The notes under the pieces are model-generated. The model ran no database searches and had not been told where the DNA came from. It worked only from the letters and a program-made list of their open reading frames with translations. This document shows, one piece after another, positions 1-64,000 of a DNA stretch of 64,000 bases (position 1 is the first letter of the stretch; every line of letters begins with the position of its first letter). This DNA is from Chryseobacterium soldanellicola (GTDB lineage Bacteria > Bacteroidota > Bacteroidia > Flavobacteriales > Weeksellaceae), in the NCBI RefSeq assembly GCF_900100115.1, contig NZ_FNKL01000002.1, forward strand, positions 310,001-374,000, written 5' to 3'. Both the position numbers and the translations under genes were made by a program.

Positions 1-1098
1 TTATTTAACGGAAACTCACACAGCATAGTTATTATTCCGATTCTTACCTTCTTTATGGTAAGTAATTTGAAGCATTGGAAGATCAATCTGGTCTATTTTT
101 TTACCGGCTATATGGTTGGAGTGATAATATATTTTACCTTTCTTGACACTTTAGATAATTTTATTTATCAGTTTAAATTTTTAAAAGAATATTTAAGTTT
201 TCATAAAAAACAACATTCCAAAACTTTTATGGTACTTTGGTGTGTTTACCTTTTTTTAAATGCCATTTTACCTTCCGCAATTACAGTTTTCTTTATGTGG
301 AAATCAAAATTTTCGGAAAAATCTGTTGCTGTTTTAGATAGAATAATCGCTGTTATAGGCATCATTACTTTAGGCTTATTTATATTTTCGAGTCAATATT
401 ATATCTTTGCCTTCATTGTTTTCACGCATTTGCTTGCGGTGAGATTTTGGTTCGCTAAAGATCAGCCTAAAGAAAGTAAATACCTGATTTTATTACTTCT
501 CATTATCCCTTATTGCCTGGCTTTTGGTTCTCAGACATGGTTTCATCTTCGCCTGAATGCTTATATTTTCTATTATTTTTTATTAATTTTCATCTGTATT
601 ACTAAACTGTATAAAAATAGCATATGGAACCTCGCCTATCTGGCCGCCATAACATCAATAATTATATCTTTTCCGAATATTCTTCATGATAAAGGCTGGA
701 AGGATTTTATTTTTACCGAGCAGACCGAAAAAGTAAAAATCAACGGCTACGATTTATATTTAGATAAAAGAAGAAAAAAAGACATCGAAGATCTTCGCCC
801 GTACCTGCAAAACCAGCCGAATGTTATCTATTCGAGCAATCATTTAATGGGATATTTGTATATTTTAAATGCATCTCCGCCGATTTATTATTATTTTACA
901 TTAAAAGATTATATCAGCTTTATTATTAAAAAAGTTAATAAAACTCCGGATGATTTTATTTACATTGAAAGTGATGATTATCCTTTCTATCCTAAAGAAA
1001 TTGTACCTTTGAAATTCGTGAGCCATCCTGAAAACTACAAAACAGTAAAAACAGGCAGGTTTACATTATATCTTCCCTCAAACTATCAAAAAAAGTAA
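1..1098 (+). CDS. Integral membrane protein, partial (glycosyltransferase-C-like layout)
   Basis: The frame is open from the first base of the window, so the N-terminus lies outside it; the first visible Met codon (55) need not be the start. The visible 365 residues contain many hydrophobic segments rich in Phe, Ile and Tyr, then a soluble C-terminal portion of roughly 130 residues that has charged stretches such as DKRRKKDIEDL. This layout, a multi-spanning core with a C-terminal periplasmic domain, resembles GT39/GT-C enzymes that use polyprenyl-phosphate sugars, but the defining first-loop acidic motif would lie outside the window. The gene ends 5 bp before asnB and is probably co-transcribed with the polysaccharide genes. 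Function is an inference from layout and neighbours only. Confidence 0.6.
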   Translation, partial: LFNGNSHSIVIIPILTFFMVSNLKHWKINLVYFFTGYMVGVIIYFTFLDTLDNFIYQFKFLKEYLSFHKKQHSKTFMVLWCVYLFLNAILPSAITVFFMWKSKFSEKSVAVLDRIIAVIGIITLGLFIFSSQYYIFAFIVFTHLLAVRFWFAKDQPKESKYLILLLLIIPYCLAFGSQTWFHLRLNAYIFYYFLLIFICITKLYKNSIWNLAYLAAITSIIISFPNILHDKGWKDFIFTEQTEKVKINGYDLYLDKRRKKDIEDLRPYLQNQPNVIYSSNHLMGYLYILNASPPIYYYFTLKDYISFIIKKVNKTPDDFIYIESDDYPFYPKEIVPLKFVSHPENYKTVKTGRFTLYLPSNYQKK

Positions 1099-1103
1099 AA
1101 CAA

Positions 1104-2900
1104 ATGTGTGGAATAGCCGGAATTATAGCTAACAACGCAAGAAATTATCAAGATGAGCTCCAGAAAATGACAGATGCCATGGTTCATCGCGGCCCTGATT
1201 CGTCAGATCTGGAATTCTATGAAAATGCAGCGTTAGGGCATCGAAGACTTTCCATTATCGATCTGTCCGAAAATGGAAAACAGCCAATGCTTTCCAGCAC
1301 AAAAAATGAATGTATTGTGTTGAATGGCGAAATTTACGGCTATCAAACCCTAAAAGCCCAATATCCCGAATATCCCTATCACGGAAGCTCCGACACGGAA
1401 GTGATTTTGGCAATGTACCAGAGAAAACAGGAAAATCTCATTCATGATCTTCCGGGAATGTTTGCCTTTGCTATTTGGGACAACGGAAAACAGGAATTAT
1501 TTTGCGCAAGAGACCGTTTTGGCGAAAAACCTTTTTTCTATGCGATCGGAAAAAATAATGAGTTCATTTTTGCCTCTGAGATCAAAGCAATTTTAGCATC
1601 GGGGCTGATAAAGCCGGAAGTTAATAATGATGCGCTCTCCCATTATCTGCAACATGGATACGTGAGCACTTACCAAAGTATTTACCATAATATCCACACG
1701 CTTCCTCCCGCTCATCAATTGATCTGGAAGGATGGCAAAATTACCGTTTCCCGTTATTACAGCATTCCCGCAAAGAACAGAACCTTAAGCTTATCTGATG
1801 CAAAAGACGAATTTATTTACCTGCTAAAAAATGCCGTTAAAAAGCAGCTTATTGCGGATGTTGAAGTCGGAAGCTTTTTAAGCGGCGGTTTAGATTCATC
1901 TTCGATCGTAGCTTTGGTTGCAGAGTTTTTACCCCGGCAGACCACCATAAGTTTCGGGTATGACCATGAAGACAGCGAACTTAAATATGCCAAAGAAATC
2001 GCAGAAAAATATCATACCAATCACATTGAGGTTCATGAAAAAAAACAGGATCTTGCGACCTCGCTTTTAAAAATCTCCCCTTATTTTGATGAGCCTTTTG
2101 CGGATATTTCTTTTATTCCGCATTTTGAAATTTGTAGAAATGCAAAAAAAGACCTTACAGTGGTACTTTCAGGAGATGTTGGTGATGAATTATTTGGGGG
2201 ATATAATTTCTACAGGGTTGAAAATCAATTAAAAAATCATTTTACCTATAAAAATATTATCGCAAAGTTTGGCTTACAGCTGTATCAGAAACTAAGGCCA
2301 ATTTCTTTCATTTCACAAAAAAATCTGGCGCACGGAAATATTCTTGATTTCCATCAAAATTTTGTAAGAAATTCATTTAATAAAAACGAACAGGCTTCCT
2401 TAGGAATTACATCAAATTATAAGCAGCCTTACAGCTTTAGCCCAAACCCGGATTCTTTGAACGATATCATGAGAGTTGACCTGGAGGGATACGTTCCGGG
2501 AAATATGATGGTGAAATCCGACAGAATGGCCATGGCCAATTCACTGGAAGTAAGAACTCCTTTTCTGGATATAGATTTTGCCGAATTTTGCATTCAATTG
2601 CCGGAACAGCTAAAATTAAGCAATGACAACGACAAGATCATTCTTCGTGAAGCAATGGGGTCTTATTGGACGGAAACCATAAGAAAACGTCACAAGCAAG
2701 GCTTTGGAATGAGCGTAAAAAGCTGGTTTGAGGAAGATAATTTAGTCAATCTTTCCAATGATCTTCTTAAAGATAGAAATCAAAAAGTTTTTAATTATAT
2801 TGATTTTGATGCCACCCAAAAGTATCTTAAAAAAGATCATAAACACTGGAATCTTCTGCAATTGGCTCTTTGGGCTCATAATAACCAAAATGTTTTATAA
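1104..2900 (+). CDS. asnB: Asparagine synthetase (glutamine-hydrolysing)
   Basis: The protein starts MCGIAGII, so after Met removal Cys becomes the N-terminal nucleophile of a class II glutamine amidotransferase domain, which releases ammonia from glutamine. The synthetase domain carries the ATP-pyrophosphatase loop SGGLDS at residues 260-265, and later the segments SGDVGDELFGGY and VRTPFLD typical of AsnB. At 598 residues it has the usual length. AsnB-like enzymes are common in polysaccharide and exopolysaccharide clusters, where they may make asparagine or amidate a uronic acid or other acid on the glycan. Its stop codon overlaps the start of the next glycosyltransferase by one base (TAATG), which indicates translational coupling. 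The family is secure; the true substrate here is not known. Confidence 0.93.
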   Translation: MCGIAGIIANNARNYQDELQKMTDAMVHRGPDSSDLEFYENAALGHRRLSIIDLSENGKQPMLSSTKNECIVLNGEIYGYQTLKAQYPEYPYHGSSDTEVILAMYQRKQENLIHDLPGMFAFAIWDNGKQELFCARDRFGEKPFFYAIGKNNEFIFASEIKAILASGLIKPEVNNDALSHYLQHGYVSTYQSIYHNIHTLPPAHQLIWKDGKITVSRYYSIPAKNRTLSLSDAKDEFIYLLKNAVKKQLIADVEVGSFLSGGLDSSSIVALVAEFLPRQTTISFGYDHEDSELKYAKEIAEKYHTNHIEVHEKKQDLATSLLKISPYFDEPFADISFIPHFEICRNAKKDLTVVLSGDVGDELFGGYNFYRVENQLKNHFTYKNIIAKFGLQLYQKLRPISFISQKNLAHGNILDFHQNFVRNSFNKNEQASLGITSNYKQPYSFSPNPDSLNDIMRVDLEGYVPGNMMVKSDRMAMANSLEVRTPFLDIDFAEFCIQLPEQLKLSNDNDKIILREAMGSYWTETIRKRHKQGFGMSVKSWFEEDNLVNLSNDLLKDRNQKVFNYIDFDATQKYLKKDHKHWNLLQLALWAHNNQNVL

Positions 2901-3835
2901 TGCTTGATATTTCCGTAATCATTCCCGTATATAATGCAGGCCGGTTTTTAGAAAAAGCGGTACAGTCTGCCGTTCATTTTGAGGAAGTTAAGGAGATTAT
3001 TTTAGTTGAAGATAAATCTACCGACAACTCATTGGAAATTTGCAAAAAACTGGCAGATGGAAATTCCAAAATAAAATTATTCCAGCATCCGGATCAAGAA
3101 AACCATGGCGCCGGAGCCACAAGAAACTTAGGCATTGAAAAGGCAACAGGAAGTTTCATTACATTTTTAGATGCTGATGATTATTATCTTCCAAACAGAT
3201 TTAATGCTGAAAAAGAAATTTTTGAAGATCCTAAAATCGATGGTGTTTTCAGCGCAATCGGAGTAGAATATTTAACGGAAAAGGGAAAACAGGAATATCT
3301 GACCAAGTTTAAGGATTCACCGCTTACCACCGTAAATTATCCTGCAGAAGGAGAAGAAGTTTTTAGAGGACTGCTAAGTTTAACCCCTAAAACTTTCGGC
3401 ACCTTTTTTCACCTGAATGCCCTGACTGTAAGAAAATCTGCGATTGATAAGCATAATTTACGATTTAATGTAAATCTGCGTGTGCATCAGGATTCAGATT
3501 TTAATATTAAGCTGGCCTATCATTGTTATTTAAAATCAGGAATTATCGATCAGCCGGTTGCAATAAGAGGAATTCATGATGATAACAGGATCACAAAAAT
3601 TGTACAGTATTCGCCACAATATAATCAAAGACAGTATATTTACTGGAAATCTCTGTACGATTGGGCAAGCTCTCAAAATATTCCTGAGGAATATAAAAAA
3701 AGGGTATATTTAAGCTACAAATCCTTCGACCTGTCTCAGAAAAAAGGATTGATAAAATATTTGAATATTATTGTAGAGGGTCTTAAAAACCCTGATATCC
3801 TGAAAACAAAATATCGTTTTAATTATTATAGATAA
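2900..3835 (+). CDS. Glycosyltransferase family 2 (first of three tandem paralogues)
   Basis: This is a GT-A fold enzyme of family 2 that would transfer a sugar from a nucleotide-sugar donor to the growing glycan in the cytoplasm. The nucleotide-binding start VSIIPVYN-type motif is seen as ISVIIPVYNAGRFLEKA, and the metal-binding DADD lies at residues 91-94 in FLDADDYYLPNRF. HxDxDF at 'HQDSDF' is the likely region of the catalytic acidic residues. It overlaps asnB by one base and is followed 4 bp later by a paralogue with the same motifs. It is the most diverged of the three tandem copies and has a different C-terminal 60 residues. The sugar donor and acceptor cannot be told from sequence. 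Confidence 0.9.
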   Translation: MLDISVIIPVYNAGRFLEKAVQSAVHFEEVKEIILVEDKSTDNSLEICKKLADGNSKIKLFQHPDQENHGAGATRNLGIEKATGSFITFLDADDYYLPNRFNAEKEIFEDPKIDGVFSAIGVEYLTEKGKQEYLTKFKDSPLTTVNYPAEGEEVFRGLLSLTPKTFGTFFHLNALTVRKSAIDKHNLRFNVNLRVHQDSDFNIKLAYHCYLKSGIIDQPVAIRGIHDDNRITKIVQYSPQYNQRQYIYWKSLYDWASSQNIPEEYKKRVYLSYKSFDLSQKKGLIKYLNIIVEGLKNPDILKTKYRFNYYR

Positions 3836-3839
3836 AAAG

Positions 3840-4787
3840 ATGAAAATTTCCGTAATTGTTCCCGTTTATAATGCGGAGAAATTTGTCGCCCACGCCGTAG
3901 AATCTGCCCTTCAGTTTGAAGAGGTGCATGAAGTGATTTTAATTGAAGATAAATCACCCGATAATGCATTGCAGATCTGTAAGGAATTAACCGAAAAATA
4001 CAATAGAGTAAAATTATTTCAGCATCCGGATCAAGAAAATCATGGTGCCGGATCCAGCCGAAACTTAGGAATAGAAAAGGCTACAGGAGATTTTATTGCT
4101 TTTTTGGATGCTGATGATTATTATCTTCCGAATCGTTTTGACGCAGAAAAAAAAATGTTTCAAAATCAAAAAATAGAAGGTGTTTATGGTGCAATCGGTG
4201 TTCACCATTACTCTGAAAGCGCAAAGGAAAATTATTATAAAATATTTAAATCTGATCTTACGACGGTTTATAGAAAACATGGCCCAAAAGATGTTTTTCC
4301 GGGGCTCATTTATATGTTGGGAAGCTTTGGGCATTTCAGCATTGATGCATTAACGGTACGACGGGATTCTCTGGTCCATAAAATGAAAATTCTGTTTAAA
4401 CCACACCTCAAGCTCCATGAAGACACCGAGTTTTTGCTCCGCCTGGCCTATTATACGGATCTTTATCCGGGAATTATTGATAAGCCCGTGGCAATGAGAG
4501 GAATACATGGAGATAACCGGATTACAAAAATAGAAAAAAACCAGATTCAACCTGCCATTTCTAAATCTTTATTTTGGAATGAAGTGAATCAATGGGCTGA
4601 AAATGAAGAAACGATGCCTAAAAACGTTAGAATTCATATCAAAAGAATGCATCGAAGCTTTGAAATTGCAAAAGCCCCTTCATTAAAAAAATGGAGAATG
4701 ATTATAAAATATTTATTCACCGATTTTCAAAGTATCAGATCCGGACTTTATAATATAAATTTCCGAAAAACATTCATACTTATTTAA
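3840..4787 (+). CDS. Glycosyltransferase family 2 (second of three tandem paralogues)
   Basis: A 315-residue GT-A family 2 glycosyltransferase with the start KISVIVPVYNAEKF, the DADD metal site at residues 90-93, and the acidic HEDTEF segment in the acceptor half. It starts 4 bp after its upstream paralogue and ends 23 bp before the downstream one, so the three are surely one transcript. It is closest to the third copy: both share EDKSPDNALQ, FIAFLDADDYYLPNRFDAEK and KDVFPG, and both end with an extended tail containing RRMHRSFEIA-like residues (here KRMHRSFEIA). It presumably acts in the cytoplasm on a lipid-linked glycan. Donor and linkage are unknown. Confidence 0.9.
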   Translation: MKISVIVPVYNAEKFVAHAVESALQFEEVHEVILIEDKSPDNALQICKELTEKYNRVKLFQHPDQENHGAGSSRNLGIEKATGDFIAFLDADDYYLPNRFDAEKKMFQNQKIEGVYGAIGVHHYSESAKENYYKIFKSDLTTVYRKHGPKDVFPGLIYMLGSFGHFSIDALTVRRDSLVHKMKILFKPHLKLHEDTEFLLRLAYYTDLYPGIIDKPVAMRGIHGDNRITKIEKNQIQPAISKSLFWNEVNQWAENEETMPKNVRIHIKRMHRSFEIAKAPSLKKWRMIIKYLFTDFQSIRSGLYNINFRKTFILI

Positions 4788-4810
4788 AATAATACCCCTT
4801 CCCAACTCCT

Positions 4811-5782
4811 ATGAAAATATCTGTAATCGTTCCTGTGTATAACGCGGAAAAATATGTTTCTCAAGCTGTAGAATCGGCTTTGCAGTTTGAGGAAGTTTTT
4901 GAAGTCATTTTAATTGAGGACAAATCACCGGATAATGCGTTGCAGGTTTGTCAGGAATTAGCTCAAAAACATGACAGAGTAAAGCTTTTTCAACATCCGG
5001 ATAAAGGGAATCACGGGGCCGGCCCTACCAGAAATTTAGGACTAGAAAACGCAACCGGAGATTTTATTGCATTTTTGGACGCCGACGATTATTATCTTCC
5101 CAATCGTTTTGATGCCGAAAAAGAGCTTTTTAAAGATCCGAAAGTTGAAGGCGTTTACGGAGCTTTGGGCGTACATTATTATTCGGAGAAGGCAAAAGAA
5201 CAATATTACAGGGTTTTTGGAGACCGTTTAACCACAGTTCATAAAAGACATGATCCAAAAGATGTTTTTCCCGGTCAGATCAATATGAGAGGTAGCTTTG
5301 GGCTTTTCAGCATTGATACTTTAACGGTCCGAAGAGATGTTTTGGTTAAAAAGTTGAATCCTTTTTTTAAAACACATTTAAGACTTCATCAGGACACAGA
5401 ATTTTTGTTCCGCCTTTCCTATTATCTAGATCTTTATCCCGGAATTTTGGACAAAGCAGTTGCGGTAAGAGGTGTACACGAAGATAACCGGATTACAAAA
5501 GTCGATACAAAAAAAATAAACCCTGCTTCTACAAAAGTTTTGCTTTGGAGAGAGATTAATGCTTGGGCGGAAAATGAAAACAACCTTCCGAAAGATGTGA
5601 AAATTCATATCAGAAGAATGCACCGCAGTTTTGAGATTGCTCTGGCTCCAATTGCTAAAAAATGGGGAATGCTTATGAAATATGCGATCACGGACTATCC
5701 GAGTATTCGTTCTGGGGTGTATAATATTAATTTTAGAAAAAATATTTTTTTAGATGATTTTACTATTCGAAAAAAAGAATAA
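4811..5782 (+). CDS. Glycosyltransferase family 2 (third of three tandem paralogues)
   Basis: A 323-residue family 2 glycosyltransferase, closely related to the preceding gene over its whole length. It shows KISVIVPVYNAEKY at the N-terminus, DADD at 90-93, and HQDTEFLFRL in place of HEDTEFLLRL. The variable region lies in residues about 120-160, as expected if the copies differ in donor or acceptor choice. Its last 29 bases overlap the start of the next gene, a membrane protein, so the two are translationally coupled. The tandem set probably arose by gene duplication; whether each copy adds a different sugar is an inference. Confidence 0.9.
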   Translation: MKISVIVPVYNAEKYVSQAVESALQFEEVFEVILIEDKSPDNALQVCQELAQKHDRVKLFQHPDKGNHGAGPTRNLGLENATGDFIAFLDADDYYLPNRFDAEKELFKDPKVEGVYGALGVHYYSEKAKEQYYRVFGDRLTTVHKRHDPKDVFPGQINMRGSFGLFSIDTLTVRRDVLVKKLNPFFKTHLRLHQDTEFLFRLSYYLDLYPGILDKAVAVRGVHEDNRITKVDTKKINPASTKVLLWREINAWAENENNLPKDVKIHIRRMHRSFEIALAPIAKKWGMLMKYAITDYPSIRSGVYNINFRKNIFLDDFTIRKKE

Positions 5783-7079
5783 CATTTTAGATTCTTTTGT
5801 CATTGCCGGAGTAATCATATTCTTCAGCATTAATATTTTATTTTCTTCAGGACAAATTCGTCCTGATAGTATACAATACTTCCTTCAAGCTCAAGATTTT
5901 TGGAATTATAAAGTAAATTTTCCGTTAGGATATTCATTTTACATAAAAATTTTCAGTTTAATAACCTCAAACTATTTTATTGCATCTAAGCTCATAAATA
6001 TTCTTTCTTACTTAACGGTCATTTTTTTTTCATATAAAAAAAAGTTCTTCTTCCCTCAGACTATTTTAATTTTTTCTTTTTATCCTTTTGTCAATTTCTA
6101 TTTTCTTTCACTTTCGGAACCCCTCTTTTATTTATTCAATTATCTGATTATTTATGTCATCTACAAAATCATTGAAAAAGGTTTTAGTACAAAGTATACA
6201 TTTTCATTAGGAGCATTATTTTTCTTTCTGATTTCAGTGAGGTTTTCAGGACTGTTTATATTCTTCACAGCCATTTTGTTCCTAGGGTTTATAACTTATA
6301 AAAAAAAATATTCTTTAAAATCCTTTTTTACAGTTTTCACCATTTCATCTATTGGAGTTTTCTCCTATTTAATTATCAACTATTGCTACTGTGGATTTAT
6401 TTTAGGGCAGAGAAAACATCTGAAGCTAATTAACGCATCTGGATCTGGTATAGAATTCACCTCAAAGTTAGCACTTTCTACATTTAAACATTTTAGCTTC
6501 TTGAATATTTTTATAAGCAAAGGTATTATTAGCAGAATCTCATTTTTGAATGTTTGGATCAGCGCCTCAATTCTGATTATTAGCTTTGTAATTGTTTGGA
6601 AAAAAAGGAAAAAACTAAATTATTTTAATTATTATTTGCTTTTTTCACTCTTAGGAATTACAGCTAGTCTTGTCTATAGTTTTTATACCACAAAAATAGA
6701 TGACAACATCCGCATTAAAAGTAATGTATACTTATATCTATTATTTTTTTTATCTCTGAACATTTCAAAAAACGCAGTCAACTACTGTAAAATATTCTTA
6801 ATTATAGCTTTATATATTAACATTTTTACTGTTGTTGAATATTCTAAATCGATATTTTATCATATCAAAAAATATGAAGTTCTTATTTCTAATTCTCATG
6901 ATAAAACGATAGAAATCTTATACGAAGATTTAAACGACAATACAATAAAAAGTCATGCTCAAATCTTATTTTTTAAAACAATTTTAATCGACAAAGGGTA
7001 TAAAATTTATGAGGGGGAAAAAAAACCGAATCCAAAAGTTTCAAAATACCATATAAAAGCATCTGATATAATTGAATAA
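5754..7079 (+). CDS. Multi-spanning membrane protein, probable GT-C glycosyltransferase
   Basis: A 441-residue protein made mostly of hydrophobic segments, about 10-11 predicted membrane helices. The first loop after helix 1 carries RPDSIQYFLQAQDFW followed by PLGYSFYIK. An acidic residue in this first periplasmic loop with a nearby Y/F-rich stretch is what GT39, PIG-V and related GT-C glycosyltransferases show, so it may transfer a sugar from a polyprenyl phosphate on the outer face of the inner membrane. An ATG at 5754 was chosen because it overlaps the upstream GT2 by 29 bases in an otherwise tight operon. The gene looks even richer in A and T than its neighbours, which could be recent acquisition or simply the hydrophobic codon content. 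A polymerase or ligase role is not excluded. Confidence 0.7.
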   Translation: MILLFEKKNNILDSFVIAGVIIFFSINILFSSGQIRPDSIQYFLQAQDFWNYKVNFPLGYSFYIKIFSLITSNYFIASKLINILSYLTVIFFSYKKKFFFPQTILIFSFYPFVNFYFLSLSEPLFYLFNYLIIYVIYKIIEKGFSTKYTFSLGALFFFLISVRFSGLFIFFTAILFLGFITYKKKYSLKSFFTVFTISSIGVFSYLIINYCYCGFILGQRKHLKLINASGSGIEFTSKLALSTFKHFSFLNIFISKGIISRISFLNVWISASILIISFVIVWKKRKKLNYFNYYLLFSLLGITASLVYSFYTTKIDDNIRIKSNVYLYLLFFLSLNISKNAVNYCKIFLIIALYINIFTVVEYSKSIFYHIKKYEVLISNSHDKTIEILYEDLNDNTIKSHAQILFFKTILIDKGYKIYEGEKKPNPKVSKYHIKASDIIE

Positions 7080-7121
7080 AAAGCCTCCACTGTTTTTTAA
7101 ACCGTTTTTGACTCTGATAAT

Positions 7122-8150
7122 TTATCTTAATTTAATCTTTTTTAAATAATCTCTCAAAGGTTTTTCTATAAACTCGTAGAACAGTCCTGAGAAGATAATC
7201 AAAATGATCAGATAAATCCCAAATATTACATCGCTGTCTTTCATCTGAAAATTATTCCATAAAACCGATCTTAAAATATAAAGTATCGGAATATGCATGA
7301 TATAAATGGCATAGCTTATTTCTCCAAGATATTCCAAAGGCTTTATTGAAAATATTTTTGTCAGCCATCCATTATTGTACGAAATCAAAACAATTAACGG
7401 AATAAAAAGCAACGCCATCAAGCCATTATGAAAGAAAACCGGAATGCATATTAGTGATAATAAAATCGATATAAAAATTAAAAATATGGGTATATCGTAA
7501 TTTTTTTGCCTGAAATTTTTAATAAAATAAAGTCCGGCAAGATTTCCTACTAAAAATTCATTGATATGCAAAAGCGGAAAATACGCTATAAACTCATGAC
7601 TTTGCGTATGTGGCCCTTCATAAGACGTCGAATTGATGTATACATTGGAGAAAATCTGTGTGATAATCCAAATAATAATTCCAATGACCCAAATGCTTTT
7701 GTTCTGTTTTGAATAAAAATAATTATACAAAAACGGAAAAACCAAGTAAAAAAGAAACTCCACGGAAATAGACCATCCGGGAAAATTCAGGACCATTGCT
7801 TCACCCGGAATCCAGCTCTGGAAACCAAAAAGGTATAAAAATAATTTATAAAAACTAAAATTGGCAAATCTTGTCGTAAGATACAGCAGCAAGCCAATGA
7901 TATACAACGGGTAGATCCTGGCAAATCTGTTTTTATAATAATCTAAATAATCAATTTTATCCTTTTTATGATACGCAACAATCATAATAAACCCGGAAAG
8001 TATAAAAAAGTAGCTTACCCCGACATTAGCCCGCAGGAAAATATCAGAGATATATTTAGTTTGATATAAAAATAAATCTTTATTAAAATGAGAAATTACA
8101 ATGGCAATAGCCGCAATAAATCTTGTAAATGTAATCTGACTAATTTTCAC
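7122..8150 (-). CDS. Acyltransferase family 3 (OafA/YrhL-like) membrane protein
   Basis: A 342-residue membrane acyltransferase of the kind that O-acetylates or O-acylates surface polysaccharides. Near the N-terminus FTRFIAAIAIVISHF carries the family's conserved His at residue 21, followed by a motif of the type SGFIM and the arginine-rich KNRFARIYPLY, both characteristic of this family. About ten membrane segments fill the rest. The start codon is GTG at 8150; an in-frame TGA lies three codons upstream, so no longer start is possible. It is transcribed toward the preceding forward operon and lies 29 bp downstream of the methyltransferase gene on the same strand, so the two may form a transcript. 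The acyl group and target sugar are unknown. Confidence 0.9.
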   Translation of the reverse strand: MKISQITFTRFIAAIAIVISHFNKDLFLYQTKYISDIFLRANVGVSYFFILSGFIMIVAYHKKDKIDYLDYYKNRFARIYPLYIIGLLLYLTTRFANFSFYKLFLYLFGFQSWIPGEAMVLNFPGWSISVEFLFYLVFPFLYNYFYSKQNKSIWVIGIIIWIITQIFSNVYINSTSYEGPHTQSHEFIAYFPLLHINEFLVGNLAGLYFIKNFRQKNYDIPIFLIFISILLSLICIPVFFHNGLMALLFIPLIVLISYNNGWLTKIFSIKPLEYLGEISYAIYIMHIPILYILRSVLWNNFQMKDSDVIFGIYLIILIIFSGLFYEFIEKPLRDYLKKIKLR

Positions 8151-8179
8151 TAAAATTCAACATTACATTTACAAAATTA

Positions 8180-8950
8180 TTATTTTACGAAAACACCGAT
8201 GTATTTACCTTCGTATTCTACAACGGTAGTTTCAATATTATTTTTTTCACAGAAATCCTGATAGGCAGAATTGTCACCGATATCGTCACTTATGAAAACC
8301 CCGCCTTTTTTCATTCGCTTATACACTTCCTCATACGCCCACATTCTGCCATTGTAGCTTTTATCTGAGTCGTAATGAAGGACATCAAATGTAGAATTTT
8401 CGGCAAAGATTTTAGGCAACGATTCTTTATCTGCAAAACGGAATAATTTCCAGAATTTTTTAAGATTTTCAGGCACTACATATCCTACATACTGATCGCC
8501 GTCCTGCGCCAGATAAGGCATGTCTGAACTGTACAGGGTTCCGTTTCTTTTTTCCAAAGAAAGCAAAGCTGCCAGAGAAGACCATCCATACGCCACACCT
8601 GTTTCGATAACATGCTGTGCATTTGTGAATTCGCAAGCATAATAGATCAATTCAAGAGCTCCGGGGCCGCCCATTTTAATAGGACATTCTTTTTCTTTTT
8701 GCTCAGAATTTTTTAAAATTTCCTGATACTGACTTCTAAAAGGTGCGATATCAATTCCAAAAAGCCGGGAAACCGCTTCTTGCTGGGAAACCGCTTTTGA
8801 TGCCGCCCAAGAATTTGTCTTTTCCTTTCCTTTAAAGGCATTGCCTCTATTGACCGTATTTTTAATAATTTTTCTTCCCAATTCAGGGTAAAGATCCGGT
8901 CTTTTAAGATATGCGACAAATGTTTTGAGAACTCTTACTATTTCACTCAC
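8180..8950 (-). CDS. Class I SAM-dependent methyltransferase
   Basis: A soluble 256-residue protein with a Rossmann methyltransferase pattern: motif I appears as HVIETGVAYGWSSLAAL, the acidic residue after strand 2 as LYSSDMPYL, and later strand 4 as VLHYDSDKSY and GGVFISDDIG. Members near glycan genes often methylate sugars or amino sugars. The frame is open seven codons farther to a TTG at 8971, but a TATTTTTG -7 box (8969-8976, minus strand) overlaps that codon, so GTG at 8950, giving a start V(M)SEIVRVLK, is preferred. It is divergent from the next GT2 gene and upstream of the acyltransferase on the same strand. Substrate is unknown. Confidence 0.8.
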   Translation of the reverse strand: MSEIVRVLKTFVAYLKRPDLYPELGRKIIKNTVNRGNAFKGKEKTNSWAASKAVSQQEAVSRLFGIDIAPFRSQYQEILKNSEQKEKECPIKMGGPGALELIYYACEFTNAQHVIETGVAYGWSSLAALLSLEKRNGTLYSSDMPYLAQDGDQYVGYVVPENLKKFWKLFRFADKESLPKIFAENSTFDVLHYDSDKSYNGRMWAYEEVYKRMKKGGVFISDDIGDNSAYQDFCEKNNIETTVVEYEGKYIGVFVK

Positions 8951-8968
8951 TGTGTTAAATTTAGGACA

Positions 8969-9015
8969 CAAAAATAAAGATTTTTCTCTAACTTTTTCAG
9001 ATATAATTATATTTG
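8969..9015. promoter_or_regulatory. Divergent promoter pair, methyltransferase / GT2
   Basis: TATTTTTG on the minus strand (8969-8976) faces the methyltransferase, and TATATTTG on the plus strand (9008-9015) faces the GT2 at 9040. Both match the Bacteroidota -7 element TAnnTTTG. No good -33 TTG was found at the usual 17-23 bp spacing for either. Confidence 0.5.
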
Positions 9016-9039
9016 TAAAAATTTATTAACACAAACTGC

Positions 9040-9879
9040 ATGAAATTTTCAATTCTTATTGCCAATTACAATAATGGAAAGTTCTTTAAAGACTGCTATG
9101 ACTCCATTATTTCTCAGGAATATAAAGACTGGGAAGTCGTAATCATCGACGACCGTTCTACCGATGACTCTGTTGAAATTATTAACAAAATAATAGGAAC
9201 AGACCCAAGATTCAAATTATATGAAAACGATGCCAATTATGGCGTAGGAGTTACCAAATCCGAGCTTATAGAAAGGTCTACAGGTGATATTTGCGGCTAT
9301 CTTGATCCTGATGATGTCATAAAGCCTAAAGCCTTAAAAAGCGCTGTTGAAGTCTTAGAAAAGAAAAAAGATGTTGTTCTTACCTATTCCAGGCTCGCAA
9401 AATGTGATGAAAACCTGAATATTTTAAAAGAATTTAAATCTGCAATGCAAGTACCGAACGGGCAAAAATATTTTTTTAACTTTCCGATTCAGATTGCCCC
9501 TTTCGTTTCTTTCCGAAGAGATGTTTATATGAAAACCTCCAAAATAAACCCTGAGCTGAAAATTGCCGAAGATCAGGACTTATATTATAAAATGTATGAA
9601 GTCGGCAAGGTAGAATTTATCAATCAGACCGATTATTTATACAGAGCCCACATTGGCGGGATTTCCCAGAATCACAACAAGCAAAAATCGTATGCTTATT
9701 ATGCACAGGCAATCTGGGAAGCCATGCAGCGCAGAAATTTAAAAGAAATCCACGGAAGGCCCATCCCTCCAAGCTATTGCGATCCTCAGGAAATTTTTGA
9801 CCTGCTGGAATATCAAAATAAAATGCCTTTTAGGATTAAAAAACAAATTACACTCAGATTACAAAAACTTTTTGGATAA
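9040..9879 (+). CDS. Glycosyltransferase family 2
   Basis: A 279-residue GT-A glycosyltransferase, distinct from the three tandem copies. It begins MKFSILIANYNNGKF, carries DDRSTDDS after the third strand, and has the metal motif as DPDD at residues 89-92 in GYLDPDDVIKPKAL. The acceptor half has AEDQDLYYKM, matching the ED(x)D region of the family. A TATATTTG box lies 24 bp upstream. Its stop codon overlaps the start of the following GT4 gene by one base (TAATG), so the two are coupled. It presumably works in assembly of the same glycan; sugar specificity is unknown. Confidence 0.9.
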   Translation: MKFSILIANYNNGKFFKDCYDSIISQEYKDWEVVIIDDRSTDDSVEIINKIIGTDPRFKLYENDANYGVGVTKSELIERSTGDICGYLDPDDVIKPKALKSAVEVLEKKKDVVLTYSRLAKCDENLNILKEFKSAMQVPNGQKYFFNFPIQIAPFVSFRRDVYMKTSKINPELKIAEDQDLYYKMYEVGKVEFINQTDYLYRAHIGGISQNHNKQKSYAYYAQAIWEAMQRRNLKEIHGRPIPPSYCDPQEIFDLLEYQNKMPFRIKKQITLRLQKLFG

Positions 9880-11036
9880 TGCCAGATAAAAAAAAGATAA
9901 AAGTGCTTTTCAGACACCGTTCTATGGAAATGGGAGGCGTGGAAAAGGTAGTTTTAAGTATGCTTAATAATCTCAACAGGGATAAATTTGACATGACGAT
10001 ATGTTTAAATATCAATCAGGGTGAATTAAGAAATGAATTTCCGGATCATATCAGAAAAGTCTATCTCACCGACGGAAAGGAAGATTTTTCAAAAAATCCT
10101 GTCATTCAGAAAATACAGTTGGCGAGAAGAAAATTAAAGCTCAAAAATGCGGAAAAAAATCCAGCAATCGCCGACAAACTACTTAATGATACTTACGACA
10201 CAGAAATTGCCACCACCTATTCCGTTTACAAAACCGTACTCAATTCAAGCAATAAAAATTCCAAAAAAATCGCCTGGCTTCATTCCGATCTTACATTACC
10301 CGGTTTTGACTCTTATCGTGAAGATATTTTCAACAGCATGAAGCAATTTGACTATATTATTTACGGTTCACAGCAATCCAAAGATGTTCTGGATCAAAAA
10401 TATCCGGATGTTAAATTTCCTCCGGGAAAAGTGGTGTTAAATGCAATTCCTATTGACGATTTAAAAATTAAAGCAAAGGCATTTCCTACAGATTTCGGGG
10501 ATATTCCGACTTTTGTTTCCGTTGGAAGACTACATTTCAGAAAAGGCTATAAAACGCTTTTAGAAACGCATAAAACGCTTTTGGATGATGGATTTACTCA
10601 TCAGATTATCGTGATCGGAGACGGTGATGATTTTGAGGTGCTTTCAAAAAGAATTCAGGAATTAGGTGTTCAAAATTCTTTTAAACTCCTTGGAACTCAG
10701 ATGAATCCTTATCCTTATGTAAAAAACGCAGATTTTTATATAATGCCGTCAGAAAGTGAAGGCTGGCCGTTGATTATTGCCGAAACTCTTATTCTTCAAA
10801 AACCAATTCTGGCCACAAACGTCGGAGGCATTCCGGAAATGATCGAACATAAAAAAACGGGATATTTAACTGAATATTCTCAGGAAGGCCTGTACAAAGG
10901 AATGAAAGAATTTTTGACCGATAAAACGCTTGTTCAGGAAATTCAGGAGAATTTGAAAGATATTGAAAAGCAATTTGACAATAAGAAAATTTTTGATGCC
11001 GTAGAAGAAATTATAGAAACTGTTCATCAGAAATAA
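9879..11036 (+). CDS. Glycosyltransferase family 4 (GT-B)
   Basis: A 385-residue GT-B fold enzyme. The N-terminal domain has MGGVEKVVLSMLNNL, the usual glycine-rich acceptor-side loop, and the C-terminal domain has FVSVGRLHFRKGYKTL, IIVIGDGDDFEVL and the donor-binding EX7E motif as ESEGWPLIIAE followed by NVGGIPEMI. These are hallmarks of family 4 retaining glycosyltransferases. It overlaps the upstream GT2 by one base. A related GT4 occurs at 14027-15175 with the same 'NPYPYxKNADFYI' stretch, so the two are paralogues. Donor and linkage cannot be assigned. Confidence 0.92.
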   Translation: MPDKKKIKVLFRHRSMEMGGVEKVVLSMLNNLNRDKFDMTICLNINQGELRNEFPDHIRKVYLTDGKEDFSKNPVIQKIQLARRKLKLKNAEKNPAIADKLLNDTYDTEIATTYSVYKTVLNSSNKNSKKIAWLHSDLTLPGFDSYREDIFNSMKQFDYIIYGSQQSKDVLDQKYPDVKFPPGKVVLNAIPIDDLKIKAKAFPTDFGDIPTFVSVGRLHFRKGYKTLLETHKTLLDDGFTHQIIVIGDGDDFEVLSKRIQELGVQNSFKLLGTQMNPYPYVKNADFYIMPSESEGWPLIIAETLILQKPILATNVGGIPEMIEHKKTGYLTEYSQEGLYKGMKEFLTDKTLVQEIQENLKDIEKQFDNKKIFDAVEEIIETVHQK

Positions 11037-11101
11037 AGTCTTTTATTAAAGGTTTTCATACATTTGATAAACCCAATTTTAATCTTACACAAATACCAAA
11101 G

Positions 11102-12544
11102 ATGAATTCTTTTATAGAAAATGTATATCAATCATTTTTGCAGAATAAAGCAAATACCTGCATCAGCATTGAAAATCAAAGCCATACATATGAAAATATC
11201 TTAGAAATTTCAAATCATATAAGATATCAGCTACAAAATGTAAGCTCCCAGAATATAGGGATTTATCTTACGGATGATGTATATATGTATGCCGCAATTT
11301 TGGCGATATGGTTTGAAGGAAAAACCTATGTTCCCATTCATCCGGATTTTCCTTTAACTAAAAATTTAAATTTAATCCAACAGGCTGATATTGATACAAT
11401 TTTAACTTCAGCTGAAATAAAAGAAAGCTTTACTATAAATATCATCGACACCAAAAAAAACTTTGATATTGAAGCACTTCCGCCCAAAGAATCGGCCTTT
11501 ACGAATAATGCTTACATTCTCTTCACGTCAGGAAGTACAGGAAATCCGAAAGGCGTTCCTATTCAGTTTTCTAACCTGCATTATTTTTCAGAATCCTTTC
11601 ATTCCACTTTTGGAAAATTAACTCCGGAAGATTCTGTTTTACAGATGTTTGAGCTTACTTTTGACCTTTCTGTGATGAGTTATTTAATTCCCTGGTTAAA
11701 CGGGGCAAAGGTTGTCGGCCTTCATAAAAAAGAAACAAAATTCTTACAAATCCTTGATTTACTGGAGGCAGATGAGATTACAGTAGCTTTAATGGTGCCA
11801 AGCATCTTGAATTTAATTATTCCTTACCTGGATCCTTCGGTGAAAAACGAAAGCTTACGTTTAAACCTTTTCTGTGGCGAAGCGTTGCTGGTAAAGCAGA
11901 TTGAGGGCTGGAGAGATTTTATTCCGAAGGCGTCTATTCATAACGTGTACGGGCCAACGGAAAATACGATTTTCTGTACAAATTATACGGTTGAAAATCC
12001 GATTAAAGAAAAAAAAGGGATTATAAGTATTGGAAAATCAATGGAAAACAGCAACCTGAGTTTTCTTGAAGAGAATACGAACGAGGGCGAACTTTTGCTT
12101 TCCGGAAAATTTTTAACCCAATCTTACTGGAAAAATAAAGAAAAAACAAAGGAAGCATTTATTCAAAAAGACGGAAAAACGTTCTACAAAACCGGAGATT
12201 GGTGTTTAAAAGATGAAGACGGAGATTATTTTTATGTCAACAGAATAGATTTTCAGGCTAAAATCAATGGTTTCCGTGTAGAATTAGCTGAAATTGAATA
12301 TTTTACCAATCAAAAATTAGAAAATGCAATAAGTGTGGCTGTTATTCATAAAGATAAAAATGATAATGATAATTTGATGCTTTTCATCAATGATTTAACC
12401 TCAAATGAAGAGGAAATTTTATCTCATTTAAAAAATAATTTACCTGAATACTGCATTCCGTCAAAAATAATAAAAGTTGATAAGTTCCCGACCAACACAT
12501 CCGGCAAAATCGACAGAAACGAATTAAAAAAATTACTTGTATGA
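11102..12544 (+). CDS. AMP-forming acyl/aminoacyl ligase (adenylation domain, DltA-like)
   Basis: A 480-residue stand-alone adenylation enzyme. The phosphate-binding loop is LFTSGSTGNPKGVP, the aromatic motif NVYGPTENTIFCT is motif A5, YKTGDWCLKDEDGDYFYVNRIDFQ-type residues cover A7-A8 with GFRVELAEIEY, and the C-terminal catalytic Lys is K469 in TSGKIDRNEL. Such enzymes activate a carboxylic or amino acid with ATP and load it onto a carrier protein; DltA is the closest familiar example in size and form. It overlaps the following GNAT gene by four bases (ATGA) and sits near a carrier protein gene on the other strand, which is the expected partner. The substrate is unknown; it should not be called dltA without substrate evidence. 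Confidence 0.85.
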   Translation: MNSFIENVYQSFLQNKANTCISIENQSHTYENILEISNHIRYQLQNVSSQNIGIYLTDDVYMYAAILAIWFEGKTYVPIHPDFPLTKNLNLIQQADIDTILTSAEIKESFTINIIDTKKNFDIEALPPKESAFTNNAYILFTSGSTGNPKGVPIQFSNLHYFSESFHSTFGKLTPEDSVLQMFELTFDLSVMSYLIPWLNGAKVVGLHKKETKFLQILDLLEADEITVALMVPSILNLIIPYLDPSVKNESLRLNLFCGEALLVKQIEGWRDFIPKASIHNVYGPTENTIFCTNYTVENPIKEKKGIISIGKSMENSNLSFLEENTNEGELLLSGKFLTQSYWKNKEKTKEAFIQKDGKTFYKTGDWCLKDEDGDYFYVNRIDFQAKINGFRVELAEIEYFTNQKLENAISVAVIHKDKNDNDNLMLFINDLTSNEEEILSHLKNNLPEYCIPSKIIKVDKFPTNTSGKIDRNELKKLLV

Positions 12545-13170
12545 TCATCAGAAAAGCAACCCGGGCAGACATTCCCTTTCTTATCAATGGGATTTTATCG
12601 ATTGAGAATACAGGAAATTCAAATACGTTCAGCAATATATTTGAAACTGATAATCAGACAACTTACAATTATCTGGAGCAATTTTTTCTGGATGAGGAAA
12701 ACTTTGATACAGAATTTTCATTAAACACCTATACCATCGCGGAGATCGATAATGAGCCCGCAGGAATGTGCGCGCTTATTTTTACAGATTCAAATTATTA
12801 TCAGAATAAAGGAGAGTTATTTCCTATTCACCTGAAGACAGAGCATCTCAATTCATTTATTAAAAATGCGAAAATTTTACCGGATATCAGAAGTTTTCAG
12901 GAAAATAAAAAATTTCTTGAATATCTTTTCGTGGATGATAGATTCAGGGGAAAAGGGGTTGCGGATGAAATTATAAATCATTTGGCAGCAGAAGCAAAAA
13001 AAACCGATAATAAGCTTTATTTAGACGTTTTGGAAAGCAGCCCTTTTTTGTTTAAATTCTATGCTAAATTTAATTTTGAGCCTACGGAAACGTTCAACAT
13101 TGATACGCCCGAAAACAAGATTTATCCCTGCATTCAAAAAACCCTGTTGTGTAAAAATCTGGAAAATTAA
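12541..13170 (+). CDS. GNAT-family N-acyltransferase
   Basis: A 209-residue protein with GNAT features: the N-terminal IIRKATRADIPFLI, a central YTIAEIDNEPAGMC strand, and the acyl-CoA pyrophosphate loop as FVDDRFRGKGVADEIINHL, followed by LYLDVLESSPFLFKFYAKFNFEP, which is the usual closing alpha/beta pair. It overlaps the adenylation gene by four bases, so both are made together. It could use acyl-CoA or, given the neighbours, an acyl or aminoacyl carrier protein as donor, adding the group to an amino sugar or amino acid; this is an inference. Its stop overlaps the stop of the convergent carrier protein gene by three to four bases at a TTAA. Confidence 0.85.
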   Translation: MIIRKATRADIPFLINGILSIENTGNSNTFSNIFETDNQTTYNYLEQFFLDEENFDTEFSLNTYTIAEIDNEPAGMCALIFTDSNYYQNKGELFPIHLKTEHLNSFIKNAKILPDIRSFQENKKFLEYLFVDDRFRGKGVADEIINHLAAEAKKTDNKLYLDVLESSPFLFKFYAKFNFEPTETFNIDTPENKIYPCIQKTLLCKNLEN

Positions 13171-13397
13171 TTGAATTTTTCCTTGCCGATCGCTTCAGCT
13201 AAATCATTGATGGTATGAATATTTCTGAAACCTCTTGGATTCAGCTTAACATCAAATTGATTTTCAACCAATTGCATAACCAAAACAGCAGATAATGAAC
13301 CGTAGCTTTCCAGCTCTTTAAAATTCGTTTCCGGAGTAATGGCCGCCGTTTCGTTTAATTCTTGTTTAAGCAGATCGCAAAATTGTTCGATGTTCAT
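13167..13397 (-). CDS. Acyl carrier protein
   Basis: A 76-residue acidic helical protein with carrier-protein form. The likely phosphopantetheine attachment site is Ser34 in SYGSLSAVLVMQLVENQF; the usual DSL is GSL here, so the preceding Asp is missing. Length, the following amphipathic helix and the final NDLAEAI helix fit the family. It is encoded opposite to the adenylation and GNAT genes, converging with a four-base overlap, and is expressed from its own promoter (TAAATTTG, 13435-13442 on the minus strand) 37 bp upstream. It is the best candidate carrier for the ligase at 11102. A role in general fatty acid synthesis is less likely given the location. Confidence 0.85.
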   Translation of the reverse strand: MNIEQFCDLLKQELNETAAITPETNFKELESYGSLSAVLVMQLVENQFDVKLNPRGFRNIHTINDLAEAIGKEKFN

Positions 13398-13434
13398 TGT
13401 AAATTGTTTGTGTTTAGTTCATATTTTAAGCGAC

Positions 13435-13462
13435 CAAATTTATAAAATAATTTCTATTTTTG
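13435..13462. promoter_or_regulatory. Divergent promoter pair, ACP / hexapeptide acyltransferase
   Basis: TAAATTTG on the minus strand (13435-13442) faces the acyl carrier protein and TATTTTTG on the plus strand (13455-13462) faces the acyltransferase at 13470, leaving only 7 bp before its first ATG. Both match TAnnTTTG; no clear -33 element. Confidence 0.5.
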
Positions 13463-13469
13463 CTTCACT

Positions 13470-14027
13470 ATGATGATATATAAAATTTTAAATAAAATTT
13501 CCACCACCATTCAGGACCTGCAACATTCTGTTTATCTGAAGGTTTGCATCGGAAACGGCTTAAAGCTGGGTAAAAATGCTGTGGTAAGAAATAATGTTTC
13601 CTTTGGCTCCGAACCTTTTTTAGTTGAAATCGGCGACGAAACAAGAATTGCTTCAGGAGTAACTTTTGTAACGCATTCCGGAGCCACAATCAACATAAGA
13701 AAACTGGAAGGCTACGAGCAGGTAAGAAACTTTGGCCGCATAAAAGTTGGTAAAAACTGTGCTATAGGAAGCAATTCTGTGATATTGCAGGATGTAGAAA
13801 TTGGTGACAATTGTGTCTTAGGTGCCAATTCGGTTTTGTCGGAATCTATGCCGGAACATACTGTATATGCCGGAAATCCTGCAAAATATGTTTGTGAAAT
13901 CGAAGATTATGCTGATGTTTTGAAAAAAACAACGGTTAATTATCCTATGGAATTGGAAAAAGACAGAAAAAGCTTAAACCAATGGCTGAAGCTGAATTTA
14001 CCGGAAAAATTCAAAACTGCAAAATAG
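13470..14027 (+). CDS. Left-handed beta-helix (hexapeptide repeat) acyltransferase
   Basis: A 185-residue member of the hexapeptide acyltransferase superfamily (CatB/Maa-like). Isoleucine- and valine-led hexapeptide repeats run through residues about 30-140, for example IGDETRIASG, IKVGKNCAIGSNSVI and VEIGDNCVLGANSVL, with a possible catalytic His in TFVTHSGATI and the usual PEHTVYAGNPAKYV ending. Such enzymes O- or N-acylate sugars of surface glycans using acyl-CoA. ATG at 13470 or 13473 could serve as start. Its stop TAG overlaps a GTG that is the likely start of the next GT4. It is divergent from the acyl carrier protein gene. Confidence 0.88.
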   Translation: MMIYKILNKISTTIQDLQHSVYLKVCIGNGLKLGKNAVVRNNVSFGSEPFLVEIGDETRIASGVTFVTHSGATINIRKLEGYEQVRNFGRIKVGKNCAIGSNSVILQDVEIGDNCVLGANSVLSESMPEHTVYAGNPAKYVCEIEDYADVLKKTTVNYPMELEKDRKSLNQWLKLNLPEKFKTAK

Positions 14028-15175
14028 TGCAAAAAAAGAAAATTCTTATTCGTATCGGCTCTTTGCGTCATGGTGGTGCCGAAAAAGTATTGGTCACTTT
14101 TCTAAAAAACCTTCCCAAAGACAAGTATGAAATCGACTTGCTATTAAATTTATATTCGGGGAAATATTTACCGGAAGTTCCGGATTGGATTACTATTCTT
14201 TACCTTCATAAAGGAGAAATGATCACGACCAACCGGCCGCACGAAATTCCTAAAAAAGCAGCCCGGGTGATTTATCAGGGAACATTAAAAAAATTCCCCA
14301 ATCTTTTATATAAAGGCAAGCTTCAGAATAAAAAATATGATATAGAATTTGCCGCAATCCACGGAATGCGTGATGAAATTTTAGGTTCACCTTTAAAAAG
14401 CTCAAAAAAAATTGTCTGGATCCACAATGACCTTTCTCTGGTAAAAGGATATACAGATGAAGAAATCCGTAAGTTTTTCGGATTTGACAAAATCATGGTG
14501 ATTTCTGAAAAAATTGAACATTTGTTTTTAAATTTAGCTAAAAACGACTCCGAAAAGAACAAAATAGTAAGAATTTACAATCCTTTGGATACCGAAGAAT
14601 TCTTACATAAGGCTGAAAAACCGGTTATAAACTATACTTTTAACTCTACTTTTCCGACTTTTATTTCTGTGGGAACGGTATTTCCGCAAAAGGGATTTGA
14701 CAGGCTTCTGAGAGTTCATAAAAAGCTTATTGATGAAGGCTTTAAGCACCATGTTTTAATTGTCGGTGACGGATATGATTTTGAAAACATTAAGAAATTG
14801 AAAACTGATCTTGGTGTTGATGCAACCGCAACCATGCTGGGCTTTACAGACAATCCTTATCCTTATTTTAAAAATGCGGATTTTTATATTTTAAGTTCGA
14901 GATACGAAGGTTTTCCGACGGTTTTATTTGAAGCGATCACGTTAAAAAAGAAAATTATTTCAACTGAAGTTTCCGGAGCGCATGAAATGCTTAAGAATGG
15001 TGAATTAGGATTAATTGTTGAAAATTCTGAGGAGGGAATTTATGAAGGAATGAAAAAGGCGCTGTCGGAACCGGAAAAATTTACCCAATATTCCGAAAAG
15101 CTGAAAGACTATGAAATGCCTTTTAATCTTGAAAATTCTGTAAGTAAAATATCCTCGATTATAGATGAATTATAA
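14027..15175 (+). CDS. Glycosyltransferase family 4 (GT-B)
   Basis: A 382-residue GT-B enzyme with ILIRIGSLRHGGAEKVLV at the N-terminus, FISVGTVFPQKGFDRLL at the start of the second domain, VLIVGDGYDFENI, and the EX7E motif as RYEGFPTVLFEA followed by EVSGAHEML. It is a paralogue of the GT4 at 9879. The frame is open from an ATG at 13982, but that start would overlap the upstream gene by 46 bases and add a low-complexity leader; GTG at 14027 forms a TAGTG stop-start overlap exactly like the TAATG junctions elsewhere in this region and is preferred. It should add one sugar in the same pathway. Confidence 0.88.
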   Translation: MQKKKILIRIGSLRHGGAEKVLVTFLKNLPKDKYEIDLLLNLYSGKYLPEVPDWITILYLHKGEMITTNRPHEIPKKAARVIYQGTLKKFPNLLYKGKLQNKKYDIEFAAIHGMRDEILGSPLKSSKKIVWIHNDLSLVKGYTDEEIRKFFGFDKIMVISEKIEHLFLNLAKNDSEKNKIVRIYNPLDTEEFLHKAEKPVINYTFNSTFPTFISVGTVFPQKGFDRLLRVHKKLIDEGFKHHVLIVGDGYDFENIKKLKTDLGVDATATMLGFTDNPYPYFKNADFYILSSRYEGFPTVLFEAITLKKKIISTEVSGAHEMLKNGELGLIVENSEEGIYEGMKKALSEPEKFTQYSEKLKDYEMPFNLENSVSKISSIIDEL

Positions 15176-15208
15176 TATTTTGTTCATTTTAAGCTAATTC
15201 AAAAACTT

Positions 15209-15216
15209 TACATTTG
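15209..15216 (+). promoter_or_regulatory. -7 promoter element TACATTTG
   Basis: Matches TAnnTTTG and ends 4 bp before the ATG at 15221, so the transcript may be leaderless. A TTG lies at 15180-15182, 26 bp upstream, which is slightly too far for a canonical -33 element. Confidence 0.5.
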
Positions 15217-15220
15217 TCTT

Positions 15221-15778
15221 ATGGCAGAAAAATACTCTATCATTCAGAAAGATTTTTACCGTGAAAGTGGAAAATGGCTTTCAACATTTGAAATTTGGGC
15301 AAAATGTATCAATCCGAATCTTCATTTTATTTACATTTTAAGAAAAACCCAGCAGTATAAGAAAAAATCTTTGTTGGGTGTATTTTGGAGAATGGTTTTA
15401 AGGCATCATCAAATAAAATACGGCTTCCAGATTTACCCTGAAACAGAGATTGGAGAAGGTTTTTATCTTGGCCATTGGGGAAGTTTGGTCATTAATCCAA
15501 AAGTTAAAATCGGAAAAAACTGCAATATCGCACAAGGTGTAACAATCGGGCAACAAAATCGCGGCAAAAATCAAGGTTTTCCCACGATCTCTGATCAAGT
15601 CTGGATCGGCACCAACGCTGTAATTGTAGGAGGCGTTACAATTGGAAATAATGTTCTAATTGCGCCAAATTCTTATGTAAATTTTGATGTTCCTGCAAAT
15701 TCTGTCGTTATGGGGAATCCCGGAAAAATATATGAGGCCGAAAATGCTACCGAAGGTTATATTAATCATACAGTGTAA
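15221..15778 (+). CDS. Serine acetyltransferase-like hexapeptide acyltransferase
   Basis: A 185-residue protein whose C-terminal half is a left-handed beta-helix: ETEIGEGFYLGHWGSLVI, VKIGKNCNIAQGVTIGQ, ISDQVWIGTNAVIVGGVTIG and NVLIAPNSYV, ending PANSVVMGNPGKIY. The arrangement and the candidate catalytic His in LGHWG follow the serine acetyltransferase branch of the superfamily, members of which in glycan clusters acetylate sugars. CysE proper has a longer N-terminal helical domain and a different active-site neighbourhood, so cysteine synthesis is unlikely here. It is the last gene of the polysaccharide region and has its own -7 box just before the ATG. Confidence 0.85.
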   Translation: MAEKYSIIQKDFYRESGKWLSTFEIWAKCINPNLHFIYILRKTQQYKKKSLLGVFWRMVLRHHQIKYGFQIYPETEIGEGFYLGHWGSLVINPKVKIGKNCNIAQGVTIGQQNRGKNQGFPTISDQVWIGTNAVIVGGVTIGNNVLIAPNSYVNFDVPANSVVMGNPGKIYEAENATEGYINHTV

Positions 15779-15946
15779 AACATATAATTCTGATTTTTTG
15801 TATTTTTATTAAGAGTTTGTATTTTTATGCTGAATTTCAATATTGTATAGCCTCAATAATTGTAATACGTTTTTTTTATCATATGATTTTAAGCATATTT
15901 TAATATTAAACTTTGTTAAAAATGATTTCTTTTTCATTAAAAATTA

Positions 15947-15954
15947 TATTTTTG
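15947..15954 (+). promoter_or_regulatory. -7 promoter element TATTTTTG before carbonic anhydrase
   Basis: Matches TAnnTTTG and lies 79 bp before the ATG at 16034, in a 255-bp AT-rich spacer. A TTTG at 15912-15915 is 31 bp upstream, farther than the normal -33 spacing. Confidence 0.4.
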
Positions 15955-16033
15955 TATGATTATTGATTTAGTCTATTGATTTTGAAAATAATTTAAACGA
16001 AATAAATAATTATAAACTTTAAATTTTTAATTT

Positions 16034-16702
16034 ATGTCACAATCGTACGAGGCTATTTTCGAAAACAACAAAAAATGGGTAGAATCTAAAATTGAAAAAG
16101 ACCCGTCTTTCTTCGAAGAATTAGCAAAAACCCAGCATCCTGATTATTTATACATCGGATGTTCGGACAGCAGAGTTACTGCAGAAGAATTAATGGGAAC
16201 GCAACCGGGTGAAGTTTTTGTAACAAGAAACATTGCCAATGTGGTTAACACCCTGGATATGAGCTCAACAGCTGTTATTCAATATGCTGTAGAGCATTTA
16301 AAGGTGAAGCACATTATTGTTTGCGGGCATTACAATTGCGGAGGTGTAAAAGCAGCGATGACGCCTCAGGATTTAGGATTATTGAATCCTTGGCTGAGAA
16401 ACATCCGTGATGTTTACAGATTACACCAGGCAGAATTAGACGCTATCGAAGATGAAGGTAAACGTTATGACAGACTTGTAGAATTAAACGTACAAGAACA
16501 GTGCATCAACGTAATTAAAATGGCCTGTGTGCAGGAAAGATACATCCTGGAAGAGTATCCTGTAGTTCACGGCTGGGTTTTTGACCTTAGAACAGGTAAA
16601 ATTATCGATCTTAAGATTGATTTCGAGAAAATCTTGAAAGACATCCAAAAAATCTACAATCTTACAAGTTCTGACTGGGTAATGAGCAGAAAGACCCAAT
16701 AG
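16034..16702 (+). CDS. Beta-class carbonic anhydrase
   Basis: A 222-residue cytoplasmic zinc enzyme that interconverts CO2 and bicarbonate. The zinc ligands of the beta class are all present: Cys43 in IGCSDSR with the Asp45-Arg47 dyad, His99 and Cys102 in CGHYNCGGV. The stretch VFVTRNIAN is also typical. Length is normal for the family. It leads a set that continues with a small secreted protein (19 bp later) and a SulP anion transporter, an association well known for bicarbonate handling. It probably supplies or consumes bicarbonate for carboxylation reactions. Confidence 0.96.
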   Translation: MSQSYEAIFENNKKWVESKIEKDPSFFEELAKTQHPDYLYIGCSDSRVTAEELMGTQPGEVFVTRNIANVVNTLDMSSTAVIQYAVEHLKVKHIIVCGHYNCGGVKAAMTPQDLGLLNPWLRNIRDVYRLHQAELDAIEDEGKRYDRLVELNVQEQCINVIKMACVQERYILEEYPVVHGWVFDLRTGKIIDLKIDFEKILKDIQKIYNLTSSDWVMSRKTQ

Positions 16703-16721
16703 TTTTTCTAAAAAATGTAAC

Positions 16722-17021
16722 ATGAAATTCTGGAGTATTATTACATTACTGATTTTCCTAAACTTCACAGCTTTACCGGGTATGGCTGCGGTTTTCGGTT
16801 GGGATCTGCAGAGAACCAATGTAATAATCAATGAAGAAGAGCCGCATTCTCACCCAACATCTTTAATTGTTTACGAAAAGACGCTTCCAAAAACTTTAGA
16901 TGTATTTGATTATCTGAAGTTTTTTGAGCCTGATATTCAGGGCAGGTCTTTTGTGCTGATAGATGATTCTTTTCATCTTTCGCCTTTACTCACTATATTT
17001 TCTCCGCCTCCGGAAGCTTAA
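16722..17021 (+). CDS. Small secreted protein between carbonic anhydrase and SulP
   Basis: A 99-residue protein not recognised as a known family. Residues 1-22 form a hydrophobic signal peptide ending at PGMAA, so it is probably exported. The mature part has EEEPHSHPTS, with two His near acidic residues that could bind a metal, and a proline-rich C-terminus. It begins 19 bp after the carbonic anhydrase stop and is followed, after 141 bp, by sulP, so it is likely part of the same unit. Codon use looks like that of its neighbours. A genuine gene is likely; its role is unknown. Confidence 0.65.
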   Translation: MKFWSIITLLIFLNFTALPGMAAVFGWDLQRTNVIINEEEPHSHPTSLIVYEKTLPKTLDVFDYLKFFEPDIQGRSFVLIDDSFHLSPLLTIFSPPPEA

Positions 17022-17050
17022 TTTATCGCAACTATTTTTAACAGGAATTC

Positions 17051-17066
17051 ATATCAGATCTGATAT
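17051..17066. promoter_or_regulatory. Perfect 16-bp palindrome upstream of sulP
   Basis: ATATCAGATCTGATAT is a perfect inverted repeat with no spacer, about 97 bp before the chosen sulP start. It has the form of a dimeric regulator site. No matching site was noticed before the carbonic anhydrase gene, so binding and function are unproven. Confidence 0.4.
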
Positions 17067-17162
17067 CGGATCCGTGTGCTTTAAAATTAAATTTCCAATC
17101 TTTTATAATTGAATTATTTAAAGACAAATAGCTCAATTGTATTTCACAGCAGTTTTCACATC

Positions 17163-18755
17163 ATGAAAAAAACATCTTTATTAGGAGGAATCAAGGAGAA
17201 TTTCCCTTCAGGTCTCGTTGTATTTTTAGTGGCACTTCCCTTATGTTTAGGAATTGCACTGGCATCGGGAGCGCCCCCTTTATCCGGAATTATTGCGGGT
17301 ATTGTCGGCGGTTTGGTTGTAGGATCTTTAAGCAACTCGAATATTTCAGTTTCCGGTCCTGCAGCGGGTTTAACGGCAATTGTCTTAACGGCAATCACCG
17401 ATCTTGGCGCATTCGAGCTTTTTCTTTGCGCAGGGATCATTGCAGGTCTTATTCAATTGGTTTTAGGTTTTATAAGAGCAGGAAGCATTTCCAATTATTT
17501 CCCGAATAACGTTATTGAAGGAATGCTTGCCGCTATTGGCATCATTATTATTTTAAAACAAGTTCCGCACGCTCTGGGATTTGATAAGGATTACGAAGGT
17601 CACGAATCAATTTTTGATAACGGACTAAACTTCGGATATTTTACAGAACTATTAGGGGCGATTCATCCGGGAGCAATTGTTGTAACTTTGGTTTCCGTTG
17701 CGATTCTTATTGCATGGGACAAAATTCAGGTTTTAAAAAGAATGAAAATGCTTCCGGGCGCTTTGGTTGCCGTAGTTGCAGGTATTTTACTGAATGAGCT
17801 TTTCAAAATGACGGGAAGTTCGTTAGCCATCGCACCCCAGCATTTGGTTTCCTTACCGGTTCCGCAATCTCTGGACGATTTTAAAAATCTGATTACCCTA
17901 CCCGATTTTAACGGATTTACCAATCCAAAAGTCTGGATCGTGGGAGCAACCATCGCGATTGTAGCTTCTATCGAAACCTTACTTTGTATCGAGGCATCCG
18001 ACAGATTAGACAAACAGAGAAGAATTACAGATACCAACCTGGAATTAAAAGCACAGGGAATCGGAAATCTGGTAAGCTCATTTATTGGCGGGCTTCCGAT
18101 GACTTCGGTTGTGGTAAGAAGTTCTGCGAACGCGAATGCCGGAGCAACATCAAAATCCTCTGCGATCATTCACGGCGTTTTATTGTTGATTTGTGTGCTT
18201 TCAATTCCTGTATTGCTAAACCTGATTCCGTTGGCTACATTGGCGGCTGTTTTGATTCTGGTGGGATATAAATTAGCAAAACCAGCTACATTCAGGCATT
18301 TCTGGCATTTAGGAAAATTCCAGTTTATTCCGTTTGTGGCGACGGTTGTGGCAGTTGTGGCAACAGATTTATTAAAAGGTGTAGGAATTGGTCTTGCGAT
18401 CTCTATTTTCTACATTTTACAGGGAAACATGAAGCGTGCTTATTATTTAAGCCGGGAAAAGCTGGATGATGCAGATGAAATTACCATCAAACTGGCTGAA
18501 GAGGTTTCATTTTTAAATAAAGCTGCCATCAAAAAAACTTTGAAAAATATTAAGGCTAATTCTAACGTTATTATTGACGCAAGAGGCACGTCATATATTG
18601 CGACGGATGTCCTGGAAATGATTCAGGATTTTGCCAATATAAGGGCAAAAGAAGAAGATATCAATGTGGAGCTTTTAGGTTTCAAAACATCATACAAAGA
18701 CTATGAAACAGATGAAGATTCTCACATTGTCATCACGCACAGAAGGGCCATGTAA
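17163..18755 (+). CDS. SulP-family inorganic anion transporter
   Basis: A 530-residue membrane protein of the SLC26/SulP family with about 12-14 membrane helices. The N-terminus has NFPSGLVVFLVALPLCLGIALASGAPP-type residues, followed by a glycine-rich SGPAAGLTAIV segment that forms the substrate-binding half helix. The last 90 residues, from NVIIDARGTSYIATDVLEMI, resemble a short STAS domain. A frame extension to a TTG at 17109 gives an unlikely polar leader, so ATG at 17163 (MKKTSLLGG) is preferred. Being next to carbonic anhydrase suggests bicarbonate rather than sulfate transport; this is an inference from context. A strong terminator follows. Confidence 0.92.
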   Translation: MKKTSLLGGIKENFPSGLVVFLVALPLCLGIALASGAPPLSGIIAGIVGGLVVGSLSNSNISVSGPAAGLTAIVLTAITDLGAFELFLCAGIIAGLIQLVLGFIRAGSISNYFPNNVIEGMLAAIGIIIILKQVPHALGFDKDYEGHESIFDNGLNFGYFTELLGAIHPGAIVVTLVSVAILIAWDKIQVLKRMKMLPGALVAVVAGILLNELFKMTGSSLAIAPQHLVSLPVPQSLDDFKNLITLPDFNGFTNPKVWIVGATIAIVASIETLLCIEASDRLDKQRRITDTNLELKAQGIGNLVSSFIGGLPMTSVVVRSSANANAGATSKSSAIIHGVLLLICVLSIPVLLNLIPLATLAAVLILVGYKLAKPATFRHFWHLGKFQFIPFVATVVAVVATDLLKGVGIGLAISIFYILQGNMKRAYYLSREKLDDADEITIKLAEEVSFLNKAAIKKTLKNIKANSNVIIDARGTSYIATDVLEMIQDFANIRAKEEDINVELLGFKTSYKDYETDEDSHIVITHRRAM

Positions 18756-18814
18756 ATACTGAGAATGTTATAGTTAGATAGATTGGAAATTAATTTTTTT
18801 TAAAAGTACAACAG

Positions 18815-18843
18815 AAAGACCATCGGATTTTCGGTGGTCTTTT
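18815..18843 (+). terminator. Rho-independent terminator after sulP
   Basis: AAAGACCATCG (18815-18825) pairs with CGGTGGTCTTT (18832-18842), a G-T pair included, with a short loop and a following T-rich stretch. Confidence 0.8.
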
Positions 18844-18939
18844 ATTATTAATGATTATTGTTCTTCCGAAAGAAAATGAAGTGGATTGAAGAATCTTCAA
18901 CATAAAGATTTTTTAATTAAGTTTTAACTAAAATCCCAA

Positions 18940-18969
18940 TTGAATCCTTTTTAAAAATACCTACTTTTG
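18940..18969 (+). promoter_or_regulatory. Bacteroidota promoter, TTG-N19-TACTTTTG
   Basis: A -33 TTG at 18940-18942 and a -7 TACTTTTG at 18962-18969 are separated by exactly 19 bp, the best-formed promoter in the window. It precedes the secreted protein gene at 18998 by 28 bp. Confidence 0.7.
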
Positions 18970-18997
18970 ATGTTCAAAATTATGTTGAAATAAACTC

Positions 18998-19420
18998 ATG
19001 AAAATACAGATAAAAATACTTCTGGCCGGAATTCTGCTGTTCCTGAATGGTTTTTCAAAGGCTCAGAAGACCGTAAGTGATACATTGGCTTATGCTAAAA
19101 AATTTGAAATTAATAAAGAAAAATATATCGGAAAAACTTTTTCATTACTTTTAAAAGACATGACTCAATTGCAGCCTAAAAAGTCTAAATCTGATTTAAA
19201 AGATGATCCGAATAACCCTTTACCAAGTACATTATTCACATTTTCTGATAAAGATATAAATTCCGGCAAAGAAGTGACTTTAGTCATCAAATGGAAAGCA
19301 GATCCTACACCGACCACTCCCATAGAATTCTCTGAACAGGAACATAATTATAGCTTTACATTAACTGAAAAGAACTTTTTCGCAAAGAAAATCATAAAAG
19401 ATATTGTTGTTTATAAATAG
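18998..19420 (+). CDS. Secreted protein of unknown function
   Basis: A 140-residue protein not recognised. Residues 1-22 form a signal peptide ending in FSKAQ, the Ala-Gln cleavage common in this phylum. The mature part is lysine-rich with Asp-Pro and Pro-Thr turns and is predicted to be mostly beta strand, for example VTLVIKWKADP and YSFTLTEKNFF. It has its own well-formed promoter and stands alone, convergent with pth. No lipobox and no C-terminal T9SS sorting domain was seen, so it is probably periplasmic. Confidence 0.7.
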   Translation: MKIQIKILLAGILLFLNGFSKAQKTVSDTLAYAKKFEINKEKYIGKTFSLLLKDMTQLQPKKSKSDLKDDPNNPLPSTLFTFSDKDINSGKEVTLVIKWKADPTPTTPIEFSEQEHNYSFTLTEKNFFAKKIIKDIVVYK

Positions 19421-19462
19421 TAAAACCTCCTGAGATAGACGTTTGTCATATTAAATTTCAAT

Positions 19463-20026
19463 TTATTTCCCATTAAAAGCTGACATTGTATTATTAATCC
19501 CAGCAAAAACAAATGACAAAGCTGCTTTAGAAAACTGATCAATTCTTTCGGCTAGCTTTTCAGACTCTTCTGCGTTCCAGGTTCCGAGCACATAGTCGAC
19601 TTGTTTGCCCTCTGAGAACTCCGCAGAGATGCCAAAACGAAGCCTTGCATAATTTTGTGTCTGTAGGACTTCATTAATATTTTTAAGTCCGTTATGGCCT
19701 GCATCAGAGCCTTTTCCTTTTAACCTCAACGTTCCGAACGGCAATGCAAGATCATCGGTAACGATCAAAACGTTTTCCAACGGGATATTTTCCTTTTGCA
19801 TCCAGTATCTCACTGCATTTCCGGAAAGATTCATGTAGGTATCCGGTTTTAAAATTAAAACTCTTCTTCCTTTGTATTTTCCGTCTGCCATCCAGCCGAA
19901 ATTAGTAGTGTTAAAAGGAGCCTCTAAAGTCTCCGCAATTTTTTCCGCTACTTTAAAACCTATATTGTGACGTGTATTTTCGTATTCCGGACCTTTGTTT
20001 CCAAGACCGACTATTAAATATTTCAT
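19463..20026 (-). CDS. pth: Peptidyl-tRNA hydrolase
   Basis: A 187-residue cytoplasmic enzyme that frees peptides from peptidyl-tRNA dropped by stalled ribosomes. It shows [24 protein letters not shown], in which the His is the catalytic one, and [13 protein letters not shown] and [29 protein letters not shown] residues, with GHNGL a family hallmark. The frame is open to a TTG at 20071, but the ATG at 20026 gives the standard family N-terminus and lies 14 bp after a good promoter. Length fits the family. Confidence 0.96.
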
Positions 20027-20040
20027 TGAGAAATTTTTTG

Positions 20041-20071
20041 CAAAATTAGGCATTAAAAATATAAAACTCAA
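20041..20071 (-). promoter_or_regulatory. Promoter of pth, TTG-N20-TAATTTTG
   Basis: On the minus strand, TTG (20069-20071) and TAATTTTG (20041-20048) are separated by 20 bp. The -7 box ends 14 bp before the ATG at 20026. The -33 part lies inside the stem-loop that ends the lipoprotein gene upstream. Confidence 0.6.
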
Positions 20072-20092
20072 TCCCGAAAAGAATTGAGTTTT
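20063..20092 (-). terminator. Stem-loop after the lipoprotein gene
   Basis: AAAACTCAAT (20063-20072) and ATTGAGTTTT (20083-20092) form a perfect 10-bp stem. On the minus strand it is followed by a T-rich stretch broken by an A. It ends the lipoprotein gene at 20124-21056. Confidence 0.5.
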
Positions 20093-20123
20093 ATATATTA
20101 TTTAAAAATTGTTTTCTATAATT

Positions 20124-21056
20124 CTATAAAGGCTTATAAATATAATTAACCCCAAATCCTTTCGTCATATAGGTCTGAACATCGTAATTGTAATCTGTAC
20201 TGAATACCGTCGGAGTCGGAACAGGAGGTACAAGATCCGTTATTGCCATTCTTTTCGGGCTGTTCGGAGATAGAATAAAACTCTCTGAATCATTCGTCTC
20301 TGATGCAGACAAAATTCTTGAAATTTTATAGGCAAACGGTAATAGCGAGAATGGGCTGATTCTATCATCATAATTGGAAAATTCATAGCTATATTTACTC
20401 ACAGGTGCTCCAAAAACACTGCCGCCGGTCATAGGCCCGTAGTTTCTTAATACTTTAGTAACATTATCTCCTGTATAGGTATAGGTTGTTTCAGAATAAT
20501 TTTTATATTCAAACGGCACGGCTGGTACCTCTTCACCTGTCTGCATAACGATTTTCTCCAGCTTATCAGTTGTCGTGCTGTAGGTAAGCTTATATAAAGT
20601 TTTAGTTTTTCTTATCGTTACCGTCGGAGGAGTCGGAGTAAGGTCAATAATAATCGTTTCACGGTTTTCAGAGATAGATTCTAATTTTCCTGAATTTCCG
20701 TACGTAAATAATTGAGTGTATGAAGTGCTGTCTATATCCGGATCTCCGTCTTTATCGCCGTCTAAATGACCTCTGTAAGAGATTTTGCTTACTTTGTCAC
20801 CGCTGTACATGACATCGGTAACAGATCGGTCTTCGATCCCCGGGGTAAGTACTTTGGTCATTGCCAACCCGTTATAATGATATTCCGCCAATGTATCTGC
20901 ATCTGTAATCTCCCTATATAATGCTCTAGGCCCGTTTAATCCGGTATTGTTATTCAGATCAATTAATGGATTCCCATCCTCATCCAGCATATCCTTACAT
21001 GAGTGTATAGAAGAAAAACCTGCTAACAGTAAAATAAAATATAAAAATCGTTTCAT
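20124..21056 (-). CDS. Putative lipoprotein with YD-like beta repeats
   Basis: A 310-residue protein not recognised as a named family. From ATG at 21056 it begins MKRFLYFILLLAGFSSIHSC, a signal peptide with lipobox Cys at residue 20 followed by KDMLDED, so it should be a surface or outer-membrane lipoprotein. The body has repeated strand-turn units such as FTYGNSGKLESISEN, LYKLTYSTTTDKLEKIV and YTYTGDNVTKVLRNYG, similar in kind to YD-repeat and related Bacteroidota beta proteins. The longer frame to a TTG at 21083 would hide the signal peptide behind a charged stretch, so it is rejected. A TATATTTG box (21081-21088) precedes it. Confidence 0.75.
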   Translation of the reverse strand: MKRFLYFILLLAGFSSIHSCKDMLDEDGNPLIDLNNNTGLNGPRALYREITDADTLAEYHYNGLAMTKVLTPGIEDRSVTDVMYSGDKVSKISYRGHLDGDKDGDPDIDSTSYTQLFTYGNSGKLESISENRETIIIDLTPTPPTVTIRKTKTLYKLTYSTTTDKLEKIVMQTGEEVPAVPFEYKNYSETTYTYTGDNVTKVLRNYGPMTGGSVFGAPVSKYSYEFSNYDDRISPFSLLPFAYKISRILSASETNDSESFILSPNSPKRMAITDLVPPVPTPTVFSTDYNYDVQTYMTKGFGVNYIYKPL

Positions 21057-21080
21057 TTCAGGGGATTGTTTATTTTTCCA

Positions 21081-21088
21081 CAAATATA
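21081..21088 (-). promoter_or_regulatory. -7 promoter element TATATTTG before lipoprotein gene
   Basis: Matches TAnnTTTG on the minus strand, 24 bp before the ATG at 21056. It overlaps the TTG at 21083 that would be the alternative start, which argues against that start. No -33 TTG at normal spacing. Confidence 0.5.
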
Positions 21089-21217
21089 ATTTTTTTTTGC
21101 ATAAAAATTATATTTTTATTCATATTCTCGTAAAACTAATAATTGTAATTTTCATTATAACGCCTTAATAAGATTTTTAGTACTTTCCTAAAAAACGGAT
21201 CATATCAATTTAAGGCT

Positions 21218-21250
21218 AAAAAAATCTAAAAGCCTGAACTTTTAGATTTT
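21218..21250 (-). terminator. Terminator after the triplicated secreted-protein genes
   Basis: AAAATCTAAAAG (21221-21232) pairs perfectly with CTTTTAGATTTT (21239-21250) across a 6-base loop, with a run of A on the plus strand that gives a T-run on the minus strand. Confidence 0.7.
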
Positions 21251-21272
21251 ACAATTATTTATATATGAAAAC

Positions 21273-22016
21273 TTAGTAAGGTTGCAAAACCGACGTCGTT
21301 AATATAGATTGTGACATATCTGAATTCAGATAGGTAGTATTTACGGCTCTTCCCAATCCTAATGTTCCGGAATTAAGATTTCTTTTTACACAAGCTGCTT
21401 TTACAGAGTAATTATTTTTTACAGGAAGATTTGTTAACGTTGCATTCAGATTAAAAATCTTATTTGTTCCGTCACCTCCCAGAACTACGTCTGTTCTTAC
21501 GGCTTTCAGCTTATCGTCTACAAAAATTCCGCAGGCAAAACTTGTTGATGAATTATTATTGCCTGTTTTCTGCGCTGTTGTCTGAAATGTAAACGTTACT
21601 TTATTGGTAGATTTTGTAACGGAAAATACATCTGTAGCGTCCGGTAAAACCGTCCATCCTGAGCCAAGAGCTTCATTTACGGCATAAGGTGATGTAGAGC
21701 CATTATTTCCTGAAAAGCTGACTCCTGTTTTATCAGCAACCGTATTCATTGAAAAAAGTGACATGCTGGTAAGCCCGTCTGCTACTTTTATTGATTTCCA
21801 GTCATTTGTTCCTAAATCTGTGTTATTGTGGAAGATTGTTCCGGCTGCTCCGGCTGAACCTTTCACTGTATTTGTACCTCCTACTCTGATTTCTTTTCTT
21901 GCATTAAAATCTCCGTTAATATCCAGTGTGTTTACAGGAGAAGGGGTATTGATTCCGATCTGGGCGTTAAAAATGCCGGCAAGTAATAGTGTTGTTACTA
22001 GAAATATTTTTTTCAT
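21273..22016 (-). CDS. Secreted protein with LDINGD head motif (third paralogue)
   Basis: A 247-residue protein with signal peptide MKKIFLVTTLLLAGIFNAQ. The mature start IGINTPSPVNTLDINGDF is a motif found at the N-terminus of many Bacteroidota surface proteins. Later it shares FACGIFVDDKLKAVR with the two upstream paralogues. The C-terminus is predicted beta-rich. It is the last of three tandem genes, starting 2 bp after the stop of the previous one, and the set ends at a terminator. No known enzymatic motif was seen. Export is certain in form; the route beyond the periplasm is unknown. Confidence 0.78.
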   Translation of the reverse strand: MKKIFLVTTLLLAGIFNAQIGINTPSPVNTLDINGDFNARKEIRVGGTNTVKGSAGAAGTIFHNNTDLGTNDWKSIKVADGLTSMSLFSMNTVADKTGVSFSGNNGSTSPYAVNEALGSGWTVLPDATDVFSVTKSTNKVTFTFQTTAQKTGNNNSSTSFACGIFVDDKLKAVRTDVVLGGDGTNKIFNLNATLTNLPVKNNYSVKAACVKRNLNSGTLGLGRAVNTTYLNSDMSQSILTTSVLQPY

Positions 22017-22018
22017 AA

Positions 22019-22831
22019 TTAGTTTGTAATGGTGTTAAATACTTCAGGAACTTCATATACATCAACCTTAAGGGAAGATTGTGTGATAAAAGAGTCGATA
22101 TTCGTTGCTACGTTGATCCCGATTCCTAAGGTAATGTTATCCGTATTGTAAGATTTAAGTCTTGAGCATGCCACACTCACCGTATGCTGCCCTTTTGAAA
22201 GGTTTTCAATAATCCCGATCTGGTTATGTGTGATAAATGTATTGTCTGAAGTACTTGCTTTTAAATTTCTCTGTCTTAGATTAACCAATTTATCATCGAC
22301 AAAAATTCCGCAGGCATAATCAATTGAAGTATCCGTATTTCCGGCGCCCGGGAAATTTGCCTGAACGACAGTTTCAAACTGAAAGTACGTTTTGCTTTGT
22401 GTGCTGTAAACATTAATCGGCTGTGAAAGGGCCGTTATTTTTTTAAACCTGGAAAAATTACTGTAGGCAGTTCCTTTTGTAAAGGTTGCTGCTCTTGATG
22501 TAATGGTAGACTCTTCTGCAGCGGTAAATTTTACTCCGGTATTATCAGAAAAAGAGTTGTTAAAGATCAGATAATATTGATTAGCTTCATATTCCGGGAT
22601 GCGAAGCGCCTTCCAAACGGGTGGCTTTCCATCTCCCTGAGAAACAAGAACCTGAGAGTTATTTCCTTCAAAAAGGGAGTTATCTGTTGTATTTAAAACG
22701 GCAATCTTACCTCTAAGATTTGTATCTCCGTTGACGTCTAATTTTGCTTTTGGACTCTCTGTTTTTATTCCGATCTGAGCAGAAAGAGACAATCCTATTG
22801 TCATGAATAGGATAGGTAATATTTTTTTCAT
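22019..22831 (-). CDS. Secreted protein with LDVNGD head motif (second paralogue)
   Basis: A 270-residue secreted protein with signal peptide ending in LSAQ, then IGIKTESPKAKLDVNGD, VLVSQGDGKPPVWKALR, and YACGIFVDDKLVNLRQRNL. The VLVSQGxGxPPVWK stretch is shared with the first copy but lost in the third, and the C-terminal part VSVACSRLKSYNTDNITLGIG is shared with both. It lies 3 bp after the first copy and 2 bp before the third. Function is unknown; tandem duplication is evident from the sequences. Confidence 0.78.
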   Translation of the reverse strand: MKKILPILFMTIGLSLSAQIGIKTESPKAKLDVNGDTNLRGKIAVLNTTDNSLFEGNNSQVLVSQGDGKPPVWKALRIPEYEANQYYLIFNNSFSDNTGVKFTAAEESTITSRAATFTKGTAYSNFSRFKKITALSQPINVYSTQSKTYFQFETVVQANFPGAGNTDTSIDYACGIFVDDKLVNLRQRNLKASTSDNTFITHNQIGIIENLSKGQHTVSVACSRLKSYNTDNITLGIGINVATNIDSFITQSSLKVDVYEVPEVFNTITN

Positions 22832-22834
22832 TAT

Positions 22835-23656
22835 TTAGTTTGTTTTGTAGGTTATATATTCAATAAGATCTATTTTGACAATAGATTCTAAGGTAAATGC
22901 ATTAGAAACATTGTTTGTGTTCGAGACATTACGCCCGATCGTAAATTGAGCATTGTTATTGGATGCTTCAATTTTTCTGCATGCTACTTCTACCTTTTGT
23001 ACACCTACAGGAACGTCTTGTTCTGAATAATTAAGGGTAAAAATATAATCCTGGATACCTTGCTTATCGGTATTATTGGTGGTAATAATCTCATCGGGGC
23101 GTACCGCTACCAGTCTGCCATTTCTGAAAATCCCACAAGCAAAGCTTATATTTTGAGAGGTTGTTGCTGATGTAGATTTCATTTCAACACCTGTCTGAAA
23201 CTGATAGGTCAGTTTATTTTTAGTTTCTTTAACAGTGAAATTATTCTCTAATCCGCTAATTTTCGACCACTTTCCTTTGGTCTGATCGGTGAGCTGATCT
23301 CCTATGCTGTTTTTCAGCACATTATCACCCGCTACACCATTTGAAAGCGCTGAAATCCCAGTTTGATCCGATGACAGATACGAATTGATCAATCTGTACT
23401 GTCCTTCCTCTAGAAAGGTAACATTCAATGATTTCCAGACAGGAGGCAAACCTTCTCCCTGAGAAACCAATACTTGGCCATTTTGCCCGGCATTTCCTAC
23501 CTGGCTTGAAGTACCGCCGACTCTAAGTTCTTTCCTCAGTGTGGTTTTCCCGTTGATATCGAGAGTTGAATTAGGGGTACTCGTTCTAATTCCCACTTGA
23601 GCGTGTGCGAAGACTGAGCAAAGTCCTGCTACACATAAATACACAGTTTTTTTCAT
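22835..23656 (-). CDS. Secreted protein with LDINGK head motif (first paralogue)
   Basis: A 273-residue secreted protein, the first gene of three tandem paralogues. Signal peptide MKKTVYLCVAGLCSVFAHAQ is followed by VGIRTSTPNSTLDINGK, VLVSQGEGLPPVWKSLN, SFACGIFRNGRLVAVRPDEI and a C-terminal beta-rich segment with VEVACRKIEASNNNAQFTIG. A TACCTTTG box (23668-23675, minus strand) lies 11 bp upstream. No lipobox or T9SS sorting domain was found. Role unknown; a head or adhesion-type surface protein is plausible. Confidence 0.78.
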   Translation of the reverse strand: MKKTVYLCVAGLCSVFAHAQVGIRTSTPNSTLDINGKTTLRKELRVGGTSSQVGNAGQNGQVLVSQGEGLPPVWKSLNVTFLEEGQYRLINSYLSSDQTGISALSNGVAGDNVLKNSIGDQLTDQTKGKWSKISGLENNFTVKETKNKLTYQFQTGVEMKSTSATTSQNISFACGIFRNGRLVAVRPDEIITTNNTDKQGIQDYIFTLNYSEQDVPVGVQKVEVACRKIEASNNNAQFTIGRNVSNTNNVSNAFTLESIVKIDLIEYITYKTN

Positions 23657-23667
23657 AATAAGGGCTG

Positions 23668-23675
23668 CAAAGGTA
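23668..23675 (-). promoter_or_regulatory. -7 promoter element TACCTTTG before the secreted-protein operon
   Basis: Matches TAnnTTTG on the minus strand, 11 bp before the ATG at 23656. No -33 TTG at normal spacing. Confidence 0.45.
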
Positions 23676-23791
23676 ATAAATTTTTAATCAAAAAAGTAGA
23701 CCTCATCCTTATAAAGTAATAGAAATAAGCTATTTACATGATATAAATCATAACGGCAAAAGTGGACTTATTTCCTACTGTGTGGAATTAT

Positions 23792-26700
23792 TTATTCATT
23801 TTCGAGGATTGATTTCAGAAGATTATTCACCTCATCGACATTTATTATTTTGTCTTTTCTCATCATAAGGTGATTTCCGTCCTTGCCGACTTTCTCCTTC
23901 AGTTGGGCTTCCGCAGGGTTTCGGGTTAAGTAGTTGATAATGTGTCTAAACTTGTTGGTTTGATAAAATTTGTCCTGAGGGTTGGCCGGAAAGTAACCTA
24001 AAAAAATACCGTTTTTCATGACAATTTTTTCAAAACCAATGTCTGCAGCCAACCATTTTAGTGCAACACTTTTTAATAAATTTTTAACTTCTTTTGGTAA
24101 ATTTCCAAAACGATCTATTAATTCTGACTCAAATTGTAGTAAATCTTTCTCATTATCAATCTCAGCGATCTTCTGATAAAGCAATAATCTTTCTTCCGTG
24201 CTTGATATATAGGAATCCGGAAGCATCAGCTCCAGATCGGTATCAATATTGACTTCTTTTACTGTTTTGAATAATTTATTTCTTTCCTCTTCATTTTCGA
24301 AAAGATTTTCAAATTCCGCATCGTCCTTTAATTCCTCCAAAGCTTCCTGCATTAATTTCTGATAGGTTTCAAAACCCATTTCATTAATAAATCCGCTTTG
24401 CTCTGCTCCCAATAAATCTCCTGCACCACGGATTTCAAGATCCTTCATCGCAATCTGGAAACCGCTTCCCAGATCAGAAAACTGCTCAATTGCTTCCAGA
24501 CGTTTCCTCGCATCGGAAGTCATCATATCATAAGGTGGTGTGATCAGATAACAAAAAGCTTTTCTGTTGCTTCGTCCCACCCTTCCTCTCATCTGGTGAA
24601 CATCTGCCATCCCGAAACGGTGCGCATCATTGATGAAAATCGTATTAGCATTCGGAACGTCTACTCCACTTTCTACGATTGTTGTGGAAACCAGAACATC
24701 ATATTTACCTTCCATGAAGTCGAGAACGTTTTTCTCCAGCTGTTTTCCTTCCATCTGGCCATGGCCGATAATTACTTTTGCATCAGGAACCAAACGCTGG
24801 ATCAGTCCTGCAATATCTTTAAGATTTTCAATCCTGTTATTGATGAAATAAACCTGGCCGTCTCTTTGAATTTCATACGAAACCGCATCACGGATAATTT
24901 CTTCGTTAAATCCAATTAACTGGGTTTCAACCGGCTGTCTGTTTGGCGGCGGTGTTTTAATTACCGATAAATCTCTCGCAGCCATCAAAGAAAACTGCAA
25001 TGTTCTCGGAATCGGTGTTGCGGTTAATGTAAGTGTGTCGACATTATTTTTAATGGTTTTCAGCTTATCTTTTACAGAAACCCCGAATTTATGCTCTTCA
25101 TCAATAACCAATAATCCAAGATCTTTAAATTTAACACCACTTCCTACTAATTGATGCGTTCCAATAATAATATCAACTTTCCCGTTTTTTAAAGCTTCTA
25201 AAGTCTCAGATTTCTGTTTAGCGGTACGGAATCTGTTCAGATAAGAAATAGTTACCGGAAAATCTTTCAATCTTTCCTTGAAGCTTCTGTAATGCTGAAA
25301 CGCCAGAATCGTTGTCGGAACCAATACTGCGACCTGCTTTCCATCTGTTGCAGCCTTAAAAGCAGCACGGATCGCAACTTCCGTTTTACCAAACCCTACG
25401 TCTCCACAAACCAGTCTGTCCATTACGGTTTCGGCTTCCATGTCTCTTTTTACGTCAATGGTTGCTTTTTCCTGATCGGGCGTATCTTCGTAGATAAAGC
25501 TTGCTTCCAGCTCGTTCTGCAGATAAGAATCGGGTGTAAATGCAAAACCCCGCGCCGTTTTTCTCTGAGCGTACAATTGTATAAGGTCAAAAGCGATTTG
25601 TTTTACTTTGGCCTTTGTTTTTTGCTTTAAAGATTTCCAGGCTGGTGAGCCAAGTTTGCTCAAAACAACTTCTCTTCCGTCCGGGCCGTTGTATTTTGAA
25701 ATTTTATGAAGCGAATGAATGCTTACATATAATAAGTCTCCGTTTTTATAGGTTAATTTAAAGCATTCCTGAATTTTCCCATCATTATTTACTTTTACCA
25801 ATCCCATAAATTTTCCTATTCCGTGGTCGATATGAGCGATGTAATCTCCGACTTTTAATGACATTAGATCTTTTAAAGTCAGCTGCTCGGATTTTGCAAA
25901 ATTATTTTTCGCTTTATATCGTTGGTAACGGTCAAAAATCTGGTGATCAGTATAAACCAAAAGCTTGTGATCAAGATCTACAAAACCTTCATGAAGCTCG
26001 GATTTAAAACTTTTAAAAGGAAGCTCATGCTCCAATTCCTCAAAAATTGACTCCAGTCTTTCTTTTTGCTTTTCGCCGGAAAAAGAAATCCAGGTATCAA
26101 AACCTTCTTGCTGCTTTTCTTCTAGATCTTCAATTAATAATTCAAAATTTTTATGAAATGACGGCTGTGCAGTCTGATTGATTTTTACTTCACCAATTTC
26201 TTTTATTCCTTCAATCGAAACACTGCTGAAATCTATTGTTTTAAATTTTTTATAATCAAATAAAAATTCCTGATCAGAAATAAATAATTCCTGTGGCGCG
26301 CGGTGGGCAATATCCTTATTTAAAGTATCATATTTTTCAAGAGATTTTTCGTAAAAAGCTTTTATCTTCTGAATCCCAACAACAGCGTTTTTTGTAACCA
26401 CAAAACTGTCTTTCGGTAATAGCTGCAACAACGAAACCCTAATCCCCGTCACAGAAAAATTCATGTTGGAGACCAATTGGAATTCCTGGATCTTATCAAT
26501 TGAAAGCTGTGTTTCAATATCAAAAGTTTTAATGCTTTCAACCTCATTTCCGAAGAAAGTGATACGGTACGGCTTTTCATTTGAATAAGAAAAAACATCT
26601 ACAATTCCTCCTCTCACGGAAAATTCTCCTGGCTCCGAAACAAAATCTGCCTGCTGAAAACTGTAATGATTCAGCAATTCATCCACAAAATCAAAGTCAA

Positions 26701-27160
26701 GCTGATCACCAACCTTAATATGATGCGAAATGGCCTTAAAATCTTCTTTCTTTAAAACTTTCTCAGACAAAGCACCAACATAAGCCACAATAATTTTCGG
26801 AGACTTGCCGGAATTTATTTTATGTAAAACCTCGGTTCTTAAAACCAGATTGGCATTTTGCGTTTTCTCAACCTGATACGGCTCAAGATGCGTCGCGGGG
26901 AAAAAAAGCACTTTCTCATTTCCCAAAAGATCTTCCATTTCCGTATTGATGTACAAAGCATCTTCTTTGTCATCAATTAAATAAAGAATGGTTTTCTTTT
27001 GTGTCAAAAAAAGCTCAGCTGCAAAAATAGAAGCCGACGATCCCGCACTTCCTTTTACAGAAATATGTTGATGATTTTCCAGTTGGGTGAAAATTTCTTT
27101 TCCGAATTCTTTTTGAAGCAAATCAGGAAGGAATTTTTCGTTGATGGTTTTTAATTGCAT
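23792..27160 (-). CDS. mfd: Transcription-repair coupling factor
   Basis: A 1122-residue DNA translocase that removes RNA polymerase stalled at DNA damage and recruits UvrA. The order is typical: an N-terminal UvrB-like region, the RNA-polymerase-interacting segment with VGDYIAHIDHGIGKFMGL, then the translocase with Walker A GDVGFGKTEVAIRAAF at about residues 585-600, the DEEH box near residue 686 (VIDEEHKFGV), and the RecG-like RMRGRVGRSNRKAF, ending in a TRCF C-terminal domain. An open extension to TTG at 27184 is not needed; ATG at 27160 (MQLKTINEKF) fits the family. A TACCTTTG box lies 62 bp upstream. Confidence 0.97.
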   Translation of the reverse strand: MQLKTINEKFLPDLLQKEFGKEIFTQLENHQHISVKGSAGSSASIFAAELFLTQKKTILYLIDDKEDALYINTEMEDLLGNEKVLFFPATHLEPYQVEKTQNANLVLRTEVLHKINSGKSPKIIVAYVGALSEKVLKKEDFKAISHHIKVGDQLDFDFVDELLNHYSFQQADFVSEPGEFSVRGGIVDVFSYSNEKPYRITFFGNEVESIKTFDIETQLSIDKIQEFQLVSNMNFSVTGIRVSLLQLLPKDSFVVTKNAVVGIQKIKAFYEKSLEKYDTLNKDIAHRAPQELFISDQEFLFDYKKFKTIDFSSVSIEGIKEIGEVKINQTAQPSFHKNFELLIEDLEEKQQEGFDTWISFSGEKQKERLESIFEELEHELPFKSFKSELHEGFVDLDHKLLVYTDHQIFDRYQRYKAKNNFAKSEQLTLKDLMSLKVGDYIAHIDHGIGKFMGLVKVNNDGKIQECFKLTYKNGDLLYVSIHSLHKISKYNGPDGREVVLSKLGSPAWKSLKQKTKAKVKQIAFDLIQLYAQRKTARGFAFTPDSYLQNELEASFIYEDTPDQEKATIDVKRDMEAETVMDRLVCGDVGFGKTEVAIRAAFKAATDGKQVAVLVPTTILAFQHYRSFKERLKDFPVTISYLNRFRTAKQKSETLEALKNGKVDIIIGTHQLVGSGVKFKDLGLLVIDEEHKFGVSVKDKLKTIKNNVDTLTLTATPIPRTLQFSLMAARDLSVIKTPPPNRQPVETQLIGFNEEIIRDAVSYEIQRDGQVYFINNRIENLKDIAGLIQRLVPDAKVIIGHGQMEGKQLEKNVLDFMEGKYDVLVSTTIVESGVDVPNANTIFINDAHRFGMADVHQMRGRVGRSNRKAFCYLITPPYDMMTSDARKRLEAIEQFSDLGSGFQIAMKDLEIRGAGDLLGAEQSGFINEMGFETYQKLMQEALEELKDDAEFENLFENEEERNKLFKTVKEVNIDTDLELMLPDSYISSTEERLLLYQKIAEIDNEKDLLQFESELIDRFGNLPKEVKNLLKSVALKWLAADIGFEKIVMKNGIFLGYFPANPQDKFYQTNKFRHIINYLTRNPAEAQLKEKVGKDGNHLMMRKDKIINVDEVNNLLKSILENE

Positions 27161-27222
27161 AAATAGTAACAGTATAAACGACAAAAGCGATTTCGAGACT
27201 TCCCGAAACCGTTTGATTTACA

Positions 27223-27230
27223 CAAAGGTA
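27223..27230 (-). promoter_or_regulatory. -7 promoter element TACCTTTG before mfd
   Basis: Matches TAnnTTTG on the minus strand, 62 bp upstream of the mfd ATG. Same octamer as before the secreted-protein operon at 23668. Confidence 0.45.
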
Positions 27231-27417
27231 AGGATATTTTTTTCTTTTTAAAAGCATTCCCTTTTATTCAAAATTTAAAATAAAACCTTGAAAGCTTGCT
27301 AATTCTTAATTTTTTACTAAAATTTCTAATTAACAGTTAAAAAAAATCTATAATTCCGTCATGGCACAATGTTTGAAAAATTTAACCAACACAGTAAACC
27401 ATTAAAGAAATAGTATT

Positions 27418-27810
27418 ATGAAAAAGACAATTAGAATTTTAGGGATGTTTTTGTTAGTATTTTTTGCTGTCACGGCAATTACTTCATGCAGTGATGATGA
27501 TGACCCTACTAACAATGACTTTTTTGCGGGGACTTACCGAGGGAGTATTTCGTATCATGACGACAGCAGTGACATCAGCACCGGAGACGGAAGCGTTTTT
27601 GTAACAAAAATTGCGAGCGGAACAAAATATAATTTCGGATTTTCAAACGGAATTCCGGATCTTAACGGGGTTGAATTTGAGCAGCAAGGCGATCACACGC
27701 TAGTAATGGTAGGTTCAAACGGAACTTCATACATCAGAATTGACAATAATGAATTAAAAATATTATATATAAAAGACGGTCGTACGTGGACAGCCAACTG
27801 TACGCGCTAA
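27418..27810 (+). CDS. Putative small lipoprotein
   Basis: A 130-residue protein starting MKKTIRILGMFLLVFF and with lipobox ITSC at about residue 24, followed by SDDDDPTNND. Acidic residues right after the lipid-bearing Cys are the lipoprotein export signal of Bacteroidota, so it likely reaches the outer membrane surface. The mature part has a beta-sheet appearance with GTYRGSISY, VFVTKIASG and NELKILYIK strands. It is a single-gene transcript with a terminator right after it. No family was recognised. Confidence 0.75.
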   Translation: MKKTIRILGMFLLVFFAVTAITSCSDDDDPTNNDFFAGTYRGSISYHDDSSDISTGDGSVFVTKIASGTKYNFGFSNGIPDLNGVEFEQQGDHTLVMVGSNGTSYIRIDNNELKILYIKDGRTWTANCTR

Positions 27811-27835
27811 ACCAACTTTTCATACTTATGTTAGG

Positions 27836-27871
27836 ACCTGCTTTTTCTTTTGAGGGAAAGCAGGTTTTTTA
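27836..27871 (+). terminator. Terminator after the small lipoprotein gene
   Basis: ACCTGCTTT (27836-27844) and AAAGCAGGT (27857-27865) form a 9-bp stem followed by six T. A 62-codon frame across it is considered spurious. Confidence 0.75.
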
Positions 27872-27901
27872 TGGCCATTGGTTTTTCGGAAAAATTAAAG
27901 A

Positions 27902-28105
27902 GTCCCGAAGGGACGATTTAATTCAGAATAGGATGCAATCCTATTATTATAAATCAAAAATAAAGAAATCTTAGATCATTGAAAATAGATTCTTACTTAC
28001 ATCGAAGACATGCTTTACAAATATTTCTCATGATTTTATGGCTTATTTATAAGTTTTGGCTAAAGCCAGTGAATTGGCGGCATTATGTAAACGGGCTAAA
28101 GCCCG
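27902..28105. repeat. Palindrome-rich intergenic repeat region
   Basis: This 430-bp gap (27811-28240) holds, after the terminator, four short palindromes: GTCCCGAAGGGAC (27902-27914), AATAGGATGCAATCCTATT (27927-27945), TGGCTAAAGCCA (28057-28068) and CGGGCTAAAGCCCG (28092-28105). The last is followed by CTCCTATTGA. Phrases like this are familiar from dispersed intergenic repeats of Chryseobacterium and Flavobacterium genomes; copy number here could not be counted. No coding capacity is supported in the gap. Confidence 0.55.
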
Positions 28106-28201
28106 CTCCTATTGATTTAAAAACATATTTAATCTTTTTTTAATCTGTAATAAACTTTAGTTAAGTTTCTACAACATAGATTTTCCAGCTCAGTTTTTGC
28201 A

Positions 28202-28209
28202 TAACTTTG
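28202..28209 (+). promoter_or_regulatory. -7 promoter element TAACTTTG
   Basis: Matches TAnnTTTG, 31 bp before the ATG at 28241. No clear -33 TTG. Confidence 0.5.
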
Positions 28210-28240
28210 ACTTAAGAAAAACAAATAAAAAACAATCCAT

Positions 28241-28522
28241 ATGAAAAAATTATTCGCAGCAATGTCATTCGTATTAGGACTGGGACTTGCAACTGCTCAA
28301 CAGACAGCGCCCGCTACAGCAACTAAAACAACACATCAAACTGTAAAAACAGTAAAAGCAACAACGGCTCCGGCAGCGAAACCTGCAGCAACCGTAAAGC
28401 CGGCAACAACACCTTCAGCAGTAAAAATGAAAAAGGACGGAACGCCGGATAAAAGATATAAGGAAAACCAACATCTTAAAAAAGACGGAACGCCGGACAA
28501 AAGATACAAAGCAAATAAATAA
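28241..28522 (+). CDS. Secreted protein with KKDGTPDKRYK repeats
   Basis: A 93-residue protein with signal peptide MKKLFAAMSFVLGLGLATAQ. Residues about 21-62 are an Ala/Thr/Pro/Lys-rich linker. Two copies of KKDGTPDKRYK follow (near residues 64-74 and 79-90), each matching the short motif known from the PBCV-specific basic adaptor family. In algal viruses this motif is joined to other domains; in Bacteroidota it is found in small secreted proteins of unknown role. The strongly basic mature protein could bind nucleic acid, polysaccharide or a cell-surface polyanion, but this is only an inference. It has its own promoter and terminator. Confidence 0.8.
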   Translation: MKKLFAAMSFVLGLGLATAQQTAPATATKTTHQTVKTVKATTAPAAKPAATVKPATTPSAVKMKKDGTPDKRYKENQHLKKDGTPDKRYKANK

Positions 28523-28564
28523 ACTCAACATTATAGTTGTTATTTTCATAATCAAATTTCGAAG

Positions 28565-28596
28565 AACCGATGTACACTCATTCATCGGTTTTTTTG
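28565..28596 (+). terminator. Terminator after the KKDGTPDKRYK protein gene
   Basis: AACCGATG (28565-28572) pairs with CATCGGTT (28583-28590), followed by a T-run. Confidence 0.8.
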
Positions 28597-28639
28597 TTGC
28601 TTATTTTTGGAAAATTACCTCAAATTCTTCAGTTATTTA

Positions 28640-28647
28640 TAAATTTG
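28640..28647 (+). promoter_or_regulatory. -7 promoter element TAAATTTG just before the GH3-family start
   Basis: Matches TAnnTTTG and ends 4 bp before ATG 28652, implying a leaderless transcript. A second box, TATTTTTG at 28602-28609, lies farther upstream and would give a leader of about 35 bp, so either may be used. Confidence 0.45.
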
Positions 28648-28651
28648 AAGC

Positions 28652-30151
28652 ATGTTAAACTTCCTCAAGAAAAATGTGGCACTGATTTGGGCAAAGAAGC
28701 ATGTCCAAAAGGCTGAAGAATTTAAGAGAAATTCAGAAAAGAATCAGGAAAATCTGTTATTGTCATTAACTGAAACTGCTAAAAAGACTCTTTTTGGAAG
28801 GGAACATGATTTTGAAAATATTAAATCCGTTAAAGATTTTCAGGATAGGGTAAAAGTTGCCGATTACGAAGATTTAAAACCTTACATCGAAAAAGTAAAG
28901 CGCGGACAGGCCAATATTCTCTGGACAGAAACTCCGGAATATTTTGCAAAGACTTCCGGTACGACTTCCGGCTCAAAATATATCCCTATTTCTAAGGAAG
29001 CAATGCCTTTTCAGATTAAAGGGGCTCAAAGTGCGCTTTTCCATTATATTGCCAAGAAAAATAATTCGGATTTTGTAAAAGGAAAAATGATCTTTTTACA
29101 GGGAAGTCCGGAACTGGAAGAGGTTTTTGGGATAAAAACCGGTCGGCTTTCGGGAATTGTAGCCCATCACATTCCGAAATATTTACAGAAAAACAGGCTT
29201 CCGAGTTGGGAAACCAATATTATAGAAGACTGGGAAACAAAAGTTGATAAAATCGTCGAGGAAACCGAGAACGAAAATATGACGCTGATTTCAGGAATTC
29301 CGCCGTGGCTGATTATGTATTTTGAAAAATTAATTCAAAAACGTGGAAAAAAAATCAAGCAAATCTTTCCAAATCTTCAATTAATTGTCACTGGTGGTGT
29401 TAATTATGAGCCTTACCGCGACAAAATGGAAGAATTATTAGCCGGAAAAGTGGATATTGTTCAGACATTTCCTGCTTCGGAAGGATTTTTTGCCTTTCAG
29501 GATGATTATACGAAAGAAGGCTTATTACTTTTAACCAATCATGGGATTTTCTATGAATTTATTCCGTTGGAAGAATACGGAAAACCGGATGCAAGAAGAT
29601 TAACCTTAAAAGAGGTAGAGCTTCATAAAGATTATGCCTTAATTTTAACGACAAATTCAGGATTGTGGGCGTATTCGATCGGCGATGTTGTGAGATTTAT
29701 TGATAAAAATCCGTATAGAATTCTGGTAAGCGGAAGAACGAAACATTTTACCTCAGCTTTCGGTGAGCACGTCATTGCTTTTGAAGTGGAGGAAGCTATG
29801 AAAGCCACTTTAGAAAAATATCCCGCGCAGATTACCGAATTTCATTTAGCGCCACAAGTTAATCCAAGTGAAGGGCTTCCTTATCATGAATGGTTTATTG
29901 AGTTTGAAAAAGAACCTGAAAATTTAGATTTATTTAAAAATGAGCTTGACGATCAGCTGAGAAAACGCAACAATTACTATGATGATCTGATCTCGGGAAA
30001 TATTCTGCAAAAACTTCATATTTCTTCATTAAAGAAAAACGCATTCCAAGAATATGCCAAATCTCAGGGAAAATTAGGCGGTCAAAATAAAACACCACGG
30101 CTCGGAAATGACAGAAAAATTGCAGATTTATTGGAAATTTACAAACTTTAA
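28652..30151 (+). CDS. GH3 auxin-responsive promoter family protein (acyl-adenylate-forming)
   Basis: A 499-residue member of the GH3 family, adenylate-forming enzymes first known from plants, where they join amino acids to jasmonate or auxin. The ATP loop is YFAKTSGTTSGSKYIPIS, followed by the conserved GGVNYEPYRDKM, PASEGFFAFQ and LWAYSIGDVVRF and by the C-terminal RTKHFTSAFGEHVIAFEVEEA. Bacterial members are common in Bacteroidota, but their substrates are not known; amide or ester bond formation is the likely chemistry. ATG at 28652 is the only good start. It stands alone between two terminators or promoters. Confidence 0.9.
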   Translation: MLNFLKKNVALIWAKKHVQKAEEFKRNSEKNQENLLLSLTETAKKTLFGREHDFENIKSVKDFQDRVKVADYEDLKPYIEKVKRGQANILWTETPEYFAKTSGTTSGSKYIPISKEAMPFQIKGAQSALFHYIAKKNNSDFVKGKMIFLQGSPELEEVFGIKTGRLSGIVAHHIPKYLQKNRLPSWETNIIEDWETKVDKIVEETENENMTLISGIPPWLIMYFEKLIQKRGKKIKQIFPNLQLIVTGGVNYEPYRDKMEELLAGKVDIVQTFPASEGFFAFQDDYTKEGLLLLTNHGIFYEFIPLEEYGKPDARRLTLKEVELHKDYALILTTNSGLWAYSIGDVVRFIDKNPYRILVSGRTKHFTSAFGEHVIAFEVEEAMKATLEKYPAQITEFHLAPQVNPSEGLPYHEWFIEFEKEPENLDLFKNELDDQLRKRNNYYDDLISGNILQKLHISSLKKNAFQEYAKSQGKLGGQNKTPRLGNDRKIADLLEIYKL

Positions 30152-30194
30152 ACACATTTTTTCAATTCCGGAAACGTATATTCGAAAAAAATTA

Positions 30195-30202
30195 TAAATT
30201 TG
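30195..30202 (+). promoter_or_regulatory. -7 promoter element TAAATTTG
   Basis: Matches TAnnTTTG, 18 bp before the ATG at 30221. Confidence 0.45.
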
Positions 30203-30220
30203 GAAAACTAAAAAATAATA

Positions 30221-30583
30221 ATGAAAGCATCTGTACTTTTAAAATCATCTTTACTGACGTCTTTATTCGTAATCTCATCTTGTGCGACTACAAAATATAC
30301 CGACGATACTTCAAAAAATGATTATTCTAATCTGGAAGCCGGCAGAATGTATGTGGTAACCATGAAAGATGGCTCAGCAAAACAAAAAATGCTGTTCCGT
30401 AATATAGAAGGAGATAATATCGTAGGAACAGCCGGTAAAAAAGACAGTACAGCAGTTGTAATTCCTAAATCGAACGTTGCTGCTGTGAAAGACAGCAGAA
30501 AAGCAAAAACAGCGATCGGAGCTACAATCATCGGCGCAGCGGGTGTTGCAGCGATCGTAATCAGCTCTTCAAGAGCAGACTAA
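30221..30583 (+). CDS. Putative small lipoprotein with C-terminal hydrophobic glycine-rich segment
   Basis: A 120-residue protein with signal peptide and lipobox VISSC at about residue 21, so it is probably anchored to a membrane by lipid. The mature part has MYVVTMKDGSAKQKMLFRNI, a beta-like stretch repeated in many small Bacteroidota lipoproteins, and ends in AIGATIIGAAGVAAIVISSS, a glycine-zipper-like segment. Function unknown. It is followed by a stem-loop whose T-run also serves as the -7 box of the next gene. Confidence 0.7.
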   Translation: MKASVLLKSSLLTSLFVISSCATTKYTDDTSKNDYSNLEAGRMYVVTMKDGSAKQKMLFRNIEGDNIVGTAGKKDSTAVVIPKSNVAAVKDSRKAKTAIGATIIGAAGVAAIVISSSRAD

Positions 30584-30639
30584 AATAGATTTTATCTTTC
30601 GGGAGATATTTGATTTATCTTTTGAAAATATAGTATATG

Positions 30640-30672
30640 AATAGCCTTAAATAAATATTTAGGGCTATTTTT
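30640..30672 (+). terminator. Terminator overlapping the next promoter
   Basis: AATAGCC (30640-30646) pairs with GGCTATT (30663-30669), with inner A/T pairing, followed by a T-run. The T-run is part of the TATTTTTG box at 30666-30673. Confidence 0.6.
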
Positions 30673-30673
30673 G
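30666..30673 (+). promoter_or_regulatory. -7 promoter element TATTTTTG, MFS gene
   Basis: Matches TAnnTTTG, ends 3 bp before ATG 30677, so the transcript would be leaderless, and lies inside the terminator of the lipoprotein gene. Confidence 0.5.
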
Positions 30674-30676
30674 TGC

Positions 30677-31912
30677 ATGATTTCGTTTACCCCGCTTCAA
30701 ACATTACAAAATGTTGAATTCAGAAATCTCCTTACCGGAAGATTTTTTATTGTCTTAGCCTTCAGAATGCTCGCTACTTTACTAGGATGGTGGGTGTATC
30801 AATTAACAAAAGATCCTTTTTCTATAGGTCTGATCGGGCTTTCGGAGGTTATTCCGGCAGTAAGCTGTGCTTTGTATGCAGGTCATGTAATTGATATGAA
30901 TGAAAAGAAAAGACTTCTTCTTATCTGTAATTATGCCTATGTTTTTTTGATCGGATTATTATTAATTCCGGCATTTTTGAATGTTCAGATGCATTTTACG
31001 GGACATCAGATCACGTATTTTATCTACGGTGTCATTTTCTTTACAGGAATTGCGAGGGCTTTCATCGGGCCTATCGTTCCGTCAATGATCCCGAAAATTG
31101 TCAAAAAGGAAAATTTACCTAATGCCGTTACTTTAAATCAGGCTACTTTCCTTATTTCTTCTGTTTGCGGACATGCGGTCGGAGGATTTTTAATTGGCTA
31201 TTTTGGTGTAAAATGGACGCTTGTTGTCATTATTTCATTAATAATTTTCGCCTCTTTCTTCTTTTTTCAAATAAAAAAACAATATTCTGAATACAAAAAA
31301 GAGAATGTTAACGTTATAGAGAGTATGCGTGAAGGTATTACGTACATTTTTAAAACAAAGGAAATCTTAGGAGCCTTATGTTTAGATATGTTTGCGGTGC
31401 TTTTTGGAGGCGCGGTTGCGATGATTCCGGTGTATGCGACAGATATTTTGAAGGTGGGTGCAGAAGGTTTCGGATTCCTGAATGCAGCTTCGGATATTGG
31501 CTCGATGTGTATTATCACAATTTTATCAATAATTCCGTTAAGAAAAAACCAGGGTAAAGTTTTGCTTGCCGTGGTGACGGGATTCGGGCTTTGTATTATA
31601 GGATTCGGGCTGTCGAGCTGGTATTGGCTGTCATTTATGTTTTTAGTGCTAAGCGGAATGCTCGATGGAATCTCAGTTGTAATCAGAGGAACGATTGTTC
31701 AGCTGAAAACTCCGGATCATATTCGGGGCCGTGTTTTAAGTGTTAACTCAATATTTATAATGTCAAGTAATGAAATGGGACAATTTGAAAGCGGTCTGGC
31801 GGCAAAAATGCTCGGCGTTGTGCGCTCAGTAGTCTTCGGAGGAACCATGACCGTGCTTGTTGCATTGATTGTGGGAAGCACCAATCCGAAATTGAGAAAA
31901 ATGCAATATTAA
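30677..31912 (+). CDS. Major facilitator superfamily transporter
   Basis: A 411-residue inner-membrane protein with about 12 hydrophobic segments. The first half shows FFIVLAFRMLATLLGWWVYQL and YAGHVIDMNEKKRLLL, the loop 2-3 motif in a relaxed form, and the second half shows TPDHIRGRVLSVNSIF, a motif often seen in EntS/MFS_3-type exporters. Substrate not inferable; siderophore or drug export would be typical of this branch. The longer frame to TTG at 30671 is only two codons longer; ATG at 30677 is preferred because the -7 box ends 3 bp before it. Confidence 0.88.
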   Translation: MISFTPLQTLQNVEFRNLLTGRFFIVLAFRMLATLLGWWVYQLTKDPFSIGLIGLSEVIPAVSCALYAGHVIDMNEKKRLLLICNYAYVFLIGLLLIPAFLNVQMHFTGHQITYFIYGVIFFTGIARAFIGPIVPSMIPKIVKKENLPNAVTLNQATFLISSVCGHAVGGFLIGYFGVKWTLVVIISLIIFASFFFFQIKKQYSEYKKENVNVIESMREGITYIFKTKEILGALCLDMFAVLFGGAVAMIPVYATDILKVGAEGFGFLNAASDIGSMCIITILSIIPLRKNQGKVLLAVVTGFGLCIIGFGLSSWYWLSFMFLVLSGMLDGISVVIRGTIVQLKTPDHIRGRVLSVNSIFIMSSNEMGQFESGLAAKMLGVVRSVVFGGTMTVLVALIVGSTNPKLRKMQY

Positions 31913-31974
31913 ATAAATAATACCTATTTTATTAAATTAATCTTAAAAACTTTAATTCAACGTTAATAATTTTT

Positions 31975-31982
31975 TATATTTG
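31975..31982 (+). promoter_or_regulatory. -7 promoter element TATATTTG
   Basis: Matches TAnnTTTG, 20 bp before the ATG at 32003 of the first large adhesin-like gene. Confidence 0.45.
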
Positions 31983-32002
31983 CTATATAAAATTTCCCCT
32001 TT

Positions 32003-34093
32003 ATGAAAAAAATTTTACTAATTTTTCTGATGATCTTATCTCAGATATCTTATGCACAGTCCGACTGTGGCTCAGCCCTTGCTGTGTGCGGGAATTCCAA
32101 CATTTCCTACACACCCAGCGGATTTGGTAACATACAAGAAAACCCTTTGGGAGGCGGATGTCTTTCTCTTGAGCATTTTTCTGTATGGTATACCTTCACA
32201 GCTTCAACAAGCGGAACTCTTACATTTTTAATTACTCCGAATGTAAATCCTGCAAATCCTACAAATACGGATTATGACTGGGCAGTATTTGGACCAAATA
32301 AACAATGTGGAGCCCTTGGATCTCCGTTAAGATGCTCGTACGCATCAACAGCAAGCGGAGTACTTACAGGATTGAATATGACGGCAACCGACCTGACGGA
32401 AGGTGCAGGAGGTGACGGTTTTTGCCGATACCTGGACGTAATCGCAGGAGAAACTTATTATTTAATTGTAGACAACTTCTCAGCAAATACGAATGGTTTT
32501 GTATTGAGCTGGGGTGGTACTGCTACTTTATCTTCTCCGTTTACATCAGCTGTTCAGCCACATCCATTCATTCCGCCAGGAACACCTAGCGCGACACCAA
32601 ACGGGCCGAACGAGGTAATTATCTGTGCTGATCCGGCAGTTTTTGATTTCTCATCTTTATCTGCAGGGATTATTAACGGTAACCCGAATTTCGTAGTATC
32701 TTACCATACAAGCTCTAATGATGCTCTTACAGGGAACAACCCGATTACGACACCGCAAACAGTTAATACAACCACTGTATATTATTATAGTATAAGCTAT
32801 CTGGATCCTGTAAACCCTAATAGCCCGATCAGCAAATGTAAGCAGACGGGAACATTCAAATTTATACAGGGAAATATTACCGCATCCGATGCTACATTAA
32901 CAGAATGTAACAATAACAATATGGGTACTGCGATATTCGATTTAACGAGTGCGCCTGTATATGGCAATCCGTCTGTTAAGAAGTACTACCCTACAATGAA
33001 TGATCTCAATAATAATACCAATGAGATCCTCAACCCTGCCAATTATGTTTCTTCAACAGGAACTGTTTTTGTAAACGTTACAACACCTCAGGGATGTTCT
33101 GACTCAGCGCAGATCACGTTAAACTTCTATCCGGTTGTTGTTGTAACCGAAGCTACTTTAAGATCTTGTTTCATTGAATCAAATCCTTCGACAGCTTCTT
33201 TCAACCTTACAGCTGCTGCGGTAACAACTCAGACAGGTATTACTAAAAAATATTATCCTTCTGTAACTGATGCCGTAAATTCAACAAACGAAATTACAAA
33301 CCCAACAACCTATATCGCACCAAACGGTGTTGTTTACGTAAAAGTCATCAACGGAAACGGTTGTTACGGTGTAGCAAAAGTGAATCTTATTGTACTTCCT
33401 CCGGTTTATTCAACAGTTTTACAGGATAAAATTATCTGTGTTGAAGATAAAACAACATTGGATGCAGGACCTGGTTTCGCATCTTACGAATGGAGCACAG
33501 GAGCAATAACTCAGGTTATCACTAATGTTGGCGTTGGTACTTATTGGGTTAAATTAAAAACAGGTGAGTGTATTTCTACACAAACTGTAAAAGTTTATCC
33601 TTCCGAGCAGCCCGTGATTTCCAATATCGATATTGCCAATAATGTTGTTACGGTAACAGCAATCGGAGGAACTCCTCCTTACCAGTATTCAATGGACAAT
33701 ATCAACTGGCAGACTTCAAACGTATTCAATAATGTGCCAAGAGGTGACGGAATTGTATATGTAAAAGATGCTTACGATTGTGAACCAATTAATGTTACCA
33801 TTGTAGTTCCTAATTTAGTAAATGTGATCACACCAAACGGTGACGGAGTAAACGATGTCATTGATTATTCTGCATTGGCAGGTAAGCAAAATCTGATCTT
33901 CAACATTTATGACAGATACGGAACTAAAATCTTCCAGGCTGACAAGCACAACGGATACAAATGGGACGGAACAACAGGAGGCAAAAAAGTCTCTACCGGT
34001 ACATATTGGTACTCTGTAACATGGAATGAGAACGATAAAAAGAATACACCATTCAAATATTCAGGATGGGTAATGGTTAAAAATAGAGAATAA
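32003..34093 (+). CDS. T9SS type B surface protein, PPC-like N-terminus (first of five)
   Basis: A 696-residue secreted protein. Signal peptide is MKKILLIFLMILSQISYAQ. Residues about 20-180 form a beta-sandwich of the pre-peptidase C-like type with FSVWYTFTASTSGTLTF, DYDWAVFGPN and GETYYLIVDNFS. Two Ig-like modules of about 85 residues follow (ECNNNNMGTAIFDLT and LRSCFIESNPSTASFNLT beginnings), then TTLDAGPGFASYEWSTGA. From residue 609 (ITPNGDGVNDVIDY) to the end is the gliding-motility-associated C-terminal domain used for T9SS type B sorting. It should be exported across the outer membrane. Middle and C-terminal parts match the fourth and fifth copies better than the neighbouring second. 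Confidence 0.9.
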   Translation: MKKILLIFLMILSQISYAQSDCGSALAVCGNSNISYTPSGFGNIQENPLGGGCLSLEHFSVWYTFTASTSGTLTFLITPNVNPANPTNTDYDWAVFGPNKQCGALGSPLRCSYASTASGVLTGLNMTATDLTEGAGGDGFCRYLDVIAGETYYLIVDNFSANTNGFVLSWGGTATLSSPFTSAVQPHPFIPPGTPSATPNGPNEVIICADPAVFDFSSLSAGIINGNPNFVVSYHTSSNDALTGNNPITTPQTVNTTTVYYYSISYLDPVNPNSPISKCKQTGTFKFIQGNITASDATLTECNNNNMGTAIFDLTSAPVYGNPSVKKYYPTMNDLNNNTNEILNPANYVSSTGTVFVNVTTPQGCSDSAQITLNFYPVVVVTEATLRSCFIESNPSTASFNLTAAAVTTQTGITKKYYPSVTDAVNSTNEITNPTTYIAPNGVVYVKVINGNGCYGVAKVNLIVLPPVYSTVLQDKIICVEDKTTLDAGPGFASYEWSTGAITQVITNVGVGTYWVKLKTGECISTQTVKVYPSEQPVISNIDIANNVVTVTAIGGTPPYQYSMDNINWQTSNVFNNVPRGDGIVYVKDAYDCEPINVTIVVPNLVNVITPNGDGVNDVIDYSALAGKQNLIFNIYDRYGTKIFQADKHNGYKWDGTTGGKKVSTGTYWYSVTWNENDKKNTPFKYSGWVMVKNRE

Positions 34094-34110
34094 ACCAGCA
34101 ATACTCACGA

Positions 34111-34137
34111 AAAAACCGCCTAAAAAGCGGTTTTTTT
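34111..34137 (+). terminator. Terminator after the first adhesin-like gene
   Basis: AAAAACCGC (34111-34119) pairs with GCGGTTTTT (34127-34135), followed by T. Confidence 0.85.
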
Positions 34138-34165
34138 ATTAAAATTATTCTTTACATATTAACGT

Positions 34166-34182
34166 TATTTTTGTTACTTTTG
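34166..34182 (+). promoter_or_regulatory. Two -7 elements, TATTTTTG and TACTTTTG
   Basis: TATTTTTG (34166-34173) and TACTTTTG (34175-34182) both match TAnnTTTG; the second ends 20 bp before the ATG at 34203. Confidence 0.5.
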
Positions 34183-34202
34183 TTAAATTAAATTTTCTTA
34201 TA

Positions 34203-36269
34203 ATGAAAAAAATATTACTAGTTTTTATTTTATTTCTCTCTCAACTATATTTTTCACAATCTGATTGTATTACAGCAATTCCGGTTTGTGGAAATTCAGA
34301 CATTTCTTATACTCCTTCAGGGCCCGGTAACGTATTGGAAGACCTGTCGAATCCCGGATGTTTGTTGCAGGATGAGAATTTCTCAGTATGGTATTCTTTT
34401 ACCGTTGCCACCTCCGGTACATTGGCTTTTACGATCGATGCGAACGTAAATGCTGATGATTACGACTTTGCAGTTTACGGGCCAAACGCCAACTGTGGCG
34501 CACTAGGCGCACCGATAAGATGTAACTATGCCGGCTCTTCTCCTACGGGAAACACAGGTCTGGAGCTTACTCCGACTGGTTCTGTATATTGGGAAGCTGC
34601 GCTGAATGTGGTAGCGGGAGAAACATATTATCTTATTGTTGACAACTTTTTAAGCACGGTAAACGGATTTTCGTTAACATGGACAGGTACTGCAACGCTT
34701 ACTTCTGCATTCAACGATCCTGCATTGACTCCGCACCCGTTCATAACTCCCGGCGTTCCTTCTGTACCTCCGGGCGGACCAAACGAAATTTTACAATGTC
34801 ATCTTCCGACACAATTTGACTTTACAACATTAACTTCAGGAATTTTAAATGGTAACCCAAACTTCTCGGTAACTTACCACACCACCGTTAATGATGCGAT
34901 TACAGGGAACAGCCCTATTACAAGTGCTCTTGTGAACGGTACAGACATTTATTATTATAGAATTAAATATCAGGATCCTAACAACCCGAATAACCCGATC
35001 AACGGATGTTTCCAAACCGGAAAATTCAAGTTCAGGCAAGGAAATATCGTCGCCAAAGATGACATCATCTATGCATGTAACAATAATGGTGCAGGTACGG
35101 GATCATTTAATCTTTCAGCTGCTAACGTATTTGGGCCTCCTTCAACCAAAAAATACTATCCTACATTAGCAGACATGAATGCAGGGACAAACCAGATCCC
35201 GGCAAATCAGCTCACCAACTATATTTCAGGTGAAAAGGATGTTTTTGTTCTAGTGACTTCTGCCGAAGGATGTACGGATGATGCTAAAATCACATTAAAA
35301 TTCTTCCCTGTAGTTGTTGTAAATGATGCCACTCTTGAATCTTGTTATATTGAAACAGCAACTACTACAGCAGTTTTTGATCTAACTTCAGCTAGCGTTA
35401 ATTCACAAACAGGCATTACTAAGAAGTTTTATAAGACTTTAGCTGATGCTAATAGTCAGACCAACGAAATAATTCCTGCTAATAACTATATAGCAGCAAC
35501 AGGTGGTGTCTATGTAAGGGTAACCAATACTCAAGGATGTTATGCAATCGCTAAAATCAATCTTATCGTGCTGCCTCCTGTTAAATCTTCTGTCTTAAAA
35601 GATAAAACGATCTGTATAGAAGACACTACTACATTGGATGCAGGACCAGGTTTTGACGGCTATCAATGGAGCACGGGAGCAACAACTCAGGCTATTACAA
35701 ATGTACCGGTAGGTGCTTATTGGGTAATATTAAAAACAGGAAAATGCTATACTAAACAAATAGTAAATGTATATTCTTCACAACAGCCTGTTATTACAAA
35801 TCTTGACATTTCAAACAACACCATTACGGTAACCGTAAACGGCGGAACAGCTCCTTACAAATACTCTCTAGACGGTATCACTTGGCAGGATTCTAATGTA
35901 TTTACAGGTCTTCCGAGAGGTGAAAATAAGATCTTCGTAAAAGATTCTTACGACTGTAACCCGATTGACGTACAGGTTACGGTTCCAAATTTGATCAATG
36001 CAATTACTCCAAACGGAGATAATGTAAATGATGTGATTGATTATACAGCGTTAGCTTACAAGAAAAATTTGGTATTCACAGTTTACGACAGATACGGAAA
36101 CAAACTGTATGAAGCTGATAAAATCAGAAACTTCACATGGGACGGAACATCAGGCGGTAAGAAAATCATCACCGGAACATACTGGTACACCATCACTTGG
36201 ACAGAAAGTGACAAAAACAACACTCAGACAAAATACAACGGCTGGGTATTGGTAAAAAACAGAGAATAA
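34203..36269 (+). CDS. T9SS type B surface protein, PPC-like N-terminus (second of five)
   Basis: A 688-residue secreted protein, paralogue of the first. Signal peptide ends in LYFSQ. The N-terminal beta-sandwich shows FSVWYSFTVATSGTLAFTI, DYDFAVYGPN and GETYYLIVDNFL. Two Ig-like modules follow; the second begins LESCYIETATTTAVFDLT. The rest, KDKTICIEDTTTLDAGPGFDGYQW and AITPNGDNVNDVIDYTALAYKKNLVF, is of a different sub-type from that of the first copy and matches the third copy. The CTD fits T9SS type B sorting. It has its own promoter and terminator, so it is a separate transcript. Confidence 0.9.
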   Translation: MKKILLVFILFLSQLYFSQSDCITAIPVCGNSDISYTPSGPGNVLEDLSNPGCLLQDENFSVWYSFTVATSGTLAFTIDANVNADDYDFAVYGPNANCGALGAPIRCNYAGSSPTGNTGLELTPTGSVYWEAALNVVAGETYYLIVDNFLSTVNGFSLTWTGTATLTSAFNDPALTPHPFITPGVPSVPPGGPNEILQCHLPTQFDFTTLTSGILNGNPNFSVTYHTTVNDAITGNSPITSALVNGTDIYYYRIKYQDPNNPNNPINGCFQTGKFKFRQGNIVAKDDIIYACNNNGAGTGSFNLSAANVFGPPSTKKYYPTLADMNAGTNQIPANQLTNYISGEKDVFVLVTSAEGCTDDAKITLKFFPVVVVNDATLESCYIETATTTAVFDLTSASVNSQTGITKKFYKTLADANSQTNEIIPANNYIAATGGVYVRVTNTQGCYAIAKINLIVLPPVKSSVLKDKTICIEDTTTLDAGPGFDGYQWSTGATTQAITNVPVGAYWVILKTGKCYTKQIVNVYSSQQPVITNLDISNNTITVTVNGGTAPYKYSLDGITWQDSNVFTGLPRGENKIFVKDSYDCNPIDVQVTVPNLINAITPNGDNVNDVIDYTALAYKKNLVFTVYDRYGNKLYEADKIRNFTWDGTSGGKKIITGTYWYTITWTESDKNNTQTKYNGWVLVKNRE

Positions 36270-36287
36270 TTTAATATTCAAATACTT

Positions 36288-36319
36288 AAAAATCACCTCA
36301 ATATTGGGGTGATTTTTTT
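36288..36319 (+). terminator. Terminator after the second adhesin-like gene
   Basis: AATCACC (36291-36297) pairs with GGTGATT (36308-36314) with A and T flanks, followed by T. Confidence 0.75.
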
Positions 36320-36397
36320 ATTGGTTAATTTAAGCCTGTTGATCATACTTTGAGAGGATTGCGAGTAAAATGTTAGTAAATTATTTTTCAAATAAAC

Positions 36398-36405
36398 TAT
36401 ATTTG
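36398..36405 (+). promoter_or_regulatory. -7 promoter element TATATTTG just before dnaB
   Basis: Matches TAnnTTTG and ends 4 bp before ATG 36410, implying a leaderless dnaB transcript. No -33 TTG at normal spacing. Confidence 0.55.
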
Positions 36406-36409
36406 CAAC

Positions 36410-37987
36410 ATGGCGCAGAAAGAAACATTATCATCTCTTACCCACGGAAATTTCGCGAGAGAGTTGTCAATTGCTGACGGAAAAATGCCTCCTAATGCAG
36501 TAGATTTTGAACGATTGGTGATCGGTACTTTTTTGATTGATAAAAAAGGGCTTGATCATTCCATTGACCTATTGACTCCGGATGTCTTTTACGATCCGAG
36601 ACACCAGGTAATTTTTTCTACGATTTTAAAACTATACGAAGGAAATCATCCTGTCGATCTGATGACCATTATTCAGGAATTGAAAAAGACTGAAAAACTA
36701 AGTCAGGCCGGTGGTGATCATTATATTGTTGAATTAACGATGGGAGTAAGCTCATCCGCTCACATCGAATATCACGTACGCGTTATTCTTGAAAAATATA
36801 TTTTAAGAAGCTTAATTAATGTTTCAGCCAACGTAATTGATTCATCATATAAAGAATCGACAGACGTTTTCGAACTTTTAGATAAAGCCGAGCAGTCATT
36901 TTTTGAAATCACCAACGGAACGATCAAAAAAGGATTCGACACCGCCAATTCATTGGTGAAACAGGCTATTGAAACCATTAAATCTCTGAAAGATAAAGAA
37001 GGACTTTCCGGAGTACCTTCAGGATTCCGGGATGTTGATAAAGAAACCGGAGGCTGGCAAAATTCCGACCTTATTATCATTGCGGCACGTCCCGCGATGG
37101 GAAAAACGGCTTTTCTTCTTTCAATGGCAAGAAATATTGCAGTTGGACACAAAATCCCGATGGCATTATTCTCTCTCGAGATGGCTTCTGTACAGTTGAT
37201 CACAAGGATGATCGCTTCGGAAACAAGAATTTCATCTGAAAAATTAAGAAAAGGAACACTTGACGATGAAGAATGGCAAAGACTGTTTTCCAATGTGTCA
37301 GAATTGGAAAATGCCCCTTTATATATAGACGAAACCCCTTCCCTTTCCATATTTGACTTCCGTGCAAAATGCCGAAGACTGGTGATGCAGCATGGCGTAA
37401 GGCTGATCATGGTCGATTATCTTCAGCTAATGACTGCAGGTGGCGGCGGAAAAGGCGGCGGAAACCGTGAACAGGAGATCTCGATGATTTCCCGTTCATT
37501 AAAAGCAATTGCAAAAGAATTGAACGTGCCTGTAATTGCACTTTCCCAGCTTTCAAGAAGTGTGGAAACGCGCCCGGGAAAAAGACCCCAGCTTTCAGAT
37601 TTGAGGGAATCGGGAGCCATTGAGCAGGATGCCGATATCGTTTCTTTCATCTTCAGACCCGAATATTATAAAATCACCGTTTGGGATAATGACGAAGAAG
37701 GACAGGAAACCTCAACAGAAAATCAGGCAGAATTAATTATCGCAAAACACAGAAACGGGGCAACCGCGGACGTACGTTTATCTTTCCTGAAACATTTTGC
37801 AAAATTCGATAATATTGAAGCAGCAAGCGGTATGGGAAATTCTTCCATGGGAATGATTGAACCAAGCGGTTTTGATAAAATTAAAACGACCATTCAACCG
37901 GGTGCGGCATTTGATTTACCGGACAGCTCGAAGCTTTCCGGATCTTCAATGAATGATTTTGAAGATGAGGATGATTTTCCTTTTTAA
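36410..37987 (+). CDS. dnaB: Replicative DNA helicase DnaB
   Basis: A 525-residue hexameric helicase of the replication fork. The N-terminal domain is FERLVIGTFLIDKKGLD, then the RecA-like core with Walker A PAMGKT at residues 228-233 (IAARPAMGKTAFLLS), Walker B-like MVDYLQLM, and the arginine-rich LSQLSRSVETRPGKRPQLSDLRESGAIEQDAD-type block (SQLSRSVETRPGKRPQLSDL). The C-terminal tail of about 70 residues is acidic and rich in Ser/Gly, ending DDFPF. ATG at 36410 is the natural start. The gene sits between T9SS adhesin genes and is not cotranscribed with them. Confidence 0.97.
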   Translation: MAQKETLSSLTHGNFARELSIADGKMPPNAVDFERLVIGTFLIDKKGLDHSIDLLTPDVFYDPRHQVIFSTILKLYEGNHPVDLMTIIQELKKTEKLSQAGGDHYIVELTMGVSSSAHIEYHVRVILEKYILRSLINVSANVIDSSYKESTDVFELLDKAEQSFFEITNGTIKKGFDTANSLVKQAIETIKSLKDKEGLSGVPSGFRDVDKETGGWQNSDLIIIAARPAMGKTAFLLSMARNIAVGHKIPMALFSLEMASVQLITRMIASETRISSEKLRKGTLDDEEWQRLFSNVSELENAPLYIDETPSLSIFDFRAKCRRLVMQHGVRLIMVDYLQLMTAGGGGKGGGNREQEISMISRSLKAIAKELNVPVIALSQLSRSVETRPGKRPQLSDLRESGAIEQDADIVSFIFRPEYYKITVWDNDEEGQETSTENQAELIIAKHRNGATADVRLSFLKHFAKFDNIEAASGMGNSSMGMIEPSGFDKIKTTIQPGAAFDLPDSSKLSGSSMNDFEDEDDFPF

Positions 37988-38072
37988 TTAGTAAGGCTAA
38001 GATTTAGGTTGAGATTAAGATGTAAACCTAAAATAATAATTACCTTAAACAAAATTCAGCCTCAATTTATCA

Positions 38073-38549
38073 ATGAGAATCGAAATATACACTGACGGCG
38101 CATGCAGCGGAAATCCCGGAAAAGGCGGTTACGGAATTGTCATGCGTGTTCCCGAAAAAAATTATCAGAAAACCTTCTCAAAAGGCTTCCGGAAAACCAC
38201 CAACAACAGAATGGAACTTTTGGCTGTCATCACCGCGTTAGAAAAGCTGAAATCGACAGAAAATGATATTCATGTTTTTACGGACAGCAAATATGTTTCT
38301 GATGCGATCAATCAAAACTGGATCTCAGGCTGGATAAAACGCGGCTGGAAAAATGTAAAAAACCCTGATTTATGGCAGAGGTTTGTAGTTCTTTATAATC
38401 AGCATAATCCGAAAATGCACTGGATCAAAGGGCATGCGGGCCATTTTGAAAATGAGCTTTGCGACAAGCTTGCCGTTGCGGCGGCTGCTTCAAATAACCT
38501 CGAAATTGACACTTATTTTGAAGCTCTCGAAAATAATTCGCTTTTTTAA
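38073..38549 (+). CDS. rnhA: Ribonuclease HI
   Basis: A 158-residue cytoplasmic nuclease that cuts RNA in RNA-DNA hybrids. The four acidic active-site positions are seen: Asp8 in IEIYTDGACSGNPG, the Glu in NNRMELLAVI, the Asp in HVFTDSKYV and the last acidic residue in HFENELCDKLA. The length is standard. It follows dnaB by 85 bp and is probably co-expressed with it or has a weak promoter of its own. No sign of an N-terminal hybrid-binding domain. Confidence 0.96.
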   Translation: MRIEIYTDGACSGNPGKGGYGIVMRVPEKNYQKTFSKGFRKTTNNRMELLAVITALEKLKSTENDIHVFTDSKYVSDAINQNWISGWIKRGWKNVKNPDLWQRFVVLYNQHNPKMHWIKGHAGHFENELCDKLAVAAAASNNLEIDTYFEALENNSLF

Positions 38550-38730
38550 TTCCTTTTTTACATTTTAATTTATAATAAAACTAAATTTGAATTCATAATT
38601 TTCATTATTTCATTCTCAAGGATTAAATTTATTACAAAATACCTAACTCATTCCACAAAATTAACATTAAATATATATTTATTGATTAGTATTTAATATC
38701 TTTACGCGTCTAATTTTAAGTATACTAAGA

Positions 38731-40980
38731 ATGAATAAAAAACTACTCACTTATTTCACCATTCTTTTACTCTGCTTTTTCGGAAAAATCTCTTCCCAGA
38801 CCTATCAGCTTACAGGGAATCCTGTAGTAACAACAGGATGGACAGCGGTTGCTCCCGCACAAGTAATTGGTGATTTTGTGCAGCTTACTCCGGATACCAA
38901 CAACCAATCCGGATCAATCAGACTGAATGATCAGATCAACCTGAAATATTGTGATAAATGGAAAGTGGAATTTGATTTCAGAATGGATTCCAACCAAACT
39001 GCCAACGGAGACGGTATTGCGTTTTGGTATCTGGCAAACCCGCCGGTAGCAAGCGTTTTAGGATCCGGTCTTGGTGTTTCCCAAAATGCCGTGGGCTTTA
39101 TTGTAGGATTAGATACCTATAATAATACAACCACAGCCGTGATGAGTAAAGTACATGTTGCCTACGGACAAGTTGCCAACACCACCGATACCAACAATGT
39201 AGAGTTTTTCAATACCGCAGGAAGCTCTTTTCACTCTCCGGACCTGAATACAACACTGCCTTTTCAAGGGACCAACTTCAAACATGTTGAAGTAACAGCC
39301 GAGGTAGATCCCGCCGCTCCTATCAACTGGATTGTAAAAATTACAATTGACGGTACGGTAATCTGTAATCAGTCTTTTGCCCCTTCAGGCGCTGCTGCTG
39401 CAATGACTATAGGATATTTCGGATTTTCGGCTTCCACAGGAGGCAACAGATCAAGACATTCTATTAAAAATGTAAAAATCTACACCGATAAAGTTGCCAT
39501 CAATCAGCCCACAGCAACAGATACATTTTGCCCTAACCCTTCTACCGGACAGGGAACTGCTAATTTAACGACTTATCAGAATCAATTTGTAACCAACCCT
39601 AGCAACTATACTTTTACGTACAGTGTAGGAGGAACTCCAATCACAAACCCAACGAATTATCAGTTTAGCGCCAATACGACGGTTTCGGTTTTGATTAAGG
39701 ATAATGCCGGAATTTTATGTGATAATCCCGACGGCCAGATACAGCTGAATCTTTCACCATTCACAGCGACACCGTCTACCCTTACCGAGTGTAACAATAA
39801 TAATGCAGGAACAGCAATTTTCAATCTGACTTCTGCCAACGTAGGCGCCCCACCGGGATCAAGCAGGAAATATTATAAGACATTAGCCAACCTAAATGCA
39901 GGAACTAATGAAATCCTGAACCCTATGGCATATGTATCGGCAGCAGGAACCGTTTATGTAAAAGTAACAACCCCATTGGGATGTACAGGCTCTGCACCAA
40001 TCACATTGACATTCTTCCCGGAAATCGTAACAACCGACGCCACTCTAGAGTCTTGTTTTATTGAAAATGCACCTACCACAGCAGCTTTTAATCTTACAAC
40101 AGCTAATGTAACGAGCGCACAGGGCATTACTAAAAAATATTACGCAACATTAGCCGACGCTTTAGCGGGAACCAATGAAATAGGAAATCCGATGGCTTAT
40201 ATCAGCACCACAACTACGGTATATGTAAGAATAACCAATGTTGCGAACTGTTTTACCATTGCTAAAATCAATCTTAAAGTTTTGGAGCCCGTAAGATCAG
40301 CTGTTTTAAAAGATAAAACAATTTGTATCGGAGACAGAACAAATCTTGATGCCGGACCCGGCTTTGATGGATATTTATGGAGCACAGGAGCAACAACACA
40401 GGCCATTCAGGGAATTCCGGTAGGTTTGTATTGGGTAGACTTAAAAACCGGAAATTGCATTACGAGACAGATCGTAAAAGTAAATCCTTCCCCACAACCG
40501 GTAATTTCCAGCATCGATATCGTTAACAACACAATTACAGTAAATATCAGCGGCGGAACACCTCCTTTTAAATATTCACTGGATGGGATCAACTGGCAGG
40601 ATTCTAACGTATTTACGGGACTTCCGAGAGGCGAGGTGAAAGTTTACGTTAAAGATTCTTACAACTGCCCGCCGATCGAAGTACAAATTACTGTTCCGAA
40701 TCTGATCAATGCGATTACTCCGAACGGAGATAATGTGAATGATTTTATTGATTATTCTGCGTTAGCGTATAAGAAAAATCTTGTTTTCACCATTTATGAC
40801 AGATACGGAAACAAGCTGAACGAAGCCGACAAAATCAGAAACTATACTTGGGACGGAACTGCTTTTGGCAAAAAAGTGGTGACCGGAACCTATTGGTACA
40901 CTATTTCATGGAATGAAAATGACAAAAATAATACACAAACGAAATACAGCGGCTGGGTATTAGTAAAAAACAGAGAATAA
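38731..40980 (+). CDS. T9SS type B surface protein with L-type lectin-like N-terminus (third of five)
   Basis: A 749-residue secreted protein. Signal peptide ends in GKISSQ. Residues about 25-240 form a lectin-like beta-sandwich, seen as YCDKWKVEFDFRMDSNQT, GDGIAFWYLANPP, VGFIVGLDTYNN and MTIGYFGFSASTGGNRSRHS; the last acidic/Asn residues are like the metal-ion site of L-type lectins. A Ig-like segment and two modules (ECNNNNAGTAIFNLT and LESCFIENAPTTAAFNLT beginnings) follow, then KDKTICIGDRTNLDAGPGFDGY and the C-terminal sorting domain from ITPNGDNVNDFIDY. Likely cell-surface carbohydrate binding; sugar unknown. Its C-terminal half matches the second copy. Confidence 0.9.
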   Translation: MNKKLLTYFTILLLCFFGKISSQTYQLTGNPVVTTGWTAVAPAQVIGDFVQLTPDTNNQSGSIRLNDQINLKYCDKWKVEFDFRMDSNQTANGDGIAFWYLANPPVASVLGSGLGVSQNAVGFIVGLDTYNNTTTAVMSKVHVAYGQVANTTDTNNVEFFNTAGSSFHSPDLNTTLPFQGTNFKHVEVTAEVDPAAPINWIVKITIDGTVICNQSFAPSGAAAAMTIGYFGFSASTGGNRSRHSIKNVKIYTDKVAINQPTATDTFCPNPSTGQGTANLTTYQNQFVTNPSNYTFTYSVGGTPITNPTNYQFSANTTVSVLIKDNAGILCDNPDGQIQLNLSPFTATPSTLTECNNNNAGTAIFNLTSANVGAPPGSSRKYYKTLANLNAGTNEILNPMAYVSAAGTVYVKVTTPLGCTGSAPITLTFFPEIVTTDATLESCFIENAPTTAAFNLTTANVTSAQGITKKYYATLADALAGTNEIGNPMAYISTTTTVYVRITNVANCFTIAKINLKVLEPVRSAVLKDKTICIGDRTNLDAGPGFDGYLWSTGATTQAIQGIPVGLYWVDLKTGNCITRQIVKVNPSPQPVISSIDIVNNTITVNISGGTPPFKYSLDGINWQDSNVFTGLPRGEVKVYVKDSYNCPPIEVQITVPNLINAITPNGDNVNDFIDYSALAYKKNLVFTIYDRYGNKLNEADKIRNYTWDGTAFGKKVVTGTYWYTISWNENDKNNTQTKYSGWVLVKNRE

Positions 40981-40995
40981 ACTATTTTAACAACG

Positions 40996-41029
40996 AAAGA
41001 TCAATCCAAATTTTGGGTTGATCTTTTTT
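40996..41029 (+). terminator. Terminator after the third adhesin-like gene
   Basis: AAAGATCAATCC (40996-41007) pairs with GGGTTGATCTTT (41015-41026), one G-T pair, followed by T. Confidence 0.8.
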
Positions 41030-41209
41030 CTTTTATAATATATAAAAACCGTTTAGTATAAAATTTTATTATTATTTTATCATTTTTACGGCAATCTTTA
41101 ACTTTTATTATAATTTTATTGAAATTATATACATATTTAACATTTAATATGTAATAAATAATCAAAAATTAATACATTTACATCATTAATAAAAAACCAA
41201 TCGCTTCAA

Positions 41210-43468
41210 ATGAAAAAAACTCTATTATCATGTTTTTTAGCGACTTTACTTTTCTTATCAGGAAAATTATTTTCCCAGACGTATCAGCTTACGGGAAATC
41301 CTGTTAATACTACAGGATGGGATCTTGTCTCAAGTGCGGTCGTCAACACAGATTTTATACAGCTTACCCAAGATGTAGGGAATCAATATGGCGCGGTAAA
41401 GCTCTCAGCTCCAATTAATCTTAAATATTGTGATAAATGGAAAGTAGAGTTCGATTTTAGAATCGATGGAAACGGAACAGCACAATTCGGGCGAGGTGAC
41501 GGATTTACATTCTGGTATCTCGCCAACCCACCGACAGGTTTTGTATCAGGAGGCGGACTTGGAATTCCCGCTAATGCAAACGGATTGATGGTAGGTTTTG
41601 ATATTTTTAACAATACCACCGAAGGCCAGATGAGCAAAGTTCACCTTTTATACGGAACAAACAATGGCCTTAATAATAATATTGAGTATAATACAACACC
41701 TGGAAGCACCTTTCATTCACCGGACCTTAATCCGACCCAGCCGTTTGTAGGAGCTACTTACAAGCATGTTGAAGTAAATGGTGAAACAGATCTTACAAAC
41801 CCGACAAACTGGTTGATTAAAATTAAAATTGACGGGGTATTAATTGTAGATCAGTCATTTGCCCCTTCAGCCGGCGCAATTGGTATGACGACTGGATATT
41901 TTGGCTTTTCTGCAGCTACAGGAGGTGCAAGCGCGAGACATTCTATTAAAAATGCAAAAATTTATATTGATAAAGTCCCGATTTTAACCAATACAATCAC
42001 TCCGTTTGTTTGTACAAACCCGGCAACCGGAAACGGAACGGTTGATTTAACATCTTTTCAGAATCAGTTTGTTACAAATCCTTCCAACTATATTTTCAGC
42101 TATTTTGGCCCTGGAGGAACTCCTATTACAAATCCTACTAATTTTCAGTATTCTGCAGGAACCACTACAATTACGGTGGTAGTTAAAGATCCTTCATCCA
42201 CATTATGCGATAACGGCGACGGACAAATCGTTTTAACACCAACACCGTTTGCCGCTACAGACGTAACATTGACGGGATGTAACAATAATAATGCAGGCGG
42301 AGCCATATTTGATCTTACTTCCGCTGCTGTAACCACTGTTGTAGGAGCCACGAAAAAGTTCTACAACACCATGTATGATCTGAATAATGGCATTAATGAA
42401 ATCACAAATCCAACAGCTTTTCTTTCGCCGGCAGCCACAATTTATGTAAAAGTGACTACGCCGCAAGGTTGTGTAGATGTAGCAGATATTACGCTGGCTT
42501 TATTTCCTGTAGTGGTGGTTAACGAAGCTACTTTAAGGTCGTGCTCTATTGAAGCGACCCCTTCAATGGCATCTTTTAATCTTACAGCCGCTGCGGTTAC
42601 AACACAGACTGGGATTACCAAAAAGTATTATCCGTCTTTAGCAGATGCTTTAAATGGCACTAATGAAATCTCAACTCCAACAGCTTATATTGCACCAAAT
42701 GGTGTCATTTATATCAAAGTCACCAACGGAAACGGATGTTATGCAATAGCGAAAGTAACACTAGTCGTTATTCCTCCGGTTTTTTCTATCGTACTGAAAG
42801 ACAAAATAATTTGTATGGAAGACAAAACAACACTAGACGCGGGCCCAGGTTTTGCTTCTTACGAATGGAGCACCGGCGCAACAACACAGACCATTACGAA
42901 TGTAGGTGTCGGCACCTATTGGGTAAAATTAAAAACCGGAGAATGTGTCGCTACACAAACCGTAAAAGTCTACCCTTCTGAGCAACCCGTAATTACAAAT
43001 ATTGACATTTCGAATAATACCGCTACAATCAATGTAACGGGAGGAACGCCGGCTTATCAATATTCAATGGATAATATTAATTGGCAGGATTCTAATATAT
43101 TTAAAAATATACCGAGAGGAGATGCAACAATATATGTGAAAGATGCTTATGACTGCGACCCGATCGAGGTTGATTTTACAGTTCCGAATTTAATTAATGT
43201 GATCACGCCAAACGGAGACGGTATAAACGATGTGATTGATTATTCGGCGTTGGCCAATAAAAAGAATTTGGTGTTTAATATTTTCGACCGATATGGTGCT
43301 AAAATCCACCAGGGCGACAAATCAAACAAATACAGATGGGACGGAACCATTGGAGGAAGAAAAGTTCCTACAGGAAATTACTGGTATTCAGTATCATGGA
43401 ATGAAAATGACAAAAAGAACACCCCATTTAAGTATTCCGGTTGGATTTTAGTTAAAAACAGAGAATAA
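41210..43468 (+). CDS. T9SS type B surface protein with L-type lectin-like N-terminus (fourth of five)
   Basis: A 752-residue secreted protein with signal peptide MKKTLLSCFLATLLFLSGKL. The lectin-like domain shows YCDKWKVEFDFRIDGNGTAQ, GDGFTFWYLANPP, MVGFDIFNNT and ARHSIKNAKIY. Two modules follow: TGCNNNNAGGAIFDLTSAAV and LRSCSIEATPSMASFNLT. The rest, CMEDKTTLDAGPGFASYEW and VITPNGDGINDVIDYSALANK to the end, is the same sub-type as the first and fifth copies. It should be exported by T9SS and fixed at the cell surface. Domain order equals that of the third copy but with a differently typed C-terminal half. Confidence 0.9.
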   Translation: MKKTLLSCFLATLLFLSGKLFSQTYQLTGNPVNTTGWDLVSSAVVNTDFIQLTQDVGNQYGAVKLSAPINLKYCDKWKVEFDFRIDGNGTAQFGRGDGFTFWYLANPPTGFVSGGGLGIPANANGLMVGFDIFNNTTEGQMSKVHLLYGTNNGLNNNIEYNTTPGSTFHSPDLNPTQPFVGATYKHVEVNGETDLTNPTNWLIKIKIDGVLIVDQSFAPSAGAIGMTTGYFGFSAATGGASARHSIKNAKIYIDKVPILTNTITPFVCTNPATGNGTVDLTSFQNQFVTNPSNYIFSYFGPGGTPITNPTNFQYSAGTTTITVVVKDPSSTLCDNGDGQIVLTPTPFAATDVTLTGCNNNNAGGAIFDLTSAAVTTVVGATKKFYNTMYDLNNGINEITNPTAFLSPAATIYVKVTTPQGCVDVADITLALFPVVVVNEATLRSCSIEATPSMASFNLTAAAVTTQTGITKKYYPSLADALNGTNEISTPTAYIAPNGVIYIKVTNGNGCYAIAKVTLVVIPPVFSIVLKDKIICMEDKTTLDAGPGFASYEWSTGATTQTITNVGVGTYWVKLKTGECVATQTVKVYPSEQPVITNIDISNNTATINVTGGTPAYQYSMDNINWQDSNIFKNIPRGDATIYVKDAYDCDPIEVDFTVPNLINVITPNGDGINDVIDYSALANKKNLVFNIFDRYGAKIHQGDKSNKYRWDGTIGGRKVPTGNYWYSVSWNENDKKNTPFKYSGWILVKNRE

Positions 43469-43495
43469 CAATTAAATAATCATTTTTTAGATAAT

Positions 43496-43533
43496 AAAGA
43501 ACCATTCAAGCTTTTTGAGATGGTTCTTTTTTT
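43496..43533 (+). terminator. Terminator after the fourth adhesin-like gene
   Basis: AAAGAACCAT (43496-43505) pairs with ATGGTTCTTT (43520-43529), with inner pairs and a T-run. Confidence 0.85.
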
Positions 43534-43685
43534 ATAGATAATAAATCCTCAAAAAATATATTTTGCATCACATCTTAATAATTTAAATCTATTATAATTT
43601 TATATGTTTATAAATAATTCATGATCGATTGATAAATTAATATTAAAAAACGCTTAAAACACAATACCAGGCAATGAAATTTAAT

Positions 43686-43693
43686 TATATTTG
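43686..43693 (+). promoter_or_regulatory. -7 promoter element TATATTTG
   Basis: Matches TAnnTTTG, 29 bp before the ATG at 43723. Confidence 0.45.
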
Positions 43694-43722
43694 TAAAATT
43701 AAAAAATAATAATCTACTGTAT

Positions 43723-45720
43723 ATGAAAAAAAACTATCTTCTTCTACCTTTATTATTTCTCCTCTTCATTCTTCCCACTTGTATACTTTCGCAAACGTAC
43801 CAATTGACAGGAAATCCTGTTAATACAACGGGCTGGACGATGGTTGCACCTACTGTAGTAAACACTGATTTTGTGCAGCTTACACCGGATGTGAATGACA
43901 ATTCAGGATCGATCAGGCTGAATGACCCGATCAACCTGAAATATTGTGATAAATGGAGAGTTGAATTCGATTTCAGGATGGATTCCAACCAAACGTATAA
44001 TGGTGACGGAATTGCATTTTGGTATTTGGCCAATCCGCCGGTTGCCAGCGTTCTAGGTTCAGGAATCGGAGTTTCCCAGAATGCAATCGGTTTTATTGTC
44101 GGTTTTGACTCCTATAATAACGCTTCAGGAAGCTCAGGAATGAGTAAAGTGCACGTTGCTTACGGACAGGTTGCCAATACCACCGATACCAACAACGTAG
44201 AATTCTTCAATGTTCCGGGAAGCTCTTTCCATTCACCGGATCTTAATGCAACACATCCTTTCCAGGGAACGACCTACAAGCATGTTGAAGTAACAGCCGA
44301 GGTAGATCCTGCGGCACCTGCCAACTGGATTGTAAAAATCACTCTTGACGGTACCCAGATCTGTAATCAGTCTTTCGCTCCTGCCGGCTCTGCAGCGGGA
44401 ATGACGGTGGGATATTTCGGGTTTTCAGCTTCTACAGGAGGTGCGAGATCAAGACATTCGATTAAAAATGTAAAAGTTTTTGTAGATAAAGTTCCGCTTT
44501 TGCAGACTGCGATTACAAAATACGTTTGTCCGGATCTTGCAGGATTTGGAACAATTAATTTAAATACATTTGATTCTCAGTTGGTTAATAATCCCAACAA
44601 CTTCACAATTGAATACCATATTTTAGGAAATTCAGCTCCGATACCAAATCCTGCGAATTTTCAGTTTAATGCAGACACAGAAATTGCGGTTGTCATTAAA
44701 GACCCGACACAGGTATTATGCGACAATAATGATGCAAGGATTTCATTAAAAATAGCACCAACCGTTACGGTAAATAATGCTTCACTGAGGTCATGCTTTA
44801 TCGAAGGAAGCCCTGCCACAGCGCTCTTTAACCTTACCGCAGCAGGCGTTACGATCACTCCGGGAATTACGAAAAAATATTATCCATCTCTTACAGATGC
44901 TCAAAACGATACCAATGCAATCTCAAATCCAACCAATTATATTGCACCAACAGGTGTAGTTTATATCAGAGTAAGCAATTCTTTTGGGTGTTTTGCCATT
45001 GCAAAAGTTGATTTAACGGTAATTGCGCCGGTATATTCTGATATTTTAAAGGATAAAATCATTTGTATTGAAGACAAAACTACATTAGATGCAGGTCCGG
45101 GATTCGCTTCTTACGAATGGAGCACAGGTGCCATCACCAGAACCATCACAGACGTTGGAGTCGGAACGTATTGGGTTAAATTAAAAACAGGAGAATGTAC
45201 AGCGATACAAACGGTAAAAGTATATCCTGCTGAGCAGCCCGTTGTTACAGACATCGACATTTCAAACAATACAGTAACCGTGAATGTTGTGGGAGGATCT
45301 CCGGCATACCAATATTCTTTGGACAACATCAACTGGCAGGATTCAAACATCTTTAAAAATGTTCCGAGAGGTGATGCCAAGGTTTATGTGAAAGACGCTT
45401 ATGACTGCGAACCGATCGAGGTTGATTTTACCGTTCCGAATTTAATCAATGTAATCACTCCAAACGGAGACGGTGTGAATGATGTGATCGATTATTCAGC
45501 GTTGGGAAATAAGCAGAATCTGGTATTCAATATTTTCGACCGATATGGCGCCAAGATTCATCAGGGCGACAAAAAGAACAAATACAGATGGGACGGAACC
45601 ATCGGCGGAAGAAAAGTTTCCACAGGAAGCTATTGGTATTCTGTAAACTGGAACGAAAATGATAAGAAAAACACGGCTGTTAAATACTCAGGCTGGATTT
45701 TAGTTAAAAATAGAGAATAG
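43723..45720 (+). CDS. T9SS type B surface protein with L-type lectin-like N-terminus, one module shorter (fifth of five)
   Basis: A 665-residue secreted protein. Signal peptide ends in CILSQ. The lectin-like domain shows YCDKWRVEFDFRMDSNQT, GDGIAFWYLANPP, FIVGFDSYNNASGS and SRHSIKNVKVF, very similar to the third copy. After a region with VIKDPTQVLCDNNDAR there is one Ig-like module only (LRSCFIEGSPATALFNLT), where the third and fourth copies have two. The CEIEDKTTLDAGPGFASYEW-like segment (CIEDKTTLDAGPGFASYEW) and the C-terminal sorting domain follow, of the same sub-type as the first and fourth copies. A sugar-binding surface role is inferred. Confidence 0.9.
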   Translation: MKKNYLLLPLLFLLFILPTCILSQTYQLTGNPVNTTGWTMVAPTVVNTDFVQLTPDVNDNSGSIRLNDPINLKYCDKWRVEFDFRMDSNQTYNGDGIAFWYLANPPVASVLGSGIGVSQNAIGFIVGFDSYNNASGSSGMSKVHVAYGQVANTTDTNNVEFFNVPGSSFHSPDLNATHPFQGTTYKHVEVTAEVDPAAPANWIVKITLDGTQICNQSFAPAGSAAGMTVGYFGFSASTGGARSRHSIKNVKVFVDKVPLLQTAITKYVCPDLAGFGTINLNTFDSQLVNNPNNFTIEYHILGNSAPIPNPANFQFNADTEIAVVIKDPTQVLCDNNDARISLKIAPTVTVNNASLRSCFIEGSPATALFNLTAAGVTITPGITKKYYPSLTDAQNDTNAISNPTNYIAPTGVVYIRVSNSFGCFAIAKVDLTVIAPVYSDILKDKIICIEDKTTLDAGPGFASYEWSTGAITRTITDVGVGTYWVKLKTGECTAIQTVKVYPAEQPVVTDIDISNNTVTVNVVGGSPAYQYSLDNINWQDSNIFKNVPRGDAKVYVKDAYDCEPIEVDFTVPNLINVITPNGDGVNDVIDYSALGNKQNLVFNIFDRYGAKIHQGDKKNKYRWDGTIGGRKVSTGSYWYSVNWNENDKKNTAVKYSGWILVKNRE

Positions 45721-45743
45721 AATACTATCTTTCTTCATCATAC

Positions 45744-45778
45744 AGAACCACTTCAAATTCCGAAGTGGTTCTTTTTTT
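45744..45778 (+). terminator. Terminator after the fifth adhesin-like gene
   Basis: AGAACCACTTC (45744-45754) pairs with GAAGTGGTTCT (45762-45772) across a 7-base loop, followed by a T-run; the strongest terminator in the array. Confidence 0.85.
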
Positions 45779-45834
45779 GCGTTATTTATAAAGAGATATT
45801 TGCTTTTAAACTGATTTTATTCGCACTCAATTCT

Positions 45835-45842
45835 TAAATTTG
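45835..45842 (+). promoter_or_regulatory. -7 promoter element TAAATTTG just before nitroreductase
   Basis: Matches TAnnTTTG and ends 4 bp before ATG 45847, implying a leaderless transcript. No -33 TTG at normal spacing. Confidence 0.55.
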
Positions 45843-45846
45843 TCAT

Positions 45847-46473
45847 ATGAATTATTTGGAAGCTTTAAGCAGAAGATATTCTGTAAAGAAATTTAACAAC
45901 GAAATCATCCCCCAGGAAACCCTTCACAACATTCTTGAATCCGGGAAACTAGCCGCAAGCTCACTGGGTCTGCAGCCGTATAAAATAATTGTTGTTGAAA
46001 GTGAAGAAATGAAGCAAAAATTAATTCCGGCATTTTACAACCCATCACAAATTTCCACATGCTCTCATCTGATTGTTATTATTTCAAAAAGAATTATTGA
46101 TGACAGCTACATTCACGGGTATTTTAACCACATTTCTGAGGTAAGAGATGTGCCGTTGGAAAAACTTGATCTTTTCAAAAAAAGCATTAACCAGCATATT
46201 GTTCAAAAAACAAGCGATGAAATTTTCAACTGGGCAGAAAAACAGTCATACATCGTTCTAGCCAATTTAATGTACGCCGCAGCGATCGAAAACATTGATA
46301 CCTGCCCGATGGAAGGATTCCGACAGGAGATGATCGAGGATATTTTAGAGATCAATCCTGAGAGAGAAAAAGTAACCGTCACCCTTGCATTAGGGTACCG
46401 TTCTGAGGAAGATCATTTCCAGCACATGAAAAAAGTAAGAAAACCAAACGAAAAATTGTTTAAATTTATTTAA
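45847..46473 (+). CDS. Nitroreductase-family NAD(P)H-dependent oxidoreductase
   Basis: A 208-residue FMN enzyme of the nitroreductase fold. The N-terminal MNYLEALSRRYSVKKF binds FMN phosphate through its Arg residues, SSLGLQPYKIIVVES lies at the family's usual place, and CPMEGFRQEMIEDIL near the C-terminus matches NfsB-like proteins. It likely reduces quinones, nitro compounds or related acceptors; the physiological substrate is not known. It lies 30 bp before nadB on the same strand and probably leads a transcript with it, a reducing flavoenzyme next to an NAD synthesis gene. Confidence 0.9.
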   Translation: MNYLEALSRRYSVKKFNNEIIPQETLHNILESGKLAASSLGLQPYKIIVVESEEMKQKLIPAFYNPSQISTCSHLIVIISKRIIDDSYIHGYFNHISEVRDVPLEKLDLFKKSINQHIVQKTSDEIFNWAEKQSYIVLANLMYAAAIENIDTCPMEGFRQEMIEDILEINPEREKVTVTLALGYRSEEDHFQHMKKVRKPNEKLFKFI

Positions 46474-46503
46474 TATTTAGACGATCGTACCTAAAGTAAG
46501 CAT

Positions 46504-48075
46504 ATGATAAAAGCGGATGTATTAGTAATCGGTTCCGGTATTTCGGGACTTTCTTACGCCATTAAAGTTTCTGAGCAGCTTCCTGATGCCAAAATAATCA
46601 TAGTCACAAAATCTGATGAAGATGAAAGCAATACCAAATACGCACAAGGCGGTCTTGCGGTGGTTACAGATTCTAAAAACGACAATTTTGACAAGCATAT
46701 CGAAGATACCATGCGCGCCGGAGACGGGGAAAACAAACGCGATGTAGTAGAAATGGTGGTAAAAGAAGCCCCTGCAAGATTTAACGAAATTGTAGAATGG
46801 GGAGCCAATTTTGACATGAAAAACGGCGAATTTGCTCTAGGAAGAGAAGGAGGCCATACCGAAAACAGAATTGTACATCATAAAGATATCACAGGTTTTG
46901 AGATCGAAAGAGCTCTTCTGGAAACAGCCAAGCACAGCCCGAATATTGAAATACTGGATCATCATTATGTAATTGATATCATCACACAGCACCACGTTCC
47001 GGGAAAAGAACTGAATGAAGGCGACATCCATTGTTACGGAGCCTATATTTTGGATGAAAAGTCTAAAAGAATTAAAAAAATCACTTCAAAAATAACATTG
47101 GTTGCCACAGGCGGGGCCGGCCATGTATATAAAAATACCACCAACCCAAAAATCGCAACCGGCGACGGAATTGCTTTTGTAGCCCGTGCTAAAGGAAATG
47201 TTTCCAATATGCAGTATTATCAGTTCCACCCGACTGCCTTATATAGCAAAATGGACGGAATGTTATTTTTAATTTCTGAGGCCGTCCGTGGAGATGGTGC
47301 AAAATTAAGAACGAAAAGAGGTGAAAAATTCATGCATAAATATGATGAGCGTGAAGAATTAGCCTCAAGAGATATTGTCGCAAGAGCCATTGATGCAGAA
47401 ATGAAAATTTCCGGAGACGAATATGTCGGGTTGGATTGCCGCGATATGAACCATGAAAAATTCCTTGAACATTTTCCTAATATTTACAAAAAATGCAAGT
47501 CTGAGGCGATCGATCCCTTTACACAATTAATTCCTGTGGTTCCGGCGTGCCATTATTTAATGGGTGGAATTGATGTTGATAAAGACGGTCAATCTTCCAT
47601 CAATAACCTTTTCGCAGTCGGGGAATGTACGAATTCCGGACTTCATGGGGCCAACAGATTAGCATCAAATTCATTATTGGAAGGTTTGGTTTTCGGACAT
47701 AACGCCGCCATGAAAACAGTGGAATTATTAAATAAAAACGATTTCAATTTTGATGATTTAAAAGCTGTTCCGGAATGGGATGAAGAAGGCATGAAAATTA
47801 TGGACGAGATGGTGATTATCACTTATTTAAGAAAACAGCTGCAGGAAATGATGAGCGATCTGGTAGGGATCGTAAGAAGCAACCGACGTCTGAATATGGC
47901 TTTACAGAAGCACCAGGAAATTGCTGCTGCCGTGAATGAAATTTACCACTACTCTATTCTTTCGCCACAATTGTCGGAATTGAGAAATTTAACAACCGTT
48001 GCGCACCTCATCATCATCCAATCTATGGAAATGACTGAAAATAAAGGCGCATTTTATAATAAAGATTTAGCTTAA
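46504..48075 (+). CDS. nadB: L-aspartate oxidase
   Basis: A 523-residue FAD enzyme that oxidises L-aspartate to iminosuccinate, the first step of de novo NAD synthesis. FAD binding is seen in VLVIGSGISGLSYAIKV near the N-terminus, followed by KYAQGGLAVV, the EGGHTENRIVHHKD block with substrate-binding His/Arg, and the long-conserved MGGIDVDKDGQSSINNLFAVGE, ANRLASNSLLEGLVFG. Length is normal. It lies 5 bp before nadC, with which it surely forms an operon. nadA, the partner quinolinate synthase, is not in the window. Confidence 0.96.
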   Translation: MIKADVLVIGSGISGLSYAIKVSEQLPDAKIIIVTKSDEDESNTKYAQGGLAVVTDSKNDNFDKHIEDTMRAGDGENKRDVVEMVVKEAPARFNEIVEWGANFDMKNGEFALGREGGHTENRIVHHKDITGFEIERALLETAKHSPNIEILDHHYVIDIITQHHVPGKELNEGDIHCYGAYILDEKSKRIKKITSKITLVATGGAGHVYKNTTNPKIATGDGIAFVARAKGNVSNMQYYQFHPTALYSKMDGMLFLISEAVRGDGAKLRTKRGEKFMHKYDEREELASRDIVARAIDAEMKISGDEYVGLDCRDMNHEKFLEHFPNIYKKCKSEAIDPFTQLIPVVPACHYLMGGIDVDKDGQSSINNLFAVGECTNSGLHGANRLASNSLLEGLVFGHNAAMKTVELLNKNDFNFDDLKAVPEWDEEGMKIMDEMVIITYLRKQLQEMMSDLVGIVRSNRRLNMALQKHQEIAAAVNEIYHYSILSPQLSELRNLTTVAHLIIIQSMEMTENKGAFYNKDLA

Positions 48076-48080
48076 ATATA

Positions 48081-48941
48081 ATGAAAAGACCAGCATACGT
48101 TACAGATAAAGCTTTAAAACAATTCATTAAAAACGCCTTAGAAGAAGACATTCACGATGGCGACCACTCCACTCTTTCGACTATCCCGAAGGATTTGGAG
48201 CAAAGTGCAAAACTTCTGGTAAAGCAGAATTGTATTTTGGCCGGTGTAGAATTGGCGGAATTTATTTTTAAAACTTTTGATAAAAACTTAAACGTTGAAA
48301 TCTTCATTAAAGACGGGTCCGCAGCAAAAGTCGGAGATGTGGCCCTTATCGTAAAAGGAAGCGCGAGATCAATTCTGTCCACAGAAAGACTGATCCTTAA
48401 TTGTATGCAGAGAATGAGCGGGATTGCAACACTTACTCATGACTGGGATTCAAGATTAATCGGAACTAAAACCAAGCTTTTAGATACAAGAAAAACAACG
48501 CCAAATTTCAGAATTTGTGAAAAATGGGCCGTTGCCATCGGTGGCGGAACCAATCACAGATATGGTCTTTATGACATGATCATGCTGAAGGACAACCACA
48601 TTGATTACAACGGAAGCATTACCAATGCCGTAAAAATGGCGAAAGAGTACGTTAAAAAAAATAAGAAAAAATTAAAGATTGAGGTTGAAACCAGAAACCT
48701 TGAAGAAGTGCAGGAAGCCATCAACGCAAAAGTTGACAGAATCATGCTTGATAATATGGATGTAAAAACCATGAAAAAGGCCATAAAAATGATCAACGGC
48801 TCATGCGAATCTGAAGCTTCCGGCGGAATTACCAGAGATCAGCTCAAAGAAATTGCCTCTACGGGTGTCACTTTTATCTCTGCCGGTGCATTAACACACT
48901 CTGCAGAGAATATTGATTTGAGTCTCAAAGCCGTGAAATAG
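48081..48941 (+). CDS. nadC: Nicotinate-nucleotide pyrophosphorylase (quinolinate phosphoribosyltransferase)
   Basis: A 286-residue cytoplasmic enzyme making nicotinate mononucleotide from quinolinate and PRPP, with loss of CO2. It shows the N-terminal EEDIHDGDHSTLSTIP, ILNCMQRMSGIATLT, the phosphoribosyl/quinolinate-binding TRKTTPNFRICEKWAVAIGG, LYDMIMLKDNHID, and the C-terminal IMLDNMD and SGGIT glycine motif. Spacing to nadB is 5 bp. A long AT-rich gap of 210 bp follows, before the TonB receptor gene. Confidence 0.96.
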   Translation: MKRPAYVTDKALKQFIKNALEEDIHDGDHSTLSTIPKDLEQSAKLLVKQNCILAGVELAEFIFKTFDKNLNVEIFIKDGSAAKVGDVALIVKGSARSILSTERLILNCMQRMSGIATLTHDWDSRLIGTKTKLLDTRKTTPNFRICEKWAVAIGGGTNHRYGLYDMIMLKDNHIDYNGSITNAVKMAKEYVKKNKKKLKIEVETRNLEEVQEAINAKVDRIMLDNMDVKTMKKAIKMINGSCESEASGGITRDQLKEIASTGVTFISAGALTHSAENIDLSLKAVK

Positions 48942-49151
48942 CGTTGAATTTTTAATAAAAATGATGTGCTTTTGTTAAAAATTCAATAATATGATTTTTT
49001 TCATAGGAAAATTCAATTTTTGTTTATAAATTTGAAAATCAACTACTTATAGCTTAATTATATTGATTAAAAATTAACATATAGTTAATATTAGTTAAAA
49101 TTTATTTCCCGAATTTTGCATAAAATTTAAATCTAACTATTACTAACGATT

Positions 49152-51761
49152 ATGAAATTAATCAACAAATCAATACTAACTGTAGCTATTACGCTTTCAA
49201 CAGCTAGTGTTTATTACGCTCAAGAAGTTAAGGACACGGTAAACACTACCAGGTCTAAAGACATTGAAGAGGTTATTTTACAAGGTGTTACGGATATCGC
49301 TAAAGATAGAAAAACGCCAGTTGCTGTTTCGACAGTAAAAGCAGCACAAATTATAGAAAGATTAGGAAACCAGGAACTTCCTGAAATTTTGAACACGACT
49401 CCTTCTGTATATGCTACTAAAGGTGGTGGTGGTTTCGGTGATTCTCAGATTGTAATCAGAGGATTCGAATCAAGAAACATCGCTGTAATGGTAAACGGTA
49501 TGCCGGTGAATGACATGGAAGGTGGTACTGTTTATTTTTCTAACTGGACTGGTCTACAGGATGTAACAAGCACACTTCAGGTACAGAGAGGTTTAGGGTC
49601 TTCAAAATTAGCAATTGCTTCTGTTGGAGGTACTATTAACTTCTTAACGAAGTCTGCGGACATGAAAAAAGGAGGAGTAATCAGATTAGGAGTTGGTAAC
49701 AATGACTATTTAAAATCTTCTTTTGCTTATAACACAGGTAAGTCAGATAAAGGATGGTCTTCTTCATTCTTAATGAGCAGACAATCCGGATCAACTTATA
49801 TTGAAAACACAGATTACGAATCTTATGCATATTACTTTGCATTAGGTTGGGAACCAAACAAAAAACATAATTTCCAGTTTACAATGACTTCTGCTCCGCA
49901 GTGGCACGATCAGAGAACATTCTCTCCTACAATTGGAAACTATATTAAATTCAATCCGGACAAAGACGGTTCGCCATACAGACAGTATAACTCCGACTAT
50001 GGTTACTACACCGATGAGAACGGAAATAAAGTGCCATTGGCAAACAGATCAAACTATTACTCTAAGCCGGTAATGATGCTGAACTGGGACTGGACAATCA
50101 ACGATAAGTCAAAATTGAGTACAGTAGCCTACATGTCTAATGGTAGAGGTGGTGGAACTGGTGATATCGGTAGAGTTGGAGGTAAATCAATTACTGATGC
50201 TACTTTCCTTGACGGTGGAGGACACTTCAATTATGATGCAATTTTTGCAGCTAACCAGGCGGTTAATGTAAACACAGCTCCTGCCGCAAGTACTCTTGTA
50301 AGAAGATCAAGCATCAACTCTCACAACTGGTATGGTATCTTAGCCAATTTCCAACATAAAATCAATGACAACTGGAATTTCTCTGTAGGTACTGACGACA
50401 GATATTACTATGGATACCACTATCAGGTAATTTCTGATCTGTATAACGCTGCCGGATATAAGGATAATACCAACAAAAACATTGCGCCAAATGTGGTAAG
50501 AAATACTTACGACTATCAAAAGCTTACATGGAATCCTTTTGGAGGAAAAGTAGCACCGATGGAAGACAGAATCGGATACAGCAATGACGGTGAAGTAATT
50601 TGGTACAGTGGATTTGCTCAGGTAGAATATTCTAAAAATAATTTATCTGCATTTTTACAGGGATCAGTATCAAACCAGGGATATCAGAGAATTGATAACT
50701 TCGTTCAGGATGGTATTACAAGACAACCGAACGCCACTACAGGTCAAATCGTTAACACAAAAACAGGATTTAAAAATCTTTTCGGATACAACATTAAAGG
50801 GGGTGCTAATTATAACATCAACGAGCAACATAATGTTTTCGCAAACATTGGGTATTATAGCAAACAGCCTTTCTTAAACGCTGTATATCCAAGTAACTTC
50901 CAGGTTGTTAACCCAACATTAACTAATGAGAAAATCTTTTCTGCTGAAGTTGGGTACGGATTCAGATCGGGTAAATTCAGTGCAAATGCAAACTTTTACA
51001 GAACTGAATGGAAAGACAGATGGTTGAGAAGAACAAACCAGACATTTACATTACCTGATAATACAACAGCTACTGGATACGCAGAAATTAACGGCATTAC
51101 AGAAATCCACCAAGGTTTTGAATTTGACGGTGTTTACAAGCCAACAAATTTCCTAGAATTCCAGGGTATGTTCTCTTGGGGAGATTATTACTACAAAGGA
51201 AATGCTACAGGATCTACATTTGATGACAACAACAATCCAATTACTGTAGCCGGTAACTCAAACTCTACTACGCTTTATTTAGATAAAGTAAAAGTAGGTG
51301 GAACAAGCAACAACAGTATTCCTCAATTGACAGCATCATTAGGCGCAACTGTAAAGCCTGTGAAAGATCTTAGCATTTATGGTACTTTGAGACACGTTGG
51401 TAAAGTATATTCTTCAATTGATATTGCAACATTCTCAAATGAAGCTGCACAGCAAAAAGGAGTATTACAGTTACCTGATTTTAACTTATTTGATTTAGGT
51501 ATTTCTTATAAAATAAGATTAAAAGATGCTTCTCAATACTTTACAGTAGGTGCTAACGTTTATAACTTGTTTGATACAACTTACATTTCTGATGCTTCAA
51601 CAAATGTTTTCGGAAATGATAAAATTACAACAAACAATGATCCTGACAAAGGTAAAACTTATGAAGAAGCTGGCAGAATGTACGATGGCCTTGCAGATGG
51701 CAACAGAGTATTGTTCGGATTTGGTAGAACATGGTCTGCAACATTATCATTCAACTTTTAA
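49152..51761 (+). CDS. TonB-dependent outer membrane receptor
   Basis: An 869-residue outer-membrane receptor. The signal peptide ends near VYYAQ, and the plug domain shows TPVAVSTVKAAQIIERLGNQELPEILNTTPSVY-type residues (PVAVSTVKAAQIIERLGN), IVIRGFESRNIAVMVNGMPVNDMEGG and VQRGLGSSKLAIASVGGTINF, all hallmarks. The barrel ends in an aromatic TWSATLSFNF. There is no N-terminal carboxypeptidase-like domain, so it is not SusC-like. The substrate is unknown; siderophore or metal uptake is typical. No -7 box was matched cleanly; a terminator follows. Confidence 0.93.
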   Translation: MKLINKSILTVAITLSTASVYYAQEVKDTVNTTRSKDIEEVILQGVTDIAKDRKTPVAVSTVKAAQIIERLGNQELPEILNTTPSVYATKGGGGFGDSQIVIRGFESRNIAVMVNGMPVNDMEGGTVYFSNWTGLQDVTSTLQVQRGLGSSKLAIASVGGTINFLTKSADMKKGGVIRLGVGNNDYLKSSFAYNTGKSDKGWSSSFLMSRQSGSTYIENTDYESYAYYFALGWEPNKKHNFQFTMTSAPQWHDQRTFSPTIGNYIKFNPDKDGSPYRQYNSDYGYYTDENGNKVPLANRSNYYSKPVMMLNWDWTINDKSKLSTVAYMSNGRGGGTGDIGRVGGKSITDATFLDGGGHFNYDAIFAANQAVNVNTAPAASTLVRRSSINSHNWYGILANFQHKINDNWNFSVGTDDRYYYGYHYQVISDLYNAAGYKDNTNKNIAPNVVRNTYDYQKLTWNPFGGKVAPMEDRIGYSNDGEVIWYSGFAQVEYSKNNLSAFLQGSVSNQGYQRIDNFVQDGITRQPNATTGQIVNTKTGFKNLFGYNIKGGANYNINEQHNVFANIGYYSKQPFLNAVYPSNFQVVNPTLTNEKIFSAEVGYGFRSGKFSANANFYRTEWKDRWLRRTNQTFTLPDNTTATGYAEINGITEIHQGFEFDGVYKPTNFLEFQGMFSWGDYYYKGNATGSTFDDNNNPITVAGNSNSTTLYLDKVKVGGTSNNSIPQLTASLGATVKPVKDLSIYGTLRHVGKVYSSIDIATFSNEAAQQKGVLQLPDFNLFDLGISYKIRLKDASQYFTVGANVYNLFDTTYISDASTNVFGNDKITTNNDPDKGKTYEEAGRMYDGLADGNRVLFGFGRTWSATLSFNF

Positions 51762-51791
51762 TATATCATAATATTAAATTTTATAAATATC

Positions 51792-51817
51792 AATCCCGGC
51801 TTTTCGCCGGGATTTTT
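51792..51817 (+). terminator. Terminator after the TonB receptor gene
   Basis: AATCCCGGC (51792-51800) pairs perfectly with GCCGGGATT (51806-51814), followed by T. Confidence 0.9.
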
Positions 51818-51819
51818 GT

Positions 51820-51827
51820 TATATTTG
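51820..51827 (+). promoter_or_regulatory. -7 promoter element TATATTTG
   Basis: Matches TAnnTTTG, begins 3 bp after the terminator of the TonB receptor gene and lies 28 bp before the ATG at 51856. Confidence 0.45.
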
Positions 51828-51855
51828 TGTACTTTAAAATAGAAAAAATAGACGT

Positions 51856-52296
51856 ATGGATTTTTACAAGGTTTTTCTTAGTGCTCACAAAGGATTTGGG
51901 TATTTAGAACTGGTTTTAGTAGCATTATTTGTTATTGCGCTTTTAACGACCATGTTTGGTTTCAGTGGTAAGGTAAATAAATTTCTGAAGAAGACTACCC
52001 TCTTCACAATGATCTTTTTTCACGTTCAGTTTTTGGTGGGAATATGTCTGTTATTGATATTTTCTCCCGGTTTCAAAGCTGCTTTGGATGCCGGAACATT
52101 AATGAGCGATTCTTATTCAAGATTCCAATATGTAGAACATCCCGTTTCTATGTTGATCGCTGCGGTTTTAATGACCATCATCAACAAAAAAGTAAAATCC
52201 AATGATACCATTTCTTTAGGAATTGTTATTATGGGACTCATTGCGGTAGGCTTATTCGCATTCGCTTTCCCTTGGGCAAGAGTCTTCGGAGCGTAA
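51856..52296 (+). CDS. Small four-helix membrane protein
   Basis: A 146-residue protein with four predicted membrane helices. Three His residues, in SAHKGFG, FFHVQFLVG and YVEHPVSM, lie near helix ends and are conserved-looking positions that could bind haem, which is why close relatives in Flavobacteria are often labelled cytochrome B-like. This has not been shown here. It lies alone between the TonB receptor and asd with its own -7 box. Function unknown. Confidence 0.75.
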   Translation: MDFYKVFLSAHKGFGYLELVLVALFVIALLTTMFGFSGKVNKFLKKTTLFTMIFFHVQFLVGICLLLIFSPGFKAALDAGTLMSDSYSRFQYVEHPVSMLIAAVLMTIINKKVKSNDTISLGIVIMGLIAVGLFAFAFPWARVFGA

Positions 52297-52370
52297 AAGT
52301 TATAAAGTATAAGTTATAAATGATGAGTTTATAATTTTAAATATTAATTTTAAATTTTTTAATTAAATCA

Positions 52371-53363
52371 ATGAAAGTAGCTGTAGTCGGTTCAACAGGA
52401 ATGGTTGGACAAGTTATGCTTAAAGTTTTGGAGGAGAGAAACTTCCCTGTCACAGAATTAATTCCGGTTGCATCGGAAAGATCTATTGGTAAAAAGGTGA
52501 AGTATAAACAGGAAGAATTTACGATTGTAAGCATGAAGGACGCTATAGCTGCCAAACCGGATATCGCAATTTTCTCTGCGGGAGGTTCAACTTCACTTGA
52601 GTTTGCTCCTTTATTTGCAGAAGCAGGAACAACGGTGATCGACAATTCCTCAGCCTGGAGAATGGATCCTGACAAGAAATTGGTCGTTCCTGAGATCAAT
52701 GCAGATGTGTTGACAAAAGAAGATAAGATTATTGCCAATCCGAACTGTTCTACCATTCAGCTGGTAATGGTTTTAGGACCTTTGAACAAAAAATATGATT
52801 TAAAAAGAGTAATCGTTTCTACCTATCAGTCTGTAACAGGAACTGGTAAAGCAGCTGTAGATCAGCTAAATGCAGAAATCAGCGGAGACAATTCCATTGC
52901 GAAGGTTTATCCTTATCAGATCTTCAAAAATGCATTGCCACACTGTGATGCCTTTGCGGATGATGATTATACGAAAGAAGAAATTAAATTAATGAAAGAA
53001 CCTAAGAAAATCCTTGGGGACGACACATTTAATTTAACGGCAACTGCAGTAAGAGTTCCCGTTCAGGGAGGTCATTCTGAAAGCGTTAACATTGAATTTG
53101 AAAATGAATTCGAGCTTGATGAAGTAAGAAAAATTTTATCTGAAACTCCTGGTGTTGTGGTAATGGATAATGTAAAAAACAACGAATATCCAATGCCTTT
53201 ATATTCCGAGGGAAAAGACGAGGTTTTTGTCGGAAGAATAAGACGGGATCTTTCACAGCCGAAAACGCTGAATCTCTGGATCGTAGCAGACAATCTGCGA
53301 AAAGGTGCTGCAACCAACGCAGTACAGATTGCAGAATACCTAGTAGCAAATAACTTAGTATAA
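52371..53363 (+). CDS. asd: Aspartate-semialdehyde dehydrogenase
   Basis: A 330-residue enzyme of lysine, threonine, methionine and diaminopimelate synthesis. NADP binding is seen in VAVVGSTGMVGQVMLKVL, the phosphate loop as ASERSIGKK, the catalytic Cys126 in IANPNCSTIQLVMVLGPL, and the base His in PVQGGHSESVN. Length is as expected. It starts 74 bp after the preceding membrane protein in an AT-rich spacer that looks like a decayed intergenic repeat. A stem-loop terminator follows. Confidence 0.96.
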   Translation: MKVAVVGSTGMVGQVMLKVLEERNFPVTELIPVASERSIGKKVKYKQEEFTIVSMKDAIAAKPDIAIFSAGGSTSLEFAPLFAEAGTTVIDNSSAWRMDPDKKLVVPEINADVLTKEDKIIANPNCSTIQLVMVLGPLNKKYDLKRVIVSTYQSVTGTGKAAVDQLNAEISGDNSIAKVYPYQIFKNALPHCDAFADDDYTKEEIKLMKEPKKILGDDTFNLTATAVRVPVQGGHSESVNIEFENEFELDEVRKILSETPGVVVMDNVKNNEYPMPLYSEGKDEVFVGRIRRDLSQPKTLNLWIVADNLRKGAATNAVQIAEYLVANNLV

Positions 53364-53374
53364 ACTAACAAAAT

Positions 53375-53408
53375 AAAAAAGAGTCTCAAAATTGAGATTC
53401 TTTTTTTT
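53375..53408 (+). terminator. Terminator after asd
   Basis: An A-run then GAGTCTC (53381-53387) pairs with GAGATTC (53394-53400), one G-T pair, followed by eight T. Confidence 0.75.
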
Positions 53409-53417
53409 ATCAAACTT

Positions 53418-54416
53418 ATGAACGTTCAAACGAATAGCAATAAAGATAAAATAGGCTTTCAAAAATGGATCGCAGTTTTTGGAGTTATTTTATTCATAGG
53501 AAAAATTATCGCATGGAAGCTCACAAATTCCGATGCCGTATTTTCTGATGCCATGGAAAGTATCGTAAATGTCATCAGCGCATTTATGGGGCTTTATTCC
53601 CTGCATCTTGCCGCAAAACCAAAAGATAAAGACCATCCTTACGGGCACGGAAAAGTTGAATTCGTGACCTCCGGAATTGAAGGTGCCCTGATTGCCATTG
53701 CAGGCATTATGATCATCTATGAAGGCGTTAACAGCCTCATAACCGGTAAAATACTAAATAAGCTCGACTGGGGAATCTGGATTATTGCCGCAACCGCGAT
53801 TATCAATTATTTTCTGGGTTATATTTCCATTAAAAAAGGCGAAAGAGACACTTCACTGGTTCTCATCGCATCCGGAAAGCATCTGCAATCCGATACAATT
53901 ACAACCCTCGGCGTCGTTATCAGCTTACTTGTTGTTTATTTCACTAAAATTTATTGGATAGATTCTGCCGTAGCTCTATTATTTGGCGGATATATCATCT
54001 TTGTCGGCTATAAGATTATCCGCAAATCGTTGAGTGGTATTATGGATGAGCAGGATCCCGACCTTTTAAACCAAATCGTTAAAGTTCTTGAAAAAAACAG
54101 AAAAACAGAATGGATTGATATTCACAACATGAAAATCCAGCAATTCGGGGCTTCCCTTCATATCGATGCACATATTACCCTGCCCTGGTATTACAGCCTT
54201 CGTGATGCCCATAAAGAAATGGAAAACGTAATCATTCTTTTAGCGAAAAATATGACACGCACCATTGAATTCAATTTTCATATGGATGACTGTAAAAATA
54301 TTTCATGCCCTGTTTGCCAGATTGCAGATTGCCCTGTCCGTGAACGAGAATTTGTCAAAAGAGTGGAATGGACTCCCGAGAATATCACGCGAGAAGTGAA
54401 GCATACTGTTAAATAA
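53418..54416 (+). CDS. Cation diffusion facilitator transporter
   Basis: A 332-residue membrane transporter of the CDF family, which exports Zn, Co, Fe or Mn by proton exchange. About six membrane helices are seen; the metal site in helix 2 and 5 is suggested by NSDAVFSDAMESIVN and ASGKHLQSDTITTLGV, and the HPYGHGKVEFV loop is a family signature. The C-terminal cytoplasmic domain ends in a cysteine-rich motif, DDCKNISCPVCQIADCPV, followed by a basic tail, not part of the core family. It starts 54 bp after asd, past a terminator, so it is a separate transcript. Confidence 0.93.
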   Translation: MNVQTNSNKDKIGFQKWIAVFGVILFIGKIIAWKLTNSDAVFSDAMESIVNVISAFMGLYSLHLAAKPKDKDHPYGHGKVEFVTSGIEGALIAIAGIMIIYEGVNSLITGKILNKLDWGIWIIAATAIINYFLGYISIKKGERDTSLVLIASGKHLQSDTITTLGVVISLLVVYFTKIYWIDSAVALLFGGYIIFVGYKIIRKSLSGIMDEQDPDLLNQIVKVLEKNRKTEWIDIHNMKIQQFGASLHIDAHITLPWYYSLRDAHKEMENVIILLAKNMTRTIEFNFHMDDCKNISCPVCQIADCPVREREFVKRVEWTPENITREVKHTVK

Positions 54417-54750
54417 AAAGCCTTTACTATTAAATATTAAAGCATTCTTTACACACTTGTCTTTCTCCTGTTATTTTATAATTAAATAAAAGCTGTCTGT
54501 TATTATCTCACAACTTAAGGAATTAAATTATAAAAAAAATAGCACTGGAAAAATAAAAAATTTTATCATTTCTTATTTTAATTAAAAATAGATCTCTGGC
54601 ATTCAAAATATTACGAATAAATTCATGAAAATTGAAAACTAGAAATATAAATTGAAAATTCAGAGAAAAAAATTCTTATTAAATTTTTACTTTTAAAACA
54701 ATTCAGAGGCTTTCGCACTCATTTTCAGCCTGTAATAATTGAAAACTTCG
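54417..54750. other. AT-rich intergenic region without recognised features
   Basis: About 390 bp separate the CDF gene from the DinB-family gene. It is highly AT-rich with no coding frame of normal codon use, no strong stem-loop and no clear repeat. The promoter of the DinB-family gene lies at its right end. Confidence 0.5.
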
Positions 54751-54779
54751 TTGAATTATTATAAAATTTCGTTTCTTTG
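54751..54779 (+). promoter_or_regulatory. Promoter of the DinB-family gene, TTG-N18-TTTCTTTG
   Basis: TTG at 54751-54753 and TTTCTTTG at 54772-54779 are 18 bp apart. The -7 element has one mismatch to TAnnTTTG. It ends 24 bp before the ATG at 54804. Confidence 0.5.
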
Positions 54780-54803
54780 TCCGCGAATTTAAAATCACAA
54801 ATA

Positions 54804-55304
54804 ATGACAATGAATCAAGCGCTTATTAGCGAATTACAGATGGAGGCTGCCAGCACCTTTAAAATATTGGAAAGAGTACCGGCAGATAAATTTGACTGGG
54901 CACCTCACGAAAAATCAATGAACCTGTGCAGATTATCAACGCACATAGCAGATCTGCCTAACTGGGCAGAAAGGATATTCAAGCTGGATGAAGTAGACCT
55001 TGCGGTTACGAAATATCAGCCGCCAACACAGGCAACCACCACAGAAGAATTGCTGGATATTCATAAAAAAGCCGTTGAAAATTGTGTAAGCCTGCTTAAA
55101 GAAACCTCAGATGCAAAATTAATGGAAATTTGGACCCTGAGAACCGGCGATCAGATAATGTTGCAATTGCCGAGAGTGGCAGTATTGCGAAGTATGTGTT
55201 TCAGCCATCTTTATCACCATCGCGGACAGTTAAGCGTGTTTTTACGTTTGCTGGATGTAAAGATACCAGGCATGTACGGGCCAAGTGCTGATGAATTAAT
55301 TTAA
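54804..55304 (+). CDS. DinB-family putative metal-dependent protein
   Basis: A 166-residue four-helix-bundle protein of the DinB/YfiT superfamily. The three His expected to bind a metal are present: STHIADLPNW and the pair in FSHLYHHRGQL. Such proteins act as thiol-S-transferases with bacillithiol or similar or have unknown roles. The frame is open to a TTG at 54777 that lies in the -7 box region, so ATG 54804 is preferred (54810 is another choice). A strong terminator follows. Confidence 0.88.
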   Translation: MTMNQALISELQMEAASTFKILERVPADKFDWAPHEKSMNLCRLSTHIADLPNWAERIFKLDEVDLAVTKYQPPTQATTTEELLDIHKKAVENCVSLLKETSDAKLMEIWTLRTGDQIMLQLPRVAVLRSMCFSHLYHHRGQLSVFLRLLDVKIPGMYGPSADELI

Positions 55305-55325
55305 AAAAAGTAGATCATTTTCAAG

Positions 55326-55351
55326 ACCGGCAGATTATTTTGCCGGTTTTT
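55326..55351 (+). terminator. Terminator after the DinB-family gene
   Basis: ACCGGCA (55326-55332) pairs with TGCCGGT (55341-55347), followed by T. Confidence 0.8.
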
Positions 55352-55438
55352 ATTATAAAATAATGTGATGATAAGTTTTATTTCAAAATTAAATGAATGC
55401 TTTATAAAAATCATAAGACCAAAAATCTATTTGGATAA

Positions 55439-55876
55439 TTATCCCTTTTTCTCGCTTATTTGCTTTCTATAATAAAACATCGGAATGATAAGAAGTAAAA
55501 TCAAAGGCTGAATCACAAACCTTCTCATATAAAAAGAAAAAAGATATCCGATCTCAAATCTGTTGTAAATACAATACAGGTAAATCGGAAATGTGATGAA
55601 AAAAATTATCGCAATTAATAATGCTCCCTGAATGGTCCATTCTTTATTTTTAAACAAAAAATGTATAATCAGACAGGAAAAAATCAGGTTTAATATAAAT
55701 CTGAAAATATGCCCAATAATTAACCTCCCCCACTCAAAAGAAGGAAAGGCCAGGCTTTTATCAGCCTCATGGAAATAATTCAGAAAAGGATCATAGAAAA
55801 TGCTGTCTTCAAGCGCTCTCACACTGATAAGCCCAACAACTCCTGCCATGACCAGAAACCAACTAAGAATCTTCAT
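55439..55876 (-). CDS. Exosortase F-associated membrane protein
   Basis: A 145-residue membrane protein with about four helices (WFLVMAGVVGLISVRA, FRFILNLIFSCLIIHFL, GALLIAIIFFITFPIY and PLILLLIIPMFYY). Its size, helices and tight position right after an XrtF-type exosortase match the protein always found next to exosortase F in Flavobacteria. It overlaps the xrtF stop by 14 bases, so both are made together. No enzymatic motif is seen; it could be a partner, chaperone or target-handling protein. This assignment rests on context and family memory. Confidence 0.75.
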   Translation of the reverse strand: MKILSWFLVMAGVVGLISVRALEDSIFYDPFLNYFHEADKSLAFPSFEWGRLIIGHIFRFILNLIFSCLIIHFLFKNKEWTIQGALLIAIIFFITFPIYLYCIYNRFEIGYLFSFYMRRFVIQPLILLLIIPMFYYRKQISEKKG

Positions 55877-56393
55877 TTTTTAATGCAAAAAATTTAATCC
55901 AGATAAGCCAAAGCAAGACAACACAACCATAAATAACCGCCGGAAAAATATAATCATGAGATATTTTACCGTATTGCTTATGATCCGTCATCACAATATT
56001 TAAGCCGATAATCCTCACCAGATTCATAATATAAAGCAAAATAAGGCCGATCAAAACAAAAGCAAATGTTTTAACACCTTTATAAAAGGCAAAAACAAAA
56101 GAGACAAAAAGAATCATCACCGAGATGGCATTACAACCTTCTACCATTCTCGTTGCATAATCACTTTTTACGTAAAACCAGACTTGCTCCTTAGGAATAT
56201 CATTATAAAGCTGCGTCGGATATCCTGCTGAGTTTTGAAAATACCTCACCTGCTCAGCAATTATCCTCGAAAAAGGATCTAAACCACCTGCCTTAAAGCT
56301 ATTTAGGTAAAATTGATACGCAAAAAGCAGCACCAGATAAATGATGATGAATCGCAGTAAAATTCCTAAAACAGGTTTAAAATCCTTTAACAT
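55863..56393 (-). CDS. xrtF: Exosortase family protein XrtF
   Basis: A 176-residue membrane protein with the exosortase/archaeosortase pattern. The Cys-Arg-His triad is present: Cys87 in MVEGCNAISVMI, Arg127 in MNLVRIIGLNIV and His146 in KISHDYIFPAVI. These enzymes cleave and re-attach surface proteins with a C-terminal sorting signal, but the signal for XrtF has not been defined. An extension to TTG 56462 is rejected; ATG 56393 (MLKDFKPV) lies 4 bp after a TATCTTTG box. It is divergent from amgK and overlaps the partner gene by 14 bases. No obvious sorting target was found in this window. Confidence 0.85.
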   Translation of the reverse strand: MLKDFKPVLGILLRFIIIYLVLLFAYQFYLNSFKAGGLDPFSRIIAEQVRYFQNSAGYPTQLYNDIPKEQVWFYVKSDYATRMVEGCNAISVMILFVSFVFAFYKGVKTFAFVLIGLILLYIMNLVRIIGLNIVMTDHKQYGKISHDYIFPAVIYGCVVLLWLIWIKFFALKNEDS

Positions 56394-56397
56394 ACTG

Positions 56398-56433
56398 CAA
56401 AGATAGAAATTAGCACGTAAATTACTATATTTG
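56398..56433. promoter_or_regulatory. Divergent promoter pair, xrtF / amgK
   Basis: TATCTTTG on the minus strand (56398-56405) ends 4 bp before the xrtF ATG, and TATATTTG on the plus strand (56426-56433) ends 9 bp before the amgK ATG. Both match TAnnTTTG. Confidence 0.55.
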
Positions 56434-56442
56434 TTTTCTACT

Positions 56443-57462
56443 ATGAATGCTGAAAACGCCAACCTATTTTTTGAAAAATATTCAGGGAAAACAACTTCTG
56501 AGTTTATTACTTTAGCTCAAAGCGGCTCCGCGAGAGTAAATTTTTTAGCAAAAACAGATAAAAAGAAGTATATTATTACTTACAATGAAAATATTCCGGA
56601 GAACGAAAGTTTTTTTTATTTCTCAGGTATTTTTACTCAGCTAAAGCTCAATACACCAACAATATTCACGATTTCCGAGGATAGAAAGCTATATGTGCAG
56701 GAATTTTTAGGTGAAAATACTCTCTCAGAAATTATTTCTAAAGAAAGTTTATCCGATAAAGTGAAATTTTTGGTGAAACAGACTCTGGAAAAACTTTATC
56801 AGCTTCAAATTAAAACTCAGGGCAAAATAGATTTCGCAAAAACTTTTGAATACGAAAGTTATGACGAGCTTCCCGTAATGCACGATTTATATTATTTTAA
56901 AAGTTTCGTTGCTGATGTTCTGGAGCTGGAATATCATAAATCGACTTTGCTGAAAGAATTTAAAAAAATCGCTAACCTCATCGAAAATCTCGAGCCAAAA
57001 GGATTAATGATCCGTGATTTTCAGGCCAGAAATATCATGGTAAATGAAAATAATGAAGTTGCGTTCATCGATTATCAGTCTGCGATGAAAGGCCCTTTGA
57101 TATATGATGTGATTTCGTTTTTATTTCAGGCTAAAGCCAATTTTCCTGAAGATTTTAAAAATGAAATGCTGGAATTTTACATTCAGCAATTTAAAAATGA
57201 AGAAACTCAACTTCAACTAAAAAATTCGGTTAAGCCCATTCAGATGATGCGGTTTTTGCAGGTTTTGGGAGCTTACGGATTCAGAGGATTGATTCAAAAG
57301 AAGCAACATTTTATCGCAAGCATCGAAAAAGGAATTGAAAATATCACAGAATTTTCTCAATCCTGGGAACATATGAAAAATTATCCCGAGCTTGAAAAAG
57401 TAATACAGCAATTAAGTTTAGAGAAAACAAAATTGAAAATTGGAGAGATTTTACAAAGTTAA
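56443..57462 (+). CDS. amgK: Phosphotransferase, probable anomeric MurNAc/GlcNAc kinase AmgK
   Basis: A 339-residue aminoglycoside-phosphotransferase-fold kinase. The catalytic loop is LMIRDFQARNIMV with Asp192 and Asn197, and the metal-binding Asp210 lies in FIDYQSAMKGPLIYDVISFL; this DYQxAxxGPxxYDxxSxL stretch is typical of AmgK, which phosphorylates MurNAc or GlcNAc at C1 in cell-wall recycling. The neighbour 58191 is a MurU-like nucleotidyltransferase, the known next enzyme, which supports the call. The start is ATG 56443; a TTG at 56431 lies inside the -7 box and is rejected. Product would be MurNAc-1-phosphate. Divergent from xrtF. Confidence 0.85.
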   Translation: MNAENANLFFEKYSGKTTSEFITLAQSGSARVNFLAKTDKKKYIITYNENIPENESFFYFSGIFTQLKLNTPTIFTISEDRKLYVQEFLGENTLSEIISKESLSDKVKFLVKQTLEKLYQLQIKTQGKIDFAKTFEYESYDELPVMHDLYYFKSFVADVLELEYHKSTLLKEFKKIANLIENLEPKGLMIRDFQARNIMVNENNEVAFIDYQSAMKGPLIYDVISFLFQAKANFPEDFKNEMLEFYIQQFKNEETQLQLKNSVKPIQMMRFLQVLGAYGFRGLIQKKQHFIASIEKGIENITEFSQSWEHMKNYPELEKVIQQLSLEKTKLKIGEILQS

Positions 57463-57465
57463 AGT

Positions 57466-57606
57466 CTTCGACAAGCTAAGACTGACACCGTTAAAAATTA
57501 CGCTCATTTAACAGTTAGTATTAGCCATGTCATCCTGAGCGGAGTCGAAGGATCTCTTCAAAATAAAAAAATAATTTTAGATTCCTAGGGAATGACAAAA
57601 GTGACT
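57466..57606. repeat. Dispersed-type intergenic repeat
   Basis: CTTCGAC (57466-57472) and GTCGAAG (57544-57550) are inverted, and GTCAT (57529-57533) and ATGAC (57592-57596) are inverted around them. Strings such as TCATCCTGAGCGGAGTCGAA and GGGAATGACAAAAGT are familiar from intergenic repeats of many bacteria. It separates amgK from the RapZ-like gene. Only one copy was noted here. Confidence 0.5.
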
Positions 57607-57698
57607 GAAAATATAAAAAAATAAATGATAAACAATCATTGATAAGCGATTTCCAAAACCAATGATCATTTATCAATAATCAATTATAATATAACAAA

Positions 57699-58106
57699 AT
57701 GCTACACATCGACATACACAGTTTTTCGTACAAAAAAGGAGGAATTCCCAAAGATGATTCAGGAAACGGAGGTGGTTTTACCTTCGACTGCCGAGGAATT
57801 TTAAACCCCGGAAGAGTTGAAGAATATAAAATCCAGACCGGAAACGACATCGGCGTCCAGGAATACCTCGAAACAAAAACCGAAATGCCAAAATTTTTAG
57901 AATTAATAAAAAATCTTATTTCTATCAATATTGACAATTATCTGGAAAGAGGTTTTGAGAATCTGCAGATCAATTTCGGGTGTACGGGCGGACAGCACAG
58001 ATCGGTATATTCAGCGATAAAAATTGCCCGTTTTATTGAAGAAAAATATGGTGAAAAAGTTGAGATCAGCCTTCACCACGACGAACAGCATCAACTGAAT
58101 TCATAA
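57699..58106 (+). CDS. Free-standing RapZ C-terminal-domain protein
   Basis: A 135-residue protein equal to the C-terminal half of RapZ only. It begins LHIDIHSFSYKKGGIP, matching the SFxxKxGxP start of that domain, has FTFDCRGILNPGR (FDxRxLPNP in RapZ), and near the end GCTGGQHRSV (residues 94-103), the hallmark phosphate-binding segment. The N-terminal P-loop domain of full RapZ is absent. In E. coli this half binds glucosamine-6-phosphate and the small RNA GlmZ. Placed between amgK and a murU-like gene, it may sense an amino-sugar phosphate. An enzymatic role is possible. Confidence 0.88.
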   Translation: MLHIDIHSFSYKKGGIPKDDSGNGGGFTFDCRGILNPGRVEEYKIQTGNDIGVQEYLETKTEMPKFLELIKNLISINIDNYLERGFENLQINFGCTGGQHRSVYSAIKIARFIEEKYGEKVEISLHHDEQHQLNS

Positions 58107-58108
58107 AA

Positions 58109-58193
58109 GATAAGTGATAAATTATAAATAATCTATTCAGAACATTTATTTTTTCATCAATTATCATTCATCACTTATCAATTATAAATAATG
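58109..58193. repeat. Inverted AT-rich repeat before the murU-like gene
   Basis: GATAAGTGAT (58109-58118) and ATCACTTATC (58170-58179) are perfect inverted copies, each followed by AATTATAAATAAT. It lies between the RapZ-like gene and murU. A looser relative, with TTATAAATGAT, lies at about 52300-52330. Confidence 0.55.
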
Positions 58194-58904
58194 AAGGCTC
58201 TAATTTTCGCAGCAGGAAAAGGCACAAGGCTTAAACCTTTTACAGATCATCATCCGAAGGCTTTGGCTAAGGTAAATGGCATTCCGCTTTTGGAAAGAAA
58301 TATCAATTATCTTAAAAGTTTCGGAATAAAGGATTTTGTCATCAATATCCATCATTTTGGAAATCAAATTGTTGATTTTTTAAAGGAAAACGGTAATTTC
58401 AACTGCAATATTGAAATTTCTGACGAAACCCAGGAACTGCTGGAAACCGGCGGCGGCTTGATTTTTGCCAGAAAATTCCTCGATCATGGCGAAGATTTTC
58501 TGATCATGAATGCAGATATTCTCACCAATATCAATATTACCGATCTGGTTGAATATCATAAAAAGATAAAAGATTTTGCTACATTAGCCGTTTCGGATAG
58601 AGAAAGCTCAAGAAAACTACTTTTTAATGATGATTTGGTTTTAAGAGGCTGGCTGAATGTACAGACGGGTGAGCAGAGATTGGCTGAGTTTAACAAAGGG
58701 TTTAAAGCATTAGCTTTCAGTGGTGTGCACTGCATTAATCCTTCTATTTTTGAAAAAATAAAAAGAAAAGGCAAATTTTCTGTTATGGAAGAATATCTGG
58801 ATCTTATGCAAACCGAACACATTCATGGTTTTGTACATGACAGCATCCTGATAGACGTCGGCAGACCCGAATCTGTAATAGAAGCCGAAAAATATTTTAA
58901 ATAA
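58191..58904 (+). CDS. murU: Nucleotidyltransferase, probable MurU (MurNAc-1-phosphate uridylyltransferase)
   Basis: A 237-residue sugar-phosphate nucleotidyltransferase. The donor loop is MKALIFAAGKGTRLKPFT with HHPKALAKV (GxGTRLxPxT, then PK). The acidic metal site is suggested by FLIMNADILTNINI. With a kinase of AmgK type two genes upstream, the likely reaction is MurNAc-1-phosphate plus UTP to UDP-MurNAc, which bypasses fosfomycin-sensitive MurA. RmlA/GlmU-like sugars remain possible because the fold is shared. It is separated from the next gene by only 6 bp. Confidence 0.8.
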   Translation: MKALIFAAGKGTRLKPFTDHHPKALAKVNGIPLLERNINYLKSFGIKDFVINIHHFGNQIVDFLKENGNFNCNIEISDETQELLETGGGLIFARKFLDHGEDFLIMNADILTNINITDLVEYHKKIKDFATLAVSDRESSRKLLFNDDLVLRGWLNVQTGEQRLAEFNKGFKALAFSGVHCINPSIFEKIKRKGKFSVMEEYLDLMQTEHIHGFVHDSILIDVGRPESVIEAEKYFK

Positions 58905-58910
58905 TCTGCA

Positions 58911-59660
58911 ATGGAAATTGATGGAAGAGACGAAAGTCTGGTAAATCCGGAATTAGACAGTAATGAAACAAAGCTGCACAACAGTTTAAGACAAAAAAAC
59001 TGGGACGAGACCATTACCAAAGACAGCTGGATGGTTTTTAAGGTAATGGCTGAATTTGTAGACGGTTATGAAAAACTGGCTAAAATCGGCCCGTGCGTTT
59101 CTATTTTCGGATCGGCAAGACTGAAGCCTGAGAGTAAATATTACAATATGGCTGTGGAAATTGCCGAAAAAATCACTAAAATAGGCTTCGGAATCATTAC
59201 CGGCGGCGGTCCCGGAATCATGGAAGCAGGAAATAAAGGGGCTTTTAATGCTAAAGGAAAATCCATCGGGTTGAATATCGATTTGCCGTTTGAACAGCAC
59301 TTTAATCCTTATATCAACAGATCTTATTCAATGAATTTTGATTATTTCTTTGTAAGAAAAGTGATGTTTGTAAAATATTCTCAGGGATTCATTGTCATGC
59401 CCGGTGGTTTTGGCACTCTGGACGAGCTTACGGAAGCCATCACTTTGATTCAGACCAATAAAATCGGAAGGTTCCCTATAGTTCTGGTTGGCTCTGAATT
59501 TTGGAGCGGCTTACTCGATTGGTTTAAAGCTACTTTGTTAAAAGAGGACATGATCGCAGAAAATGATTTGGACCTTTATCGTGTGGTAGACAGCGCTGAC
59601 GAAGCAGTTGCACACATTAAAGCATTCTACGATAAGTATTCTGTGAACGTAAACTTCTAA
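58911..59660 (+). CDS. LOG-family (TIGR00730) Rossmann-fold protein
   Basis: A 249-residue protein of the LOG family. The nucleotide-binding motifs are FGIITGGGPGIMEAGNKGA and MPGGFGTLDELTEAI; both together identify the family, members of which hydrolyse cytokinin riboside monophosphates or nucleoside monophosphates, releasing the base. An N-terminal extension of about 60 residues precedes the core. In bacteria many are of unknown role. It starts 6 bp after murU and may be in its transcript. The putative link to cell-wall recycling is only by position. Confidence 0.9.
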   Translation: MEIDGRDESLVNPELDSNETKLHNSLRQKNWDETITKDSWMVFKVMAEFVDGYEKLAKIGPCVSIFGSARLKPESKYYNMAVEIAEKITKIGFGIITGGGPGIMEAGNKGAFNAKGKSIGLNIDLPFEQHFNPYINRSYSMNFDYFFVRKVMFVKYSQGFIVMPGGFGTLDELTEAITLIQTNKIGRFPIVLVGSEFWSGLLDWFKATLLKEDMIAENDLDLYRVVDSADEAVAHIKAFYDKYSVNVNF

Positions 59661-59719
59661 TTGGCATATTATTTGTGAACTATAAATAACAATCTATGAT
59701 TGTAAATCTATTAATTAAG

Positions 59720-60190
59720 ATGAAAAAACTTTTATATTTATCCGGAATTTTAACATTTTTTGTGTTAATGAGTTTTGTTTATGCAGACTTTTTCTCTTCA
59801 ATGACAAAAGTGGACTATATCGATGGAAGTAAGACGTTGAAGTTTACCACAAAGATGAATACTAATCATATTTCAGACGCCATCAAGATAAACCCCAGCA
59901 CAGCAGGATTCGAAGCAGAGGTAAAAAAGTATGTAAATAACAACTTTGATGTGTACGTTAATGGTTCTCCCAAAACAATTACCTTTACAGGTAGCCAGGT
60001 AAGCGGGGAAACAGTTTGGGTATATTTTGAGACCGGAGGAATTCCGGAAATCAGTACCTTAAAAATAAAGAATACGATACTTTTAAGCGCTTTTCCTAAG
60101 CAGATCAACCTTGTGAATATTGCTTACAAAGGAAGCCAGAAAACAATGAATTTCCAGCGGGGAAAAGAAGTGAATGAAGTTTCTTTCTAA
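59720..60190 (+). CDS. DUF6702-like secreted protein
   Basis: A 156-residue protein beginning with MKKLLYLSGILTFFVLMSF, a signal peptide, then YADFFSSMTKVDYIDGSKTL and TGGIPEISTLKIKNTILLSAFPKQINLVNI, which match the DUF6702 pattern of Bacteroidota. It ends in VNEVSF with the usual terminal Phe. It is predicted to be beta-rich and periplasmic. The upstream ATG at 59696 would add eight residues before the signal peptide; the internal ATG at 59720 is preferred. Function unknown. A terminator follows. Confidence 0.78.
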   Translation: MKKLLYLSGILTFFVLMSFVYADFFSSMTKVDYIDGSKTLKFTTKMNTNHISDAIKINPSTAGFEAEVKKYVNNNFDVYVNGSPKTITFTGSQVSGETVWVYFETGGIPEISTLKIKNTILLSAFPKQINLVNIAYKGSQKTMNFQRGKEVNEVSF

Positions 60191-60204
60191 AGAATAAAAT
60201 TAAC

Positions 60205-60232
60205 AAAACCACTGCTTTTGCGGTGGTTTTTT
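60205..60232 (+). terminator. Terminator after the DUF6702 gene
   Basis: AAAACCAC (60205-60212) pairs with GTGGTTTT (60223-60230), with inner G-C pairs and a T-run. Because it also has an A-run on the left, it could serve the convergent gene on the minus strand. Confidence 0.8.
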
Positions 60233-60236
60233 GTTA

Positions 60237-60695
60237 TTAATCACTTTTAACGTTCATTCTTACTTCATATTCAATATCGCTTTTGTCGTATTGAAAAGGT
60301 ATGTTAGGCAATGACCAACTCGCTTCATACATCCCATATTCCGGATAGATATGATATTTTCTCAAAGAATCTGTAATATCAAATTTATCTAAAAGTAAAA
60401 CCCCATCTCTAATATCTAATGAATCAAAAGCAACAAGATAACGTCTGCCATTGATGAACTCTCCATCTTCATTTGATTCTATAAAGTTTCCTTTGTTGGA
60501 AATAAATTTAAAATCATTTCCAGATCGTCGTTTTTCAGTATAATAACCCGACGTAACTGTTCCTACTCCATATCTAATATTTTTAAGCATAGTCACACTT
60601 GGGTTACCGGCATATACAACAAAAATAATTTTATAAATTACTAAAAAGGCAATGCCTATGACAATTGTCCAAAAAACGGTTTTACCTTCTTCCAT
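60237..60695 (-). CDS. Membrane-anchored protein of unknown function
   Basis: A 152-residue protein with one N-terminal membrane helix (residues about 8-28, TIVIGIAFLVIYKIIFVVYA) and no lipobox. The rest is soluble, with YGVGTVTSGYYTEKRRSGN and YLVAFDSLDIRDGVLLLDKF. It was not recognised as any named family. A TAATTTTG box (60714-60721) lies 18 bp upstream, abutting the terminator of the DUF5689 gene. Convergent with the DUF6702 gene. Confidence 0.65.
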   Translation of the reverse strand: MEEGKTVFWTIVIGIAFLVIYKIIFVVYAGNPSVTMLKNIRYGVGTVTSGYYTEKRRSGNDFKFISNKGNFIESNEDGEFINGRRYLVAFDSLDIRDGVLLLDKFDITDSLRKYHIYPEYGMYEASWSLPNIPFQYDKSDIEYEVRMNVKSD

Positions 60696-60713
60696 TTTTT
60701 ATACTTTTAAATA

Positions 60714-60721
60714 CAAAATTA
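60714..60721 (-). promoter_or_regulatory. -7 promoter element TAATTTTG
   Basis: Matches TAnnTTTG on the minus strand, 18 bp before the ATG at 60695. It shares one base with the A-run of the adjoining terminator at 60721-60749. Confidence 0.5.
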
Positions 60722-60749
60722 AAAAAAAGCTGTCTAATTAAAGACAGCT
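60721..60749 (-). terminator. Terminator after the DUF5689 gene
   Basis: AGCTGTCT (60728-60735) pairs with AGACAGCT (60742-60749), preceded on the plus strand by eight A, which is a T-run on the minus strand. Confidence 0.8.
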
Positions 60750-60782
60750 CTATGTTATATGTTATTTATAGTCAAGTATAAA

Positions 60783-62174
60783 TTACTGAACCTGAATATT
60801 ATCTAACTGAATTGTAGTTGTAACACCACTTCCGTTTCCTGAATATTCAAATACTACAAAACCATTCCCTGTTAATCCGGCAGGAATATTGTAAGTTCCG
60901 GCAGGTGCTAAAGTTCCGTATCCGCTCACAGGCGTTGTAGGAATTGTAAATGCCGAAGTAATATCCGTTTTGTTGGCTGCTGTAATGTCTCCAAGCGGAG
61001 TATAGTTTGTAGTTGTATAAACTTTTAGAGCGTTACCGTTCCAGAAACCAACATTCACATCAAATTTCAAGGTATTTGCTGCTGTAAAATCAACAGGTAC
61101 AATGAAATAAGTAACATACGGACCTGAACCGGAATTCGCTCCTAATTGAATGTATTTGTTGTTGCTGAAAGTCTTCAGCTGCCAGTATCTGTTTCCTAAA
61201 AGAGCATCGTTAACATATTTAGGATAAACTTCCAGGTTGGTCGGAGTTAATGAATAGCTCTCAAAATTTTCAAGGAAAGAACCTGAATAAGTGATGGCTG
61301 TACCTCCTTTTGGCGGTGTTGCATCTACTCTGTTTCCTTTAAAATTAACGTCATTTGTGCTTCTGATCAACATTTGCCAAGTTGTTGTATAACGGCTTAC
61401 TACAAAAGTAATATCTCCGTTTCCTGTTGGCAATAAGCTAGAACCTTGTGCGAAGAAACCTGAATTTCTAAGGGTCACTGAATTTCCTGAAGCATCTTCT
61501 AAAGTTCTGTCTGTATCAACTCCCGCTCCGCCAACATAATCGATGTAAGCTTTATTAACAGGGAAAATATCTCCGATAGAGAACTGTGTGTTAGGAACTT
61601 TCACCAATGTATTGATGTATTGTTCAGCCTTAGCTGCAGCAAGATTGGGCAATTCTACCGGCTTAATGTTTACAATTTCGAGTCCGTTTCCGTTACAAAC
61701 CCCTGACATATATCTGCTTAATAAAGAAGCCGGGATTCTTCCGATTGCAAAAGTAGGATCTACAGAACCTATTTTCACAGCACCTCTGTCGAGACCTAGC
61801 CTTAAACCTTTAGCATTAATTCTGATATGCGCTCCAACAGGGAAATCTGCATAGTTGCTTGCTCTGTCAACTTCGATCTGTAAACCTGCAGTAGGATTTT
61901 CAGGCTTATCCTGGAAAGAAATTGTTTTATAGAAATTTCCGTTTTCGTCAGAAGAAACTACATACCCGTCAATGATCTGGTCAGTAGTAATCAAAAGATA
62001 TCCTGTAGCCGGAGCCTGAGCTTTAAAATCAGCCAAAGACATCGTTGGAGCCGGGAATTTGTTTTCGCACTTGATTGGCGGTGTATCCCATTCATCTTTT
62101 TGTACGCAAGAGGTAATAGAAATTGCTGCAAATGCAACTCCTGCTACTAAACTTAAGTATTTTTTTATTGTCAT
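60783..62174 (-). CDS. DUF5689-containing lipoprotein
   Basis: A 463-residue secreted lipoprotein. Signal peptide with lipobox SITSC at about residue 23 (Cys), followed by VQKDEWDTPP, so it is exported to the surface. Residues about 40-280 match the DUF5689 pattern, for example TDQIIDGYVVSSDENGNFYK and AGLQIEVDRASNYADFPVG. The C-terminal 180 residues look like a carbohydrate-binding-type beta-sandwich with an aromatic LENFESYSLTPTNLEVYPK. It lies 38 bp after the TonB receptor gene on the same strand, a pair often found in Bacteroidota, reminiscent of a SusCD-like uptake set. Ligand unknown. Confidence 0.88.
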   Translation of the reverse strand: MTIKKYLSLVAGVAFAAISITSCVQKDEWDTPPIKCENKFPAPTMSLADFKAQAPATGYLLITTDQIIDGYVVSSDENGNFYKTISFQDKPENPTAGLQIEVDRASNYADFPVGAHIRINAKGLRLGLDRGAVKIGSVDPTFAIGRIPASLLSRYMSGVCNGNGLEIVNIKPVELPNLAAAKAEQYINTLVKVPNTQFSIGDIFPVNKAYIDYVGGAGVDTDRTLEDASGNSVTLRNSGFFAQGSSLLPTGNGDITFVVSRYTTTWQMLIRSTNDVNFKGNRVDATPPKGGTAITYSGSFLENFESYSLTPTNLEVYPKYVNDALLGNRYWQLKTFSNNKYIQLGANSGSGPYVTYFIVPVDFTAANTLKFDVNVGFWNGNALKVYTTTNYTPLGDITAANKTDITSAFTIPTTPVSGYGTLAPAGTYNIPAGLTGNGFVVFEYSGNGSGVTTTIQLDNIQVQ

Positions 62175-62212
62175 CTTAATAATTTTTAATAAAGTAGTTA
62201 ATGATTTGATTA

Positions 62213-64000
62213 CTAGAATCTAAACTGTAAATTTATGAAATATGATCTTCCTTGAGTGTACCAGTATTTTGGTCCGAATAAAGGATATTCTCTATTTAAA
62301 TCTTCCGAGAAAGTGTCGAACTTAGCATTTCTTGTCTGTTCAAAACCTCCTGTAATATATTTTCTATTATCTAAAATATTATTTACAGTAGCAGAAATCA
62401 AAACATAATATTTACCGATTACCCAAGATTTTCCTGCGTTAGCATTTAGGAAGAATGAAGAAGGTAATCTGTTGGGTTCTAAAACTTTTCTCAAATCAGC
62501 TTCAGATAAGCCATAAAATGGTGATGAAGTAAGATCATTCTGAGTAAATCCTTCGGTTCTGACTAATGAAGCCGGATCCAGATAATTATCATCAAAATAG
62601 TTCCAGTTTGCGCCTACCCACCAGTATTTAGGGTTGTTGTAACGGAAACCTAAAGAGAAAGCCTGTTGAGGAGTCCCTCCTTGACGATAGTTTTTAATAT
62701 ATGCTTTTCCTAAACTTGTATAAGGAAGCCCATTTGGGAAAACTCCGGCAGCATCTGAAGCAAAATAGGTCATCGGATCATTTTCATAAGTATATTGTCC
62801 TATACTTGCCAAACCTTGTAAAGATAATGTAGGAATCACTTTTACATCAACTCCTAGTTCCAATCCCATATTTCTTTTCTTCACGTCTGTCATGATCTGA
62901 GATACGAATGCACTCTGTACGTTCGTTTGATTACCATCTGCATCTACACTTTTCAACGCAAGACCGTCAGCAAAGTACCTTTGTACCGTAGTTTCGTTAT
63001 CTGTATCAACCAAATATCCTGTTAATCTTAATTTTAAGAAAGGAGTTGACATTACATAACTTAAGTCGTTAGCATTTACAACCATATTTTTCACATTTGG
63101 CGCAACAGATCCGTTAACTCTCGGGTTAACAAATAAATCTTCCAAATAAGGAGCCTGCGTATAGTATGCTCCGTTGTAAACAATAAAGTTTCTTCCGTTA
63201 ACTTTATAGATCGCCTGTCCTTTTATACCATAGTTCCAATAGTTATAATCAGTTCCTTTTCCATAAGAATCTTTGTATAAATAATGATTAAACAAACCTT
63301 CTCTGTTTGAGCTGGAATATCCAAACATTCCGGAAACAAATACATCAAATTTCCCTGTTGAAAACTTCAATCCCGGATTTACTTTTACTTCCTGTCTTCT
63401 AAAAATATAGTCGTAGGTCATTTTATCACCTACTTTTTTAGCTACATTTTCTTCACCTTCATTATATAGACCTGATTTACCCGGTTGGTTTGTAGCTGCA
63501 AACGGATCTCTGTTTAGTACAAAATCAGCACCCAGAAGATCGTTTACTTCTCTGTATTGTTCAGAACGGTAATTCTGATAAGATACGTTCAATAAAAATT
63601 TAGTCGTATCATTAAAATTGTGTATAAAGTGAGTAGCAGCATTCCATATTTTATCATCACTTACATCATTTACTAAATAATATAAAGCTCTTTTACCTGT
63701 TTGCCCATAATAAGTTCCTGCAGGCTGCTGCATATTTCTTCTGTACAATCTGTCCCAATTTAATTGAGTCACATTTGGATCTCCCGATTGCCATCCGGCT
63801 AAAGATGTTCTGTAGGCATCCTGTGCAGTCGTCATTGTTCCGTCCGGATTTATAACTGATGCATTCGGGTCTAAAGAATCATAATAACTTGGTAAATTTC
63901 TGTAATATGTCGGAGACGGGTTTTGAACATTCTGCCAGTCTAAACGAGAACCTTTATCTTTTCCAAATTGATAAGAAACTGATGTCCAAAGACTTGAATT
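62213..64000 (-). CDS. TonB-dependent receptor, C-terminal part (partial)
   Basis: The frame is open on the minus strand to the end of the window, so the N-terminus, plug and signal peptide lie beyond it; 595 residues are visible. The barrel shows WQNVQNPSPTYYRNLPSYY, TYDYIFRRQEVKVNPGLKF and PKYWWVGANWNYFDDNYLD, ending in YFINLQFRF with the C-terminal Phe typical of outer-membrane beta-barrels. It is paired with a DUF5689 lipoprotein 38 bp downstream and probably imports the ligand that the lipoprotein binds. The Met codon at 63835 is internal and not the start. Confidence 0.9.
   Translation of the reverse strand, partial: NSSLWTSVSYQFGKDKGSRLDWQNVQNPSPTYYRNLPSYYDSLDPNASVINPDGTMTTAQDAYRTSLAGWQSGDPNVTQLNWDRLYRRNMQQPAGTYYGQTGKRALYYLVNDVSDDKIWNAATHFIHNFNDTTKFLLNVSYQNYRSEQYREVNDLLGADFVLNRDPFAATNQPGKSGLYNEGEENVAKKVGDKMTYDYIFRRQEVKVNPGLKFSTGKFDVFVSGMFGYSSSNREGLFNHYLYKDSYGKGTDYNYWNYGIKGQAIYKVNGRNFIVYNGAYYTQAPYLEDLFVNPRVNGSVAPNVKNMVVNANDLSYVMSTPFLKLRLTGYLVDTDNETTVQRYFADGLALKSVDADGNQTNVQSAFVSQIMTDVKKRNMGLELGVDVKVIPTLSLQGLASIGQYTYENDPMTYFASDAAGVFPNGLPYTSLGKAYIKNYRQGGTPQQAFSLGFRYNNPKYWWVGANWNYFDDNYLDPASLVRTEGFTQNDLTSSPFYGLSEADLRKVLEPNRLPSSFFLNANAGKSWVIGKYYVLISATVNNILDNRKYITGGFEQTRNAKFDTFSEDLNREYPLFGPKYWYTQGRSYFINLQFRF

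Follow-up and report, generated by a model that had tools for sequence, protein, structure and literature searches.

What function does a free-standing C-terminal domain (CTD) of RapZ serve between two genes resembling those of UDP-MurNAc salvage, a route that confers intrinsic fosfomycin resistance in Pseudomonas? The question is raised by a row of three plus-strand open reading frames in a 64,000-nucleotide stretch of the Chryseobacterium soldanellicola genome (hereafter the window), which encode an AmgK-like kinase, the CTD and a MurU-like enzyme.

The gene row and its features

The features of the locus, with the basis of each assignment, are as follows.

56443..57462, + strand: AmgK-like anomeric sugar kinase of APH fold, 339 aa counted from the ATG (PF01636, NCBIfam)
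57463..57698, + strand: gap between kinase and CTD, 236 bp, with a TCATCCTGAGCGGAGTCGAAGGATCT element at 57530-57555 and, at 57660-57689, an AT-rich repeat
57699..58106, + strand: free-standing RapZ CTD, 135 aa, a predicted Cys-X5-Arg sugar-phosphate phosphatase (PF22740)
57765..57794, + strand: NGGG insert (residues 23-26) and FTFDCR (27-32), including Asp30 and Arg32 (row comparison)
57981..58004, + strand: putative Cys-X5-Arg-Ser phosphate loop, codons Cys95 to Ser102, CTGGQHRS (sequence, conservation, model)
58099..58189, + strand: AT-rich inverted repeat that occupies the gap between CTD and MurU, with 34-nt arms of 79% complementarity
58191..58904, + strand: MurU-like sugar-1-phosphate uridylyltransferase, 237 aa (NCBIfam and structure-database matches)

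The kinase frame starts at ATG 56443, TTG 56431 being a possible alternative, and stops at 57462. Its product matches the APH family PF01636 (42 bits) and is encoded near a murU-like gene. Among NCBIfam families, AmgK (NF045759) scores highest for it, at 47 bits, below the cut-off of 550. MurU is likewise the top-scoring family for the third protein, at 145 bits against NF045761 and below the cut-off of 250; its structure-database matches include 4y7t, a nucleotidyltransferase (E 6e-23), and 8hhd/9smv (E 2e-22), whose sequence the depositors called MurU. Both proteins thus lie far under the NCBIfam cut-offs, and the enzyme names used here are therefore names of similarity only. The layout, an APH kinase beside a GlmU-like nucleotidyltransferase, is that of AmgK and MurU in Pseudomonas and Tannerella forsythia (PMC5371407, PMC7670621), and the Bacteroidota pair, AmgK and MurU of T. 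forsythia, works in E. coli (PMC13041923).

The CTD matches PF22740 with 101 bits (cut-off 27) and is the single match to this family in the whole genome. It shares its fold and this Pfam match with the CTD of E. coli RapZ (PDB 5o5s, 5o5o, 8b0i); however, it consists of the CTD only, without the N-terminal P-loop domain, and its score against the RapZ model NF003828 is 83 bits, below the cut-off of 244. The gap between kinase and CTD is reduced to 42 bp in another locus of the same genus (L031). An earlier note on this DNA had placed the CTD between an AmgK-like kinase and a MurU-like gene, and the open reading frames, the PF22740 and PF01636 matches and the best NCBIfam matches bear this out.

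Linkage and fusion of the CTD with AmgK-like kinases

Our analyses of 296 genomes from the phylum of the window have identified the CTD in 36, all of which (36/36) also carry an AmgK-like kinase of the set to which the window kinase belongs, whereas such kinases are found in 64 of the 260 genomes that lack the CTD. Within this sample, the CTD clade is found only alongside an AmgK-like kinase. Unlike AmgK of Pseudomonas and T. forsythia, the kinase has the CTD fused to it, as a second domain, in 26 of the 36 genomes (fusion length 475-513 aa); the two genes are adjacent and unfused in a further 8/36, and both are present but unlinked in 2/36 (G180, where a TAA is the stop at the kinase gene end, and G271). 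In 28 of the 36 genomes, a MurU-like gene lies no more than 1.5 kb from the CTD. This grouping of kinase, CTD and MurU spans many families and is thus not due to chance. The count of adjacency over the phylum, which the earlier note had proposed, accordingly reveals a stronger pairing than it had claimed. Several of the kinase-RapZC fusions and stand-alone domains are labelled 'RNase adapter RapZ' in public databases.

Fusion to a kinase is a common arrangement for a regulatory domain, and the CTD of E. coli RapZ binds GlcN6P with a KD of 10 nM by SPR (PMC7073468). Both facts would suit a sensor. In this reading GlcN6P, MurNAc-6-P or GlcNAc-6-P, as an amino-sugar phosphate ligand, is bound by the CTD without turnover, and the CTD adjusts the activity of the AmgK-like kinase allosterically to match recycling to precursor supply. 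The separation of CTD and kinase in G180 and G271 speaks against this reading, which in view of the pocket and distribution data below we consider unlikely. It is scarcely credible that the CTD merely dimerises or stabilises the kinase, its pocket being a relic: RapZ-CTD does dimerise in E. coli (PMC5737377), but stand-alone copies persist, and relic pockets decay while the pocket here is unvarying in the compared rows.

Pocket residues and relationship to RapZ

The AmgK-linked CTDs form a clade that is separate from the 7 true RapZ proteins compared. The loop CTGG[QR]HRS is present in 31/31 of the phylum CTDs read (PF22740 loci), and the more general C-X5-R-S/T loop is also found in 15 other fusion rows, 11 of which were retrieved by patterns that include such motifs. 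In the residue comparison of 53 rows, the pocket Asp and Arg (Asp30, Arg32) are invariant (53/53) and the pocket Cys is likewise unvarying, a constancy which speaks against a sensor without turnover. In the predicted structure of the window protein (pLDDT 95.5), a strand (88-95) leads through the loop into a helix (101-120), with Cys95 at the end of the strand and Arg101 at the start of the helix. The CTD would thus share with cysteine-dependent (PTP-type) phosphatases a C-X5-R-S/T loop set between a strand and a helix in the model. A phosphatase-like pocket in E. coli RapZ was proposed earlier (Khan and Gorke 2020), a PTP-like loop and GlcN6P hydrolysis have been suggested for the same protein (PMC7199280), and sulfate and malonate occupy the loop in it (PMC5737377).

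The clade also differs from E. coli RapZ in several respects. It carries the GGG-containing NGGG insert, which is absent from 6 acidobacterial RapZ proteins and from E. coli RapZ; Gly stands in 46/46 rows where the E. coli pocket has His190; and Asn236 is replaced by Arg and Arg238 by an aromatic residue. Three positions in or near the pocket differ between the clade and RapZ, which is what a change of ligand would predict, and the Gly at the His190 position also argues against a sensor. The window CTD retains Lys170 and Arg184 and has Lys at the position of Arg196, whereas Lys194 is replaced by Glu, Arg211 by Thr, Arg238 by Phe, Lys251 by Gln and Lys270 by Val, and residues 281-283 are QLN. 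The stand-alone forms lack the basic RNA tail of RapZ, and their net charge averages -2.6 (n=5) as compared with +5 in E. coli.

These differences bear upon the possibility that the free CTD is an RNA adaptor which, like RapZ with GlmZ, would bind a small RNA and thereby direct either the decay of that RNA or the translation of the cluster. The H190A exchange abolishes the function of E. coli RapZ (PMC9841335), yet this position is Gly in all 46 rows; a scan of window positions 54500-61000 against Rfam yielded no family at cut-off; and four acidobacterial genomes retain a true RapZ alongside the fusion. We have set this reading aside as highly improbable on residues, charge and the Rfam result, and the parallel with GlmZ drawn in the earlier note carries over poorly. 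In the Acidobacteriota, 109 of 129 genomes have the CTD, mostly as full-length RapZ judging by score and frame length; the 10 sequences read comprise 6 RapZ without a kinase part and 4 fusions (G297, G381, G392, G429).

Distribution of AnmK, MurQ and MupP, and the proposed reaction

AnmK is present in 208 of the 296 phylum genomes, including one (G216) whose match spans only 76 model positions and is counted as present. MurQ was scored as absent where the best E exceeded 1e-20 (85/296 genomes), and 7 genomes with a match between this value and the curated cut-off were counted as having it. All 13 genomes with AnmK and without MurQ carry the CTD (13/13), as against 13 of the 195 with both (Fisher 7e-14, with genomes as the unit). 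Hand sorting into families gives 48, of which 8 have the CTD, and all 6 families lacking MurQ fall within those 8 (chance 2e-6). Every genome with both kinase and AnmK has the CTD (26/26), and the 64 with the kinase and without the CTD all lack AnmK; 63 of them belong to a single family, which the best protein hits identify as green sulfur bacteria. A strict mutual exclusion of CTD and MurQ is not seen, as 16 of the 36 CTD genomes have MurQ, in contrast to the profile that found MupP; a one-way rule, that AnmK without MurQ implies the CTD, holds within the sample. A further 16 genomes, all chosen for having the fusion (G303 being G216 again, with the same AnmK fragment at a contig end), have MurQ over the cut-off in 12 cases and slightly under it in G300, and lack it in G298, G301 and G304; G298 and G301 add carriers with AnmK and without MurQ. 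None of the 36 CTD genomes has a MupP match over the curated cut-off (best 101 bits against 359, in a search run without a positive control).

On this evidence there is a slightly better than even chance that the 135-residue CTD is a cysteine-dependent phosphatase which converts MurNAc-6-phosphate to MurNAc for the AmgK-like kinase, i.e., an enzyme rather than only a sensor. MupP-type HAD chemistry uses an aspartate and Mg2+, whereas the CTD, which by domain search is not a HAD protein and comes from an unrelated family, would use a cysteine. The proposed step is that of MupP, the HAD MurNAc-6-phosphate phosphatase between AnmK and AmgK in the established AnmK-MupP-AmgK-MurU route of Pseudomonas (PMC5371407). 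AnmK would convert anhydro-MurNAc to MurNAc-6-P; Cys95 would act as the nucleophile on the phosphate at C6, which Arg101 and the backbone of residues 96-100 would hold in place; the MurNAc released would pass to the fused or neighbouring kinase to give MurNAc-1-P; and MurU would then make UDP-MurNAc, bypassing MurA. One further guess is that the lactyl carboxylate of MurNAc may be bound by Arg84, which occupies the position of E. coli Asn236 close to the pocket.

The earlier note had suggested that the CTD senses or processes an amino-sugar phosphate of this route. The conserved phosphate pocket and the distribution favour the handling of such a compound, and pure sensing is rendered less likely by the retention of the loop in every phylum CTD read and by the presence of the CTD in all 13 AnmK-bearing genomes without MurQ, where a known MurNAc-6-phosphate phosphatase is missing; a sensor would leave both this pattern and the replacement of MupP unexplained. 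Against the phosphatase reading stand the 16 genomes with MurQ and the absence of AnmK from 10 of the 36 CTD genomes, in which a phosphatase for the AnmK product would be idle, a point in favour of the sensor. The loop is intact in these ten, which would also fit a phosphatase or other catalyst acting beside AmgK on GlcNAc-6-P or GlcN6P, or repairing wrongly made hexosamine 1-phosphates, rather than on the AnmK product. A crystal of the E. coli CTD with GlcN6P suggests GlcN6P conversion (PMC9841335), and AmgK also accepts GlcNAc, according to the NCBIfam model name. However, the AnmK and MurQ pattern points to MurNAc-6-P, as do the changes around the pocket to a new ligand, and we regard such a catalyst as quite unlikely.

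A broader form of the MurNAc-6-phosphate phosphatase proposal, to which we give a little less than an even chance, is that RapZ-C is of ancient origin as a Cys-X5-Arg sugar-phosphate phosphatase that needs no metal, and that its AmgK-bound clade supplies the MurNAc-6-phosphate phosphatase which much of the Bacteroidota and some other phyla seem to lack. The AmgK-RapZC fusion would then perform a 'phosphate swap' in two steps, from MurNAc-6-P to MurNAc-1-P, and E. coli RapZ would have turned this catalytic pocket to its RNA-adaptor role only later. In the literature searched, we found no paper on a link of RapZ-CTD to AmgK or on MurNAc-6-P as its substrate. If true, the proposal would close the phosphatase gap of UDP-MurNAc salvage in relatives of Chryseobacterium and more widely, the enzyme being one that has no relationship to MupP. 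An enzymatic ancestry would be gained for RapZ, which serves as a model RNA regulator, and the database name of the fusions and stand-alone domains would need correcting.

NamZ was considered as a marker separating users of free MurNAc from users of MurNAc-6-P and fails as such because it occurs in 286 of the 296 genomes. In the one green sulfur cluster scanned (L140), AmgK-MurU lies beside NamZ and a Na+ symporter, and this adjacency is suggestive of a free-MurNAc route there.

Kinase, RapZ-C and MurU-type genes in the window and the phylum

The presence and order of genes for a kinase, a RapZ C-terminal domain (CTD; PF22740) and a MurU-type enzyme, as claimed in the earlier note, are borne out. 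Pfam and NCBIfam matches support assignment of the three products to APH kinases, RapZ-C and MurU-type nucleotidyltransferases. Because both enzymes fall below the curated NCBIfam cut-offs for AmgK and MurU, they are referred to here as AmgK-like and MurU-like. The 135 amino acid (aa) CTD is the sole RapZ-C match of the whole genome in a profile search. Named matches among the 120 listed for it are nearly all Chryseobacterium, which marks the genome as Chryseobacterium-like, and database labels on its matches are "RNase adapter RapZ", "ATP-binding protein", "UPF0042" and "RapZ C-terminal domain-containing protein". Other features at the cluster are:

55439-56462, minus strand: exosortase XrtF (TIGR04128, 213 bits) and associated membrane protein (TIGR04127, 146 bits; NCBIfam)
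57530-57689 and 58099-58189, both cluster gaps: short repeats (TCATCCTGAGCGGAGTCGAAGGATCT element and AT-rich palindromic copies)
58911-59660, plus strand: LOG-type protein (TIGR00730; NCBIfam)

The XrtF gene pair is divergent from the kinase gene. The LOG-type gene begins 6 bp past the MurU-like gene and is also the next gene in a same-genus locus (L031). Within the window, the TCATCCTGAGCGGAGTCGAAGGATCT element and palindromic pattern are found in the cluster gaps only.

In an even sample of 296 genomes across the window's GTDB phylum, 36 contain RapZ-C. The earlier note had proposed counting how often such domains adjoin the kinase or MurU genes; the CTD is fused to the kinase in 26/36 genomes (475 to 513 aa, AmgK-like kinase N-terminal, RapZ-C second) and free-standing in 10, with the kinase adjacent in 8 and apart in 2 (G180 and G271). 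A MurU-like gene is close by in 28/36, comprising 23 of the 31 genomes with loci at hand (within 1.5 kb) and the remaining 5 genomes, where it is adjacent by coordinates. Six of the 8 others have a MurU-family match at 1e-36 or below in another part of the genome; the matches in G180 (6e-31) and G271 (7e-28) are ambiguous. The kinase genes of these two genomes, which lie next to an alpha/beta hydrolase and a TIGR01777 epimerase-type gene and not to MurU, are:

L137 (G271), 7573-8622
L138 (G180), 8214-9188

In the wider neighbourhoods of 20 of the 36 CTD genomes and the window, MurU was found in 16/21 and no other gene family beside kinase/CTD was common to more than 4/21. The MurU-family matches of G004, G078, G240 and G243 lie inside open frames that span 838 to 922 aa; this suggests that the sugar nucleotidyltransferase is one part of a large multidomain protein.

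A Ferruginibacter fusion used as query gave at least 8000 candidates, with both Pfam domains in 119 of the 120 matches listed. Among the best 80 of 586 confirmed loci in a scan of named genomes, the fusion occurs in Bacteroides, Phocaeicola, Parabacteroides, Hoylesella, Carboxylicivirga and Chitinophagaceae, and also in Ignavibacteria, Calditrichia, Delongbacteria, Elusimicrobia and Acidobacteriaceae.

The AmgK-linked CTD clade

A tree of 53 CTD rows (52 different) places 46 AmgK-linked CTDs, of which 41 are fused and 5 free, apart from 7 true RapZ (6 acidobacterial and E. coli) with support of 100/99. The kinase part was confirmed in all 15 non-sample fusions and was absent when looked for in the 6 acidobacterial RapZ; a true RapZ and a fusion coexist in four acidobacterial genomes. 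Free CTDs are nested among fused ones (the fused/free label changes three times, and supported branches require at least two of these changes), and the window gene is therefore likely a piece split off a fusion. The fusion CTD of the same-class genome G230 (locus L008) groups at 100/99 with fusions of gut Bacteroides, Phocaeicola, Parabacteroides and Hoylesella, suggesting transfer.

Asp182, Arg184, Cys247, Thr248, Gly249, Gly250, His252, Arg253 and Ser254 (E. coli numbers) are invariant in 53/53 rows; the loop count is biased because rows were picked by loop motif, yet no sought row was lost, and loop conservation is unbiased only in the 31 phylum loci. AmgK-linked CTDs differ from RapZ in a GGG-containing insert (NGGG or HGGG in 45/46) and in the replacement of His190 by Gly (46/46), Asn236 by Arg (43/46) and Arg238 by an aromatic residue (46/46). 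H190A is reported to abolish E. coli RapZ function (PMC9841335). Mean CTD net charge is -2.6 for the 5 free forms, +1.7 for 26 phylum fusions and +1.3 for 15 other fusions; among true RapZ it is +6.2 (mean of 6 acidobacterial) and +5 (E. coli).

AnmK, MurQ and the phosphatase reading

AnmK, which makes MurNAc-6-P, is present in 208/296 phylum genomes, and the etherase MurQ is absent (no match better than 1e-20) from 85/296. The CTD occurs in 13/13 AnmK genomes without MurQ and in 13/195 with it (Fisher 7e-14); thus, AnmK without either MurQ or the CTD is never seen in this sample. By family, all six that lack MurQ are among the 8 CTD families of 48 (2e-6); one, f4, is mixed. Like reasoning, from the presence of AmgK and the absence of MurQ, led Borisova and colleagues to the phosphatase MupP in Pseudomonas (PMC5371407). 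The MupP model exceeds its cut-off in 0/36 CTD genomes, and in all 14 control genomes, which include no Pseudomonas, it is likewise below; the four HAD_2 proteins of the window genome score at most 38 bits against a cut-off of 359. Among 100 kinase genomes, AnmK genomes carry the CTD in 26/26 and all 64 without the CTD also lack AnmK, but 63 of these 64 are one family (f17), and excluding it leaves no significant association (p 0.30).

Some genomes run against this reading: AnmK is absent from 10 CTD genomes, 7 of which also lack MurQ, and all 10 retain the full motif. Four named gut Bacteroidales have the fusion without AnmK, with MurQ over cut-off in three, and MurQ is over cut-off in most (12/16) of the genomes chosen for carrying the fusion. 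Either MurNAc-6-P comes from another kinase in the AnmK-less genomes, a MurK-type kinase being reported in Tannerella (PMC7670621), or the domain has a wider substrate range. Owing to these genomes and the frequent presence of MurQ, our confidence that the CTD is a Cys-dependent MurNAc-6-phosphate phosphatase is kept near one half.

In the literature searched, with subscription papers mostly outside its scope, we found no paper linking AmgK with RapZ and no record of the fusion or its proposed function; MupP and a MurNAc-6P phosphatase are mentioned together with Bacteroidetes only in a Tannerella paper, where MupP is confined to the reference list. RapZ is mentioned together with phosphatase and cysteine in several papers, among them PMC7199280, and is co-mentioned with peptidoglycan recycling in a 2016 GlmY/GlmZ paper; its C-terminal domain is mentioned with Bacteroidetes in an RNA-decay review.

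Family f17, probably green sulfur bacteria

In a profile search, the kinase was detected in 36/36 CTD genomes, in G009 and in 63/64 genomes of family f17. This family most likely represents green sulfur bacteria, since the named matches among those listed for one of its kinases come from Chlorobium, Chlorobaculum and other Chlorobiaceae or Chlorobiales. One cluster of this type is:

L140 (G169), 5106-9710, minus strand: AmgK-like kinase, MurU-like enzyme with left-handed beta-helix tail, NamZ exo-muramidase, sodium:solute symporter

NamZ frees MurNAc. From its gene content, this cluster looks like a free-MurNAc salvage operon, a route that would need no phosphatase.
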